Below, one piece after another: positions 1 to 50,988 of a stretch of DNA of 50,988 nt. Under the pieces are notes generated by a model, which made no database searches, was not told where the DNA came from, and worked only from the letters and a program-made list of their open reading frames with translations. The translations under genes and the position numbers were made by a program. The stretch's first letter is position 1, and every line of letters begins with the position of its first letter. The DNA is from Anaerolineae bacterium (GTDB lineage: Bacteria > Chloroflexota > Anaerolineae > Aggregatilineales > Aggregatilineaceae): positions 17,772-68,759 of the forward strand of contig JAHDWP010000017.1 in the NCBI GenBank assembly GCA_023382715.1. The letters are read 5' to 3'.

Positions 1-34
1 TTCTCGTTTACGGAGAAAGGGAATCGCTGCGCGG

Positions 35-70
35 CCAAGTCCCCTCTCCGCGTGTGGAGAGGGGACTTGG
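35..70. repeat. R3 palindromic repeat, copy 1
   Basis: Two 15-base arms (CCAAGTCCCCTCTCC at 35-49 and its exact reverse complement at 56-70) surround a 6-base loop. A nearly identical copy lies at 24778-24814. It sits downstream of the minus-strand psuG gene and could fold in RNA, but no T-run follows it, so a terminator role is not shown. Confidence 0.85.
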
Positions 71-156
71 GGGTGAGATCAATCGTAACGCAGACCTCTC
101 CGCATGATCTTGCAAAGTTGCTGAGCGCGGACTGCCGCGAACCAAGAGACAGTCCG

Positions 157-1089
157 CTAGCTCTCGCTGACCGCTGACCGCTGACTGCTGATGGCCCTGG
201 CGATCTGCGCCCCGACGCGGGCGTTGTTGACCAGCGCGGCGATGTTGGCCTGCTGCGAGCGCCCGCCGGTCAGCTCCAGCACTTTGGCCAGCACGAAGGG
301 CGTCACCGCCTTGCCGTGCACACCGGCCTGCTCGGCCTGGCGCGTGGCCTCGGCGATGGCCCGCTCCGCTTCGTCGGCGGGCAGCGCGTCCGCCTCCGGC
401 ACCGGCACCGTCAGCAGCGTGCCGTGCTCCAGGCCCAGCCACCGGCGCGCGGCGACGATGGCTGCCACCTGCTGCGGCGTGTCCACGCGCTGATCAACGG
501 GCAGCCCGCTGGAGCGACTGTAGAAGGCGGGCAGCGTGTCGGTGCCGTAGCCGAGGACGGGCACGCCCTGCGTCTCCAGCACTTCGAGCGTCAGCGGCAG
601 GTCGAGGATGGACTTGGCCCCGGCGCAGACGACCGTGACCGGCGTGCGCCCCAACTCGATCAGGTCGGCGGACACGTCCTGCGGGTGTCCGCGATGCACC
701 CCGCCGATCCCGCCGGTGGCGAAGACCTCGATGCCGACGCTGTAGGCGACGATCATCGTCCCGGCGACGGTGGTCGCGCCGTGCGCGCCCAGCCCGACGA
801 CGATGGGCAGGTCGCGGCGCGAGCACTTGCGCACCCCGGCCTGGCCCAGCCCGGCTAGCATCTCGATCTGCGCGGCGCTCAGCCCGACGGTGATGCGCCC
901 GCCGAGCACGGCGATGGTCGCCGGGACGGCGCCCTCGGCGCGGATGGCTTCCTCCATCGCCAGCGCCGTCTCGACGTTGGCCGGGTAGGGGAAGCCATGC
1001 GTGATCAGGGTGGATTCGAGGGCGACGACCGGCAACCCGGCCTGCAGCGCCGCGCCCACTTCATCGGAGAAAACCAGCATATTGTGCAT
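157..1089 (-). CDS. psuG: pseudouridine-5'-phosphate glycosidase
   Basis: A 310-residue protein that matches the PsuG/YeiN family along its length. The family cleaves the C-glycosidic bond of pseudouridine 5'-phosphate, giving uracil and ribose 5-phosphate, in cytoplasmic pseudouridine salvage. Visible family signatures are VALESTLITHGFPYPANVE near the N-terminus, the segment KCSRRDLP around residues 88-95, the glycine-rich ATGGIGGVHRG around residue 125, and NNARVGAQIA near the C-terminus. The last ten residues (SSQRSAVSES) extend past the usual end and are encoded by a CTGACCG-type low-complexity repeat. No PsuK kinase gene is adjacent; the upstream neighbour, 33 bases away on the same strand, is a methyltransferase, so they may be co-transcribed. 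Family assignment is firm. Confidence 0.95.
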   Translation of the reverse strand: MHNMLVFSDEVGAALQAGLPVVALESTLITHGFPYPANVETALAMEEAIRAEGAVPATIAVLGGRITVGLSAAQIEMLAGLGQAGVRKCSRRDLPIVVGLGAHGATTVAGTMIVAYSVGIEVFATGGIGGVHRGHPQDVSADLIELGRTPVTVVCAGAKSILDLPLTLEVLETQGVPVLGYGTDTLPAFYSRSSGLPVDQRVDTPQQVAAIVAARRWLGLEHGTLLTVPVPEADALPADEAERAIAEATRQAEQAGVHGKAVTPFVLAKVLELTGGRSQQANIAALVNNARVGAQIARAISSQRSAVSES

Positions 1090-1122
1090 GGTGCAGCCTC
1101 TTTCGCAGCGGTGAAGCGGGCG

Positions 1123-2076
1123 TCAGCGCGCGTCGAACAGCACTGCGTCCGCCCAGAAATATGGGTATAGCGTGCGCGCGATCACCTGGGCGAAGCCCGC
1201 CGCGCGCAGATCGCCGCTCCAGCCCTGGGCTGGTCCTTCCCAGTTGGTGCGCGCCGCCGCCCGGTCGAACGCGCCACAGAACACCGGTAGCAGGAAGCCC
1301 TGGGCGACCAGCCCGCTGTCGCCATCGTACTCGGCCAGGCCGCGCTCGTAGCGCGCGACGAAATAGCGGACGCGCTCCGGGCTGAGCGTCGCGCCGAAAT
1401 CCGGCACGTCGAACTCGGCGATTATCGCGCGTTTGCCGTGCGTCCGCAGCCAGCGCAAAGCTGCCAGGCGCTCGTCCGGCGGGATAGATTGCAGACTCCA
1501 CGTCGCCTGGATCACGTCCCACTGGCCGCGCTGCCCCTCTGCGCTGGCCATGAACTCGGCCAGCGTGACGCCGTGCGCCTGGTACGCGATGCCGCGCGCA
1601 TCGAGCGCGGCGCGCGTGACAGCGAACAGGGCGGCGGATGGCTCCACCAGGTCGAGGCGGATCACGGCGGGCGTCAGCGCGGGGAGCAGCGCCAGCCCGT
1701 CGCCCACACCGATATCCAGCAGGCGCAGCGACTCATACTCCCCGTAGAGCGCGCGCAGCGCCGCGCTGACCGCCGCGTACAGGCCGACGTTGCCGCCGCC
1801 GCGAATGAACGCCGCGAAGGCCGCCCCGTCGTCGTAGACGCGCGCTGTGCCCGCCCCGGCGGTGCGCGCCAGGTATGTCGCTGCCTGGGTGTAGACGCGG
1901 CTCTGCGGCGCGCGTTCGGCGGCCATAGTTGCCCAGCGCGCGGCACGGTCTGGCTCGCCCTCGGCGAAGGCGATCAGCGCCAGGTAGAAACATTCGCCCG
2001 CGTCGGCTGGCGTCGCGTCGCGCACGGCGGCGTAACCGCCCCCGGCGTAGCGCTGCCAGAGCGATTCAAGGGACAT
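1123..2076 (-). CDS. class I SAM-dependent methyltransferase
   Basis: A 317-residue protein starting at the ATG at 2076. An ATG at 2121 and a longer in-frame form to 2277 exist, but the extra N-terminal residues are low-complexity and would run into the histidine kinase gene. Residues 25-75 are helical and TPR-like (YLALIAFAEGEPDRAARWA). The Rossmann SAM-binding motif LLDIGVGDG lies near residues 119-127, followed by the acidic LVEPS at about 143-147, which should contact the SAM ribose. The TWSLQSIPPDERLAALRWL segment resembles the post-motif helices of small-molecule or lipid methyltransferases. The substrate cannot be read from sequence. It lies upstream of psuG on the same strand with a short gap. 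Confidence 0.8.
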   Translation of the reverse strand: MSLESLWQRYAGGGYAAVRDATPADAGECFYLALIAFAEGEPDRAARWATMAAERAPQSRVYTQAATYLARTAGAGTARVYDDGAAFAAFIRGGGNVGLYAAVSAALRALYGEYESLRLLDIGVGDGLALLPALTPAVIRLDLVEPSAALFAVTRAALDARGIAYQAHGVTLAEFMASAEGQRGQWDVIQATWSLQSIPPDERLAALRWLRTHGKRAIIAEFDVPDFGATLSPERVRYFVARYERGLAEYDGDSGLVAQGFLLPVFCGAFDRAAARTNWEGPAQGWSGDLRAAGFAQVIARTLYPYFWADAVLFDAR

Positions 2077-2209
2077 CAGCCAGTCTTTCGCTGTCTGCCA
2101 GCCAGGGCTTATTATATGCATTGGACGGGGGACAAGGCCAAAAGGGACGAATCGCGTGCGGGGGCTGCTCTGCTGCGCCCGGCCCAGGACTAGAGGTCGC
2201 AGTCGCGCC

Positions 2210-2243
2210 CCCGCAGGGGCGGATTGCAATCCGCCCCTGCGGG
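2210..2243. repeat. R2 perfect palindrome, copy 1
   Basis: A 34-base perfect palindrome with 17-base arms and no loop, centred on TTGCAA at 2224-2229. The core pairs GGGGCGGAT with ATCCGCCCC, and the outer arms CCCGCA/TGCGGG are also fully complementary. It lies 31 bases downstream of the histidine kinase stop codon. Confidence 0.9.
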
Positions 2244-2273
2244 CCTCACCCCCGCCTGGCGCAGCCCGCCCGC

Positions 2274-3692
2274 TCAATCGGGCAGCGTGAACCAGAATGT
2301 GGCCCCCTGGCCCGGTGTCGACTCTACGTCAATCCTGCCACCATGCGCCTCCACAACGCGCCGCGTAATGGCCAGCCCCAGCCCGGTGCTGCGCTCTCCG
2401 TCAGTGGGGATCGCCGACAGGCGAGCGAATGCCCGGAACAACTGCGCGCGCTCTTCGGGCAGGATGCCCGGCCCCTGGTCGGTGATGCTGAAGCGCCACG
2501 CGCTGGCTTCTCGCGCAGCGCTCACCTGGATAGCACTGCCTGGGGGAGAGAACTTCACGGCATTGGAGATCAGGTTGTCTATGACCTGGCGCAGCCGCAC
2601 AGGGTCGGCGCGCACGGTGCCGTCCGCGCCATTCAAGGACAGGTTCACCTGCGTGCCCTTGGGCCGGGCCAATTGCTGGTGGCGCTCAACCGCTTCTGTC
2701 AGGAACGGCCTCAGAACAACCGGGATCGGCTCCAGGTGGAGATGGCCGGATTCGATGGCCGTCATGTCGAGCAGCTCGTCAATCAGGCGCAGCATATGGC
2801 GGGCCTGGCGCTGCATGTCGCGCAGCAGGATCAGGCGCTCGTCGTCGCTGATGTCTGCGTGGGGGTCGAGCAGCAGGCTGGTCGCCATCTCAAACAGGCT
2901 GAGCGGGCTGCGCAGGTCGTGCGTGGCGATGCCCAGGAACATATTCTTGTGCTCGTTCAGCAGCATCAGCTCGTGGTTCTGGCGTTCGGTGGCGCGTTTC
3001 TGCGCGGCCAGCTCGCTCGCCAGCCGCCCCCGCTCGACAATCACCGACAGATGCCCCGCCATGCGCATGAATGTCTCAACATGCGCGTCGCGATAGGCAC
3101 CCGCCTCGGTGCTGGAGAAGAACAGGAAGCCGATCGGCACGCCATTGGCGATCAACGGGCAGGTCAGCGAGGCGCGCATCCCCTCGGCCACGACCAGGCG
3201 CGTGGACTCGGACTCAGGCTTCTGGCGCAGATACTCCGACAGGTCATTGAGGATGCGCGGCTGGCCTGTCTCGATGATCGTTTGCAGGCTGCTGCCCGCC
3301 AGTGGTGCGGCGTATCCCCGGCGCAGGTGGATCGGGCCGCCATCCATCTTAGCCCAGCGCGCAGTGAGCGTCTGGCCATCGGGTTCCAGCAGCGCCAGGC
3401 CGAGACGATCGTAGGGGATGAGGTCGCGGAAATCGTCGTACACGCTGTCCAGGATGTCATCCAGCAGCAGCCCGGCGTTCACGCGCTGGATCAGGCAGTC
3501 GAAGCGCCTGGTTTCGCGCGCGCGCCCGGCGAGGGTGTGGGCCAGCGTCGCCAACGCATGGCCGAGAGGGTCCGCCGTGCCATTGGTGGAGACGAACTGG
3601 GTGGCGGCGGCGAAGTCGCCACGTTGCAAACAGCGTAGCGCCTCAAGGTATTGCTCCCGCCGAAGCGATAGGTCAGTTTCTGTCTCGGTCAT
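2274..3692 (-). CDS. GAF-domain sensor histidine kinase
   Basis: A 472-residue sensor kinase. The ATG at 3692 is chosen because a strong AGAGGAG ribosome-binding site lies just upstream; the frame stays open to 3800 but without such a site. A GAF-like sensory domain spans about residues 66-215, then a short coiled linker, then the dimerisation/phosphoacceptor domain with HDLRSPLSLFE (His258). The ATP-binding domain shows the N-box DNLISNAVKFSP at about 372-383, the G1 box DQGPGILP near 405 and the G2 box STGLGLAITRRVVEAHGG near 435-452. No membrane segment is visible, so it is probably cytoplasmic. No response regulator is adjacent, making it an orphan kinase whose partner is elsewhere. Confidence 0.92.
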   Translation of the reverse strand: MTETETDLSLRREQYLEALRCLQRGDFAAATQFVSTNGTADPLGHALATLAHTLAGRARETRRFDCLIQRVNAGLLLDDILDSVYDDFRDLIPYDRLGLALLEPDGQTLTARWAKMDGGPIHLRRGYAAPLAGSSLQTIIETGQPRILNDLSEYLRQKPESESTRLVVAEGMRASLTCPLIANGVPIGFLFFSSTEAGAYRDAHVETFMRMAGHLSVIVERGRLASELAAQKRATERQNHELMLLNEHKNMFLGIATHDLRSPLSLFEMATSLLLDPHADISDDERLILLRDMQRQARHMLRLIDELLDMTAIESGHLHLEPIPVVLRPFLTEAVERHQQLARPKGTQVNLSLNGADGTVRADPVRLRQVIDNLISNAVKFSPPGSAIQVSAAREASAWRFSITDQGPGILPEERAQLFRAFARLSAIPTDGERSTGLGLAITRRVVEAHGGRIDVESTPGQGATFWFTLPD

Positions 3693-3949
3693 GGTTTTTC
3701 TCCTCTGGCAAGATTTTGCAACGATGACCTGACAGAGCAAGCGCGGAGCGATACTGCGGTCAGGAAGTGCGATGAGTGGTACCACTCTGATCCTACGCAA
3801 CTAGAAGGTTCACTGCAAAGTCCTATTACGAAAAAGGGCGGCCACAAGTTGTCAGCATCTCGCTGGACGCGGTGCATTGGCTTCACTCCCGGCCTCGCTG
3901 CCCCTTCGCCATTCGAACGGAAAAGGAGATTTTAGGGGAAGAGACCTGT

Positions 3950-3973
3950 AAGGGCATATTGCAATATACCTCT
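3950..3973. repeat. R2 palindrome, degenerate copy
   Basis: Centred on ATATTGCAATAT with a GGGC/ACCT outer part that only partly pairs. It resembles the other R2 copies but has lost symmetry outside the central 12 bases, and looks like a decayed member. Confidence 0.6.
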
Positions 3974-4001
3974 GGGTGCTGCGAGCGGAGCGCGCTGCAG
4001 G

Positions 4002-4035
4002 AGACTTCCGAGGTCTTCGCAGACTTCAGGAGTCT
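4002..4035. repeat. R1 hairpin repeat, degenerate copy
   Basis: Same 15-4-15 layout as the intact R1 copies (AGACTTCCGAGGTCT, TCGC, AGACTTCAGGAGTCT), but three base pairs in the stem are lost. A decayed member of the R1 family. Confidence 0.65.
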
Positions 4036-4265
4036 GGTCCCTGGGCCGGGCGCGGCAAAGCATCACCCACCGTAGAATTATACCGAACCAGCGCGAGAAG
4101 TGGGCGGATTTGCCTCATCTCCACCACACGTGGAGAGGGGACTTAACTGCACGGTGATGCTCTCTCTCCGTTTCGGGGATGGGGTCGGGGATGAGGTTCG
4201 CAAACGGTCTCTGGGCTACGCTCGCCCGGCGAACGCGCGGCTCCGCCAGGCGTTCACCTTCACGC

Positions 4266-5483
4266 CTAGCGCCCCCGCTGTTCGCGCTGCTCGGCCACGA
4301 TCGCGCGATAGAGAGCCTCATACTGGCTGGCGACGCGCTGCCAGGTGAAGTGCTCCTCGATCAGTTGCCGCCCGGCCTGGCGCAGCGCCTGGCGCCGCTC
4401 TCCCTCTTCGATCAGGTGCAACACGCCGCTCACCAGCTCTTCGTCCGTCTCGCCAAAGAGGACGTGCTTGCCAGGCGCGACCGGGATGCCATCGCAGCTC
4501 AGCGGCGTGGCGACGACGGCTACGCCCATCGCCAGCGCCTCCAGCACCTTGTTCTTGATCCCCGCCCCCAGCCGCAGCGGGCTGACGAAGATCAGCGCCT
4601 GCTCGAAATAGGGGCGGATGTCCGGCACGCGCCCGGTGACGGTGATCGCCTCCGAGGCGCAGGCCAGCAGCGCGGGGGGCGGGTTGCCGCCCACCAGCAG
4701 CAGCCGCGCCGCCGGGACGCGCGCCCGCACGCGCGGGAAGATGTCGCGGGCCAGGCGCAGCGCCGCGTCGAGGTTGGGCGCGTAATCGTAGTTGCCGCTG
4801 AAGAGCAGCGCCGGCTCCTTCGGCTCGTAGCCGGTCGGAGTGAAGTAGTCTATGTCCACGCCGTTGGGGATGGTCACCAGGGGCGTATGCGGGTTGAGGG
4901 CGCGCAGGGCGTCGGCGTCGCGATCGGTGAGCACCACCGTGCGGTCGAAGCCGTCGAACATCCAGCTTTCGAAGCCGCGCGCCATGCGCCGCCGCAGCCG
5001 GACAGCCAGCCGCGCCCCGATGCCGTGCGCTTCGGCGGCGGCGCGCTCCAGCCACAGACTGTAGGACTCGTAGGGGACGATCACGCTGGGCAGGCCGCGC
5101 ACCAGGTGACGGAATTCGTAGACGTGCACGCCGCCGAAGAGATGCGCCACGTCATAGCCGCGCGTCTCCAGCAGCCGGGCCGCAGCGCGCCACATCTGTG
5201 GCGACCAGCTCGCGCCGGCACGCCGGGGATAGCGCGCTGCCGGGCGCGCGTAGCGCCGCAGCAGGCTGGGCAGCGAACGGCGCGGCTCGCGGACGAGCTG
5301 CACGCTGCGGAACAGGCGCTCGTAGCGCGGCACGTCGGCCAGGTCTTCCGGCTGCTGATAGTAAGCCAGCAGGTCAATCTGGTGGTAGCGCGCGGCCAGC
5401 TCGCGGGCCAGGTGGTAGATGATCAGGCTGTCGCCGCGATAGAGCGGGAAAGGCGGACAGCGCGAGATGAGCAGAATGTCCAT
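4266..5483 (-). CDS. glycosyltransferase family 4
   Basis: A 405-residue GT4-type (GT-B fold) glycosyltransferase. The ATG at 5483 is preferred because it begins directly with the N-terminal beta strand MDILLISRCPPFP; a TTG at 5507 is an alternative. The C-terminal donor-binding half shows FSGNYDYAPNLDAAL, LLLVGGNPPP, VTGRVPDIRPYFEQA and the signature FVSPLRLGAGIKNKVLEALA followed by GVAVVATPLSCDG, as in GT4 enzymes of the group used in exopolysaccharide assembly. Sugar donor and acceptor cannot be read from sequence. A second GT4 gene lies upstream on the same strand beyond the inserted tnpB element, so the two may once have been adjacent in a cell-surface glycan cluster. Confidence 0.88.
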   Translation of the reverse strand: MDILLISRCPPFPLYRGDSLIIYHLARELAARYHQIDLLAYYQQPEDLADVPRYERLFRSVQLVREPRRSLPSLLRRYARPAARYPRRAGASWSPQMWRAAARLLETRGYDVAHLFGGVHVYEFRHLVRGLPSVIVPYESYSLWLERAAAEAHGIGARLAVRLRRRMARGFESWMFDGFDRTVVLTDRDADALRALNPHTPLVTIPNGVDIDYFTPTGYEPKEPALLFSGNYDYAPNLDAALRLARDIFPRVRARVPAARLLLVGGNPPPALLACASEAITVTGRVPDIRPYFEQALIFVSPLRLGAGIKNKVLEALAMGVAVVATPLSCDGIPVAPGKHVLFGETDEELVSGVLHLIEEGERRQALRQAGRQLIEEHFTWQRVASQYEALYRAIVAEQREQRGR

Positions 5484-5569
5484 AGAAATTGCACCAGGGA
5501 ACACCAAGCTCTAGCCCGGTGGGGAATGGCGCTTGCCTTCTTTCCGGCATAGCGTGGCGAACGAATGTG

Positions 5570-5578
5570 TGGTATACT
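5570..5578 (+). promoter_or_regulatory. extended -10 promoter element of the tnpB unit
   Basis: TGGTATACT is a good extended -10 (TGn plus TATACT) oriented toward tnpB. No clear -35 box is seen. It lies just outside the interleaved inverted repeats that precede tnpB. Confidence 0.4.
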
Positions 5579-5581
5579 GAT

Positions 5582-5672
5582 GTTGTCGAGTCACACATTG
5601 CGAGTTAAGATTGCGGATAGAGCACCCCGCCGGACTCGCGTGACTCGACAACTCGCAATCCCCGGCGGGGTG
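5582..5672. repeat. interleaved inverted repeats, tnpB element left end
   Basis: Three pairs of exact complementary segments occur in the order A-B-C-A'-B'-C': A is GTTGTCGAGTCAC (5582-5594) with A' at 5640-5652; B is ATTGCGAGTT (5597-5606) with B' at 5650-5659; C is CACCCCGCCGG (5623-5633) with C' at 5662-5672. The pairs are interleaved rather than nested, so they cannot all form as simple hairpins at once. Subterminal imperfect palindromes are normal at IS200/IS605 left ends; this arrangement is more elaborate. Confidence 0.75.
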
Positions 5673-5690
5673 TTCTGCTTTGAGGCGGCG

Positions 5691-6872
5691 ATGATCCGTA
5701 CCTACCGCTACCGGCTGTACCCGACGAACGCGCAGACGCGGGCGCTTGACTTCCTGCTGTGGCAGGGGCGCACGCTCTACAACGCCGCGCTCGAACAGCG
5801 CATCACCGTCTACAAAGAGACTGGCAAGGGTGTGAGCTATCCGCAACAGTGGGCGCACTTCCGCGACCTGCGCAATGCCAATCCCGACACGCTCGGCTAC
5901 CTCAACGCGACCAGCGTCCAGCAGATGCTTCGCCGCCTCGACAAAGCCTTCACCGCTTTCTTCCGCCGCCTGAAGGCGGGCGAGAAGCCCGGCTTTCCGC
6001 GTTTCAAAGGGCGCGACCGCTTCCACAGCCTGGAATACCGGCACGGTGACGGCTGCAAGCTGCGGCTTGACGAACGCAAGCGCGCCGCGCTCTACGTCCA
6101 GAACGTGGGCGAGATCAAGGTCAAGTTCCACCGCCCGCTGCCTGACGACGCAACGATTAAGCACGTGGTCATCAAGCGCCGGGCCAGCAAGTGGCACGTC
6201 TGCCTGATGCTCGACCTGCCCGATCCGGTCATCCCAGAGCGCACCGGCCCGGCAGTCGGGATTGACATGGGGCTGGCGCACCTGCTGGCGCTCAGCGACG
6301 GAACGCTGGTCGAAAACCCGCGCTGGCTGCGTCAGAGCCTCGCCCAACTGCGCGTCGCGCAGCGCCGCCTGTCCCGGCGGCAGAAGGGCAGTGCGCATCG
6401 CCGCAAAGCCGCCGCGCAGGTCGCGCGCCTGCATGAGCGGGTGGCCAACCAGCGCCGCGACTTCTGGCACAAGCTCACCCGCCAGCTGGCGGATACCTAC
6501 AGCCTGATCGCTCTCGAAAACCTGACGCTCGCCTTCATGACGGCCAATCGCCACCTCGCCCTCAGCGCGCACGACGCGGGGCTGGCGGAGTTCCAACAAC
6601 TGCTCGCGTACAAAGCGGAAGAAGCTGGTACGCTGGTGGTGACCGTGAACCCCGCCTACACCTCGCAGGCGTGCTCGGCCTGTGGTGTGGTCGTCCAGAA
6701 GGAGTTGAGCGTTCGCGTACATGTTTGTCCTGACTGCGGTCTCACGCTTGACCGTGACGTGAATGCCGCTCGGAATATCCTGATGTGTGCGGTCAATCCG
6801 GCCCGGACGGGGCCGCCAGGGCGTAACGTGGCCGGTTGCGGCGAGCGTGCTCTGGGAAGCTCCCCGCTTTAG
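5691..6872 (+). CDS. tnpB: RNA-guided endonuclease TnpB
   Basis: A 393-residue TnpB, full length for the family (about 400). The ATG at 5691 opens the typical N-terminus MIRTYRYRLYPTNAQ; upstream in-frame codons lie inside the left-end palindromes. The RuvC-like active site appears intact: Asp192 in GIDMGL, Glu276 in ALENL and Asp356 in LDRDVNAARN. A zinc ribbon is formed by Cys328/Cys331 and Cys346/Cys349 (CSAC and CPDC). Family members cut DNA next to a transposon-specific motif, guided by an omega RNA transcribed from the 3' end of the element. The stop codon here lies inside the right-end hairpin, consistent with such an overlapping RNA. No tnpA is nearby. Confidence 0.93.
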   Translation: MIRTYRYRLYPTNAQTRALDFLLWQGRTLYNAALEQRITVYKETGKGVSYPQQWAHFRDLRNANPDTLGYLNATSVQQMLRRLDKAFTAFFRRLKAGEKPGFPRFKGRDRFHSLEYRHGDGCKLRLDERKRAALYVQNVGEIKVKFHRPLPDDATIKHVVIKRRASKWHVCLMLDLPDPVIPERTGPAVGIDMGLAHLLALSDGTLVENPRWLRQSLAQLRVAQRRLSRRQKGSAHRRKAAAQVARLHERVANQRRDFWHKLTRQLADTYSLIALENLTLAFMTANRHLALSAHDAGLAEFQQLLAYKAEEAGTLVVTVNPAYTSQACSACGVVVQKELSVRVHVCPDCGLTLDRDVNAARNILMCAVNPARTGPPGRNVAGCGERALGSSPL

Positions 6873-6890
6873 CGGGGAGAGTCGTCACGG
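6780..6890 (+). ncRNA. putative omega RNA scaffold at the tnpB 3' end
   Basis: By analogy with characterised IS200/IS605 TnpB loci, the reRNA/omega RNA overlaps the last part of tnpB and ends at the right-end hairpin, with the guide read from flanking DNA. A 9-base-pair hairpin (6860-6879) followed by GTCGTCAC fits such an end. The guide would then begin near 6889-6891 and run into the 3' end of the adjacent glycosyltransferase gene. The 5' limit is a guess; only the hairpin and position are seen directly. Confidence 0.45.
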
Positions 6891-6896
6891 CGCGTG

Positions 6897-8054
6897 TTAT
6901 ACCAGACTCTCGACCAGGTGCGAAAACTGCGCCGCATAGCCCGCCGCCGTGTAGCGATCCAGCACACGCGCCCGCCCTGCCGCGCCCAGGCGCGCGCGCA
7001 GCGCCGGGTCGCGCAGCAGCGCGATCACACGCTCGGCCAGGGCGTCGGGCGCGTCCGGCGGGACGAGGAAGCCCGTCTCGCCGTCCACCACCGTCTCGGC
7101 GGGGCCTCCGTTGTTCATGCTGACGACCGGGCGGCTCATGGCCATGCTCTCCAGGTGCACCATCCCCAGCGACTCGAAGCGCGACGGGCAGACGATCACA
7201 TCCGAGGCGGCGACGACCTGGCGCGCGTCCTCCCAAAAGCCGAGATAGGTCAGATGCTCGCGCAGGAGCGGGTCGGATCGGGCCGTGTCGAGGATGGCCC
7301 GCTTGTAGGCTTCATCCTTGTCTACGCCGAAGACGTTCTCGCCGGCCACGACGAAGCGCGCCTCCGGCATCTGCGCGGCGACGCGGCGAGCCATCGCCTG
7401 AAAGACATCGTGCCCCTTGACGCGCTGGAAGCGGGCGATCATGCCCACCAGGGGGACGTCCGGCCCGATGCCCAGCCGGGCGCGCACCGGCGACCCGTCC
7501 ACGCCGGGGTGGAAGTGAGCGGGGTCTACGCCGGGCACGAGCACGGGGATGCGCTCTGCCGCCAGGAACGATCCCGACGCAGCCAGCCAGCGGTCGCGCA
7601 CCGCCTGGGTGATGGCGATGATCTGGGTCACCCGCGTCTCGAAGAAGCGGCGCTGCCAGGGCCGGGCCGGGAACCACCAGCCCATCGCGTTCCAAAGGAC
7701 GGGGACGCCCGCCGTGCGCGCCGCCGCCGCCGCGAAGGGCAGCGAGTGATAGTCGCTGTGGATAGCGTGAATACCCTGCGCACGAGCCAGGGCCGCCAGC
7801 CGCCGCGCGACCGGGAAGCGCGTCCAGATCGCCGGGACGAACCAGGCCGTCGCGCCGCGATAGGGCAGCAGGTGCACCGTCACGCCGAGGGCGCGCGCCG
7901 CTTCGGGCAGGCCCCCTTCGCGCGGGCAGACCAGGTGCAGCCGCCAGCGGCGGCGGTCGAGCGCGCCCATCAGGTTAAGCTGGACGCTCTCACCGCCGCC
8001 CAGCCCGCTGTAGGCGGAGACGAAGAGCAGGTTGCGCGGGGGGGCGTCGGTCAT
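6897..8054 (-). CDS. glycosyltransferase family 4
   Basis: A 385-residue GT4 glycosyltransferase with the complete GT-B layout. The N-terminal acceptor domain opens with LLFVSAYSGLGGGESVQLN, whose glycine-rich loop is typical of the family. The donor domain shows GMIARFQRVKGHDVFQAM, TYLGFWEDARQVVAASDV and the EX7E-type motif ESLGMVHLE, followed by MAMSRPVVSMNNGGPAETV. It probably transfers a sugar to a lipid-linked or surface glycan at the inner membrane face; the substrate is unknown. Its stop codon lies only a few bases from the right end of the tnpB element, so the element stopped short of damaging it. The other GT4 gene lies downstream on the same strand. Confidence 0.9.
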   Translation of the reverse strand: MTDAPPRNLLFVSAYSGLGGGESVQLNLMGALDRRRWRLHLVCPREGGLPEAARALGVTVHLLPYRGATAWFVPAIWTRFPVARRLAALARAQGIHAIHSDYHSLPFAAAAARTAGVPVLWNAMGWWFPARPWQRRFFETRVTQIIAITQAVRDRWLAASGSFLAAERIPVLVPGVDPAHFHPGVDGSPVRARLGIGPDVPLVGMIARFQRVKGHDVFQAMARRVAAQMPEARFVVAGENVFGVDKDEAYKRAILDTARSDPLLREHLTYLGFWEDARQVVAASDVIVCPSRFESLGMVHLESMAMSRPVVSMNNGGPAETVVDGETGFLVPPDAPDALAERVIALLRDPALRARLGAAGRARVLDRYTAAGYAAQFSHLVESLV

Positions 8055-8230
8055 GGGCCGGGCGACTCTCCGGGGGCGAACGGTCAGGCGCAGCCGTATT
8101 GTAGCGCAGATCGGGCGGGAAGGTGGAGGGAGGATGCGCGCGCGAGAGTACGTGTCGGGGGTGTTCTATGGTACTCTATGAGCACACATGAAAATATGGC
8201 GAGAACTGACACAATGAGAGCCTGGAACTC

Positions 8231-8446
8231 ATGCATCAGCATCCATTGGCAGAGGTGTTTGGTTTTCCAATTGACAATGGGTCGGAAAGAGCCAATCGCT
8301 ACCGGAAACACAAGCTCTGTCCCTACAACAACCGGGTTCCGAACTGCACCCAAGATAAGGCCAACAGTCCTTTAGGCGTCTGTAGCATTTTTACAGGCGC
8401 GCACAGCATCGCCATTACCTGTCCCATTCGCTTTCGCCAAGACTAG
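8231..8446 (+). pseudogene. NotI-like restriction endonuclease, N-terminal part (ends at in-frame amber)
   Basis: This 71-codon segment encodes the N-terminal Cys4 metal-binding portion of a NotI-family type II restriction endonuclease. Cys30 (KLCPYNNRVPNC), Cys39, Cys51 (PLGVCSIF) and Cys64 (TCPIRF) match the iron-binding cysteine arrangement known in NotI. The frame ends at a TAG at 8444-8446, and the same frame continues immediately with the catalytic half (8453-9112), so only one codon separates the parts. TAG is one substitution from TGG (Trp) or CAG (Gln). Either the gene is inactivated by a single nonsense mutation, or the stop is read through or suppressed, or the two parts are made as separate chains. 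The DNA is visibly less GC-rich than its surroundings, suggesting transfer. Confidence 0.75.
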
Positions 8447-8452
8447 CTGATA

Positions 8453-9112
8453 GTGGAAGAGGCAGCAGCGTTCTTCTTCCCTCCAGCCGCTAATTGGACA
8501 TCCCTGGGGAAAATTCGCCTTAATGATCGGGGCGGAAGATCGGCCGGCAATATTGATCTGGTGCTGGCTTCCTACGACGACAGAGGACGGGTGACCGATT
8601 TTGGCACGCTGGAAGTTCAGGCGGTCTATGTCTCTGGCAATATCCGCCAGCCGTTTGAGTACTACATGGAGAACCCCGCTAGGCGCTACGACCTGGACTG
8701 GGCCAACCGACCCAATTACCCCCGACCCGATTATCTTTCCTCTTCGCGCAAGAGACTTGTGCCGCAGCTCATCACCAAAGGCGGTATTCTCAGGCATTGG
8801 GGTATAAAGCAGGCTGTGGCGCTGCACGCTGAGTTCTTCCGAACACTGCCACTGCTACCTGAGGTTGAGCCACAAGAAGCGGATATGATCTGGTTGATCT
8901 ATGATTTGGCCTACGACTCTAAGGAGAAGCTGTATCATCTGAAGTTGGAGCGCACCGCGCATACTCTGTTCAGGCCGGTTCTGGATCAGATTATGACGGC
9001 TGAGCCTGGGCCTGTGGAGGAATTCATAGGTCTTTTGCAGGAGAAGCTGGATAAGAAACTGGAAGGCGAAGAAAATCCGCCCGACGCACCGACATTAGCC
9101 GATCTCTTGTAG
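8453..9112 (+). CDS. NotI-like restriction endonuclease, catalytic part
   Basis: A 219-residue reading frame opening at a GTG two codons after the amber stop that ends the N-terminal part, in the same frame. It carries the nuclease core: GNIDLVLASYDDRG followed by DFGTLEVQAVYVSGNI. This parallels the active-site segment of NotI, where the usual PD-(D/E)XK lysine is replaced by Gln (here Asp35, Glu54 and Gln56). Later family segments include KRLVPQLITKGGILRHWGIK. Without the Cys4 domain it may not fold or bind DNA properly. The stop codon lies 9 bases before the start of a Dam-type adenine methylase, the expected modification partner. Family assignment is by remembered resemblance to NotI and needs a profile search; the pairing with a methylase supports it. 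Confidence 0.75.
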   Translation: MEEAAAFFFPPAANWTSLGKIRLNDRGGRSAGNIDLVLASYDDRGRVTDFGTLEVQAVYVSGNIRQPFEYYMENPARRYDLDWANRPNYPRPDYLSSSRKRLVPQLITKGGILRHWGIKQAVALHAEFFRTLPLLPEVEPQEADMIWLIYDLAYDSKEKLYHLKLERTAHTLFRPVLDQIMTAEPGPVEEFIGLLQEKLDKKLEGEENPPDAPTLADLL

Positions 9113-9121
9113 GCAGAGTTC

Positions 9122-10009
9122 ATGAGCCAACTATACCTCCCAGGGCTGTCGCCGCTGCCGGCTGGGCATGTCGTGAATGTGGCGTCAGTCAAGCACCGCA
9201 GTCCTTTCAGGTATCCAGGCGGCAAAACCTGGCTGGTGCCGCGCATCTATCAATGGCTGAATAGCCTTCCTCACAGGCCAGCGCGTTTGGTCGAGCCTTT
9301 TGCTGGCGGCGCCATTGTAGGACTCACGGTGGCTGCCGAGCGCCTCACCGATCAGGTGATCCTGGTGGAGATTGACGATCAGGTTGCGGCAGTGTGGGAA
9401 ACGATCATTAATTGCGGCGAAGGCCTGTGGCTCGCCGAACAGATTGGAGACTTCCAACTCACCGCCGAGAACGTGGAGAGTTTTCTGCGCCAAGACAATC
9501 TGACGCCGCAAGAGCGCGCCCTGCAAACCATTGTCAGAAACCGGGTGAACAGGGGTGGAATTCTGGCTGAGGGCGCAGGTAAGCTCAAGTTCGGCGAAAA
9601 TGGCCGAGGCATTCGCTCGCGCTGGTACCCGGCGACCTTGTGGAAGCGGATCGTCGCTATTGACGCGATCCGTGACCGTCTCAGCTTCATACACGGAGAT
9701 GGTCTGGAAGTCATGCGCCAGTACGTCGGTGACAGCGGGACAGTCTTCTTCATTGATCCCCCCTATACAGCTTCTGAGAAGAAACCAGGGAGTCGCCTCT
9801 ACACTCACTGGCAGGTGGACCATGCGGAGTTATTCCGGCTTGCCAGGAGGCTGGAAGGCGACTTCCTGATGACCTGCGATAACGTGTCCGAAGTCCAGGC
9901 ACTGGCCGATCAGCACGGTTTCGATTCAGAAGCGGTGGCTATGAAGACCACGCATCACGCCCAGCTAACCGAACTGCTCATTGGGCGCGACCTCGACTGG
10001 CTCCGGTAG
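9122..10009 (+). CDS. Dam-family (D12 class) DNA adenine N6-methyltransferase
   Basis: A 295-residue alpha-class adenine methyltransferase. It shows the N-terminal FRYPGGK (residues 29-35) that contributes to SAM binding, the motif I loop EPFAGGA (58-64), and the catalytic motif IV DPPY (212-215). The length and motif order (X-I-TRD-IV) are typical of Dam/DpnM-like enzymes. It methylates adenine in a specific short sequence that cannot be predicted here. The start is 9 bases after the NotI-like endonuclease stop, so the two form an operon and a type II restriction-modification system. An intact methylase with a disrupted endonuclease would leave modification without restriction. Base composition is lower in GC than the flanks. 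Confidence 0.93.
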   Translation: MSQLYLPGLSPLPAGHVVNVASVKHRSPFRYPGGKTWLVPRIYQWLNSLPHRPARLVEPFAGGAIVGLTVAAERLTDQVILVEIDDQVAAVWETIINCGEGLWLAEQIGDFQLTAENVESFLRQDNLTPQERALQTIVRNRVNRGGILAEGAGKLKFGENGRGIRSRWYPATLWKRIVAIDAIRDRLSFIHGDGLEVMRQYVGDSGTVFFIDPPYTASEKKPGSRLYTHWQVDHAELFRLARRLEGDFLMTCDNVSEVQALADQHGFDSEAVAMKTTHHAQLTELLIGRDLDWLR

Positions 10010-10064
10010 TTCTTTGCTTCATCCCACGCACGCCACACAATCCGCGCCGCTCGAATTTGCCTAT

Positions 10065-10108
10065 TGGTCCTAATTGGCCCTATACGTGGCTCTATGGTCC
10101 TGTTACGA
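10065..10108 (+). promoter_or_regulatory. MocR-type operator/promoter region with repeated TGGTCC boxes
   Basis: Four similar boxes in direct orientation precede the MocR gene: TGGTCC (10065-10070), TGGCCC (10075-10080), TGGCTC (10087-10092) and TGGTCC (10095-10100). They are followed by TACGAT (10103-10108), which could be a -10 box only a few bases before the start codon. MocR regulators are known to bind direct repeats near their own promoters and often autoregulate. Box similarity is seen directly; function is inferred. Confidence 0.5.
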
Positions 10109-10115
10109 TAAAAGC

Positions 10116-11603
10116 ATGGAAATCCATTTGCTCGACGTGACGCTCGCCAAGGACTCGCTGGAGCCGATCTACCAGCAGATCGCGCGCCATTTCCGCGCGC
10201 AGATCGAAAGCGGGCGCATCGCCCCCGGCGACCGCCTGCCGCCTTCGCGCGACCTGGCTCGCCAGCTTGGCATCGGGCGGATCAGCGTGGTCAGCGCCTA
10301 CGCCCAGTTGCAGGCCGAGGGGCTGATCGCGGCGCACGCCGGGCGCGGCACCTACGTCAGCGCCGGGCGCGCGCCCGCGCGCGGTCTGGACAGCGCGCCG
10401 CATCCCTTCCCCGGCGCGCCGGACATCTCCATGCGCGAGATCACGCGGCTGGCCGAGCGGCCCGGCGTGATCGCCTTCAGCGGCGGCGCACCGCCGGAGG
10501 AGTTCCTGCCTGTGGAAGCGCTGCGCCACACGCTCAACCTGGTGCTGGATCGCGACGGCGCGGCGGCAGTCGCCTATGAAGAAGCGGACGGCTACCCGCC
10601 CCTGCGTGCCGGCGTGACCGAATACGTGTCGTCGCTGGGCATCCGCTGCCAGCCCGATGACGTGCTGATCACCGGGGGGACGCAGCAAGCGCTCGATCTC
10701 GTCGTGCAGACGGTGCTTGGCGAAGGGGACGCGCTGATCACGGCCAACCCGACCTATCTGGGGCTGCTGGATATCGCGCACGTGCGGCGCGTGCGCACGG
10801 TCGGCGTGCCGGTGGACGGCGATGGGATGCGCCTGGAGGCCGTCGAAGCCGCTATCCGCGAGCACCGCCCCGGCCTGATCTACGTTGCGCCGACCTTCCA
10901 CAACCCGACAGGCGCGGTGATGCCTCTGCACCGGCGGCGGCAGCTTCTGGCGCTGGCCGCGCAGTACAACATCCCTGTGCTGGAGGACGCGGTCTATCAC
11001 GAGCTGGGCTATCGCGGGGCGCCGCCGCCGCCGCTCAAGGCGCTCGACGAGAGCGGCCTGGTGCTGCACACCAGCGGCTTCTCGAAGATTCTGCTGCCGG
11101 GCACGCGCATCGGCTACGTGATCGCCAGCGGGCCGCTGCGCGAGCGACTGGCCCGCGTCAAGCAGGCGGCGGACATCTGCACGCCCGGCCTCAACCAGCG
11201 CGCGATCCACGTCTTCCTGGCCAACGGGGCGCTGGTGGGGCACCTCAATCGCGTGCGCCATGAGCTGCGCGAACGCTGCGCGGCGGCGTGCGCGGCGGCG
11301 ACGCGCTACCTGCCGCCGGGGTCGCAGTGGGCCGAGCCACATGGCGGCCTGTACCTGTGGGTGCGCCTGCCCGATGACGGCCCGACCGCCGCCGAACTCT
11401 ACGTCACCGCTATCCAGCACGGGGTGGCCTACGCCATCGGCACGCTCTTTTACACCGACGGCGGCGGGGGCCGCCACATCCGCCTGAACTTCGCTGCGCA
11501 CCCGCCCACGCGCATCGAGGAAGGCTTCCGCCGGCTGGGCGCGGCCTGGCAGGACTGGCAGCAGATGTATGCGCCGGCGGTGCGCCGCGCGCCGATTCTG
11601 TGA
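10116..11603 (+). CDS. MocR-type regulator: GntR HTH fused to class I aminotransferase domain
   Basis: A 495-residue fusion protein. Residues 15-82 form a GntR winged helix (PIYQQIARHFRAQIESGRI, LPPSRDLARQLGI, HAGRGTYVS). The remainder is a fold-type I PLP aminotransferase domain with ITGGTQQALDLV, the PLP-contacting FHNPTGAVM and the Schiff-base lysine in SGFSKILLPGTRIGYV. The ATG at 10116 is chosen because the GntR domain starts right after it; the frame stays open to 10074, but that would overlap the repeated operator boxes. MocR proteins typically use PLP or an amino-acid/PLP adduct as effector. With pdxS 1.5 kb downstream on the same strand, a PdxR-like role in vitamin B6 control is plausible, but GabR-, TauR- or amino-acid-related roles cannot be excluded. 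Confidence 0.9.
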   Translation: MEIHLLDVTLAKDSLEPIYQQIARHFRAQIESGRIAPGDRLPPSRDLARQLGIGRISVVSAYAQLQAEGLIAAHAGRGTYVSAGRAPARGLDSAPHPFPGAPDISMREITRLAERPGVIAFSGGAPPEEFLPVEALRHTLNLVLDRDGAAAVAYEEADGYPPLRAGVTEYVSSLGIRCQPDDVLITGGTQQALDLVVQTVLGEGDALITANPTYLGLLDIAHVRRVRTVGVPVDGDGMRLEAVEAAIREHRPGLIYVAPTFHNPTGAVMPLHRRRQLLALAAQYNIPVLEDAVYHELGYRGAPPPPLKALDESGLVLHTSGFSKILLPGTRIGYVIASGPLRERLARVKQAADICTPGLNQRAIHVFLANGALVGHLNRVRHELRERCAAACAAATRYLPPGSQWAEPHGGLYLWVRLPDDGPTAAELYVTAIQHGVAYAIGTLFYTDGGGGRHIRLNFAAHPPTRIEEGFRRLGAAWQDWQQMYAPAVRRAPIL

Positions 11604-11696
11604 GGGGCGGGCGGGTGTTTTTGTGCAGCAAGAATGACCGGGAATGGAAGGGCATGGCGCTCCGTGCTCAAGCTGTTGGTTGAGAGGAAAAAACTC

Positions 11697-13013
11697 GTGA
11701 AATTGAACTGTGCGCACGGTATCGCGTTGGTGCTGGTTCTGGTGATGGCCTGGCCGGGGCCGGCTCTGGCCCAGCCGCCCGATCCGCAGATGGTCGCCCA
11801 GGCGTTGCTTGACAACCTTGTCGCGGGCGAATTCGCGGCGGCCACTGTACACTTCGACGACACCATGTCAGGGGCGCTCCCGCCAGCCGCGCTTGAACAG
11901 ACGTGGGTCGCTCTCCAGCAGCAGGCGGGCGCTTTCCAGCGACAGCTTGGCACGAGCGCGCAGCTTGTGTCCGGCCACACAGTGGTTCTGATCACGCTCC
12001 AGTTCGAGCACATGGTGCTCGATGCCCAGATTGCGGTGAGTGGGGAGGGATTGGTCAGCGGGCTGTACTTCGTGCCGGGAGCGGTGCCTGGATACGCGGA
12101 CCTTGACGCCTTTATGGAACGGGCGGTCACTGTCGGCAGGGACGAATGGGCGCTGCCCGGCCTGCTAACCTTGCCCGCCGGCGAGGGACCATTCCCCGCA
12201 GTGGTGCTGGTGCACGGCTCCGGGCCACAGAACCGTGACGAGGCTATCGGCCCCAACAAGCCATTCCGCGACTTGGCCTGGGGGCTGGCCTCGAAAGGTG
12301 TCGCCGTGCTGCGCTATGACAAGCGCACGCTGGTTCATGGCGCGGCCATGGTCGAAGCCGGCGAGTTCACCGTAGACGACGAGACGGTGAACGACGCGCT
12401 GGCGGCGGTCGAGCTGTTGCGCGGCGTCGAGGAGATCGATCCGGATAGGATATTTGCCCTGGGGCACAGCCTGGGCGGGCTGCTGGCGCCGCGCATCGCC
12501 AGCCGCGATCCGGGCCTGGCCGGGGTGCTCATCCTGGCGGGCAGCACGCGCCCCTTCACCGAGGTATACCAGGCGCAGATCGAGTACCTGCTGGCGCTTG
12601 ACACCAGCCTGTCCGAAGAAGAGCGTGTGCGTCTGCTGGACGAAACGGCGCGTCTCGTTGAGGCAACCCGCGCCGTCGTTCCATCTACCGACCCGGCGAC
12701 GCTGCTCTTCGGCGCGCCTCCCAGCTACTGGCTGGACCTGAATGCCTACGATCCTGTGGGCGTCGCCCAGACGATCGCGCGGCCCATGCTCATCCTGCAG
12801 GGCGAGCGCGACTATCAGGTGACACTGGCCGACTTCCAGGGCTGGCAGGATGGTCTGGCCGGGCGCGAGGAGGTGACCTTCAAGCTGTATCTGCAGCTCA
12901 ACCACCTCTTCATCAGCGGCCAAGGCCCCATCACGCCGGCGGAGTACGAGCTGCCCGGCCACGTCGCTGCTGAGGTCATCGAAGACATCGCCCGTTGGAT
13001 TCTGGCTTACTGA
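11697..13013 (+). CDS. secreted alpha/beta hydrolase with N-terminal DUF3887-like domain
   Basis: A 438-residue exported hydrolase. The GTG at 11697 is chosen because a GAGAGGA site lies 8-10 bases upstream and the protein then begins with a classical signal peptide ([20 protein letters not shown], then ALAQ as a likely signal peptidase I site). Residues about 25-125 resemble the DUF3887 domain often found before this type of hydrolase. The catalytic domain has an oxyanion [10 protein letters not shown] segment, the nucleophile elbow GHSLGG, and late Asp (GERDYQ) and His (LNHLF) candidates. It probably acts outside the cell or in the envelope on an unknown ester or peptide. It lies between the MocR gene and pdxS, all on the same strand. 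Confidence 0.85.
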
Positions 13014-13074
13014 GTCGGTACACTGTTCGCTTCTGGCACGCAGCCAGGCACAAACATCGCAAGGAGAAAAACAC

Positions 13075-13983
13075 ATGGCAGACAACACCCCCAACAACGG
13101 CGCGCAGAAGGGCACGGCAGCCCTCAAGCGCGGCCTGGCGCAGATGCTCAAGGGCGGCGTGATCATGGACGTGGTCACGCCGGAGCACGCGCAGATCGCC
13201 GAGGAAGCCGGCGCAGTCGCCGTCATGGCGCTGGAGCGCGTCCCGGCGGACATCCGCGTGAGCGGTGGCGTGGCCCGCATGAGCGACCCCGGCCTGATCG
13301 AGCGGATCATGGCCTCGGTCAGCATCCCGGTCATGGCCAAGTGCCGCATCGGGCACTTCGTCGAGGCGCAGGTGCTCGAAGCGATCGGTGTGGACTACAT
13401 TGACGAGAGCGAAGTGCTGACGCCCGCCGACGAGCAGTATCACATCAGCAAGCACGACTTTAAGGTGCCGTTTGTCTGCGGCTGCCGCAACCTGGGCGAG
13501 GCGCTGCGGCGCATCGGCGAGGGCGCGGCGATGATCCGCACCAAAGGCGAGGCCGGCACCGGCGACGTGGTCGAGGCGGTGCGCCACGCCCGCGCCGTGC
13601 TCGGCGAGATTCGCCGCCTGACGACGATGCGCGAAGACGAGCTGATGACCTACGCCAAAGAGATCGGCGCGCCCTACGAGCTGGTCAAGGAGACCGCCGA
13701 GCTGGGTCGGCTGCCGGTGGTCAACTTCGCGGCGGGCGGCGTGGCGACCCCCGCTGATGCCGCGCTGATGATGCAGCTTGGCGTGGACGGCGTGTTCGTC
13801 GGCTCCGGCATCTTCAAGAGCGGCGACCCGGCCAGGCGGGCCAAGGCCATCGTCGAGGCGGTGACGCACTACACTGACCCGAAGATCATCGCAGAGGTCA
13901 GCCGTGACCTGGGCGAGCCAATGGTCGGCATCGGCGTGACGACCCTGCCGGTTGAGGAGCGCATCGCCGGGCGCGGGTGGTAA
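13075..13983 (+). CDS. pdxS: pyridoxal 5'-phosphate synthase, lyase subunit PdxS
   Basis: A 302-residue PdxS (SNZ family), which builds PLP from ribose 5-phosphate, glyceraldehyde 3-phosphate and ammonia in the DXP-independent vitamin B6 route. The whole chain fits: [30 protein letters not shown], the substrate-binding lysine in [14 protein letters not shown] (Lys89), [11 protein letters not shown], the second lysine in [16 protein letters not shown], and [16 protein letters not shown] near the C-terminus. An AAGGAG site precedes the ATG. The glutaminase partner PdxT is usually adjacent in bacteria but is not found downstream or elsewhere in this window; the next gene is an acyl-CoA synthetase. 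A MocR regulator lies upstream. Confidence 0.97.
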
Positions 13984-14200
13984 GCGAGATCAGGGGCGGG
14001 GCGCGTTCCTCAGGGGAATGTGCCCCTCCTTTTCAGCACGACTATCGCGTAGACTACCCACTCCGTTTTCCGCAACCTAAAGAACCGCCCCGCCGCAGAC
14101 TTCAAGCGCCTCGTTTCCCCCTTTGCCCCCAACCGCCTTTTGTGGCACGATCAGCGCCAGCACGCTGGCCTGACTGTTATTCTTGCCCCAGGAGAGATTT

Positions 14201-16315
14201 ATGCCCGACACAACGCTCGATCTTTTCTTTCGTCCGCATGGCGTCGCCGTGATCGGTGCCTCGCGCGACTCGCAGAAGCTCGGTCACGGCGTAGTCCGCA
14301 ACCTGGTCAAGTATGGCTACACCGGGCCGATCTACCCGATCAATCCCCACGCCGCCGACATCTACGACCGGCGCGCCTATCCCTCCGTGCTCGAAGCGCC
14401 CGACCCGCTCGATCTGGTCGTCCTCGCTGTCCCGGCGCGGAACGTCCCCGCCGAGCTGGAACTGTGCGGGCAGCGCGGGATCAAGGCGGCCATCGTCATC
14501 AGCGGCGGCTTCCGCGAAGTGGGGCCAGAGGGCGCTGCGCGCGAGCGCGAAGTCGTGCGGATCGCCCGCCAGTACGGGATGCGTCTGCTCGGCCCGAACG
14601 GGATCGGCATCATTGACACGCACACCCCGCTCAACACGACCTTCGTCAGGGGGGCGCCGCTCCCCGGCGACATCGCCTTCCTGTCGCAGTCAGGCGCGAT
14701 CTGCGCGCTGGTGCTGGACTGGGCGCCGGGGGCGGGCATCGGTTTCAGTCGTCTGGTCAGCCTGGGCAACCAGGCCGATATTGACGAGGCGGAGATGCTC
14801 AGCGCCATCGGGCGCGACGAGGAGACGCGGGTGATCACCGCCTATATCGAGGGCGTGTCCGATGGTCGGGCCTTCGTTGAGGCGGCCAGCGAGGTGGCGC
14901 GCCGGCTGCCGATCATCGCCCTGAAGGCCGGGCGCAAGTCCGGCGGGGCGGCGGCGGTCGCCAGCCACACCGGGGCGCTGGCCGGGCGGGAGGAAGCATA
15001 TGACGCCGCCTTCCGGCGGGCGGGCGTGCTGCGCGCCGGCACCATGGAGGAGCTGTTCGACTGGGGCCGGGCGCTGGCCTGGCAGCCTCTCCCCCGGGGC
15101 AACCGCGTGGCCATCCTCACCAATTCCGGCGGGCCGGGCATCCTGGCGGTGGACGCTATCGAAGCGGCGGGGATGCAGCTCGCCCCGCTCGCCGAGGAGA
15201 CGAAGGCGTTCATGCGCAAGCGCGTCCCGGCGGCGGCCAGCGTCAACAACCCGGTAGACATCCTGGCCGGGCCAGGGCCGGCCACTTACGCGCTATGCCT
15301 CGACGCCCTGCTGAGCGATCCCGCGGTGGATGCGGTGGTCGTCATCACTCCGCCGCAGGACTGGTTTGCGCCGCTCAGCCTGGCCGAAGTGATCGCTGAG
15401 TTCAACGGGCGGGGTAAGCCGGTGCTGACCGTCATCATGGGGTTGGACCCGGCCAGCGATGCGACCGCCACGCTGCACCGCCGCCGCGTGCCCAATTTCG
15501 CCTTTCCGGAGCGCGTGGGCAGCGCTCTGGCGGCGATGTGGCAGCGCCAGCAGTGGCTCGATGCCCACAGCGAGCCGCTCCAGTCGCCGCCGCCAGGCTG
15601 CGACCGCCTGGCGGCGCGCGCGGCCCTGGAGTCCGCGCCGGCGGATGGGTGGCTGCCCCCGGAGGCGCTCGATGCGCTGCTCGAAGCCTACGGCATTCGC
15701 GTGCCGGGCGCGGGGCTGGTCGCCGACGCCGACGCTGCTGCGGCGCTGGCCGGGCAGATCGGCTACCCGGTCGCGCTCAAGCTGGCGGCAGCGGACGTGG
15801 TACACAAGAGCGAGATCGGCGGCGTGGCCCTCAACCTGGACGGGCCGGAAGCGGTGCGCGCTGCCTTCGCCGACCTGCTGGCCCGCGCTCGCGCGCACGG
15901 CGTGCCGGAGACGGCCCTCAAGGGCGCGTTCGTGCAGAAGATGATCCCGCCGGGCGTGGACCTGATCGTGGGCATCGTGCGCGATGCGCAGTTCGGGCCG
16001 CTGATCATGGCCGGCGTGGGCGGCACGCAGGTCGAATTGCTGCGCGACGTGGCCTTCGAGCTGGCCCCACTGACGCCCCGGCAAGCCGGTGAGCTGCTCG
16101 ACCGCACCGGCGCGGGCAGGCTGCTGGCGGGCTTCCGCGGCGCGCCGCCCGCCGACCGCGCGGCGGCGATTGAAGTCATCGTGCGCCTGGCCCAGCTTGC
16201 CTACGATCACCCAGAGGTGGCCGAAATTGAGATCAACCCGCTGATGGTCATGCGCGGCGAGGCGGGCGCGTGGGCCGTAGACGCGCGGGCGCGCGTGGAG
16301 CGCGGCCAGGCCTAG
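14201..16315 (+). CDS. acyl-CoA/acetate-CoA ligase (ADP-forming), fused alpha and beta
   Basis: A 704-residue fused NDP-forming acyl-CoA synthetase. The ATG at 14201 follows GGAGAG and starts at the CoA-binding domain. The order is: CoA-binding Rossmann domain (about 5-130; VAVIGASRDSQKLGHGVVRN, GPNGIGIID), succinyl-CoA ligase-like domains (about 145-450) with the phosphorylated histidine expected in VASHTGALAG (His256), then the ATP-grasp domain (about 480-704; YPVALKLAAADVVHKSEIGG, EINPLMV). These enzymes interconvert acyl-CoA plus ADP and Pi with acid, CoA and ATP, allowing ATP formation from acetyl- or other acyl-CoA. Substrate range cannot be read. Related PatZ proteins carry an extra GNAT domain, which is absent here. 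Confidence 0.93.
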   Translation: MPDTTLDLFFRPHGVAVIGASRDSQKLGHGVVRNLVKYGYTGPIYPINPHAADIYDRRAYPSVLEAPDPLDLVVLAVPARNVPAELELCGQRGIKAAIVISGGFREVGPEGAAREREVVRIARQYGMRLLGPNGIGIIDTHTPLNTTFVRGAPLPGDIAFLSQSGAICALVLDWAPGAGIGFSRLVSLGNQADIDEAEMLSAIGRDEETRVITAYIEGVSDGRAFVEAASEVARRLPIIALKAGRKSGGAAAVASHTGALAGREEAYDAAFRRAGVLRAGTMEELFDWGRALAWQPLPRGNRVAILTNSGGPGILAVDAIEAAGMQLAPLAEETKAFMRKRVPAAASVNNPVDILAGPGPATYALCLDALLSDPAVDAVVVITPPQDWFAPLSLAEVIAEFNGRGKPVLTVIMGLDPASDATATLHRRRVPNFAFPERVGSALAAMWQRQQWLDAHSEPLQSPPPGCDRLAARAALESAPADGWLPPEALDALLEAYGIRVPGAGLVADADAAAALAGQIGYPVALKLAAADVVHKSEIGGVALNLDGPEAVRAAFADLLARARAHGVPETALKGAFVQKMIPPGVDLIVGIVRDAQFGPLIMAGVGGTQVELLRDVAFELAPLTPRQAGELLDRTGAGRLLAGFRGAPPADRAAAIEVIVRLAQLAYDHPEVAEIEINPLMVMRGEAGAWAVDARARVERGQA

Positions 16316-16350
16316 ACCTATTCAGAAAGGGACTATTCAAGGGGATCGCA

Positions 16351-17130
16351 ATGCCTCAAGCCAACGGAATCACCCCAGGGCCGTTCTTTCTCTCCGGCGG
16401 GCCGGTGGGCGTGCTGCTCATTCACGGCTTCACCGGCTCCCCGCCGGAGATGCGCCGGCTCGGCGATTTCCTGTATGGCGAGGGGCTGACTGTCTCCGCG
16501 CCGCTGCTGCCCGGCCACGGCACCACAGTGGCCGACTGCAACAGCGTGCGCTGGCAGCAGTGGACTGCGCACGTGGAGGGCGCGCTGGACGACTTGCGGG
16601 CGCGCTGCGCCACCGTCTTCGTGGGCGGGCTTTCGATGGGCGGCGTGCTGGCCCTGCATCTGGCCGCTCAGCACCCCGACCTGGCCGGAGCGCTGCTCTA
16701 CGCGCCGGCGATCCAGCTTTCGAACGGCTGGGGCCGATGGATCGCGCCCCTGCTCAAACACGTGCGGCGCACGATGCCCAAAGACAAGGATAGCTGGGCA
16801 GACCCGGACGCCCGCGCCCTGGGATGGAGCTACCGCGAGTATCCGGTGGCGGGCGCGCACCAGCTTTTCAGGCTGATCGCCCACGTCCGGCGCGCGCTGC
16901 CGCGCGTGACCGTCCCCTTGCTGATCGTCACCAGCCAGGCCGACCGCACTGTGCCGCCAGCCGTCGCCGACCTGATCGCGCGCAGCGTGGCGACGCAGAA
17001 CATCACCCGCCTCAACCTGGAACGGTCGAGCCACGTGGTGACGCTCGATGCGGACTGGCAGCTCGTGGCGGAGCAGTCAGTGGCGTTTATCCGCGCTCAG
17101 TTGCCCGCAGATTCCGAGGCAGAGACCTGA
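16351..17130 (+). CDS. alpha/beta hydrolase, carboxylesterase-like
   Basis: A 259-residue hydrolase resembling the Est30-type carboxylesterase/monoacylglycerol lipase group. The ATG at 16351 begins right before the first strand. Features are GVLLIHGFTGSPPEMRRLG (oxyanion HGF), the nucleophile Ser95 in GGLSMGG, the acid Asp in TSQADRTVP and the His in SSHVVTLD; all three triad members are present. It has no signal peptide and should be cytoplasmic. It follows the acyl-CoA synthetase with a 35-base gap on the same strand, so the two may be co-transcribed and could feed released acids into CoA ligation (inference). Its last 34 bases overlap the 3' end of the convergent membrane protein gene. Confidence 0.9.
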   Translation: MPQANGITPGPFFLSGGPVGVLLIHGFTGSPPEMRRLGDFLYGEGLTVSAPLLPGHGTTVADCNSVRWQQWTAHVEGALDDLRARCATVFVGGLSMGGVLALHLAAQHPDLAGALLYAPAIQLSNGWGRWIAPLLKHVRRTMPKDKDSWADPDARALGWSYREYPVAGAHQLFRLIAHVRRALPRVTVPLLIVTSQADRTVPPAVADLIARSVATQNITRLNLERSSHVVTLDADWQLVAEQSVAFIRAQLPADSEAET

Positions 17131-17567
17131 GCGTGGGCTGATGACTGCACGTAGGGGTAGTAGCGCAGGCTGGCCAGCACCAGCCCCAGACCAATGCCCA
17201 GGTAGAGGATGGCCAGCAGGTGGCGTGGCAGCGCCGAACGGCGCAGGACAATGCCCAGGCTCATCATGAAGGCGATCAGCAGGTAGGTGGGCGGCGACTG
17301 GAAGGCCAGCGGGTGAGCGCGCCCGGCCAGGCGGCCGATGCGCCGGATATTTTTATCGGCCACTCGCGAGAACTTGAAGCGATAGATCAGCGTGCCACAG
17401 ACCGCGCCAATGCTCAGGTGCAGCAGCGCGTGCGCTGTGTCTTCGGACGCCAGCCAACCGCAGGCGCGGGCGCAGAGCATCGCCCCTGCCGCGCCCCACA
17501 GCACTCCCGCCGCCAGGTACAGCCATCGCCGCCCGATGGTGGGCATTTTTGACCGCAGTGCGCCCAT
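17097..17567 (-). CDS. small multi-pass membrane protein, unknown function
   Basis: A 156-residue protein with about four predicted membrane helices: WLYLAAGVLWGAAGAMLCA, HALLHLSIGAVCGTLIY, YLLIAFMMSLGIVL and LLAILYLGIGLGLVLASL. I do not recognise a named family. The hydrophobic pattern argues that it is a real gene rather than an antisense frame, although its 3' end overlaps the convergent hydrolase gene by 34 bases. It lies downstream of the sdh operon on the same strand but about 200 bases beyond sdhD. Confidence 0.65.
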   Translation of the reverse strand: MGALRSKMPTIGRRWLYLAAGVLWGAAGAMLCARACGWLASEDTAHALLHLSIGAVCGTLIYRFKFSRVADKNIRRIGRLAGRAHPLAFQSPPTYLLIAFMMSLGIVLRRSALPRHLLAILYLGIGLGLVLASLRYYPYVQSSAHAQVSASESAGN

Positions 17568-17712
17568 GATCGCTCTCCACAGACTGGTACGGGTGTTTCA
17601 GGATGATCCTACACTCATTCTAGCGTGTTCTCTGTCTGGGGTCATTGACTTTCGTCAAGTGGGGGCGCGCAAGGTTGTTGCCGGATCGCTTGCCGTGCGG
17701 ATTTTGGCCTCA

Positions 17713-17755
17713 CCCCCGCTCAGCGCCGAGCGGGGGCGAGACAAGACTTCGGAAG
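17713..17755. repeat. GC hairpin plus R1 half-site downstream of sdhD
   Basis: A 9-base-pair stem (CCCCCGCTC 17713-17721 with GAGCGGGGG 17728-17736) is followed by AGACTTCGGAAG (17744-17755), which matches one half of the R1 repeat. It lies just after the sdhD stop on the minus strand, but no T-run follows the stem on that strand. Confidence 0.5.
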
Positions 17756-17766
17756 CAGCGTTCAGC

Positions 17767-18081
17767 TCAGAACGTCAGGATCGTCCGCGTGCCGTAGACG
17801 AACAGCAACACGCCGGCGACGGCGCCGGCCCAGGCCAGCGCCCGTTTATAGACGCTGAAGCGCTGCACGTCGGTGATGACCATATACGCGCCGGTCAGCG
17901 CGTGAGTCAGCACGGCGACCAGAAAGGCGATGTCTATCGCTTTCCACAGCGGGTCGTCCAGCCGCTCCAGCACGCGATCCACGTCAATGTGGCCCGGCGG
18001 ATAGTGCACCACCACCATATGGAGCGTCAGGAAGACGAGCAGCGCCACCGCGCTCCAGCGTTGCATCAGGAAGATTCGCAT
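17767..18081 (-). CDS. sdhD: succinate dehydrogenase membrane anchor subunit SdhD
   Basis: A 104-residue, three-helix membrane anchor that, with SdhC, carries haem b and the quinone site of complex II. Segments ALLVFLTLHMVVVHY, IAFLVAVLTHALTGAYMVI and LAWAGAVAGVLLFVYGTRTI form the three helices; the His in THALTGAY is a candidate haem ligand. It lies 12 bases after sdhC as the last gene of the sdhABCD operon. Sequence conservation in this subunit is always low, so the call relies on size, topology and position, which agree well. Confidence 0.88.
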   Translation of the reverse strand: MRIFLMQRWSAVALLVFLTLHMVVVHYPPGHIDVDRVLERLDDPLWKAIDIAFLVAVLTHALTGAYMVITDVQRFSVYKRALAWAGAVAGVLLFVYGTRTILTF

Positions 18082-18093
18082 GGTCGCCCCCTC

Positions 18094-18447
18094 TCAGCCT
18101 TCCAGCGCGAACAGCAGGATCGGCACCCCGCCAGCGATGACGAGGATGCCGGACACGACGATCACGGCGTAGAACAGCCCGCGCCGGTACTCGGTCACCT
18201 GGAAGTAGTGGCCGATCAGCAGGCGGATGCCGTCCACGCCGTGATAGACCACCGCCGCCAGCAGCCCGATCTCCAGCAGGCGAAAGAAGGGCTTGCCCAG
18301 AAATTCCATGCGATCGTTGAACGTCTCCGCGCCGCTGTTGATGCCGCCGATGACCCACATATGCAGCAGCAGGTAGATCACCAGGGCCACCCCCGTCAGG
18401 CGGCGCAGGACGAAGGCGATGAAGCCAGTGCTGCGATACATGCTCAC
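18094..18447 (-). CDS. sdhC: succinate dehydrogenase cytochrome b556 subunit SdhC
   Basis: A 117-residue membrane subunit with three helices. The family signature HMWVIGGINSG after LLL and the haem-ligand segment VVYHGVDGIRLLIGHY are clear. With SdhD it anchors the catalytic SdhAB to the membrane and passes electrons to quinone. Its start overlaps the sdhB stop by four bases (ATGA), which suggests translational coupling. No signal peptide is expected. Confidence 0.93.
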   Translation of the reverse strand: MSMYRSTGFIAFVLRRLTGVALVIYLLLHMWVIGGINSGAETFNDRMEFLGKPFFRLLEIGLLAAVVYHGVDGIRLLIGHYFQVTEYRRGLFYAVIVVSGILVIAGGVPILLFALEG

Positions 18448-19259
18448 TCACCTCCTGAAAGCGCCGGGGCCTCGCCCACGACCTCGATGGGCTGGTCGAG
18501 CCGGCGCTGGCGCTCGGCGCGCGCAGCCTCAAATGCCCCACGCTTGATGACCAGCTTGCGCAGCGTCTCGATGGCCTCGGTCGGGTTCAGACCTTTGGGG
18601 CAGGCGTCTATGCAGTTGAAGATGGTGTGACAGCGGTACACCCCGTCGCCGCGATCCAGGTCGGCCAGGCGCTCGGCGGGCGCGCTGTCGCGCGGGTCGA
18701 GCACGCGCAAGAACGCTTTGAGCAGCGCGTGCGGCCCGATGTACTGCTTGGTCAGGGCGATGACCTGGCACGATGAGTAGCACGCGCCGCACATGATGCA
18801 GTGCTCAGCGTCGCGCAGCGCGGCGACTTCCTCCGCGCTCATGCGGAACTCCTTTTCGGGGATGTTCTCCGGCGGGATCAGCCAGGGCTTGACGCGCTGG
18901 TACTGCTCCCAGAAGCTGGTGCGGTCTACGACCAGGTCCTTGATGATCGGCAGGTAGGCCAGCGGGCGCAGGGTGAGCACCCCATGGCGATCCACGTGCT
19001 CGCGCAGCGGCGCGTCGCAGACGAGCATGTGCCTGCCGTTGACGTTCATCGCGCAGCTTCCGCAGATGGCGTGGCGGCACGAGCGCCGAAAGGTCAGGCT
19101 GCCATCCTGCTCCTCTTTGATCTCGTGCAGAGCGTCGAGGATGGTCTTGCCCGGCGGGGCCTTGACCTGGAACGCTTGCAGATACGGTTTCTTATCGGCA
19201 TCCGGGTTGAAGCGCTGGATGCGAATGGTTACGGTGGGGACAGAGCCATTTGTCGCCAT
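18444..19259 (-). CDS. sdhB: succinate dehydrogenase iron-sulfur subunit SdhB
   Basis: A 271-residue Fe-S subunit of complex II. The ATG at 19259 is chosen because the ferredoxin-like domain begins directly (TVTIRIQRFNPDADKKPYLQ); the frame stays open to 19313 without support. Ligands are visible for all three clusters: [2Fe-2S] in CRHAICGSCAMNVNGRHMLVC, where spacing is standard, [4Fe-4S] in CIMCGACYSSC, and [3Fe-4S] in CHTIFNCIDACPKGLNP. It passes electrons from the SdhA FAD to the membrane quinone site. It is coupled to sdhC by a 4-base overlap and lies 140 bases after sdhA. Confidence 0.96.
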   Translation of the reverse strand: MATNGSVPTVTIRIQRFNPDADKKPYLQAFQVKAPPGKTILDALHEIKEEQDGSLTFRRSCRHAICGSCAMNVNGRHMLVCDAPLREHVDRHGVLTLRPLAYLPIIKDLVVDRTSFWEQYQRVKPWLIPPENIPEKEFRMSAEEVAALRDAEHCIMCGACYSSCQVIALTKQYIGPHALLKAFLRVLDPRDSAPAERLADLDRGDGVYRCHTIFNCIDACPKGLNPTEAIETLRKLVIKRGAFEAARAERQRRLDQPIEVVGEAPALSGGE

Positions 19260-19399
19260 ACACAATGCCTCCGGCGAAAAATTTTTCAGTGATCGGTGCA
19301 GTGGCCAGCTCACTTCCGGCCTGCCTGCCAGCGCTATGCCACGCGCAGGGGTTCAATGACTGGCGGCTGATAACTGAAAACTGGTGACTGACAACTCTC
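19260..19399. other. sdhA-sdhB spacer with CTGAnnG low-complexity repeat
   Basis: The 140-base spacer within the sdh operon contains a run of degenerate CTGA-type units (about 19357-19397, for example GCTGATAACTGAAAACTGG). Similar runs occur near 159-191, 22872-22900, 36320-36360 and 38078-38120. No gene is seen. Confidence 0.55.
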
Positions 19400-21202
19400 T
19401 CAATACTTTCGTTCCTGCGGCGGGTACTTCTCCCAGTCAATGGTCACGCCCTTGTAGCTCAGCGCGGGGCCGTCGGGTGTCTTGTGGGCCAGGGTGTGCC
19501 TGAGCCAGTTCTCGTCGTCGCGCTTGGGGTAGTCGGTGCGGGCGTGCGCGCCCCGGCTCTCGGTGCGCTCCAGCGCGCTGACGGCGATCACCTCGCTGAA
19601 GATGAGCAGGTTCTCCGTCTCGATGGCCCCCAGCACGTCGGTGTTGAAGCGCCGGCTGCGATCCATGACGCGCGCGCGCTCGAAGCGTTCTTGCAGGGCG
19701 CGGATGTCGGCCAGGGCGGTCTTCAGCCGTGCTTCGTCGCGGAAGATGCCGGCATTGACGGTCATCGTCTCCTTGAGCGCGCGGGCAAGCGCCGCCCAGG
19801 ACTCGCCCTTGCCGCCCGGCGGATCGCTCATCAGGTGGGCGATGCGCCGCTGAGCGGGTGCTGCCGGGTCGCCCTCGACCGGCTGGAGCGCCGCGCCACC
19901 CTTGACGAACTCGGCGATGGCGTAGCCGGCCCGCCGCCCGAAGACAGACGCATCGAGCAGGCTGTTGGTGCCCAGGCGGTTGGCCCCGTGCACGCTGATA
20001 CAGGCGCATTCTCCGGCGGCGTACAGGCCGATGACGGGCGTCCCTTCGGCATCGGCGATCACCTGGCCGTCCGCGTTGGCCGGGATGCCGCCCATGCTGT
20101 AGTGGGCGGTCGGCTGGATGGGGCACAGCCCGTCTATGATGTCCACGCCGACGAACTTGAGGGCGATGTCGCGCACCTGGGGCAGCCGCTCCATGATCTT
20201 GTCGCGGCCCAGGTGACGCAGGTCCAGGTAGATGCCCTGGCCGTCCTCCTCCACGCCGCGCCCTTCGTCAATCTCGCGCTGCTCAGAGCGGCTGACCAGG
20301 TCGCGCGGGGCCAGCTCCATCTTGTCCGGCGCATAGCGTTCCATGAAGCGCTCGCCAGCCTTGTTGAGCAGGTAGCCGCCCTCGCCGCGACAGGCTTCGC
20401 TCATCAGGATGCCGTGCCGATAGAGGCCCGTCGGGTGGAACTGCACGAACTCCATGTCCATCAGCGGGATGCCGGCGTTGTAGGCGATAGCCACGCCGTC
20501 GCCCGTGTTGGCGGTGGCGTTGGAGGTGATCTTCCAGGCGCGCCCATAGCCGCCTGTGCCGAACATGACCGCCTTGGCGCGCATGGGGATGATCGCGCCC
20601 GTCTGAATGTTCATGGCGACCACGCCCTTGCAGACGCGGTCTTCCACGATCAGGTCGAGGGCGAACCACTCGCTGTAGAACTTGACGCCGTGCTTGAGCG
20701 CCTGCTCGTGGATGGTGTGCAGCAGGACGTGACCCGTCCAGTCGGCGGCGTAGTTGGCGCGGGGTGTGCTGTGCCCGCCAAAGCGCCGCTGAGCGATGCG
20801 CCCGTCGGGCGTGCGGCTGAAGACACAGCCCATGTGCTCGTAGGCGTAAACGATGTCAATGGCGTCCTTGACCATGATCTCGATCGCGTCCTGGTCGCCC
20901 AGCCAGTCCGACCCCTTGATGGTGTCGAACATGTGCAGCTCCCAGCTATCAATCGGCTCGGCGTCGGGGGGAATCTGCTCCAGGGGGCCGCGCGGGCCAG
21001 TGCCCGCAACGGGGCGAACGTTGTTCAGCGCGGCGGCGATGCCACCCTGGGCCGCCCCGCTGTGCGAGCGCAGCGGGTGCAGCTTGGACAGCACGCCGAC
21101 ATCGCGCACGCCCGCTTCCATCGCGGACATGGCCGCCCAGGTGCCGGCCAGCCCCGCCCCGACGACGATCACATCGTGCGTGATGACGTCTGATGGTGCC
21201 AT
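19400..21202 (-). CDS. sdhA: succinate dehydrogenase flavoprotein subunit SdhA
   Basis: A 600-residue flavoprotein that oxidises succinate to fumarate in the TCA cycle and complex II. The ATG at 21202 has an AGAGGA site upstream and begins at the FAD-binding strand ([16 protein letters not shown]); the frame is open to 21334 but unsupported. The FAD-linking and active-site segments are present: [19 protein letters not shown] with the histidine that carries [60 protein letters not shown] and [20 protein letters not shown]. It is the first gene of sdhABCD. Reverse fumarate reductase function cannot be excluded from sequence alone, but gene order and SdhCD type favour SDH. Confidence 0.97.
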
Positions 21203-21633
21203 AAGCGAATCCTCTGAAAACTCCTTATGCCTAATACTCTCTTGTGTGCCAGCAGTCCCGGCGCGCCCGTCAGCCTGTTGACTGGCGGCCCGCCAGCGCC
21301 TGGAAAGGTGTGTAGTGGATCGCGGTCTGGGCACCTCCTGCTACATCGGCAGCGTGGCTTTTGTACATTCGCTTTTTCAGTGTAGCACTGCTGCCCGCCG
21401 CGCCGATAGTTACAATGCTCCTAAAGGCGCGACCCATTTGAACACGCCGGATCGCAGAGTAGCCTCGCAATAGACTTCCGAAGTTTTCGGAAACTTCGGA
21501 AGTCTGGCGTGCGAGCGCCCCTGCCCGGCAGGTTTTCCCCACCCCCCGCCCGCTCTTTTTGCCCGCGCCGCCAAGCGGAGTAAGATTAGGCTCTGTGCCC
21601 GCTGCGCCGCGCCGTCGAAGGGGGAATCGCACC
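21203..21633. other. divergent intergenic region with R1 repeat
   Basis: A 431-base gap between the divergent sdhA and GNAT-like genes. It should carry both promoters, though no unambiguous -35/-10 pair was recognised. An intact R1 hairpin lies at 21472-21505. No gene is seen. Confidence 0.6.
21472..21505. repeat. R1 hairpin repeat, intact copy
   Basis: AGACTTCCGAAGTTT (21472-21486), loop TCGG, then the exact 15-base complement (21491-21505). Each arm is itself nearly self-complementary around its central base. It shares its arms with the copies at 30387 and 35092, while the loops differ. Confidence 0.92.
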
Positions 21634-22785
21634 ATGCCTGCTGCGCTGTCTGTGCGCCGGGTCGAGAGCAAGGCCGACCTGCGCACCTTCATCACTTTTC
21701 CCTGGACGGTCTACAAGGGCGATCCCTACTGGGTGCCGCCCCTGCTTTCCATGCAGAAGCACCGCCTCGACTACGCCCACGCCGCCGTCTGGGAGTACAT
21801 GGAAGGCGACAGCTTCATCGCCTGGCGCGGCCAACAGCCCGTCGGCACGATCACTGCCTTCATCAACCACCGCCACGACGAGTATTGGAACGAGCGCATA
21901 GGCTTCTTCGGCATGTTCGAGGCGCTCGACGATCAGGAAGCGGTCAGCGCCCTGCTGGAGACGGCGGCGGAGTACGTCGCGGCGAAAGGGGCGACCGCCC
22001 TGCGCGGCCCGGCCAGCTTCTCCACCAACGCCGAGTGCGGCCTGCTCATTGATGGCTTCGATGACCCGCCGGTGCTGCTCTACCCGTACAATCCGCCCTA
22101 CTACCAGCGCCTGATCGAGAACGCGCCCGGCTTCGCCAAAGTGATGGATCAGACCAGCTACCACATTACGCTGGAGAACGCTGGCCAGGCGCCCAAGCTG
22201 CAAAAGCTCTTTCGCATCACCGACCAGAACAACGCGCGGCGCGGCATCGTCGTGCGCACGGCGGACCCCACGCACCTGGCCGAAGAGTTCACGCTGCTCA
22301 AGGATATCTACAACCGGGCGTGGGAGAAGAACTGGGGCTTTGTGCCATTCTCGCCGCGCGAGCTGGACGAGATGGTGGACGAGATCGGCAAGTTCTTCGT
22401 CCCGGAGATGGCCTTTTTCGCCGAAATTGACGGCAAGCCGATCGCCTTTCTGCTCGGCCTGCCGGACATGAACCAGGCCCTGCACCGCGCCTACCCCCGC
22501 CCTGGCAAGCCAGAGCTGATCACGCTGCTCCAACTGCTGTGGCACTGGAAGGTGCGCTCCAAGATCACCCGTGTGCGGGTCATGCTGATGGGTGTGCAGG
22601 AAGGTTACCGGGGCATCGGCGTGGAAGCAGCCATGTTCATCCGGGCGTATCAGGCGGGCGCAACTTTGGGCTGGCACGACGCCGACGGTGGCTGGGTGCT
22701 GGAGACGAACACGGCCATGAGCCGCCTGGTGGAGGCGCTCAACGGGCAGGTGTACAAGCAATGGCGCTGGTACGAGCGCAAGCTG
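21634..22785 (+). CDS. GNAT-like N-acetyltransferase family protein, first tandem copy
   Basis: A 384-residue protein starting at the ATG at 21634 (stop ends about 22788). It belongs to a family of long GNAT-fold proteins (YghO-like) with an N-terminal half containing FPWTVYKGDPYWVPPLLSMQ and GATALRGPASFSTNAECGLL, and a C-terminal acyltransferase-like half with AEIDGKPIAFLLGLPDMNQAL and MGVQEGYRGIGVEAAMF, the last resembling the acetyl-CoA loop (R/Q-x-x-G-x-G/A). The substrate is unknown. A close paralogue follows 130 bases downstream on the same strand, indicating a tandem duplication. The paralogues share long identical stretches around PYNPPYYQRLIENAPGFAKV. Confidence 0.82.
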
Positions 22786-22918
22786 TAATTGGTGAGTGGT
22801 GGTTGGTGGTCGGCAGGGGCGCTGCTGCGCTGCACCCGGAAGGGGCCAGGCTCCCTGCCTGCTGAACCGCTCTGGCTGATAGCTGACGGCTGGTAGCTGT
22901 ATTCAAGGAGTTGCGCCC

Positions 22919-24085
22919 ATGCCTGTGCCGGTGACCGTGCACAAGGTTCAGAGCAAGACCGATTTCGATACTTTCCTCACCTTCCCCTGGATGCTCTACA
23001 AAGACGACCCGATCTGGGTGCCGCCGCTGCTCTCGATGCAGCGCCACAAGTTCGACAAGAGCAAGAACCCCACCTGGCAGCACCTGGAGGGCGACTACTT
23101 CATCGCCCGGCGTGGCGAGCAGGTGGTGGGCACCATCGCCGCCTTCATCAATCACCGCCACAACAAGTTCCAGGGCGAGCAGATCGGCTTCTTCGGCGCG
23201 TTCGAGGTGACCGATGACCAGGAGGCCGCCGATGCCCTGTTGCAAACGGCGGCGGACTATGTCGCAGCGAAAGGGGCAACCGCCCTGCGCGGCCCGGCGA
23301 CTTTCTCCACCAACGAGGAATGCGGCGTGCTGATCGAGGGCTTCGATGACCCGCCGCTGGTGCTCTACCCCTACAATCCGCCCTACTACCAGCGCCTGAT
23401 CGAGAACGCGCCCGGCTTCGCCAAAGTGATGGACCTGTGGAGCTACCACTTCACGCTGCAAAACGTTGGCCAGTCGGAGCGGGTGCAGCAAATGCTGCGC
23501 ATCATCCGCAAGAACAACGAGCGGCGCAGCATCACCGTCCGCCCGCCAGACAGCCGCCGCCTCAAGCAGGAATTCGCCATCCTCAAGGATATTTATAACC
23601 AGGCGTGGGAGAGGAACTGGGGCTTCGTGCCCTTCTCCGACGCCGAGCTGGACGACCTAGTGGCCAACCTGGGCACGTTCTACGACAAGCGCGTCGCCGT
23701 CTTCGCCGAGGTCAAGGGTCAGCCGGCGGGTTTTCTGCTGGGCATACCGGACATGAACCAGGTGCTGCACCTGGCCTATCCCCGCCCCGGCAAGCCGGAG
23801 CTGCTGACCAAGCTGCAAATCCTGTGGCACTGGAAAGCGCGCTCCAAGATCAGGCGGCTGCGCATCCCGCTGATGGGCGTGCGCGCCGAGTTTCGCGGCA
23901 TCGGCGTGGAAGCGGCCCTGTTCAGCGAGCTTTACGAGCGAGCGCTCAGCTTCGCGCCCCAGACAGGCTGGTATTCCGCCGATGGCGGCTGGGTGCTGGA
24001 GACGAACGAGCCGATGCAGCGCCTGTGCGACATTCATAACGGGACGGTCTACAAGCGGTTTCGCTTTTACGAGCGGGCGCGCTGA
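22919..24085 (+). CDS. GNAT-like N-acetyltransferase family protein, second tandem copy
   Basis: A 388-residue paralogue of the preceding gene. The ATG at 22919 follows AAGGAG. It keeps every block of the first copy: FPWMLYKDDPIWVPPLLSMQ, GATALRGPATFSTNEECGVL, PYNPPYYQRLIENAPGFAKV, ILKDIYNQAWERNWGFVPFS, LGIPDMNQVLHLAYPRPGKP and MGVRAEFRGIGVEAALF. Differences are spread along the protein rather than clustered, suggesting an old duplication with both copies under selection. The 130-base spacer holds a GC-rich R4-like segment and CTGA-type repeats. The biochemical role is unknown; acyl-CoA-dependent transfer is inferred from the fold. Confidence 0.82.
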   Translation: MPVPVTVHKVQSKTDFDTFLTFPWMLYKDDPIWVPPLLSMQRHKFDKSKNPTWQHLEGDYFIARRGEQVVGTIAAFINHRHNKFQGEQIGFFGAFEVTDDQEAADALLQTAADYVAAKGATALRGPATFSTNEECGVLIEGFDDPPLVLYPYNPPYYQRLIENAPGFAKVMDLWSYHFTLQNVGQSERVQQMLRIIRKNNERRSITVRPPDSRRLKQEFAILKDIYNQAWERNWGFVPFSDAELDDLVANLGTFYDKRVAVFAEVKGQPAGFLLGIPDMNQVLHLAYPRPGKPELLTKLQILWHWKARSKIRRLRIPLMGVRAEFRGIGVEAALFSELYERALSFAPQTGWYSADGGWVLETNEPMQRLCDIHNGTVYKRFRFYERAR

Positions 24086-24210
24086 GCGAGCCGCGTAGCG
24101 CCAGACCGGCGACGGTGTTACTTCATTGTAGTGCTGGAGAGATTCAAACGCCCTCCAACCTGCCTATCGGATAGCTATGCGTCTAGCAGACTATACAAGG
24201 AGCACCGAAT

Positions 24211-24435
24211 ATGGCACTCGTAGACTTCCTGGCAAGCTCGATGGGGCGCTGGCTGCGCATCGTCGTAGGGATCGCGCTGATCCTGATCGGCCTGCTGGTG
24301 CTCGAGGGCACTGGCGGGGTCGTGGTGGCCATCATCGGGCTGGTGCCGCTGGCAGCGGGCGTCTTCGATTTCTGCATTCTGGCGCCGCTGCTCGGCCTGG
24401 CGTTCTGGGGCCGGGAGATCCGCCAGCGCAAATAG
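24211..24435 (+). CDS. small membrane protein, DUF2892-like
   Basis: A 74-residue protein with two membrane helices (WLRIVVGIALILIGLLVL and a second around AIIGLVPLAAGVFDFCILAP). The MGRWLRIVVGIALI opening, the central glycines and the FC-x-LAPLLG ending fit the YgaP-like transmembrane domain family (DUF2892), which occurs alone or fused to rhodanese domains. A lone domain like this has no assigned function. An AAGGAG site precedes the ATG. A hairpin that may end its transcript follows 29 bases after the stop. Confidence 0.75.
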   Translation: MALVDFLASSMGRWLRIVVGIALILIGLLVLEGTGGVVVAIIGLVPLAAGVFDFCILAPLLGLAFWGREIRQRK

Positions 24436-24463
24436 CCTCTGGGCAAAGCTGTTCTGAACGCGC

Positions 24464-24498
24464 GCGGGTCGCTCGTAGCTGAGCGGCCCGCCGTCTTT
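24464..24498 (+). terminator. putative terminator after the DUF2892-like gene
   Basis: GCGGGTCGCTC (24464-24474) pairs with GAGCGGCCCGC (24481-24491) with one G-U pair and a 6-base loop, followed by a short, weak T-rich stretch (CGTCTTT). A rho-independent terminator is possible, but the U-tract is poor. Confidence 0.45.
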
Positions 24499-24510
24499 GG
24501 CGTGCCTCGC

Positions 24511-24610
24511 CATCCCCGGCCCTTCTTCCACGAGAGATATTGTTGGCGAAATGCTTCCGTAGGGGCGTATGGCAATACGCCTCTACGGGGCCGCAGCAGA
24601 GCAGCGCCCC
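24511..24610 (+). repeat. composite repeat R5-R2-R4
   Basis: R5 (24511-24552, beginning CATCCCCGGCCCTTCTTCCA) is matched by a reverse-oriented copy at about 42453-42495, with the first 28 bases identical. It is followed by an R2 palindrome (24557-24588, CCGTAGGGGCGTAT with its imperfect complement) and an R4 element (GCAGCAGAGCAGCGCCCC). In the 42.4-kb copy the sequence passes straight from AGGGG to CCGCAGCAG without the 25 bases that complete the R2 palindrome here. Confidence 0.8.
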
Positions 24611-24777
24611 GACGAAACCAGCGCGTGCTTCGTTCGCCAAAATACCACACGGGAGAAGGCGAAGAGAGCGGCGGGCCTGCTCCCTTCTCCCACACTGCGC
24701 GCAGGGACGGAACTGGGAGATACAGGCACTTATGGACAATGTTTGGCCGTCAACGAAGAGGGGACGTAAGTGCAGAG

Positions 24778-24814
24778 CCAAGTCCCCTCTCCGCGTGTGG
24801 AGAGGGGATTTAGG
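24778..24814. repeat. R3 palindromic repeat, copy 2
   Basis: CCAAGTCCCCTCTCC (24778-24792), the loop GCGTGT, and a near-complete complementary arm that is mismatched only toward its end. The left arm and loop are identical to the copy at 35-70. Confidence 0.85.
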
Positions 24815-24891
24815 GGGGAGGTAAACCCGCCCGCCAGGGTCTTTCAAACGGTCTCTGTTAATTTTTGCACGCATCCGCCGCCCGACTCCGT

Positions 24892-24921
24892 TTGCCAAGC
24901 GGTCGTGCGATCTTGTACAAT
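24892..24921 (+). promoter_or_regulatory. putative promoter of the dehydrogenase operon
   Basis: TTGCCA (24892-24897) and TACAAT (24916-24921) are separated by 18 bases, a reasonable sigma70-type pair about 90 bases before the E1alpha start codon. Confidence 0.5.
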
Positions 24922-25009
24922 TTCCCTATCGCCACAACGCTATTTCGTTCGCTTCACCATGGGCGTTACCCTGAACGCCCATTTTCACGCTGGCTGGGGG
25001 AGTCTGTAG

Positions 25010-25993
25010 ATGGCCAAACCGAACAAAGAAACGCTGCTTGACTGGTATCGGCAGATGGTGCTCATCCGCCGTTTTGAAGAACGCTGCGCCGAGCTGTACC
25101 AGCAAGGGCTGATTGGCGGCTTTCTGCACCTGTACATTGGGCAGGAAGCGACCGGCGTCGGCGCGGTGGCCGCGCTGGGGCCGAACGATCACGTGATCAC
25201 CGCCTACCGCGATCATGGCATCGCCCTGGCGCGCGGCGTTGACCCCAACCGCGCCATGGCCGAAATGATGGGCAAGCGCACTGGCGTCAGCGGCGGCAAG
25301 GGCGGCTCGATGCACCTGGCCGACCGCGCGCTGCATATGTGGGGCGGCTACGGCATCGTCGGCGGGCATCTGCCCCTGGCGGCGGGCATTGCCCTCAAGA
25401 TGAAGTACCTGGAAGAGGATGGCGTCGTGCTGGCCCTGATGGGCGATGGCTCGACGAATATCGGCTATTTCCACGAGTCGCTCAATCTCAGCGCCGTGTG
25501 GGATCTGCCCGTCGTCTGGCTGATCGAGAACAACCAGTACGGCATGGGCACCGCCGTCGAGCGCGCCAGCGGCGCCAAGGAGCTTATCCGCCGCGCCATG
25601 GCCTACAGCAGCGAAGACGGCAGCGGCATGAAGATGGGGCCGCGCGTGGACGGCATGGATGTGCTGGCCGTCTATGACGCGGTCAGCGAGGCCGCCGAAT
25701 ACGCCCGCAAGCACGGCCCTGTCCTCGTCGAGTCGCTCACCTATCGCCTGGAAGGGCACAGCATGGGCGATCCGCAGCGTTATCGCACCAAAGAAGAGGT
25801 CGAGTCCTTCGTAGTCAGCGGCCCCATTGGGCGCTTCCGCCACTACCTGACCGAGACCTATAAGGGCGTGGAGAAGGCGCTCGACAAGCTCGACGCCGAG
25901 GCGCTGCAAACCATTGATGACGCTGTTGAGTTCGCCAAGAGCAGCGACAACCCGACCTACGAAGACCTGATCAGCCACGTGTACGTTGACTAG
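25010..25993 (+). CDS. 2-oxoacid dehydrogenase E1 alpha (pyruvate/acetoin type)
   Basis: A 327-residue E1alpha. The thiamine diphosphate motif is clear: GDGSTNIGYFHESLNLSAVW followed by IENNQYGMGT. Other signatures are FLHLYIGQEATGVGA, the HGIALARG loop, MMGKRTGVSGGKGGSMH and YRLEGHSMGDPQRYR. With E1beta it decarboxylates a 2-oxoacid and reductively acetylates the E2 lipoyl group. Sequence and operon order (alpha-beta-E2) fit both pyruvate dehydrogenase and acetoin dehydrogenase; the choice cannot be made here. The start, an ATG at 25010, is preceded by a GGGGAG-like site. It lies 8 bases before the E1beta gene. Confidence 0.93.
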   Translation: MAKPNKETLLDWYRQMVLIRRFEERCAELYQQGLIGGFLHLYIGQEATGVGAVAALGPNDHVITAYRDHGIALARGVDPNRAMAEMMGKRTGVSGGKGGSMHLADRALHMWGGYGIVGGHLPLAAGIALKMKYLEEDGVVLALMGDGSTNIGYFHESLNLSAVWDLPVVWLIENNQYGMGTAVERASGAKELIRRAMAYSSEDGSGMKMGPRVDGMDVLAVYDAVSEAAEYARKHGPVLVESLTYRLEGHSMGDPQRYRTKEEVESFVVSGPIGRFRHYLTETYKGVEKALDKLDAEALQTIDDAVEFAKSSDNPTYEDLISHVYVD

Positions 25994-26001
25994 AGGGGGC
26001 T

Positions 26002-26982
26002 ATGGCCGATAGACCAATTACCTACCGCGAGGCGCTGAGCAGCGCCCTGCGTGAAGAGATGCAGCGCGACGAGCGCGTGTTCATCATGGGCGAAGAAGTG
26101 GGCGTGTGGGGCGGCACCTACGCCGTGACGCGCGGCTTCCTCGACGAGTTCGGCGCCAGGCGCGTGCGCGATACGCCGATCTCCGAGATGGTCATCGCTG
26201 GCGCGGCGGTCGGGGCGGCGATGGCCGGCCTGCGCCCCATCGCCGAGATCATGACGATCAACTTCGCCTTCCTGGCCCTGGACGCCATCATCAACCACGC
26301 GGCCAAAGTGCGCTACATGTTCAACGGGCAGTTCACCGTCCCGCTGGTCATCCGCACGACGACCGGCGGCGGCAAGCAGCTTGGCGCGACGCACTCTCAC
26401 GCCCCGGAAGTGATCTTCGCTCATTTCCCCGGCCTGTATGTGGCCGTGCCCGGCACCGCCTACGACGCCAAGGGGATGCTCAAAGCGTCCATCCGCGACG
26501 ATAACCCGGTGCTCTTCGTCGAGCACAGCACCATGCTCCAGCGGCGCAGCCCCGTCCCCGACGACCCCGACTTCCTGCTGCCCATCGGCAAGAGCGACAT
26601 CAAGCGCAAAGGCTCGGACGTGACCATCGTCACCTACCAGAAGGGGCTGGAGCATTCGCTGGTCGCCGCCGAGGAGCTGGCCAAAGAAGGCATCGAGGCG
26701 GAGATCGTTGATCTGCGCTGGCTGCGCCCCCTCGACCTGGAGCCGGTCTTCGAGAGCTTCAAGAAGACCAATCGCTGCGTGGTCGTCGAAGAAAGCCTGC
26801 CCATGTTCAACGTGGGGGCCGAGGTCGCCGCGCAGATTCACGACGTGTGTTTTGACTGGATGGACGCGCCGGTCAAGCGCGTGGCGGCGATGGACATCCC
26901 GCTGCCCTATTCGCACGAGATCGAGCTGATGGCGCTGCCCAGCCCAGAGAAAATTATTCGGGCGGTTAAGGAGGTAGTCTGA
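26002..26982 (+). CDS. 2-oxoacid dehydrogenase E1 beta (pyruvate/acetoin type)
   Basis: A 326-residue E1beta subunit with the transketolase pyrimidine-binding and C-terminal domains. Signatures include FIMGEEVGVWGGTYAVTRGF, DTPISEMVIAGAAVGAAMAG, YMFNGQFTVPLVIRTTTGGG, PGTAYDAKGMLKASI and DLRWLRPLDLEPVFES. The conserved Glu in GEEVG is expected to activate the thiamine cofactor. The stop codon overlaps the E2 start by one base (TGATG), so the genes are translationally coupled. The enzyme acts in the cytoplasm as an alpha2beta2 tetramer bound to E2. Confidence 0.94.
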   Translation: MADRPITYREALSSALREEMQRDERVFIMGEEVGVWGGTYAVTRGFLDEFGARRVRDTPISEMVIAGAAVGAAMAGLRPIAEIMTINFAFLALDAIINHAAKVRYMFNGQFTVPLVIRTTTGGGKQLGATHSHAPEVIFAHFPGLYVAVPGTAYDAKGMLKASIRDDNPVLFVEHSTMLQRRSPVPDDPDFLLPIGKSDIKRKGSDVTIVTYQKGLEHSLVAAEELAKEGIEAEIVDLRWLRPLDLEPVFESFKKTNRCVVVEESLPMFNVGAEVAAQIHDVCFDWMDAPVKRVAAMDIPLPYSHEIELMALPSPEKIIRAVKEVV

Positions 26983-28304
26983 TGGCCGAACCCATCATCA
27001 TGCCCAAGCTCGGCTTCGACATGGCCGAGGGCACGCTCGTCAACTGGACGGTACAAACCGGCCAGGCGATCAAGAAAGGCGACGTGATCGCCGAGATCGA
27101 GACGGACAAGGCGACCATCGAGATCGAGACGACGGTCGAGGGCACCGTGCTGCAACTGCTGGCCGAGCCGGGCGATGTGGTCGCGGTTGGCGCGCCCATT
27201 GGCTATGTCGGCGCGGAAGGCGAGGCCCCGCCAGAGGGCGCCGCCCCCGCCAAAGCAGCGCCCGCCGCCGCTGCGGAAGACGCCGAGGAACCCGCTCCCG
27301 CCGCGCCGGTGCAGGCCGCCGAAGTCGCGCCCGTCGAAGCCGCCGAGACAGGCGGTGATGGCGTTCTCAAGATCAGCCCCATCGCCCGCCGCCTGGCCGA
27401 CGAGCGAGGCATTGATCCGCGCCACGTGCAGGGCACCGGCCCCGGCGGGCGCATCACCAAGAAGGACATCGAGGGCTTCGTGGTCGCGAAAGCGAAAGCG
27501 CCAGCGGCCCCTGTCGCGCCGAAGACGGCCCCCGCGGTCCCGGCGACCCCGCCCATCCCGCCCGAAGCGCCGCGCCCGACTATGCCCACCTTCACCGAGA
27601 TTCCCAGCGGGCCAGATGTCGAGGTCATCCCGCTCAGCCGCATCCGGGCGCGCATCGGCCAGCGGCTGGTCGAAAGCAAACAGTTCGTGCCGCACTTCTA
27701 CGTCACCAGCGAGATTGACATGGCGGCGGCCCTGGGGCTGCGCCAGCAGATCAACGCCAGCATCGCCGACGAGGCGGGCAGAATCACGGTCAACGACTTC
27801 ATCGTCAAGGCGACGGCCCTGGCCCTGCGCCGCTTCCCCAACCTCAACTCGCATTACTACGGCGACAAGCTGGTGCGCCACGCACGGATCAACATCGGCA
27901 TCGCCGTGTCGCTCGACAGCGGGCTGGTCAATGTCACTTCCTACGACGCCGACAAGGTGTCGCTGGGCACGATGGCCTACAATCACCGCGACATGATCAC
28001 CCGCGCCCGCGAAGGCAAAGTCAAGCCGCACGAGATCGAGGGCAGCACCTTCACGGTGAGCAACCTCGGCCTGTTCGATGTGGATCATTTCATCGCCATC
28101 ATCAACCCGCCAGAAGCGGGCATCCTGGCCATCGGCTCGGCCAAGAAGGTGCCCGTTGTGCTCGAAGACGGCACGCTTGGCGTCGGGACGCGGATGAAGG
28201 TCACGATCAGCGTGGATCACCGCGTCAGCGACGGGGTCGAGGCGGCGAGCTTCCTGCAGGTGTTCAAGGAGCTGCTCGAAAACCCGATGCGCCTGCTGAT
28301 CTAG
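26982..28304 (+). CDS. dihydrolipoamide acyltransferase (E2)
   Basis: A 440-residue E2. A single lipoyl domain occupies about residues 1-80 with the lipoylated Lys43 in EIETDKATIEIE. An Ala/Pro-rich linker (about 82-120) leads to the peripheral subunit-binding domain (KISPIARRLADERGIDPRHV to KKDIEGF), a second Pro/Ala linker, and the catalytic core ending with the HRVSDG motif that holds the active-site His and Asp. A strong AAGGAGGT site lies just before the ATG. It takes the acyl group from E1 and passes it to CoA. No E3 (lipoamide dehydrogenase) follows, so E3 must be encoded elsewhere. Confidence 0.95.
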   Translation: MAEPIIMPKLGFDMAEGTLVNWTVQTGQAIKKGDVIAEIETDKATIEIETTVEGTVLQLLAEPGDVVAVGAPIGYVGAEGEAPPEGAAPAKAAPAAAAEDAEEPAPAAPVQAAEVAPVEAAETGGDGVLKISPIARRLADERGIDPRHVQGTGPGGRITKKDIEGFVVAKAKAPAAPVAPKTAPAVPATPPIPPEAPRPTMPTFTEIPSGPDVEVIPLSRIRARIGQRLVESKQFVPHFYVTSEIDMAAALGLRQQINASIADEAGRITVNDFIVKATALALRRFPNLNSHYYGDKLVRHARINIGIAVSLDSGLVNVTSYDADKVSLGTMAYNHRDMITRAREGKVKPHEIEGSTFTVSNLGLFDVDHFIAIINPPEAGILAIGSAKKVPVVLEDGTLGVGTRMKVTISVDHRVSDGVEAASFLQVFKELLENPMRLLI

Positions 28305-28360
28305 CGGGGCGCACGCCGGGTCTTCCTGGTGCGATACAACAACCGCAAAAGGTACCGTTT

Positions 28361-28390
28361 GTAGGGGCGGGTTGGCCGATCTGCCCCTAC
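28361..28390. repeat. R2-like imperfect palindrome
   Basis: GTAGGGGC at 28361-28368 pairs with GCCCCTAC at 28383-28390, with a less symmetric centre (GGGTTGGCCGATCT). A diverged R2 member between the E2 gene and the URO-D-family gene. Confidence 0.65.
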
Positions 28391-28459
28391 ATGGCTTTAT
28401 CCTGCGCAGCGAGGCTGCGGGTGGAGTCGGCAAGACGATCATCCCAGGTCGGAGGTCCC

Positions 28460-29422
28460 ATGCAGCCGCGTGAACGCTTCATCGCCGCCCTCGAACGCCG
28501 TCCGCTGACCGGGCGCGTGCCCCACTTCGAGCTGGTTTTCTTCCTGACGATGGAAGCCTTCGGCAAGGTCCACCCGGAGCATCGCAGCTATCACCAGTGG
28601 CTGCAAATGGAGGAGCGCGAGCGCCAGCTTCACCGGGCGGACATGGCCGACCTGTACATCGCCACCGCCGAGCGCTTCGAGCACAGCGCCATCTTTCTGC
28701 ACCTCAACCCGGACACGCTCGACGAAACCTGCCGCCTGATTGACCTGGTGCGTGAGCGCAGCGGCGACCGCTACTTCCTCATGCTGCACGGCGACGCCAC
28801 GCTGGGCATCCCCGACGGGCACCAGATGGCCGAGTTCTGCCGCCGCCTGTACGAAGAACCCGCCGCGATCAAGGCCGAGGCCGAGGCGCGGCTGGCGGCG
28901 GCGTTGGAGCGGGCTGAGGGCCTGGCCCGGCATGGCGGTCTGGACGGCTTCGCCCTGTGCACCGACTACTGCTTCAACCGGGGGCCATTTCTCAGCCCGG
29001 CCCTCTTCAGCGAGTTCGTCACCCCCTACCTGGCCCGGCTGATCGCCGCCTACCGCGCGCTGGGCTTCTACACGATCAAGCACACCGACGGCAACATCAT
29101 GCCTATCCTCGATCAGCTACTGCAGGCGAATCCGCACGCCCTGCACTCGCTCGACCCGCAGGCGGGCGTGGACATCGCCGAGGTCAAGCGGCGCTGTGGG
29201 GCGCAGGTCTGCCTGATCGGCAACGTCAACTGCGGGCTGCTGGACACGGGCACCGACGCCGAAGTGATCGCCTCGACCAGCTATGCGCTGGAACACGGGA
29301 TGCCCGGCGGCGGCTACATCTTCTCCACGAGCAACTGTATTTACACCGGGATGCGCCTCAGCCGCTATGAGCTGATGCTCGACGTGTGGCGGCGCCAGGG
29401 GAACTATCCATCAGTATTTTGA
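28460..29422 (+). CDS. uroporphyrinogen decarboxylase family protein
   Basis: A 320-residue protein of the URO-D/MtaA superfamily (TIM barrel). The ATG at 28460 follows GGAGGT. It has the family opening MQPRERFIAALERRPLTGRV, then DGFALCTDYCFNRGPFLSP, YTIKHTDGNIMPILDQLL, HSLDPQAGVDIAEVKRR, GNVNCGLLDTGT and a late Ser/Cys segment FSTSNCIYTGMRLSRYELM. True HemE normally has conserved arginine and aspartate motifs near the N-terminus that are not evident here, so it is more likely one of the paralogues that act as corrinoid or other methyltransferases, or demethylases; substrate unknown. The neighbours give no further clue. Confidence 0.8.
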   Translation: MQPRERFIAALERRPLTGRVPHFELVFFLTMEAFGKVHPEHRSYHQWLQMEERERQLHRADMADLYIATAERFEHSAIFLHLNPDTLDETCRLIDLVRERSGDRYFLMLHGDATLGIPDGHQMAEFCRRLYEEPAAIKAEAEARLAAALERAEGLARHGGLDGFALCTDYCFNRGPFLSPALFSEFVTPYLARLIAAYRALGFYTIKHTDGNIMPILDQLLQANPHALHSLDPQAGVDIAEVKRRCGAQVCLIGNVNCGLLDTGTDAEVIASTSYALEHGMPGGGYIFSTSNCIYTGMRLSRYELMLDVWRRQGNYPSVF

Positions 29423-29469
29423 TATTTAATCACTATATTATTAAATTTATACAGATTTTCACGGAATCT

Positions 29470-29498
29470 TTGGCATTGCTTGTGAAATAATATACGAT
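29470..29498 (+). promoter_or_regulatory. putative promoter of the SDR gene
   Basis: TTGGCA (29470-29475) and TACGAT (29493-29498) are separated by 17 bases in an unusually AT-rich spacer upstream of the SDR gene. The pair lies about 100 bases before its start codon. Confidence 0.5.
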
Positions 29499-29598
29499 CT
29501 CACTGTGCGTTGAATCAGGGCTACGCCGCAATGCTCACCATGATCGCCCTGGCGAGGACGTTTGCGGCGCAGGTTTCACAGGACAAGGAGCAAACATC

Positions 29599-30372
29599 AT
29601 GACTCACAACGGAAAAGGTCTCCACGGTCTGCAAGATAAAGTGGCCATCGTCACCGGCGCAAGCTCCGGCATTGGCCGGGCGGTGGCGCTGGCGTTCGCC
29701 CGCGAGGGCGTCAAAGTTGCGGTGAGCGACGTGAACGTTGAGGGCGGCCAGGAAACCGTCCACCTGATCAAGGAGCAGGGCGGCGAAGCCGTCTTCATCA
29801 AGTGTGATGTGTCCAGCGCTGCCGAGGTCAAGGCGTTGGTGGATGGGACGGTGGCGGCCTTCGGGCGGCTGGACTTCGCCTGCAACAACGCCGGCATCGG
29901 CGGCGAGGCCAACCTGACCGCCGACTACTCCATCGAGGGATGGAACAAGGTTATTGGCGTCAACCTGACCGGCGTCTTCCTGGGCATGAAGTACCAGATT
30001 CCCGAAATGATCAAGCAGGGCGGCGGGGCCATCGTCAACATGGCCTCCATCCTGGGGCATGTCGGCTTCGCCACCGCGCCCGCCTACGTGAGCGCCAAGC
30101 ACGGCGTGCTCGGCCTGACCAAGAACGCGGCCATCGAATACGCCAAGCAGAACATCCGCGTGACGGCGGTTTGCCCGGCCTTCATTCACACGCCGATGGT
30201 GGACGACGGCCTGCCCGCCGAAGTCAAGGCGCAGCTTGAGTTGGCTCATCCCATCGGGCGCATGGGCAGCCCGGAAGAGATCGCTGAGCTGGTCGTCTTC
30301 CTGTGCTCGGACGGCGGGACGTTCATGACCGGCAACCCGATCCTGGTAGACGGCGGCTACGTCGCGCAGTAG
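29599..30372 (+). CDS. short-chain dehydrogenase/reductase (SDR)
   Basis: A 257-residue classical SDR. The dinucleotide-binding loop TGASSGIG lies at 19-26, the Asp after strand 2 (VSDVNVEGG) suggests NAD(H) preference, and NNAGIG is at 96-101. The catalytic Ser150, Tyr163 and Lys167 (YVSAK) are all present. The C-terminus DGGYVAQ is typical of sugar/cyclitol or cyclic alcohol dehydrogenases of this group, but the substrate is not determined. An AAGGAG site precedes the ATG at 29599. It stands alone between a URO-D-family gene and the convergent glpC. Confidence 0.94.
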   Translation: MTHNGKGLHGLQDKVAIVTGASSGIGRAVALAFAREGVKVAVSDVNVEGGQETVHLIKEQGGEAVFIKCDVSSAAEVKALVDGTVAAFGRLDFACNNAGIGGEANLTADYSIEGWNKVIGVNLTGVFLGMKYQIPEMIKQGGGAIVNMASILGHVGFATAPAYVSAKHGVLGLTKNAAIEYAKQNIRVTAVCPAFIHTPMVDDGLPAEVKAQLELAHPIGRMGSPEEIAELVVFLCSDGGTFMTGNPILVDGGYVAQ

Positions 30373-30386
30373 GGGATGCTTAGAGC

Positions 30387-30420
30387 AGACTTCCGAAGTT
30401 TCCGAAAACTTCGGAAGTCT
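30387..30420. repeat. R1 hairpin repeat, intact copy
   Basis: AGACTTCCGAAGTTT (30387-30401), loop CCGA, exact complementary arm (30406-30420). It lies in the short gap between the convergent SDR and glpC genes, next to an R2 palindrome. Confidence 0.92.
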
Positions 30421-30443
30421 GTCCTTCGAGCGCTCGCACATCA

Positions 30444-30479
30444 CACGCGGGGGCGTATTGCGCAATACGCCCCCGCGTG
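30444..30479. repeat. R2 perfect palindrome
   Basis: A 36-base perfect palindrome with 18-base arms and no loop: outer CACGC/GCGTG, core GGGGGCGTATTGC and its complement. It lies between convergent genes, so it could terminate transcripts from both sides, but there is no T-run. Confidence 0.92.
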
Positions 30480-30514
30480 ACAGATCGCGCACGTACCCTG
30501 CATCACCGGCGCAG

Positions 30515-31828
30515 CTACAGCCCGCCCACCGCGGCGTGCGCGGCTGTGCCCGCCCGCAGCGGCGGCGTGTAGCGATCCACCGTCAGGCCGTAGGCCAGCG
30601 CCACCAGCTCAACCGGGTGGACGGTTTTCGCCCCGGTCAGCGAGGTGATCTGCCAGCGGCACGTCTCGGTGTCGCAGACGACCAGCCTGGCCCCTGCCGC
30701 GCTCACCTGCTCGGCGATGGGCCGGCCCACCGCCTCGGCGATCTCGCGCTTCTCCGCCTTGTAGCCATACGTCCCGGCGATGCCGCAGCAGTCGGCGTCA
30801 ATCTCCCAGCAGCGCAAGCCCGGAATCAGGTCGAGCACGTCCAGCGCCGGGCGGCCCATGCCGTGCGCCTTGAGCTGGCACGGCGCGTGATAGGGCAGCT
30901 CCGCCTCAATCGGCTGGAAGTCGCGCGGCAGGCGGCCTTCGTGATCCAGCCGGGCCAGGAACTCCATGAAGTCATAGGTGTTGGCCGCGACCAGCAGCGC
31001 GTCCTCGTCGTCCAGGCCCAGCACGTGCTGATAGTCGCCCTTGATCGCGGTGATGCAACTGGCTGACGTGCCGACGATGGGGATGCCCCGCCGCGCGTAC
31101 TCGACCAGCGACTCGATGTTGGTGCGCGCGTAGCGCCGCGCCGCCTTGAAGTCACCGTTGGACTGGGCGGGCAGCCCGCAGCACGTCTGCGGCGGGATCT
31201 CCACGTGCAGCCCGATGTGCTCCAGCACGGCCACGGCCAGCTTGCCGATATGCGGCTCGTAGGTGTTGGTCGAGCAGCCGTGGAAGTAGACCACGCGCTG
31301 CGCGTCGGGGGCGGACTGCGGGCGCGGGCGGCGCTTGATCTCGCGCTTCCACCAGCCGCGGAAGGTGTAGCCGGCCCAGCCGGGCAGCGGCCCGCGCGCC
31401 GAGACCTTGAACGTCTTCTCGACGATCAGGCGCAGCCAGCGATTGCCCACGCCGAAGTTGGCCAGCGGCGCGAAGGGCGTCCCCAGGCGGCCCCAAAGTT
31501 CGTTGCGGCTGAGGAACCAGTTGCGCGGCGACATGCCGTGCGTCTGGGTCATGACCGCCTTGGCCTGCGTGTTGATCTCCATGACTCGCACGCCGTGCGG
31601 GCAGACCTGTGTGCAGATGCCGCAGCCGGAGCAGTAGTCAATCGAGTGATCGGGCGACGGCTCGCCGGGCAGCCGCAGGCGCTGCGCCTGTGGCCCGACC
31701 GTCTTGGGGCCGGGGAAGAGCGGCGTCACCGGCGCGACGGGACAGGCCGACGTGCAGATATTACATTTCAGGCAGTGATCCGCCGTGAAGGGAGTCAGGT
31801 CAATGAGGGTGGTTGAATGGTCAGTCAT
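30515..31828 (-). CDS. glpC: anaerobic glycerol-3-phosphate dehydrogenase, Fe-S subunit C
   Basis: A 437-residue protein with two [4Fe-4S] ferredoxin motifs near the N-terminus (CLKCNICTSACPVAP and CSGCGICTQVCPHG) and two CCG-type heterodisulfide-reductase-like domains (CCGLPAQSNGDF and CCGIAGTYG). This is the GlpC layout: it links the GlpAB flavoprotein pair to the membrane and the quinone pool. Length is about 40 residues more than E. coli GlpC. It follows glpA and glpB on the same strand, separated from glpB by 117 bases that contain an R1 repeat, so its expression may be uncoupled from theirs. Confidence 0.92.
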   Translation of the reverse strand: MTDHSTTLIDLTPFTADHCLKCNICTSACPVAPVTPLFPGPKTVGPQAQRLRLPGEPSPDHSIDYCSGCGICTQVCPHGVRVMEINTQAKAVMTQTHGMSPRNWFLSRNELWGRLGTPFAPLANFGVGNRWLRLIVEKTFKVSARGPLPGWAGYTFRGWWKREIKRRPRPQSAPDAQRVVYFHGCSTNTYEPHIGKLAVAVLEHIGLHVEIPPQTCCGLPAQSNGDFKAARRYARTNIESLVEYARRGIPIVGTSASCITAIKGDYQHVLGLDDEDALLVAANTYDFMEFLARLDHEGRLPRDFQPIEAELPYHAPCQLKAHGMGRPALDVLDLIPGLRCWEIDADCCGIAGTYGYKAEKREIAEAVGRPIAEQVSAAGARLVVCDTETCRWQITSLTGAKTVHPVELVALAYGLTVDRYTPPLRAGTAAHAAVGGL

Positions 31829-31904
31829 GATGATCCGTACTCAACACAGTCGCTTGAAAACAGGATATAGGTGAAGTCACCGCCTCAAGTGTGCGTTTCG
31901 CCTA

Positions 31905-31937
31905 AGACTTCCGAAGTCTGCCAGACTTCGGAAGTCT
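31905..31937. repeat. R1 hairpin repeat with compensatory change
   Basis: AGACTTCCGAAGTCT (31905-31919), loop GCC, complementary arm (31923-31937). Relative to other copies, a T-to-C change near the end of the left arm is matched by A-to-G in the right arm, so the stem stays perfect. It lies between glpB and glpC inside the operon. Confidence 0.92.
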
Positions 31938-31945
31938 CCCCTCTC

Positions 31946-33262
31946 TCACGCCCGCGCCGCCAGCGCCGCGCTCACGGCCTTGTAGGCCGTCGCCAGGGCC
32001 ACACCTTCGGCGCAGCCATCGGTCAGCGGGTTGAAGCCCGCCAGCAGGTGCCCGGCGGCGAAGACGTTTTCCAGCACCGGCGCGCCGTCTCCGTCCAGCG
32101 GCTGCATCTGCGCGTTGACGCGCAGCCCCGTCTGCCCGTGGATGGCGTGCCCGCCCTCGGCGAGCAGTCGCCCCTGATACCAGTCTGCGCGCCCTTCGCT
32201 CGGCGGCCCGCTGACGGGGAAGCCGAAGATCGGCTCCCACAGGCGGCCCGCCTCATCGCTCTGGATGCCGCCATTGTACAGCCCGCCCGTCGCCAGGATG
32301 AAGGTGTCGGCGTAGAAGGGGTTAGCGTGACCCAGCGCGCCGACCTCAACCCCAGTGCAGCGCCCGTTCTCGACGTTGCCGCGCAACACCGCGTGCCCGA
32401 TCTGCACCCGCGCTCGCTGGCGCAGCAGCCAGCGGCGGATGCCATTGCTCAGCCGCGCCCCCGCTGGGCTGGGCGGCAGGGTGGGAATCTCGAAGACTGG
32501 GCAGCCGAGGCCCGCCTCGAACTCGCGCCGCACCTCGGCATGTCTCGCCATGCCCAGCACCGCCGGGAAGCCGACCCTGGCTGCGCCTTTGACCTGCGGC
32601 TGAACCTGGCGCAGCACCGCGCTGCGGAAAGCAGAGTCGTCGAAGCGGCGAGCGAGATCGGCGGGCCAGTCGTCCCACGATCCACGCTCGGCGGGCAGGC
32701 TCACCGTCAGCGGGCGCGCAGCGATGCCCTGCGCGCTCAGGTTGCCGGCGACCAGCGCCGGATAGAAGTCGCGCCAGCCGGCAAAGCCGACGATCAGCAG
32801 CGGCTCTTCAACCTCGGTGAGGTCGCCGGCGGCAATGCCCGCCGGGGCGAGCAGCGGCGTCTGAAGCGCGCCGAGCATGGTCGGCAGGCGCAGGTTGTGC
32901 CCATCCCTGGGGCGCATGGCGACCGGCTCGCCGATCTCTTCAGCAATGTCCTGCAGCAAGTCCAGCGCGCAGACCAGCGCATCCAGCCCGGCCAGAGCGT
33001 AAGGATGCTCCGGGTGCAGGGCCGCGTAGCCGCGCACTTCGGCAATCACGTCGTCGTCGGCGCGGTCGCATACGCTGATCCAGCCGGGGCTGACGATTTG
33101 CTGGCCCCAACCGGTGGCGATGAGGCGAACGCGCGCCCCGGCTTTGACCGCATAGACTGCCGCCAGCAGCCCGGACAGGCCCGCCCCGATGACGATCACA
33201 TCGCTGCCCCGGCCCTGGGTGGCGGCAATGGTGCAGCGGTTCACTTTGCGTTTCTCAGCCAT
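31946..33262 (-). CDS. glpB: anaerobic glycerol-3-phosphate dehydrogenase, subunit B
   Basis: A 438-residue flavoprotein. The ATG at 33262 lies 8 bases inside the end of glpA and begins close to the FAD-binding strand (SDVIVIGAGLSGLLAAVYAVKAG is residues about 20-42). Other GlpB features are FILATGGLYNGGIQSDE and VFAAGHLLAGFNPLTDGCAEGVA, which place the FAD near the C-terminal loop. It forms a complex with GlpA for the oxidation of sn-glycerol 3-phosphate to dihydroxyacetone phosphate. The overlap with glpA implies translational coupling. Confidence 0.9.
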   Translation of the reverse strand: MAEKRKVNRCTIAATQGRGSDVIVIGAGLSGLLAAVYAVKAGARVRLIATGWGQQIVSPGWISVCDRADDDVIAEVRGYAALHPEHPYALAGLDALVCALDLLQDIAEEIGEPVAMRPRDGHNLRLPTMLGALQTPLLAPAGIAAGDLTEVEEPLLIVGFAGWRDFYPALVAGNLSAQGIAARPLTVSLPAERGSWDDWPADLARRFDDSAFRSAVLRQVQPQVKGAARVGFPAVLGMARHAEVRREFEAGLGCPVFEIPTLPPSPAGARLSNGIRRWLLRQRARVQIGHAVLRGNVENGRCTGVEVGALGHANPFYADTFILATGGLYNGGIQSDEAGRLWEPIFGFPVSGPPSEGRADWYQGRLLAEGGHAIHGQTGLRVNAQMQPLDGDGAPVLENVFAAGHLLAGFNPLTDGCAEGVALATAYKAVSAALAARA

Positions 33263-34880
33263 GGGCGGCCTCCTCGCCCGGCGCAGCGGTCGTCGCCTGG
33301 GACACGCCTTCATCGGGCAGCCGGTCAAGGCCGAGCGTGCGCCGGTAGATCAACTCGTCAAGGTAAAGCTGGCGCAGTTGGTGGCCCCACAGCAAAGGCC
33401 GCACCCCGCGAAAGCGCTCGTCCACAAAAGCGCCCAGGGCCGCCGTCGCCTCGGCGCTAGCCTGGCCCCTGACCGCCTGCAGAATGCCCGCCGCGCGCAC
33501 GCCGCAAAAACCCGCCTGGCACGGTCCCATGCCCAGGCGCAGATCGCGGCGCAGGTCGTCCAGGGCCACCGGTTGCCCGCCATAGGCGGCGATGGCCGCC
33601 TCGAGCTGCGGGCGGGTGATCATCTCGCATTCGCAGATCAGGTCGCCGGGCATCTCGCCGTGCTCCAGCTTGTGCAGGCGGTGATCCAGCCGGTGATAGC
33701 GCCCGGCTGTGGCGGCGGGGATGGGCAGCGCTTCGTCGGCAGTGCTGCAGGGCGCGCTGATGCCAAGCTGCGCGCAAACGGCGTCCGCCGCTTTTTCGGC
33801 CATCAGGCGGCAGGTGGTCAGCTTGCCGCCGGTGACGGTCACCAGGCCGCGCACGCCATCCAGCACGGCGTGATCGAGCACGGAAAAGGTGCGCGCCACC
33901 TCGCGGCCCTGCGCCTCGTCGTGACCGGCCTGGGGTGGCTCGTAGAGCGGGCGCACGCCCGCCCAGGCGCGCAGCGCTCGCCCGTTGCGGATGCCCGGCA
34001 CGACGACATCGGCCTCGGCCAGAATCTTGCTCACCTCCCACGCTTCGACGCGGTAATCGTCCGGCGCGCTGGTGTGGACGGACGTGGTGCCCAGCACGCA
34101 GACTGTGCCCACCGGCACCAGGATGTCGCCGTCAGCAGCGGGGCGCAGCCGGTTGACGATGGTGTTGACCCAGCGCGTGTTCATGGCGATCATCGCGCCC
34201 CGGTCGAATTTCACGCTCACGTTCAGCCCGGCCAACTGCGCCACGGCGCCTGCCCAGGGGCCGGTCGCGTTGAGCACGCAGGCCGCGTGAACCGTGCGCG
34301 CCTCGCCGCTGCGCGTGTCTCGCAGCGTCGCGCCGACCACGGCGTCGCCTTCGCGCAGCAGCGCGGTCACCTGCTGATAAATCCAGGCGTCGCCGCCCAG
34401 ATCGCGCGCTGCCGCGACGAAGCCGTGGATCATGTCGAAGGAGTCCACCGATCCGTCCGGCACGCGGTAGACGGCGGTGATGTCGTGAGTCAGCGCGGGT
34501 TCTGCGGCGCGAGCCTGGGCCGCGCTCAGCGGCTCGGCGGGGATGCCCGCTTTGGCGCAGCCGTCCAGCCAGCGGGCGGGGAAGTCGGCGGGATCGGCGG
34601 GCGTGGCGACGAACAGCCCGCCCGTATCCTCCACAGCGAAGGGGACGATACGGCGCAGCACCCGGTTCTCGACGATGCACTCGCGGGCGGTCTCCAGGTC
34701 GCGCCCGGCGTAGCGCCCGCCGGAATGGAGCAGGCCGTGATAGCGCCCCGATGTCCCGGTCGTGAAGTCGAGCTGATCTACCAGCAGGGCGCGCACGCCG
34801 CGCCGCGCCAGGTCGTAGAGCGCCGCCGCGCCGGTCGCGCCGCCGCCGATGATCAGCACATCCACAGAGGTCGTGGTCAA
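33255..34880 (-). CDS. glpA: anaerobic glycerol-3-phosphate dehydrogenase, subunit A
   Basis: A 541-residue catalytic subunit, close to the E. coli length of 542. The N-terminal FAD motif is [20 protein letters not shown], followed by [17 protein letters not shown], and the chain continues through a DAO-type fold. The C-terminal part carries a BFD-like [2Fe-2S] domain ([15 protein letters not shown], then [17 protein letters not shown]). It oxidises sn-glycerol 3-phosphate with FAD and passes electrons to GlpB/GlpC and quinone. It is first in glpABC; glpK for the preceding kinase step is 3.2 kb away on the same strand, with unrelated genes between. Confidence 0.95.
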
Positions 34881-35039
34881 GGCAATTCTCCTACCCTGAC
34901 AAAAAATAAAACGCAGTCTGGTCGAAAGCTTAGCACGCCAGGCTGCGCTCTGTCAGTAACAACTATCACATTTTGCCGCGCAGAACGGGCCGAACAGGGG
35001 GGCGCGGCGCGGTTGAGTGGGGATGGCGCGGAATGCTCC

Positions 35040-35062
35040 GGGGCGCAGCAGCGCAGCGCCCC
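35040..35062. repeat. R4 GC-rich palindromic element
   Basis: GGGGCGCAGCAGCGCAGCGC is followed by CCC; the ends GGGGCG and CGCCCC are complementary. Related segments occur at 24587-24610 and, reversed, at 42422-42446, with weaker ones near 2160, 22816 and 40114. Confidence 0.7.
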
Positions 35063-35091
35063 GATGTGTGGCGTGCGAGCGCCCGAAGGGC

Positions 35092-35125
35092 AGACTTCCG
35101 AAGTTTGCGCAAACTTCGGAAGTCT
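35092..35125. repeat. R1 hairpin repeat, intact copy
   Basis: AGACTTCCGAAGTTT (35092-35106), loop GCGC, exact complementary arm (35111-35125). Located upstream of glpA and next to an R4 element. Confidence 0.92.
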
Positions 35126-35225
35126 AACGCAGCGCCAGGCCCCGCCCCCTAAGCATCCTCTCCGCAAGTCAGGGGAGGGGTCAGAATGAAGGGTCTGGCG
35201 CCCAGCGAGTCGCCGTCAGGCGCCG

Positions 35226-35720
35226 TCATCCCTCGCCCGCGTCGCTGCCCGCCTCGGCCAGCTCGCGGTGCAGCACCCATTTGATCGTCCAGAAACCATC
35301 CACATAGTCCAGGCAAGCCGTGCTGCTCGTCGCAAACCACACCGGCGGCTGAGCCGCGTCCGCGCGCAGCAGCGCGGCGGCCAGCCGCTCCATGAAGGGG
35401 TTGTGCCCGACGAGCAGCACCGGCTCCGTCTCCAGCGCCAGTTCGCGGGCCAGCTCGTCCACCGGATCGTCGAAGAGCAGGCCGCGCACGGCGACCACCC
35501 CGCCCGCCGGCTTGATCTGCCTGGCGAAGATGTCGGCGGTTTGCTGGGCGCGTAACAGTCCGCTGTGGCGAATCTGGTGAACGGTGATGCCGGCGCGGGC
35601 CAGCCATTGGGCCAGCACCGCCACCTCGGATTCGCCGCGTCCGGTCAGCGGACGATCCTCATCGCGAGCGTACTTCGGGTCTTTCGACGCCTTGCCATGC
35701 CGAACCAGGATCACGCGCAT
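35226..35720 (-). CDS. sixA: phosphohistidine phosphatase SixA-like
   Basis: A 164-residue small histidine phosphatase. The catalytic RHG motif is in MRVILVRHGKASKD, and the second conserved His is in VLLVGHNPFMERL. Other SixA-type segments are DRPLTGRGESEVAVLAQWL and IRHSGLLRAQQTADIFA. In E. coli SixA removes phosphate from phosphohistidine proteins; that role here is inference from the subfamily. The gene is 18 bases or so downstream of the nuclease-like gene on the same strand. Confidence 0.9.
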   Translation of the reverse strand: MRVILVRHGKASKDPKYARDEDRPLTGRGESEVAVLAQWLARAGITVHQIRHSGLLRAQQTADIFARQIKPAGGVVAVRGLLFDDPVDELARELALETEPVLLVGHNPFMERLAAALLRADAAQPPVWFATSSTACLDYVDGFWTIKWVLHRELAEAGSDAGEG

Positions 35721-35738
35721 CGGACTCTCCCTCCCGTC

Positions 35739-36224
35739 TCAGCGATCTTTATCGTCCGGTTCCCCTGCTTGCCTGCGCCGCCGGAGATAGTCCAGCGGTT
35801 CGCCTGCCGCGTCCGCCGTATCGCTCAGCGCCGCCCAGAACTCGCCCAGGCTCAGCGGCTCGAAGCCGCGCCACGTCACGCGGAAAGCCCGCGCCCGCAT
35901 GAACAGGAACAACCGCTCGCCGCGCTCGGTGCGCAGGTGGTTGGCGACGTTGGGCAGCAGCAGGTCGTCGCGCGCCTCAAAGCGCCCCTTGACCTCCACC
36001 CAGCATTTGAGATCGGGCAGATAGAAGTCCACCAGGTAGCGCCCGCCCCCGATGCGCTCCGGCTCGTACTGCCAGACGATGCCGCGCCGGTCGAGTTCCT
36101 GGGCGAACGCCACCTCCAGGCGCGAGCGCATGAACGCGCCGCGGTAGACGCTCTCGGTCGCCTCGCCGCGCCGCGGGCCGCGCGTCACGCGCGGCTTGCC
36201 GGATGAGAACTCGTCGGGGGACAT
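35739..36224 (-). CDS. PD-(D/E)XK nuclease superfamily protein, role unknown
   Basis: A 161-residue protein. The ATG at 36224 is preferred over an in-frame GTG at 36236 because GGTGGAG lies about 6 bases before it. The core reads SRLEVAFAQELDRRGIVWQY, then GGRYLVDFYLPDLKCWVEVKG, which gives a conserved Glu, then D-x(n)-E-V-K as in PD-(D/E)XK nucleases, close to the fold of small phage or DUF559/DUF1064-like enzymes. A basic N-terminus (TRGPRRGEATESVYRG) could contact DNA. No methylase, helicase or phage gene is next to it; it lies between a SpoU methylase and sixA. Real substrate unknown. Confidence 0.75.
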   Translation of the reverse strand: MSPDEFSSGKPRVTRGPRRGEATESVYRGAFMRSRLEVAFAQELDRRGIVWQYEPERIGGGRYLVDFYLPDLKCWVEVKGRFEARDDLLLPNVANHLRTERGERLFLFMRARAFRVTWRGFEPLSLGEFWAALSDTADAAGEPLDYLRRRRQAGEPDDKDR

Positions 36225-36348
36225 GGGCTGCTCCACCTGAAGGACGATCAGCTTTCAGCGAGCCGTGATCCGTAACGCCTGGTCTTGGTATGATCTCTCT
36301 TCTCATCAGCCAGCCGCCGATTGCTGGTGGCTGAGAATTGGCTGCTGA

Positions 36349-37089
36349 TCACTGGCGACTCCGTCTCTGCCGCAGCACTTCAAAGGCGATCACCGCCGTC
36401 GCTGCCGCCGTGCCCAGCGACTGGTCGAAGGCGCTGCCATAGGGAATGGCCAGGCGCAGGTCGGCCCCATCGCGGAAGGAGCGCGTGATGCCACGCTTCT
36501 CCCCGCCGATGATCAGGAACAGCGGGCCGGTCAGGTCGGCGTCGTAGAGGGGCACGGCGCGCTCCTCATCGGCGACGGTCACGCGCAGCCCGCGCGCCCG
36601 GAAATGCTCCGCCGCCGCCTCTACCGTCTCGGCGATGGCGACGGGCAGCCACTCCGACGCGCCCGCCGAGGCCCGCGCCACCACCCCCGCCGCCGTTAAC
36701 CAGTTGCGCGGGCGCAGCACCAGCCCGTCGCAGCCCGCCGCGTAGAGCGCGCGCACCGCCTGCCCGAAGTTGAACGGGTCTTCCACGCCGTCAATCATGG
36801 CCACGAAGGGCGCCGAGCTATCCGCCGCCAGGTCGTCGAGCGTCACGAAGCGGCGCGGCCCGGCCAGCGCGACGACTCCGCCGTGCGTGCGACCCCCGGC
36901 GTGCGCGTCAATCTCGTCCGCCGCGACACGCCGCACAGGAATCGCGGCGGCGGCGGCGGCGCGCTCCAGCCAGGCGATGCCCCGGTCGCGCCTGTCGTGG
37001 CGCAGATAGATCGCCTGGATCGGGCGGCTGCCTGCCTTCAGCGCCGCGCGCACCGAGATGAAGCCTTCCAGAACTGTCTGCTCGCTCAC
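36349..37089 (-). CDS. TrmH/SpoU-family RNA 2'-O-methyltransferase
   Basis: A SpoU-class SPOUT methyltransferase of 246 residues if the GTG at 37089 is used, with AGAAGAG upstream; an ATG at 37143 would give 264 residues but has GGAGG directly against it with no spacing. The N-terminal substrate-binding domain starts with VLEGFISVRAALKAG. The three SPOUT knot motifs are present: DPFNFGQAVRALYAAGCDG (motif 1), FLIIGGEKRGI (motif 2) and DQSLGTAAATAVIAFEVLRQ (motif 3). It resembles RlmB, which methylates 23S rRNA, but the exact RNA target is uncertain. The annotated ATG start overlaps the upstream gene by 20 bases. Confidence 0.88.
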   Translation of the reverse strand: MSEQTVLEGFISVRAALKAGSRPIQAIYLRHDRRDRGIAWLERAAAAAAIPVRRVAADEIDAHAGGRTHGGVVALAGPRRFVTLDDLAADSSAPFVAMIDGVEDPFNFGQAVRALYAAGCDGLVLRPRNWLTAAGVVARASAGASEWLPVAIAETVEAAAEHFRARGLRVTVADEERAVPLYDADLTGPLFLIIGGEKRGITRSFRDGADLRLAIPYGSAFDQSLGTAAATAVIAFEVLRQRRSRQ

Positions 37090-37123
37090 CGGCGTCTCTT
37101 CTGCGGCGCGTTTTGCGGCGCGA

Positions 37124-37831
37124 TCACAGTCGCTCGCGCACATCCTCCGGCGCGTCCACCCCGCCCAACTGCGTGATCACCGCGCGGAAGGACTCTTCCA
37201 GCCACGTCTGCGCTCGCACGGCGAATCCGCGCTGGCCCAGCAGCGTCTCCAGGTGATCGAAGACGGCGCGCGCTTCGGAGATGTCGAGGTTGAAATGCCC
37301 GGCTCCGTCGCTTGCCGCGTGTGAGGCGTCGAACGTTGTGCCGTGCCGCCGGTTGATGGTGGCGCCGCGCTCGAAGTGCGGGCCGGCGACGATGTAGAGA
37401 CGCCAGCCGCGCCCCCGCGCCAGCCCGATCACGGTGTCAATGCCGTCGCCCCACACCACCTGGGCATAGCCGCAGCCGCGCTGGTACCTGCTGGCCAGCG
37501 CCACCAGCGCCTCGTCGTCCAGGTGATCGGCCCGATACTCGCCCAGGTTGTCGTCCAGGTGAAAGGCGCACTTCAGCCCGGCCCGCAGCGAAGCTCGCTC
37601 CGCCATCTCAAAAGCCTGCTCGCGCGGCAGACCGGCCAGCTCCTCCAGCGCGTGCACGAACAGCAGCGTCGCGCCGGGGAACTGCGGCCCCAGGTCGCGC
37701 CAGGCTTCTGGGCCGCGCTGTGTCACCACCCAGCGATCCCCGACCCGCTCCAGAATCGCGGCGACGGGCCGGCCATCCACGCAGCGCGGATAGCGGCTGT
37801 TCTGAGGAATCCAGTAGTTTTCAAAATGCAT
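37124..37831 (-). CDS. hypothetical protein, 235 residues
   Basis: I do not recognise this family. The protein is soluble, with MHFENYWIPQNSRYPRCVDG at the N-terminus, a central segment CAFHLDDNLGEYRADHLDDE and WRLYIVAGPHFERGATINRR. Codon pattern and residue composition look like a genuine gene. A GAGGAG site lies 12 bases or more before the ATG. Its 3' end touches the start of the SpoU-family gene downstream, suggesting an operon. A role cannot be assigned. Confidence 0.65.
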   Translation of the reverse strand: MHFENYWIPQNSRYPRCVDGRPVAAILERVGDRWVVTQRGPEAWRDLGPQFPGATLLFVHALEELAGLPREQAFEMAERASLRAGLKCAFHLDDNLGEYRADHLDDEALVALASRYQRGCGYAQVVWGDGIDTVIGLARGRGWRLYIVAGPHFERGATINRRHGTTFDASHAASDGAGHFNLDISEARAVFDHLETLLGQRGFAVRAQTWLEESFRAVITQLGGVDAPEDVRERL

Positions 37832-37930
37832 CGGGTAGTTTCATCTCCTCACGGGTGATTTGAATGGCGCAGCCAGCAACGAGAACTCGCCGCGCGCACG
37901 CAGTGCGCCCTGGATACGGGGCTGATCGTA

Positions 37931-38053
37931 ATCTGTTCACCTCGGTGCCCAGGCTGAAAGTCCTGTCCCGCCGCCCCCCATCCCCGACCCTTCCCCCACC
38001 AGGAGGGAAGGGAGAAAAGCGGCTTTCAACCCCCCCCTCTTCATAGGGGAGGA
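37931..38053. repeat. R6 dispersed repeat of about 120 bases, copy 1
   Basis: Begins ATCTGTTCAC and continues through GCCGCCCCCCATCCCCGACC and GGGAAGGGAGAAAAGCGGCT to a segment rich in CCCCTCTTCAT. A second copy in the same orientation lies at about 50798-50922, similar along its whole length with scattered differences. It contains no gene. Confidence 0.85.
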
Positions 38054-38120
38054 GTTTGGAGTGGGGGAGGCGCTTAGCTACCGCTGATCTGACCGCCGAA
38101 GACTGATCGCTGAAAACGGC

Positions 38121-39620
<1,500 letters not shown>

Positions 39621-39670
39621 GATCGCTGAGCACCTTTCGCAAGAGCATTATTTCGGCGGAACTGCGCCCC

Positions 39671-39679
39671 ATTATAGCA
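39671..39679 (-). promoter_or_regulatory. extended -10 promoter element of glpK
   Basis: On the minus strand the sequence is TGCTATAAT, a perfect TATAAT with the extended TGn motif, about 50 bases before the glpK start. No recognisable -35 box precedes it, which is common for extended -10 promoters. Confidence 0.65.
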
Positions 39680-39918
39680 GGCTCGCGCTGTTTCGCGCCG
39701 GGCGTGGACCTCGCCGCGCAACTCTCCAGGTGTTCGCCGCGTACTTACCTAGAGATGAAAGGCTGCTTGGGAACTTGTCCCCTGCCCCGGACCCTTCCCC
39801 GCACGGGCTTAGCAGGGGCGTTTTTCTCCCTTTGCCCCTTGTGGGAATGAGGGCCGGGGAGGGAGACAGCGACGGGCGCGCGGCTTCTCAAGCGGCCTCA
39901 GAGCAAGGAGGAGATGTC

Positions 39919-40116
39919 ATGAATGCGCAAGTCATCACCGACCAGGATCGCGAAATGGCCCAGAAATGCGCTGAATGCGCCATATGCTCGCGCGCTCGCC
40001 GCAAGGGGCGCGGGCTGGCGTTCTGGTTCGTCAAGTATGTCGAGGGCGGCATGTGCCCCTACTGCCAGGCTTATGAGCGCGTCTACGGGCGCAAAGCCCA
40101 CGAGTCGGTGCGGTAA
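39919..40116 (+). CDS. small Cys-rich (zinc-ribbon-like) protein, 65 residues
   Basis: A 65-residue protein with a strong AAGGAGG site 7 bases before the ATG at 39919. Five cysteines occur: Cys17, Cys20 and Cys23 (CAECAIC) and Cys46 and Cys49 (CPYC), separated by a 22-residue aromatic and basic stretch (ARRKGRGLAFWFVKYVEG). Two C-x2-C knuckles could bind one zinc ion. No known family is recognised. It is flanked by convergent and divergent genes and so is an independent transcript, not part of glpK. The clear ribosome-binding site and cysteine spacing are the main evidence that it is real. Confidence 0.65.
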   Translation: MNAQVITDQDREMAQKCAECAICSRARRKGRGLAFWFVKYVEGGMCPYCQAYERVYGRKAHESVR

Positions 40117-40148
40117 GGCGCTGCTCCGCTGTCCCCGGCCTAGGAATC

Positions 40149-40181
40149 AGACTTCCGAAGTTCACCAAACTTCGGAAGTCT
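40149..40181. repeat. R1 hairpin repeat, intact copy
   Basis: AGACTTCCGAAGTT (40149-40162), then CACC, then a complementary arm reaching 40181, with 14 paired bases. It lies between convergent genes (the small Cys-rich gene and an alpha/beta hydrolase). Confidence 0.9.
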
Positions 40182-40207
40182 TGTGTTTGCGCCGCGCTCT
40201 CCGGCGC

Positions 40208-41122
40208 TCACCTGTCGCGCTGAGAGAGCGTCCCCTCCCCGTTCGCCAGATGCCGCGCGAACCAGCTCACCACCCGCTGATTGTACTCGTCCGGGTGCCG
40301 TTTGTTCGCCTCGCGGTGACCGCAGTCCGCCAGCGACCAGACCTCGGCTGGCCCGGCCACGCGCGCGGCCAGCGCGCGCACCTCGTCCGTGCGGACGAAG
40401 GGATCGCGCTCGCCGTGAACGAACAGCGTCGGCGCGCTGATGCGATCCGCCAGGGTGATGGGGTCGGCGTGGTGAATCTCGTACTGCGCTCGCAGCGCTG
40501 CCACCCACAGCACGATCTGCGCGAACCCGCCCGCCAGCGGCCCCGGCACGCCGCGCAGGCGCAGATAGCTCTGGAGAAGGCCCGCCAGCCGGGGAAAGGC
40601 CCCGTCCACGACCAGCACGGCCACGCGCGCATCCTGCGCGGCGACCAGCAAGGCCACGCCCGCGCCCATGCTGAAGCCGAGCACGCCCGCCTGCCCCACG
40701 CCGCGCTCCCTTTCCAGGTAATCGAGCGCGCCGAAGAGGTCGGCCTGTTCCAGCGCGCCGAGCGTCACCAGGCTGCCCTGCGAGCGCCCGTGCGCGCGAA
40801 AGTCGAAGAGCAGGACGTTGAAGCCCGCCCGCTGCAGCGGCACCGCCTGGGGGATGTCTTTGTCCAGGCTGCCATTCTGACCGGGGCACAGCACCACCGT
40901 GCCGCGCGCATCGCCGGCGGCGGGAATCCACCAGCCGCCGAGCCACAGCCCATCGCGGCTGGTGAACTGCACCTCTTCGCCGGGCAGATCGTGGTTGGCG
41001 GGTGTATCGGGCGGGTCTGGCTCGCGGCGGCGCATGAGGGGCACCGTCGCGGCGTAGGCCAGCGCCAGGACGGACAGCGCCAGCGTCCCGCCGATCCACA
41101 GCGCAGCGAGAAAGACGATCAT
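40208..41122 (-). CDS. membrane-anchored alpha/beta hydrolase
   Basis: A 304-residue hydrolase with an N-terminal membrane helix (LAALWIGGTLALSVLALAYA) and a GAGAGGG site before the ATG at 41122. The oxyanion segment is VVLCPGQNGSLDKDI, and the nucleophile Ser is in LGFSMGAG. The late acid and His are in HGERDPFV and CGHREANK, giving a complete triad. The family includes esterases and thioesterases; substrate unknown. The membrane anchor with a lipid-like linker suggests it acts at the membrane. The nearest upstream gene on this strand is phosphofructokinase, 51 bases away. Confidence 0.85.
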   Translation of the reverse strand: MIVFLAALWIGGTLALSVLALAYAATVPLMRRREPDPPDTPANHDLPGEEVQFTSRDGLWLGGWWIPAAGDARGTVVLCPGQNGSLDKDIPQAVPLQRAGFNVLLFDFRAHGRSQGSLVTLGALEQADLFGALDYLERERGVGQAGVLGFSMGAGVALLVAAQDARVAVLVVDGAFPRLAGLLQSYLRLRGVPGPLAGGFAQIVLWVAALRAQYEIHHADPITLADRISAPTLFVHGERDPFVRTDEVRALAARVAGPAEVWSLADCGHREANKRHPDEYNQRVVSWFARHLANGEGTLSQRDR

Positions 41123-41173
41123 GAGACCCTCTCGTCGCGCAAAGCCGCCAGGGGACGGCGCGCGCCCACGACG

Positions 41174-42304
41174 CTAATCGCCCAGGCAGGTGCCGATGCG
41201 CCGCGCGCTCTCAAGCCAGGGATGATCGAGCGGGACGACCTTGCGCTGCCCGGCGACTTCGGCCAGCGGCACCGGCTCGGTGCCATCCCCGCGCGCGGCG
41301 ACCAGCACGCCGCTGACGCCCTGCGCAATCAGGCCGGCGCAGGCTGTGCCGAGGCGCGTCGCCAGCAGCCGGTCGGCGGCGGAGGGCGTGCCGCCGCGCT
41401 GCAGGTGTCCCAGGATGGTCACCCGCGATTCCAGGCGAGTGAGCTGCTCAAGCTGCTGGGTGAGGCGGACTGTATTGCCCACCCGACTTGCTTCCACCTC
41501 GGCCAGGTGTGTTTCGGCCATGGCGAGCTTGTCTTCATTGTCTTTCTTTTTCGCTTTGGCCACTGCTTTGTTGGCCTCGTCCAGGGCGACGGCGGTCTCT
41601 CGCGACATGGCCCCTTCCGACACGGCCACGATGGAGAACGCCTTGCCGCCCCGGTAGCGTTCCAGGATGGCTTCGGCCACCTTGTCCACGTCGTAGGGAA
41701 TCTCCGGGATCAGGATCACGTCCGCGCCGCCAGCGACCCCCGCGCCGAGCGCCAGCCAGCCGGTGTTGTGGCCCATGACCTCGACGACGATGATGCGGTG
41801 ATGGCTGTGCGCTGTGCTGTGCAGGCGATCAATGGCCTCGGTGGCGATGCCCAGCGCCGTGTCATAGCCGAAGGTGACGTCTGTTCGCGCCACATCGTTG
41901 TCAATCGTCTTGGGCAGCGTCATGACGTTGAGGCCGTGCTGCATCAGGCGAAAGGCGTTCTTCTGCGTGCCGCCCCCGCCCACACACACCAGCATGTCCA
42001 GGTTGTGCTTGTGGTAGTTGGCGACGATGACATCGGTCATGTCCATGTCCTGGTCGCCCATTGGCATACGGTGTGGCTTGTCGCGGCTGGTGCCCAGGAT
42101 GGTGCCGCCGATGGTCAGGATGCCGGACAGCGCCGCGCGATCCAGGCGCATGGTACGGTTCTCCATCAACCCACGAAAGCCGTCACGGAAGCCGATCACG
42201 TTCATGCCATACGCGCCCAACGCTGCTTTGCCCACGCCGCGCAAGGCCGCATTGAGGCCGGGGCCGTCGCCGCCCGCTGTCAGAATACCGATATGCTTGG
42301 CCAT
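41174..42304 (-). CDS. pfkA: 6-phosphofructokinase
   Basis: A 376-residue phosphofructokinase (EC 2.7.1.11 type, or PPi-dependent) starting at the ATG at 42304; the upstream open frame lacks support. It shows [25 protein letters not shown], the catalytic PKTIDND (residues 131-137), [17 protein letters not shown] and [20 protein letters not shown]. The motif that is GGDG in E. coli PfkA reads GGGG here (109-112), so the Asp that contacts Mg-ATP is replaced by Gly. PKTIDND carries the Lys seen in PPi-type and mixed groups, while the glycine after the motif is the ATP-type residue. The phosphoryl donor is therefore uncertain. It lies between the alpha/beta hydrolase and the liv operon. Confidence 0.93.
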
Positions 42305-42421
42305 AGGGTCCGTCCTCGCGCCAGAACTCAGAAAGAGGGTGTTGTCAGTTGTGCGCAACGCTCTCCATGCTACCCACGAAAGGCCCGTGTGCGCAACCTT
42401 GCCCTGGCTGAGGGACGGATG

Positions 42422-42495
42422 AGGCGCTGTTCTGCTGCGGCCCCTGTGGAAATATCTCGCCAACAGCATCTCTCGTGGAAGAAGGGCCGGGGATG
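42422..42495 (-). repeat. R5-R4 composite without the R2 core
   Basis: On the minus strand this reads R5 (about 42495-42453), then TTTCCACAGGGGCCGCAGCA, then the rest of R4. It is the counterpart of 24511-24610, but lacks the 25 bases that form most of the R2 palindrome there. Confidence 0.8.
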
Positions 42496-42540
42496 GGGGC
42501 AAAGGCAGGCGCGCGGCTTCTCAAACCATCCCGCCGCGGC

Positions 42541-42570
42541 AAACAAAACCGCCGGCCCTGAGGCCGGCGG
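42541..42570 (-). terminator. rho-independent terminator of the liv operon
   Basis: On the minus strand, CCGCCGGCC, loop TCAG, GGCCGGCGG (plus positions 42549-42570) form a 9-base-pair GC stem followed by TTTTGTTT. It lies 37 bases after the stop codon of the lipoprotein gene that ends the liv operon. Confidence 0.85.
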
Positions 42571-42607
42571 CGCGTTCCTGTGTGAGAGGGGCGCGACCGC
42601 CCCGCGC

Positions 42608-43131
42608 TCACTTGCCCGCGACTTTGGCGTAGGCGTTGCGCACCATTGTCAGCAGCTCGTCGAAGGCTTCGTCGCCGACCGGCGCGCCTTCTTCGGCGGC
42701 GATGGCGTCAATCTCGACGACGATGGTTGCTTCCTGGAACAGGGCGTAGCGCACCAGCGCCGTCTGGCCGACGGTCGCCGTCGCTTTCTGCGGGGCGCGA
42801 TCGCGGTCGAGCGCCACGCCGTCGAGCCGCAGCTCGCGCTCGCGGGTGACCAGCGCGACTTCGGCGGCGTCCACGCCGGGATGCGCCTCCACGACGACGT
42901 AGGCCAGCGCGTCATCCGGCCCTTCATAGACCAGCGTCACGTGGCCTTTGCTGGCGACCGTGTTCGCCAGCAGGCGGACCGTCTCCTTGTCATTGCGCTC
43001 CCAGTCGCCCACTTCCGCCGGCAGGTAGACGACGAACTCGTCGGCGCGGGCGCGCGGGCTGCTGCCGCAGGCGGTCAGCAGGGCGCCGGACAGCGCGATC
43101 AGGGCGATCAGGAGGATGGCGCTCGCTCGTT

Positions 43132-43135
<4 letters not shown>
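42608..43135 (-). CDS. putative lipoprotein at the end of the liv operon
   Basis: A 175-residue lipoprotein. The signal peptide ends at the lipobox LLTAC, giving a lipidated Cys23, followed by GSSPRARADEFVVYLPAEVG. Later segments are SKGHVTLVYEGPDDALAYVV and GQTALVRYALFQEATIVVEI, with beta-rich character and no known motif. Its start overlaps the livF stop by four bases (ATGA), so it is translated with the transporter and is probably attached to the outer face of the membrane. A terminator follows. A direct role in the transporter is suggested by position only. Confidence 0.8.
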
Positions 43136-43878
<743 letters not shown>

Positions 43879-43904
43879 GTTCGCGCTCCTTTGGGCAGTT
43901 GTCG

Positions 43905-44729
43905 CTACGTCGCCAGCAGGTTAACGTCCACTTCGTCGGCTGCGGTGCCCAGGTAAGCCTCGATCACCAGCGGGTCGCGCTGCACGTACTCTGGCGTGCC
44001 CTCGGAGATTTTGCGCCCGTAATCGAGCACGGTCACCTGGTCGGAGATGTTCATCACCACGTTCATGTCATGCTCGATCAGCAGCACGGTCAGGTCGCGC
44101 TCATCGCGCAGGCGGCGGATGAAATGCATCGTCTCCTCGGTCTCCTGCGGGTTCATGCCAGCAGCCGGCTCATCGAGCAGCAGCAGGTGGGGATCGCTGG
44201 CCAGGGCGCGGGCGATCTCCAGGCGGCGCTGGCTGCCGTAGGGCAGGTTCGTCGCCAGCACATCGGACACGTCGGCCAGGCCCATGAAATCGAGCAGCTC
44301 ATAGGCATGAGTCAGCGTCGCGTCTTCCTCAATGTTGTTGAGCGGCAGCCGCAGCAGCGCCCCCAACGGCGTGCTGCGCAGGCTGGGGTGCACGCCGACC
44401 ATCACGTTTTCGAGCACGGTCATGCCCTTGAACAGGTGGATGTTCTGGTAGGTGCGGGCGATGCCGCGCGCCGTCACCTGGTCGGGGCGCAACCCCTGGA
44501 TGGGGTGGCCGAGGAAGCGCATCTCGCCTTCTTCGGGCGTGTAAAAGCCGCTGATGCAGTTGAAGAAGGTCGTCTTGCCAGCGCCGTTGGGGCCGATCAC
44601 GCTGGCGATCTGGTTGGGCATGATCGTCAGGTCAAGGTCGCCCACCGCCACCAGGCCGCCGAACCGCTTGGTGACGCCGGTGGCTTGCAGGACAGGCTGT
44701 GTCTCGCGCGCATGGCTGCGGTCCGTCAT
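43905..44729 (-). CDS. livG: branched-chain amino acid ABC transporter ATP-binding protein LivG
   Basis: A 274-residue ATPase. Walker A GPNGAGKTTFFN, Q-loop RTYQNIHLFKGMTVLENV, the LivG-type signature LPYGSQRRLEIARAL (in place of LSGGQ), Walker B LLLLDEPAAGMNP and switch His in LLIEHDMNVVM are all present. Its start overlaps the livM stop by four bases, implying coupled translation. It forms an ATPase pair with LivF at the inner membrane. Confidence 0.95.
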   Translation of the reverse strand: MTDRSHARETQPVLQATGVTKRFGGLVAVGDLDLTIMPNQIASVIGPNGAGKTTFFNCISGFYTPEEGEMRFLGHPIQGLRPDQVTARGIARTYQNIHLFKGMTVLENVMVGVHPSLRSTPLGALLRLPLNNIEEDATLTHAYELLDFMGLADVSDVLATNLPYGSQRRLEIARALASDPHLLLLDEPAAGMNPQETEETMHFIRRLRDERDLTVLLIEHDMNVVMNISDQVTVLDYGRKISEGTPEYVQRDPLVIEAYLGTAADEVDVNLLAT

Positions 44730-47083
44730 ACTTCGCCTCCTTCTCGCCGGTAGTGGCTCTGTGCGAGGGAACGCGCTCGCTCGCGAAGCTGGACGACGGG
44801 CGCCGGCAGCAACCCTTCGGGCCGCAGGATGACCATCGCCACCAGCAGCGCGCCAAAGACCATGATGCGGTACGTCTCAAGCTGGCGCAGCACTTCCGGC
44901 ACGCCGATCAGGGCGATGGCCCCCATGATCACGCCCGGCACGCTGCCCATGCCGCCAATGATGACCAGGCTGAGCACTTCAATAGACACGTCCAGCCGGA
45001 AGTCGTTGGGATAGATGTTGCGCTGACGGGCGGCGAACAGCACGCCGCCAATACCCGCGAACGCCGCGCCGATGGCGAACGCCGTCAGCTTGGACTGCAC
45101 CAGGTGAATGCCCACAGACTGGGCGATGGCCTCGTCGCTCTTCATCGCGCTCCAGGCGCGACCCGTGCGCGAACCCTTCAGGCGCAGCGAGAAGAAGGCG
45201 ATCACTCCCACCCCGATCAGCACCAGGTACACCATCGAAAGGTAGCCCACGCCGCCCGTCGCCCCGGCGGGCAGGGGCCGGGGAATCTCCAGCACGCCCT
45301 GCGGCCCGCCGGTGTAGTCGCGCAGGTTGGTGAACAGCAGGCGGATGATCTCCCCGAAGCCGAGCGTGACGATGGCCAGGTAATCGCCGCGCAGGCGCAG
45401 CACGGGAATGCCCAGCGCGATGCCGGACAGCAGCGACATGATAGTGCCGATGATGATGCCCACCAGGAACGGGGAAGCCTTGGAGAACAGCCGATCGTAG
45501 AGGCCCGTCCCTTCGAACAGCGAGGCCACCAGCGCGCTGAGCAGGATGGCTGTCACCGTGATCAGCGCGGTCATGCTGCCACCCGGACGCCCCGAATAGG
45601 CCACCAGCGGGCGCTGGCGCTCCCAGGGCCGGCGCACTGCCGGCGGGCGGCGCCGCCAGATGCGAATCCCCAGGTAGGCGACCACCAGGGTGACGATCAT
45701 CGTGGTCGGCACCCACCCGGCCAGCTTGATCACCATCTCGTCGTTGCCGGCGAACTTCAGCCCGGTGGGCTTGCCGTCCGCGCCCAGCGCCATCTGGTTG
45801 GACGAGAGGAAGGCATACGAGTACGCGCCGAGGGCGAAGAAGGCCACATAGCCCAGGTCCAGCAGGCCGGCGTAGCCCACCACGATGTTCAGCCCCAGGC
45901 CGAGCATGACGTTGATGCCCACGATGGTCATCACGTCGTTCTGGCCCTGGTTGAGGTAGAGCGGCATCAGCAGCACGGCCAGGATCGCCCCCGTGCCGGC
46001 GAGTTGCGTCTCGAAGCGACCGGGCGTGCGCAGCCCGACGATGTTCTGCACAGCCAGCAGCGCGCCAACGGCCAGCGTGAGCACGATGCTGATCGTCTCG
46101 CTGCCGCCCAGCGCCTTAGAGGTCGCCAGGAAGTAGGTGCGGCTGCCGATAATCCGCCACAGCCCCAGGCCGATCATCACGGCGATGATCCCCAGGCAGA
46201 GCGCCAGCCGCGCCCGGTAGCTCAGGCCGACATCGGTGGGCCGCGCGGCGCGCACGGCGACCAGCCCGAACAGGATGATGGCGAAGCCGATCAGCAGTTG
46301 GACTTCCTGGGCGCTCCCGCCCAGGTTGATGATGGGGTTGATCGTGCTGTACGTGCCGGTCGCCGCCCGGTACGTGCCGTGGCCGACGGTCAGCCACAGC
46401 AGCGCGAAGAAGACGGGCGGCAGCAGCAGCAGCCCGCTGTGCGCCTGGGGGCTGGTCGCCAGATAGGCCCGCGTCCGCTTCCAGGTGTCTCCCAGCCGGG
46501 CCACGCTGAACCCCCAGACCAGCAGCACCCCCAGCAGCCCGGCGAGGATCAGCACGATCAGGAAGCCGTAGAAGCCGCCGATCACCAGGTTGATGTCCAC
46601 CAGCTCCAGGCCCGTCTCCGAGTCGAAGGTCAGGCGCATGGGGTTGGTGCGCAGCGGCTTGCCTTCCGGGTACGCGCCGGTGAGCGGATCGCGCGCGGGG
46701 TTGGCGAACAGCTCGCTGGCGGGCACGCCAGAGAGCACGGTCATGGTCTGGGGCGACACCGAGTAGAAGTAGTCGTTGACCTTGATGTTGCGCTCCTGCC
46801 AGCGATTGATCAGCGCCATGAACAGGAACACCAGCAGCGCCGCAGCCAGGCCCAGGGCCAGGGCGTTGCCCAGCAGATGCCCGATGCCGTGCTCGCGCAG
46901 GCGGCGCGCCAGGCGCACCCCGAAGATCAGCGCGACCAGCAGGAACAACGGCAGGGCGATGCTGGTCAGGTTGACCGGGACGCCCAGCAGGATCAGGAAG
47001 ATGATGATCAGCCCGACGGTGAAGCCGGAAAGAGTCCCTTCGCGCGCCGAGGCGACGAACTGTCGGGTGCGTGTCTGAAGCAT
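44726..47083 (-). CDS. livM: branched-chain amino acid ABC permease LivM, greatly extended
   Basis: A 785-residue permease; E. coli LivM has about 425. The LivM core runs from about residue 360, beginning with the segment GLGLNIVVGYAGLLDLGYVA (394-413), then PVLRLRGDYLAIVTLGFGEI, YTGGPQGVLEIPRPL, SRTGRAWSAMKSDE and the C-terminal GGMGSVPGVIMGAI to ILRPEGLL. The first 355 residues are an additional membrane part with about eight helices and an exported-looking loop (about 105-160) rich in polar residues. A further insert of about 90 residues follows the first core helices. Whether the extra part is a fused membrane domain or family variation in this phylum is not known. It couples to livG by a 4-base overlap. 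Confidence 0.9.
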   Translation of the reverse strand: MLQTRTRQFVASAREGTLSGFTVGLIIIFLILLGVPVNLTSIALPLFLLVALIFGVRLARRLREHGIGHLLGNALALGLAAALLVFLFMALINRWQERNIKVNDYFYSVSPQTMTVLSGVPASELFANPARDPLTGAYPEGKPLRTNPMRLTFDSETGLELVDINLVIGGFYGFLIVLILAGLLGVLLVWGFSVARLGDTWKRTRAYLATSPQAHSGLLLLPPVFFALLWLTVGHGTYRAATGTYSTINPIINLGGSAQEVQLLIGFAIILFGLVAVRAARPTDVGLSYRARLALCLGIIAVMIGLGLWRIIGSRTYFLATSKALGGSETISIVLTLAVGALLAVQNIVGLRTPGRFETQLAGTGAILAVLLMPLYLNQGQNDVMTIVGINVMLGLGLNIVVGYAGLLDLGYVAFFALGAYSYAFLSSNQMALGADGKPTGLKFAGNDEMVIKLAGWVPTTMIVTLVVAYLGIRIWRRRPPAVRRPWERQRPLVAYSGRPGGSMTALITVTAILLSALVASLFEGTGLYDRLFSKASPFLVGIIIGTIMSLLSGIALGIPVLRLRGDYLAIVTLGFGEIIRLLFTNLRDYTGGPQGVLEIPRPLPAGATGGVGYLSMVYLVLIGVGVIAFFSLRLKGSRTGRAWSAMKSDEAIAQSVGIHLVQSKLTAFAIGAAFAGIGGVLFAARQRNIYPNDFRLDVSIEVLSLVIIGGMGSVPGVIMGAIALIGVPEVLRQLETYRIMVFGALLVAMVILRPEGLLPAPVVQLRERARSLAQSHYRREGGEV

Positions 47084-47086
47084 GGC

Positions 47087-48640
47087 CTACACCTTCTTTT
47101 CCGCCAGCACTTCGCCGAAGATGCCCGTGGGTCGGAAGACGAGCACCAGCACCAGCAGGCTGAAGGCGATCACGTCTTTGTATTCGGCGTTGATGCCGAG
47201 CATGGTCGGCCCCAGCGCCTCGACCAGCCCCAGGAAGAACCCGCCGAACATCGCGCCGGGGATGTTGCCAATGCCGCCCAGCACCGCCGCCGTGAAGGCC
47301 TTCAGGCCGGGGATGAAGCCCGCCCGAAAGTTGAACGACTGGTTGTGGAAGCCCATCATGACGCCCGCCGCGCCCGCCAGCAGCGCGCCGATGGCGAAGG
47401 TGATGACGATGACCTGGTTCACGTCCACGCCCATCAGCGCCGACGTGGGCTTGTCTTCGGCCACGGCGCGCATGGCGCGCCCGGTCTTGGATCGCTGCAC
47501 GAACGTATAGAGCAGCACCATCAGCACCAGGGAGACGACGACGACGATGATGCCCGTCTTGGTGACGGGGATGGTGCCCAGGTCGCCAATGCGCACATTG
47601 ATGGTGCCATCAATCAGCTTGGGGCGGCTGTAGGCCCGCTTTGAAGGGCCGAAGACGTTGAGCATGGCCTGCTGCAGGAAGAAAGAAGCGCCAATGGCGC
47701 TGATCAGCGGGGTCAGGCGGGGCGCTCCGCGCAGCGGGCGATAGGCGATGCGCTCCACAGTGATCGCCACCAGCATGGAGACGATCATGCCCACCGCCAC
47801 CACGAACAGCAGCGCCACAATGGTGGTGATCGCTTCGTAGACGTGCGGGGCGAAGCCGCCCAACGCCTGCAGCAGCCCGTAGCCGATCAGCGCGCCGACC
47901 AGAAAGCGCACGGGCAGGCTGAACAGGGTGAGGACCCAGGTGGGGTCTGGCTCGGCGGCGCGGGCGGTGCGTTTGCGCCCGGCGCGCGCGGCCAGAGTCT
48001 CCAGTGGCAAGAACAGCACGGCGAACAGCAGGGGGAGCAGCACCGCCGCGACGCTGGCCGCGCCGACTTCGAACGTGCCGTCGCCCAGGTTCAGCACATA
48101 GGTCAGGGCGAACCACCCGCCGAACGTGCCCATGACCAGCACTTCGCCATGCGCGAAATTGATCATGAACAGGATGCCATAAACCAGCGTATAGCCCAGC
48201 GCGACGAGGGCGTAGACGCCGCCGAGCACCAGGCCGTTGACCAGTTGCAGGCCCCACAGCGTGATCGGGTAGCGCGCCGGGTCGGCCTGCACCACGCTGG
48301 CCACGCGCGCCGACAGCGCCAGGAAGAAAATGACGCCCAGATAATTGATGAACAGCCGTGTGGACGAGACAGGCTCTTCGCCGCGCGACCGGCTGTATAG
48401 CGTGGCCAGCAGCGCGACCAGCCCCACCGCGGCATAGGCCCACAGGAAGCTGCCCAGCGCATCGCTCACCGTCCGATAGAGATCATCGGCTGGCGTGCCA
48501 AACAGGCCGGAGGTGAGGGCGATGACCCAGAAGATACGTACCGTGGCGATCAAAGCCCCCCAGCCGAAATACTGGCTGCTGAGCCGATCAGCATCGAGTG
48601 TGATGCGCCCTAACCGGCGAGTCTGGGTGACCTGCGCCAT
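47087..48640 (-). CDS. livH: branched-chain amino acid ABC permease LivH, extended
   Basis: A 517-residue permease against about 308 in E. coli. The LivH core begins near residue 128 with LQLVNGLVLGGVYALVALGY and INFAHGEVLVMGTFGGWFAL. An additional N-terminal part of about 125 residues adds three likely membrane helices, and an insert of about 95 residues (about 180-275) separates the first and second core blocks. The core then continues with AITVERIAYRPLRGAPRLTP, ISAIGASFFLQQAMLNVFGP and the C-terminal VLGGIGNIPGAMFGGFFLGL. With LivM it forms the membrane channel. The start is 333 bases after livK. Confidence 0.9.
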   Translation of the reverse strand: MAQVTQTRRLGRITLDADRLSSQYFGWGALIATVRIFWVIALTSGLFGTPADDLYRTVSDALGSFLWAYAAVGLVALLATLYSRSRGEEPVSSTRLFINYLGVIFFLALSARVASVVQADPARYPITLWGLQLVNGLVLGGVYALVALGYTLVYGILFMINFAHGEVLVMGTFGGWFALTYVLNLGDGTFEVGAASVAAVLLPLLFAVLFLPLETLAARAGRKRTARAAEPDPTWVLTLFSLPVRFLVGALIGYGLLQALGGFAPHVYEAITTIVALLFVVAVGMIVSMLVAITVERIAYRPLRGAPRLTPLISAIGASFFLQQAMLNVFGPSKRAYSRPKLIDGTINVRIGDLGTIPVTKTGIIVVVVSLVLMVLLYTFVQRSKTGRAMRAVAEDKPTSALMGVDVNQVIVITFAIGALLAGAAGVMMGFHNQSFNFRAGFIPGLKAFTAAVLGGIGNIPGAMFGGFFLGLVEALGPTMLGINAEYKDVIAFSLLVLVLVFRPTGIFGEVLAEKKV

Positions 48641-48751
48641 GATGATCCTCCATCTGCAGGCGTGCCGCAGCCCGCGCTGCCTGTGAGACTAGGGGATGGG
48701 TGAGAGTGCGCCGTAGGACCCGTAATACCTAATGCGTGCGCGTCTTGGGTG

Positions 48752-48797
48752 AAAAATTGTACCAGCGCCATAACAGAATCCGCAATTATGGCGCTGG
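48752..48797 (-). terminator. attenuator-like terminator between livK and livH
   Basis: On the minus strand CCAGCGCCATAA (plus 48797-48786), a 12-base loop, and TTATGGCGCTGG (48773-48762) form a perfect 12-base-pair stem followed by TACAATTTTTC. It would end part of the transcripts after livK. Confidence 0.75.
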
Positions 48798-48882
48798 CCT
48801 GATTCATTAGGTTATGGGGTAGGCGCGGTGGGCGTATGCAAAGATTCGCAGCGACTCGCCTGAGACCGAGCGAAGGGCTGTC

Positions 48883-48914
48883 CTGGAGGGGCGTATCGCG
48901 ATACGCCCCTCCAG
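48883..48914. repeat. R2 perfect palindrome
   Basis: A 32-base perfect palindrome with 16-base arms: outer CTGGA/TCCAG, core GGGGCGTAT and ATACGCCCC around CGCG. It lies in the livK-livH gap. Confidence 0.92.
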
Positions 48915-48973
48915 ACGCCCCTATCTGACGGGTTTTGCATGCACCCGGCACCATCCCCCCGGCTCGCCGGAGA

Positions 48974-50188
48974 CTACTCTACTTCCATCTCCAGCAGGTC
49001 TTCGGGCACTTCAATCTGGATGAACTCGCCGTCTTCGACCACGTAAATGGCGAAGATGGTCGCGCCGCAGTCACCGTTCTCGGTGCAGGTCAGCGTGCCG
49101 GTCAGCCCTTCGTAGTCCGTAGTATTGCGCAGGGTCTCGATCAGCGCCTCGCGGTCAATGACCAGGTTGCCCTCGCCGTCAACCGTTGATACGGCGTCAA
49201 TGGCGGCGAAGACCATGCCCGCTGCGTCGGCGGTATGGTAGTGGAACGGCCCCAGGTCTGTCGGCTTGACGCCAAACAGCTCTTCGTACTTAGCGTCAAA
49301 ATCTTCATAGACCAGTTCGGGCGGGAAGCTGGCATAGACGCCTTCCGCAGCATTGCCAGCGCCCCTGATGGTCGCCTCGCCCTTGATGCCATCCGGGCCG
49401 AAGAAGATCACGTCCCCCAGGCCCACGTCGTTCTTCTGCGGGATGAGCAGCACAGCCTGCTGCTCGTAGCCACCGAAGAAGATCACTTCCGGCCCCAGCG
49501 CCACCAGCGGGGTGAGCACCGGGCGGTAGTCCTGGTCATCCACATTGATGCCTTCGAAGGCCACCACTTCGCCGCCCAGCCGCTCGAACTCATCGGCGAC
49601 GGCGCGGGCCAGGCCCAGGCCATAGGTATCGTTGTCGTGCAGCGCGGCCAGCTTGCGCGCGCCCAGAATCTTGTAGATGTAGTTGGCGTCGTACACGCCC
49701 TGCACGCTGTCCAGCGGGGCGGTGCGGTTGATGACGGTCAGCCCGCGCGAGGTCACTTCGACCGCGGTGGCGCTGGGCGACATCATGGCGATGCGCGCTT
49801 CTTCGTACACGTTGGAGGCGGCGATGGTCGCGCCAGAGCAGATGTGCCCGATCACGGCTACCACCTGCGGGTCGGAAGCGATGCGGTTGGCCACCGTCGT
49901 CGCGTCATCGCCGGAGCAGCGATCGTCCTCGACGAACGTCTCGACTTCGAAGCCCTTGATGCCGCCGGCATCGTTGAGGAACCAGGTGGCTGTCTGGGCT
50001 GCCTGTGCAATGTCCAACCCAAATTCGGGGATCACGTTGGTCAGATCAGTGGCGATGGCGATCTTGATTTTCTCGCCAGGCTTGACGACGACCTGGCCGC
50101 CATCCTGGGCCTGCACGGGCAGCGCGCTCACGACGAGCAGGGCGCTGACCAGCAGGAACAGGAACCGTAGGGACTTGCTCTTGTGCAT
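48974..50188 (-). CDS. livK: branched-chain amino acid ABC transporter substrate-binding protein LivK-like
   Basis: A 404-residue periplasmic-type binding protein (Peripla_BP_6 family). The ATG at 50188 follows GAGAGAG and begins the signal peptide KSLRFLFLLVSALLVVSALP, then VQAQ, a likely cleavage site. Mature segments include KIAIATDLTNVIPEFGLDIA, EVETFVEDDRCSGDDATTVA, VIGHICSGATIAASNVYEEA and LAALHDNDTYGLGLARAVAD. It binds the substrate outside the membrane and delivers it to LivHM. The ligand (branched-chain or other hydrophobic amino acids, or amides) cannot be told from sequence. It is the first gene of the operon. Confidence 0.93.
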   Translation of the reverse strand: MHKSKSLRFLFLLVSALLVVSALPVQAQDGGQVVVKPGEKIKIAIATDLTNVIPEFGLDIAQAAQTATWFLNDAGGIKGFEVETFVEDDRCSGDDATTVANRIASDPQVVAVIGHICSGATIAASNVYEEARIAMMSPSATAVEVTSRGLTVINRTAPLDSVQGVYDANYIYKILGARKLAALHDNDTYGLGLARAVADEFERLGGEVVAFEGINVDDQDYRPVLTPLVALGPEVIFFGGYEQQAVLLIPQKNDVGLGDVIFFGPDGIKGEATIRGAGNAAEGVYASFPPELVYEDFDAKYEELFGVKPTDLGPFHYHTADAAGMVFAAIDAVSTVDGEGNLVIDREALIETLRNTTDYEGLTGTLTCTENGDCGATIFAIYVVEDGEFIQIEVPEDLLEMEVE

Positions 50189-50715
50189 GGTGTGCTCTCT
50201 CCTCAAACTAAACGAACTCAGCGAACTGCAGGACGGTGTGTGACGTCAGTTTTGCAAGCGAAAGGCTGTCGAGCCATGCGGCTGCCTGGTAGGGTGGTGT
50301 TCTCGCCAGCACAGATACAGGGGCACCTCCTTCCGCAGCATTGCCAGGTCAGCGCGACGAATACAGACTACCGGTGCCGGTCCCAACGCGGGCGCGCCAG
50401 GGCAGCCCGCCGCGGACCTGTAGGGAGTAACATTTAAGAGTGGATGGCTATGGTACCCACACTGCTCAATTTTCGCCAAACCCAAGCTGTTACAGTGTTA
50501 CGCTGTCCTGAGCATTGCCAGATTGTGATGCAACAAGGGCAATTGTACGGTATGCCGCCAGCGGGCATTTGTTGAAATTGCACAAGGGGGTTCCTCCCTC
50601 CTGCCTCACTGTGCCCGGCCTGTTTTCCATGCGCGCTTCAGATTCGCTGAGGGGCACCGGTGCCCGGCGAGGGCGAGTGGCCGTTTGAGAAGCCGTGCGT
50701 CTGCGCCCCGGCTGA

Positions 50716-50751
50716 CCTCACCCCCGCTCGGAGAGGGGGCAGGGGGTGAGG
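50716..50751. repeat. R3-like palindrome, diverged copy
   Basis: CCTCACCCCC (50716-50725) and its exact complement (50742-50751) enclose GCTCGGAGAGGGGGCA, so 10 base pairs form the outer stem. It shares the CCTCACCCCCGCTC segment with the hairpin after sdhD. Confidence 0.65.
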
Positions 50752-50797
50752 TAAACCGGTGTGCAAGGCCAGCCGCGCGCCCCTTCCTGCGCCGGGT

Positions 50798-50922
50798 ATC
50801 TGTTCACTTGGTTGCCCAAACTGAAAGACCTGTGCCCGCCGCCCCCCATCCCCGACCCTTCCCCCACGAGGGGGGAAGGGAGAAAAGCGGCTTGCAAGCC
50901 CCTTCCTCTTCATGGGGGAGGT
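50798..50922. repeat. R6 dispersed repeat, copy 2
   Basis: Same orientation and layout as 37931-38053: ATCTGTTCAC at the start, then CTGAAAG, GCCGCCCCCCATCCCCGACC, CCCTTCCCCCAC and GGGAAGGGAGAAAAGCGGCT, with scattered differences. It ends just before the IS-like sequence at the window edge. Confidence 0.85.
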
Positions 50923-50934
50923 GAACAGGTGTTG

Positions 50935-50988
50935 TGTAGTGGACCCCAAAAACTGGACATGGAGCTAAGAGGGAACTAGAGTCCAGAA
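50935..50988 (+). mobile_element. possible IS3-family left end, cut by the window edge
   Basis: The sequence begins TGTAGTGGACCCCAAAAACT and goes on GGACA, which resembles the terminal inverted repeat of IS3/IS150-type elements (they usually start with TG and contain ACCCC-A-rich-CTGGACA). The remainder would be the leader of a transposase gene that lies beyond the window. Only one end is visible, so the call is tentative. Confidence 0.45.

Follow-up and report, generated by a model that had tools for sequence, protein, structure and literature searches.

An interrupted NotI-family nuclease gene beside a full-length adenine methylase gene in an Anaerolineae bacterium, and recurrent nuclease loss in its phylum

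The restriction endonuclease NotI recognizes the site GCGGCCGC, which contains no A. As described in passages of two papers, NotI harbors a mono-iron Cys4 centre (Fe–Cys4) and a Gln where the catalytic Lys is normally found (PMC4176176, PMC4081073); our own literature search on NotI-family and NotI-like restriction enzymes found no paper. Ten plasmid records carry a relative of the nuclease described here, all annotated 'NotI family restriction endonuclease'. Within the neighbourhoods of four of these plasmid relatives, three adjoin a 'DNA adenine methylase' and one adjoins a cytosine methylase. As such plasmid pairs exist, a NotI-family nuclease together with an adenine methylase is a mobile Type II system of known type, and the adjacent nuclease and methylase kept as a pair that mark Type II are found in the plasmid pairs as well as in 47 intact adjacent pairs of our genome surveys. 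The annotated phage collection held no record with a relative of the nuclease of locus L001, a close homologue of the one studied here. Four IMG/VR viral contigs (L079, L080, L081, L082) carry pairs of a NotI-family nuclease and a D12 methylase, and by eye the pair of L082 adjoins open reading frames resembling phage head genes. Whether solitary methylases originate from decayed restriction–modification systems is disputed; passages of Oliveira et al. 2014 (PMC4176335) state that solitary genes rarely come from the degradation of complete systems, and that methylases and nucleases are both under purifying selection.

Here we analyzed a 50,988-nucleotide stretch of DNA from an Anaerolineae bacterium, termed the window, for which a sequence-only reading had proposed a NotI-like nuclease split by a single amber codon next to a Dam-type methylase. 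Two open reading frames on the forward strand, 8231–8446 (71 residues, four Cys) and 8453–9112 (219 residues, GTG start), share one frame, in which just one TAG (8444–8446) divides them, and the methylase frame (9122–10009, 295 residues) starts 9 bases past the nuclease stop. Searched with the NotI profile PF12183, the C-terminal piece alone (8453–9109) scored 147.8 bits (E 4.2e-43) and the N-terminal piece alone 21.9 bits, just below the cut-off of 22, so that the suggested profile check of both halves came out positive for the former and fell short for the latter. With read-through, the score rose to 188.4 bits (E 1.7e-55) and the match covered profile positions 8–238 of 238, indicating that both pieces belong to a single gene rather than lying together by chance, and confirming the proposed arrangement of a Cys4 part and a nuclease core in one frame; the genome search gave 184.8 bits for the window's nuclease. 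The 5′ part of the gene (8231–8446) comprises residues 1–71 with the Cys4 segment and ends at the TAG. The 3′ part (8447–9112) contains the D...E-x-Q core (D109, E128, Q130) and is untranslated barring reinitiation, for example at the GTG at 8453, or read-through. A codon-position G+C scan of the window for further interrupted genes marked six places, which we took for ordinary neighbouring genes.

The nuclease Cys residues 30, 39, 51, and 64 correspond to the four conserved Cys of the family, C51 and C64 being present in all 21 aligned rows and C30 and C39 in 20 of them, where the exception (L014 of genome G041) is frameshifted in that region. D109, E128, and Q130 are identical in 21 of 21 rows, forming a PD-(D/E)xK-type core with Q replacing K. 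The window's nuclease has the putative metal-site Cys4 set of the NotI family. For the read-through polypeptide we obtained a structure model of middling quality (pLDDT 62.9, pTM 0.60), for which Foldseek placed the NotI entries 3c25 and 3bvq at ranks 1–4 with E values from 1.3e-7 (3c25) to 2.9e-5. VIA-align 2 gave a Z of 11.1 for 3c25 (rmsd 5.6 over 240 residues) and 10.3 for the second NotI, and Z ≤ 6.4 for every other structure listed. Based on this model, the nuclease is predicted to share the NotI fold, and the proposed NotI-like identity is borne out by both profile and structural match. By sequence, NotI was not found in the PDB with the C-terminal piece or with a ten-member family profile. 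A NotI-family enzyme is an uninterrupted polypeptide, which the TAG at 8444–8446 precludes here, and we class the window's gene as an interrupted copy of a NotI-family gene rather than as a working member.

The gene at 9122–10009 (forward strand) encodes a full-length D12-class DNA adenine-N6 methyltransferase, which bears out the Dam-type methylase of the sequence-only reading, with 48.1 bits to PF02086 (cut-off 22) and a DPPY motif at residues 212–215; for the Dam subfamily profile TIGR00571 it scored 38.7 bits, not reaching the cut-off of 114.85. Its best PADLOC match was PD-Lambda-5_B (123.1 bits), ahead of the Type II methylase models, and the PD-Lambda-5 models yielded no match from the nuclease piece or from any of 10 family nucleases. 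As an adenine methylase implies an A in the target, this target should differ from the GCGGCCGC of NotI, and a new recognition specificity is likely.

Both genes lie within an inserted restriction–modification cassette of ~1.9 kb (8119–10043, forward strand, approximate ends), flanked by a glycosyltransferase gene on one side and a GntR/aminotransferase gene on the other. The G+C content is ~0.68–0.77 in the two flanking genes vs 0.51–0.60 in the cassette. In our survey of relatives, where the window's genome is G000, the congener G001 lacks this stretch and exhibits an empty site with both flanks joined by 4 bases between them. A second congener, G004 (contig of 11,523 bases, equal in length to DYGW01000121.1, from which locus L002 comes), carries the cassette at the identical place. 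As distances among G000, G001, and G004 are similar (90.5–93.3% for both flanking genes), the site could be empty in G001 either originally or through a loss. Intact, more distant pairs are found at other places in G002 and G003. A repeat search over 8090–10080 revealed neither inverted repeats at the ends nor direct repeats in the flanks that would fit an insertion unit. An OrfB_IS605/TnpB-type gene (PF01385, PF07282, PF12323) is located at 5565–6872 on the forward strand, ~1.2 kb from the left end of the cassette.

In our proposed course of events, a small Type II cassette, in which a D12 adenine methylase follows a NotI-family nuclease, would have inserted between the glycosyltransferase and the GntR/aminotransferase genes, and a recent nonsense codon at a conserved Trp would have inactivated the nuclease. 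Translation would then normally end past the Cys4 segment, ahead of the catalytic residues, with the methylase staying full length. With the nuclease cut short and the methylase full length, we infer that restriction has probably been lost, while DNA methylation may be retained. The cassette is thus best described, with fair confidence, as a horizontally gained restriction–modification unit turning into a solitary methylase. The view that apart from the stop everything looks intact holds for the open methylase frame, but not for nuclease residues 41 and 94, which deviate where 17 of 17 close homologues are invariant, nor for methylase residue 252, which deviates where all 15 homologues are invariant and by which the window's methylase may be weakened.

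The column of the TAG, proposed for inspection by the sequence-only reading, contains Trp in 16 of the 17 close homologues and Gly in one, and also Trp in the sister G004. Within the 17, L014 (G041) is frameshifted upstream and L005 is truncated where its contig ends; the set omits seven distant PF12183 proteins, which have D, R, R, H, G, G, and G in this column. The nuclease of G004 is itself broken, by a 40-bp deletion, next to an intact, full-length methylase frame. Between G000 and G004 we determined dN/dS values of 0.136 for the nuclease (15 nonsynonymous and 30 synonymous changes), 0.207 for the methylase, and 0.175 and 0.136 for the flanking genes. The 15 nonsynonymous nuclease changes are far below the ~112 expected if the gene had been neutral since the G000/G004 split, indicating that the lesions of G000 and G004 are both recent. 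The 40-bp deletion and a 44-bp deletion in G343 (L124) affect by eye nearly the same conserved stretch in genomes of different families; an overlap of at least 28 bases had a probability of 0.034 in a simple simulation, and this stretch is a possible deletion hot spot.

Against decay at this locus, a dN/dS of 0.136 is equally expected of a working gene, and a TAG that depends on one base in one assembly may be an error. If the TAG arose by base-calling or assembly, the gene would be an ordinary intact NotI-family nuclease, in line with the involvement of a single base and with the strong purifying selection on both sides of it. Speaking against such an error, the assembly is of good quality, with 98.64% completeness in 82 contigs. 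Of the 15 amino-acid differences between the two nucleases, five could be assigned to G000, two to G004, and eight to neither. At positions invariant in 17 of 17 homologues, two changes fall to G000 vs one to G004, small numbers which faintly suggest that constraint has relaxed in G000, and hence that the TAG is real.

The comparison of the two genes across many loci also bears on a possible error. We detected PF12183 in 21 of 101 relatives, 63 of 396 class genomes, and 32 of 400 phylum genomes, and the methylase in 18 of 101 (E 1e-25), 51 of 396, and 46 of 400 (both E 1e-15), respectively, the sets overlapping and comprising one genome per species with many fragmented assemblies rather than pan-genomes. 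Adjacent pairs were scored by tblastn on the loci with self-matches left out. The 62 scorable adjacent pairs consist of 47 intact ones (32 from relatives and class, 15 more from the phylum set), 13 with a broken nuclease and a full-length methylase, and two with the reverse pattern. Besides the nonsense codon of G000 and the 40-bp deletion of G004, the broken nucleases comprise frameshifts (G041, G458, G669, G742), a frameshift with a stop (G106), the 44-bp deletion of G343, a 234-bp deletion between copies of GGGTAATAT (G265), a gene missing most of its 5′ half (G133), and remnants (G146, G231, G496), where G133, G146, G231, and G496 were scored as broken on the basis of remnants. The assembly of G669 is unfragmented, with all 4,684,931 bases in one contig.

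The tally omits loci at contig ends or on split contigs (G043, G289, G074, G155, G270, G488, G555), intact nucleases without such a methylase beside them (G244, G173, G330), broken nucleases without such a methylase (G284, G698), damaged methylases whose adjacent nuclease is absent or a remnant (G389, G137, G578, G506), all distant low-scoring PF12183 matches, and the non-survey loci L001 and L079–L083. The nuclease and methylase of L003 are 100% identical to those of G548 (L163), a genome of the window's phylum, and L003, labelled Proteobacteria, is probably a metagenome assembly with a wrong label.

Base errors should strike both genes equally, as nuclease and methylase are about equal in length, and a one-sided sign test on 13 nuclease-side lesions out of 15 gave 0.0037. 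This excess, which includes several large deletions, argues against sequencing error. The reverse pattern of a damaged methylase beside an intact nuclease in G064 and G188 counts against the decay reading and suggests that some lesions are assembly errors. At these loci (L010 and L142, respectively) the methylase is apparently frameshifted near residues 30–37 and the nuclease is intact, a state that would be harmful if real and expressed; these frameshifts are perhaps assembly errors. Weighing both sides, we consider it unlikely that the window's TAG is an error. In a tree of 61 methylases, built from relatives, class rows, and other loci with the later phylum rows left out, the 10 broken-nuclease rows need nine changes, at least seven of them forced by well-supported branches, and these rows are scattered over the tree, often next to an intact sister.

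Further loci have a methylase and no complete nuclease. In genus g292, G504 and G590 carry intact pairs, and G512 and G520 are without ~1.1 kb spanning the nuclease, with an identical junction and approximately the last 11 nuclease codons kept next to the methylase; the methylase of G512 is 99% identical to that of G504. G694 of genus g385 aligns with G688 at 93% to either side of the nuclease-bearing stretch but, as judged from BLAST pieces, lacks the stretch itself. No nuclease was detectable near the methylase in the stretch taken from G060, G061, G168, G204, G241, G245, G252, G387, G454, G641, G700, G772, G608, G577, and G480, the view being limited by contig ends for G060, G252, and G454. 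Six genomes of genus g265 (G468, G505, G513, G556, G577, G591) carry a related methylase at 45–48% identity. PF12183 had no match in these six genomes, the locus being inspected for G577, and their methylase is possibly a kept solitary one.

We compared the position of the window's stop, three codons after the sequence CPIRF, with the other lone stops of the family. Considered were those of G000, G106 (also frameshifted), G118, G270, G290, and G578, G284 having a frameshift only. Two distant PF12183 genes carry a stop no more than three codons away from the window's TAG column in a frame that is open to either side of it, namely G290 (loci L225/L231) with a TAG immediately behind CPVRF and G578 (loci L226/L232) with a TGA two codons past CPTRF. 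The lone stops of G118, G106, and G270 are located elsewhere. For at least two of five other lone stops to fall no further than 3 codons from residue 72, the post-hoc probability is 0.006, suggesting that plain random nonsense may not fully account for them. Codons at this boundary are slightly more stop-prone, with 0.4–0.5 vs 0.36–0.38 one-step stop neighbours per codon. The clustering could be chance in a stop-prone stretch, or could indicate that a split is tolerated or useful there. It appears rather improbable that three branches of the family have converged on a two-chain or throttled NotI-type nuclease as a recurrent step toward a solitary methylase.

The sequence-only reading had also considered a genuine two-chain design, in which a Cys4 chain and a catalytic chain, the second made by reinitiation at a nearby in-frame start, would act jointly. 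The split indeed falls past the Cys4 segment and ahead of the catalytic residues, the distant G290 and G578 stops are at almost the identical place, in-frame starts follow the stops at codon 3 (GTG, window), 5 (ATG, G578), and 17 (ATG, G290), and G578 is a single 4.89-Mb contig. None of these stops, however, is common to the nearest relatives. The sister G004 has Trp at the window's TAG, G254 and G177 (90–92% identical to G290) have Glu at the G290 stop, and G669 (71% identical to G578) has Arg at the G578 stop. A stop at the window's TAG position is absent from every close homologue, in G004 the GTG simply encodes an internal Val, no Shine–Dalgarno-like stretch is apparent by eye ahead of the GTG at 8453, and the boundary codons are slightly stop-prone. 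Thus, the two-chain design found no support among close homologues and some among the distant genes, and we regard it as very unlikely.

Low-level read-through of a leaky or suppressed amber codon would yield a little full-length nuclease and thereby throttle a toxic enzyme, consistent with a frame that is open and constrained past the TAG and with the closely similar position of the lone stops in G290 and G578. Suppression, as invoked by the sequence-only reading, and recoding were unsupported, since no CUA-anticodon tRNA was found among 42 Rfam matches, an incomplete set with no tRNA-Ile, and since TAG is a normal stop, ending 11 of the 29 long coding-like frames of the window and both cassette genes. 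In addition, close homologues do not share the TAG and the stop of G578 is a TGA, leaving read-through extremely unlikely. Of the four readings of the TAG, a recent inactivating mutation is the best supported, based on the Trp column, the dN/dS values, the sister lesion, and the surveys.

What remains at the locus is a methylase next to the interrupted nuclease of an already known type of system, and added interest comes from the nuclease loss being recurrent, recent, and varied with the methylase kept, as well as from the recurrence of lone stops between Cys4 part and core. The purifying selection observed here agrees with the statement on selection in Oliveira et al. 2014 (PMC4176335). The frequent in-place decay in the window's family, as sampled from many fragmented assemblies, does not fit the statement in the same passages that degradation is rare. 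One family presents intact pairs, freshly broken nucleases, remnants, and nuclease-only absences, sometimes within one genus, so that the order and speed of nuclease loss become measurable. Such parallel losses shed light on a possible origin of lone DNA-methylating enzymes, the recurring stop between Cys4 part and core is an oddity open to testing, and the intact relatives are candidate enzymes.

Compared with NotI itself (PF12183; PDB 3C25, 3BVQ), the window's nuclease is alike in its profile match, its four Cys, its D...E-x-Q core, and its top structural match, but differs in having ~10–12% identity in structural alignments, an adenine methylase as partner, and an interrupting stop. The pair on the Thermus brockianus plasmid pTbrSNM4-1c (WP_244363995.1/WP_234508656.1) has the same gene order and families, its nuclease being 57.4% identical to that of L001; in contrast to the window's pair, it is uninterrupted and plasmid-borne. 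With solitary (orphan) DNA methyltransferases the locus shares a methylase that probably lacks a working partner nuclease. Unlike for these, the interrupted partner is still present in the window, indicating a transitional state between a complete Type II system and a solitary methylase.
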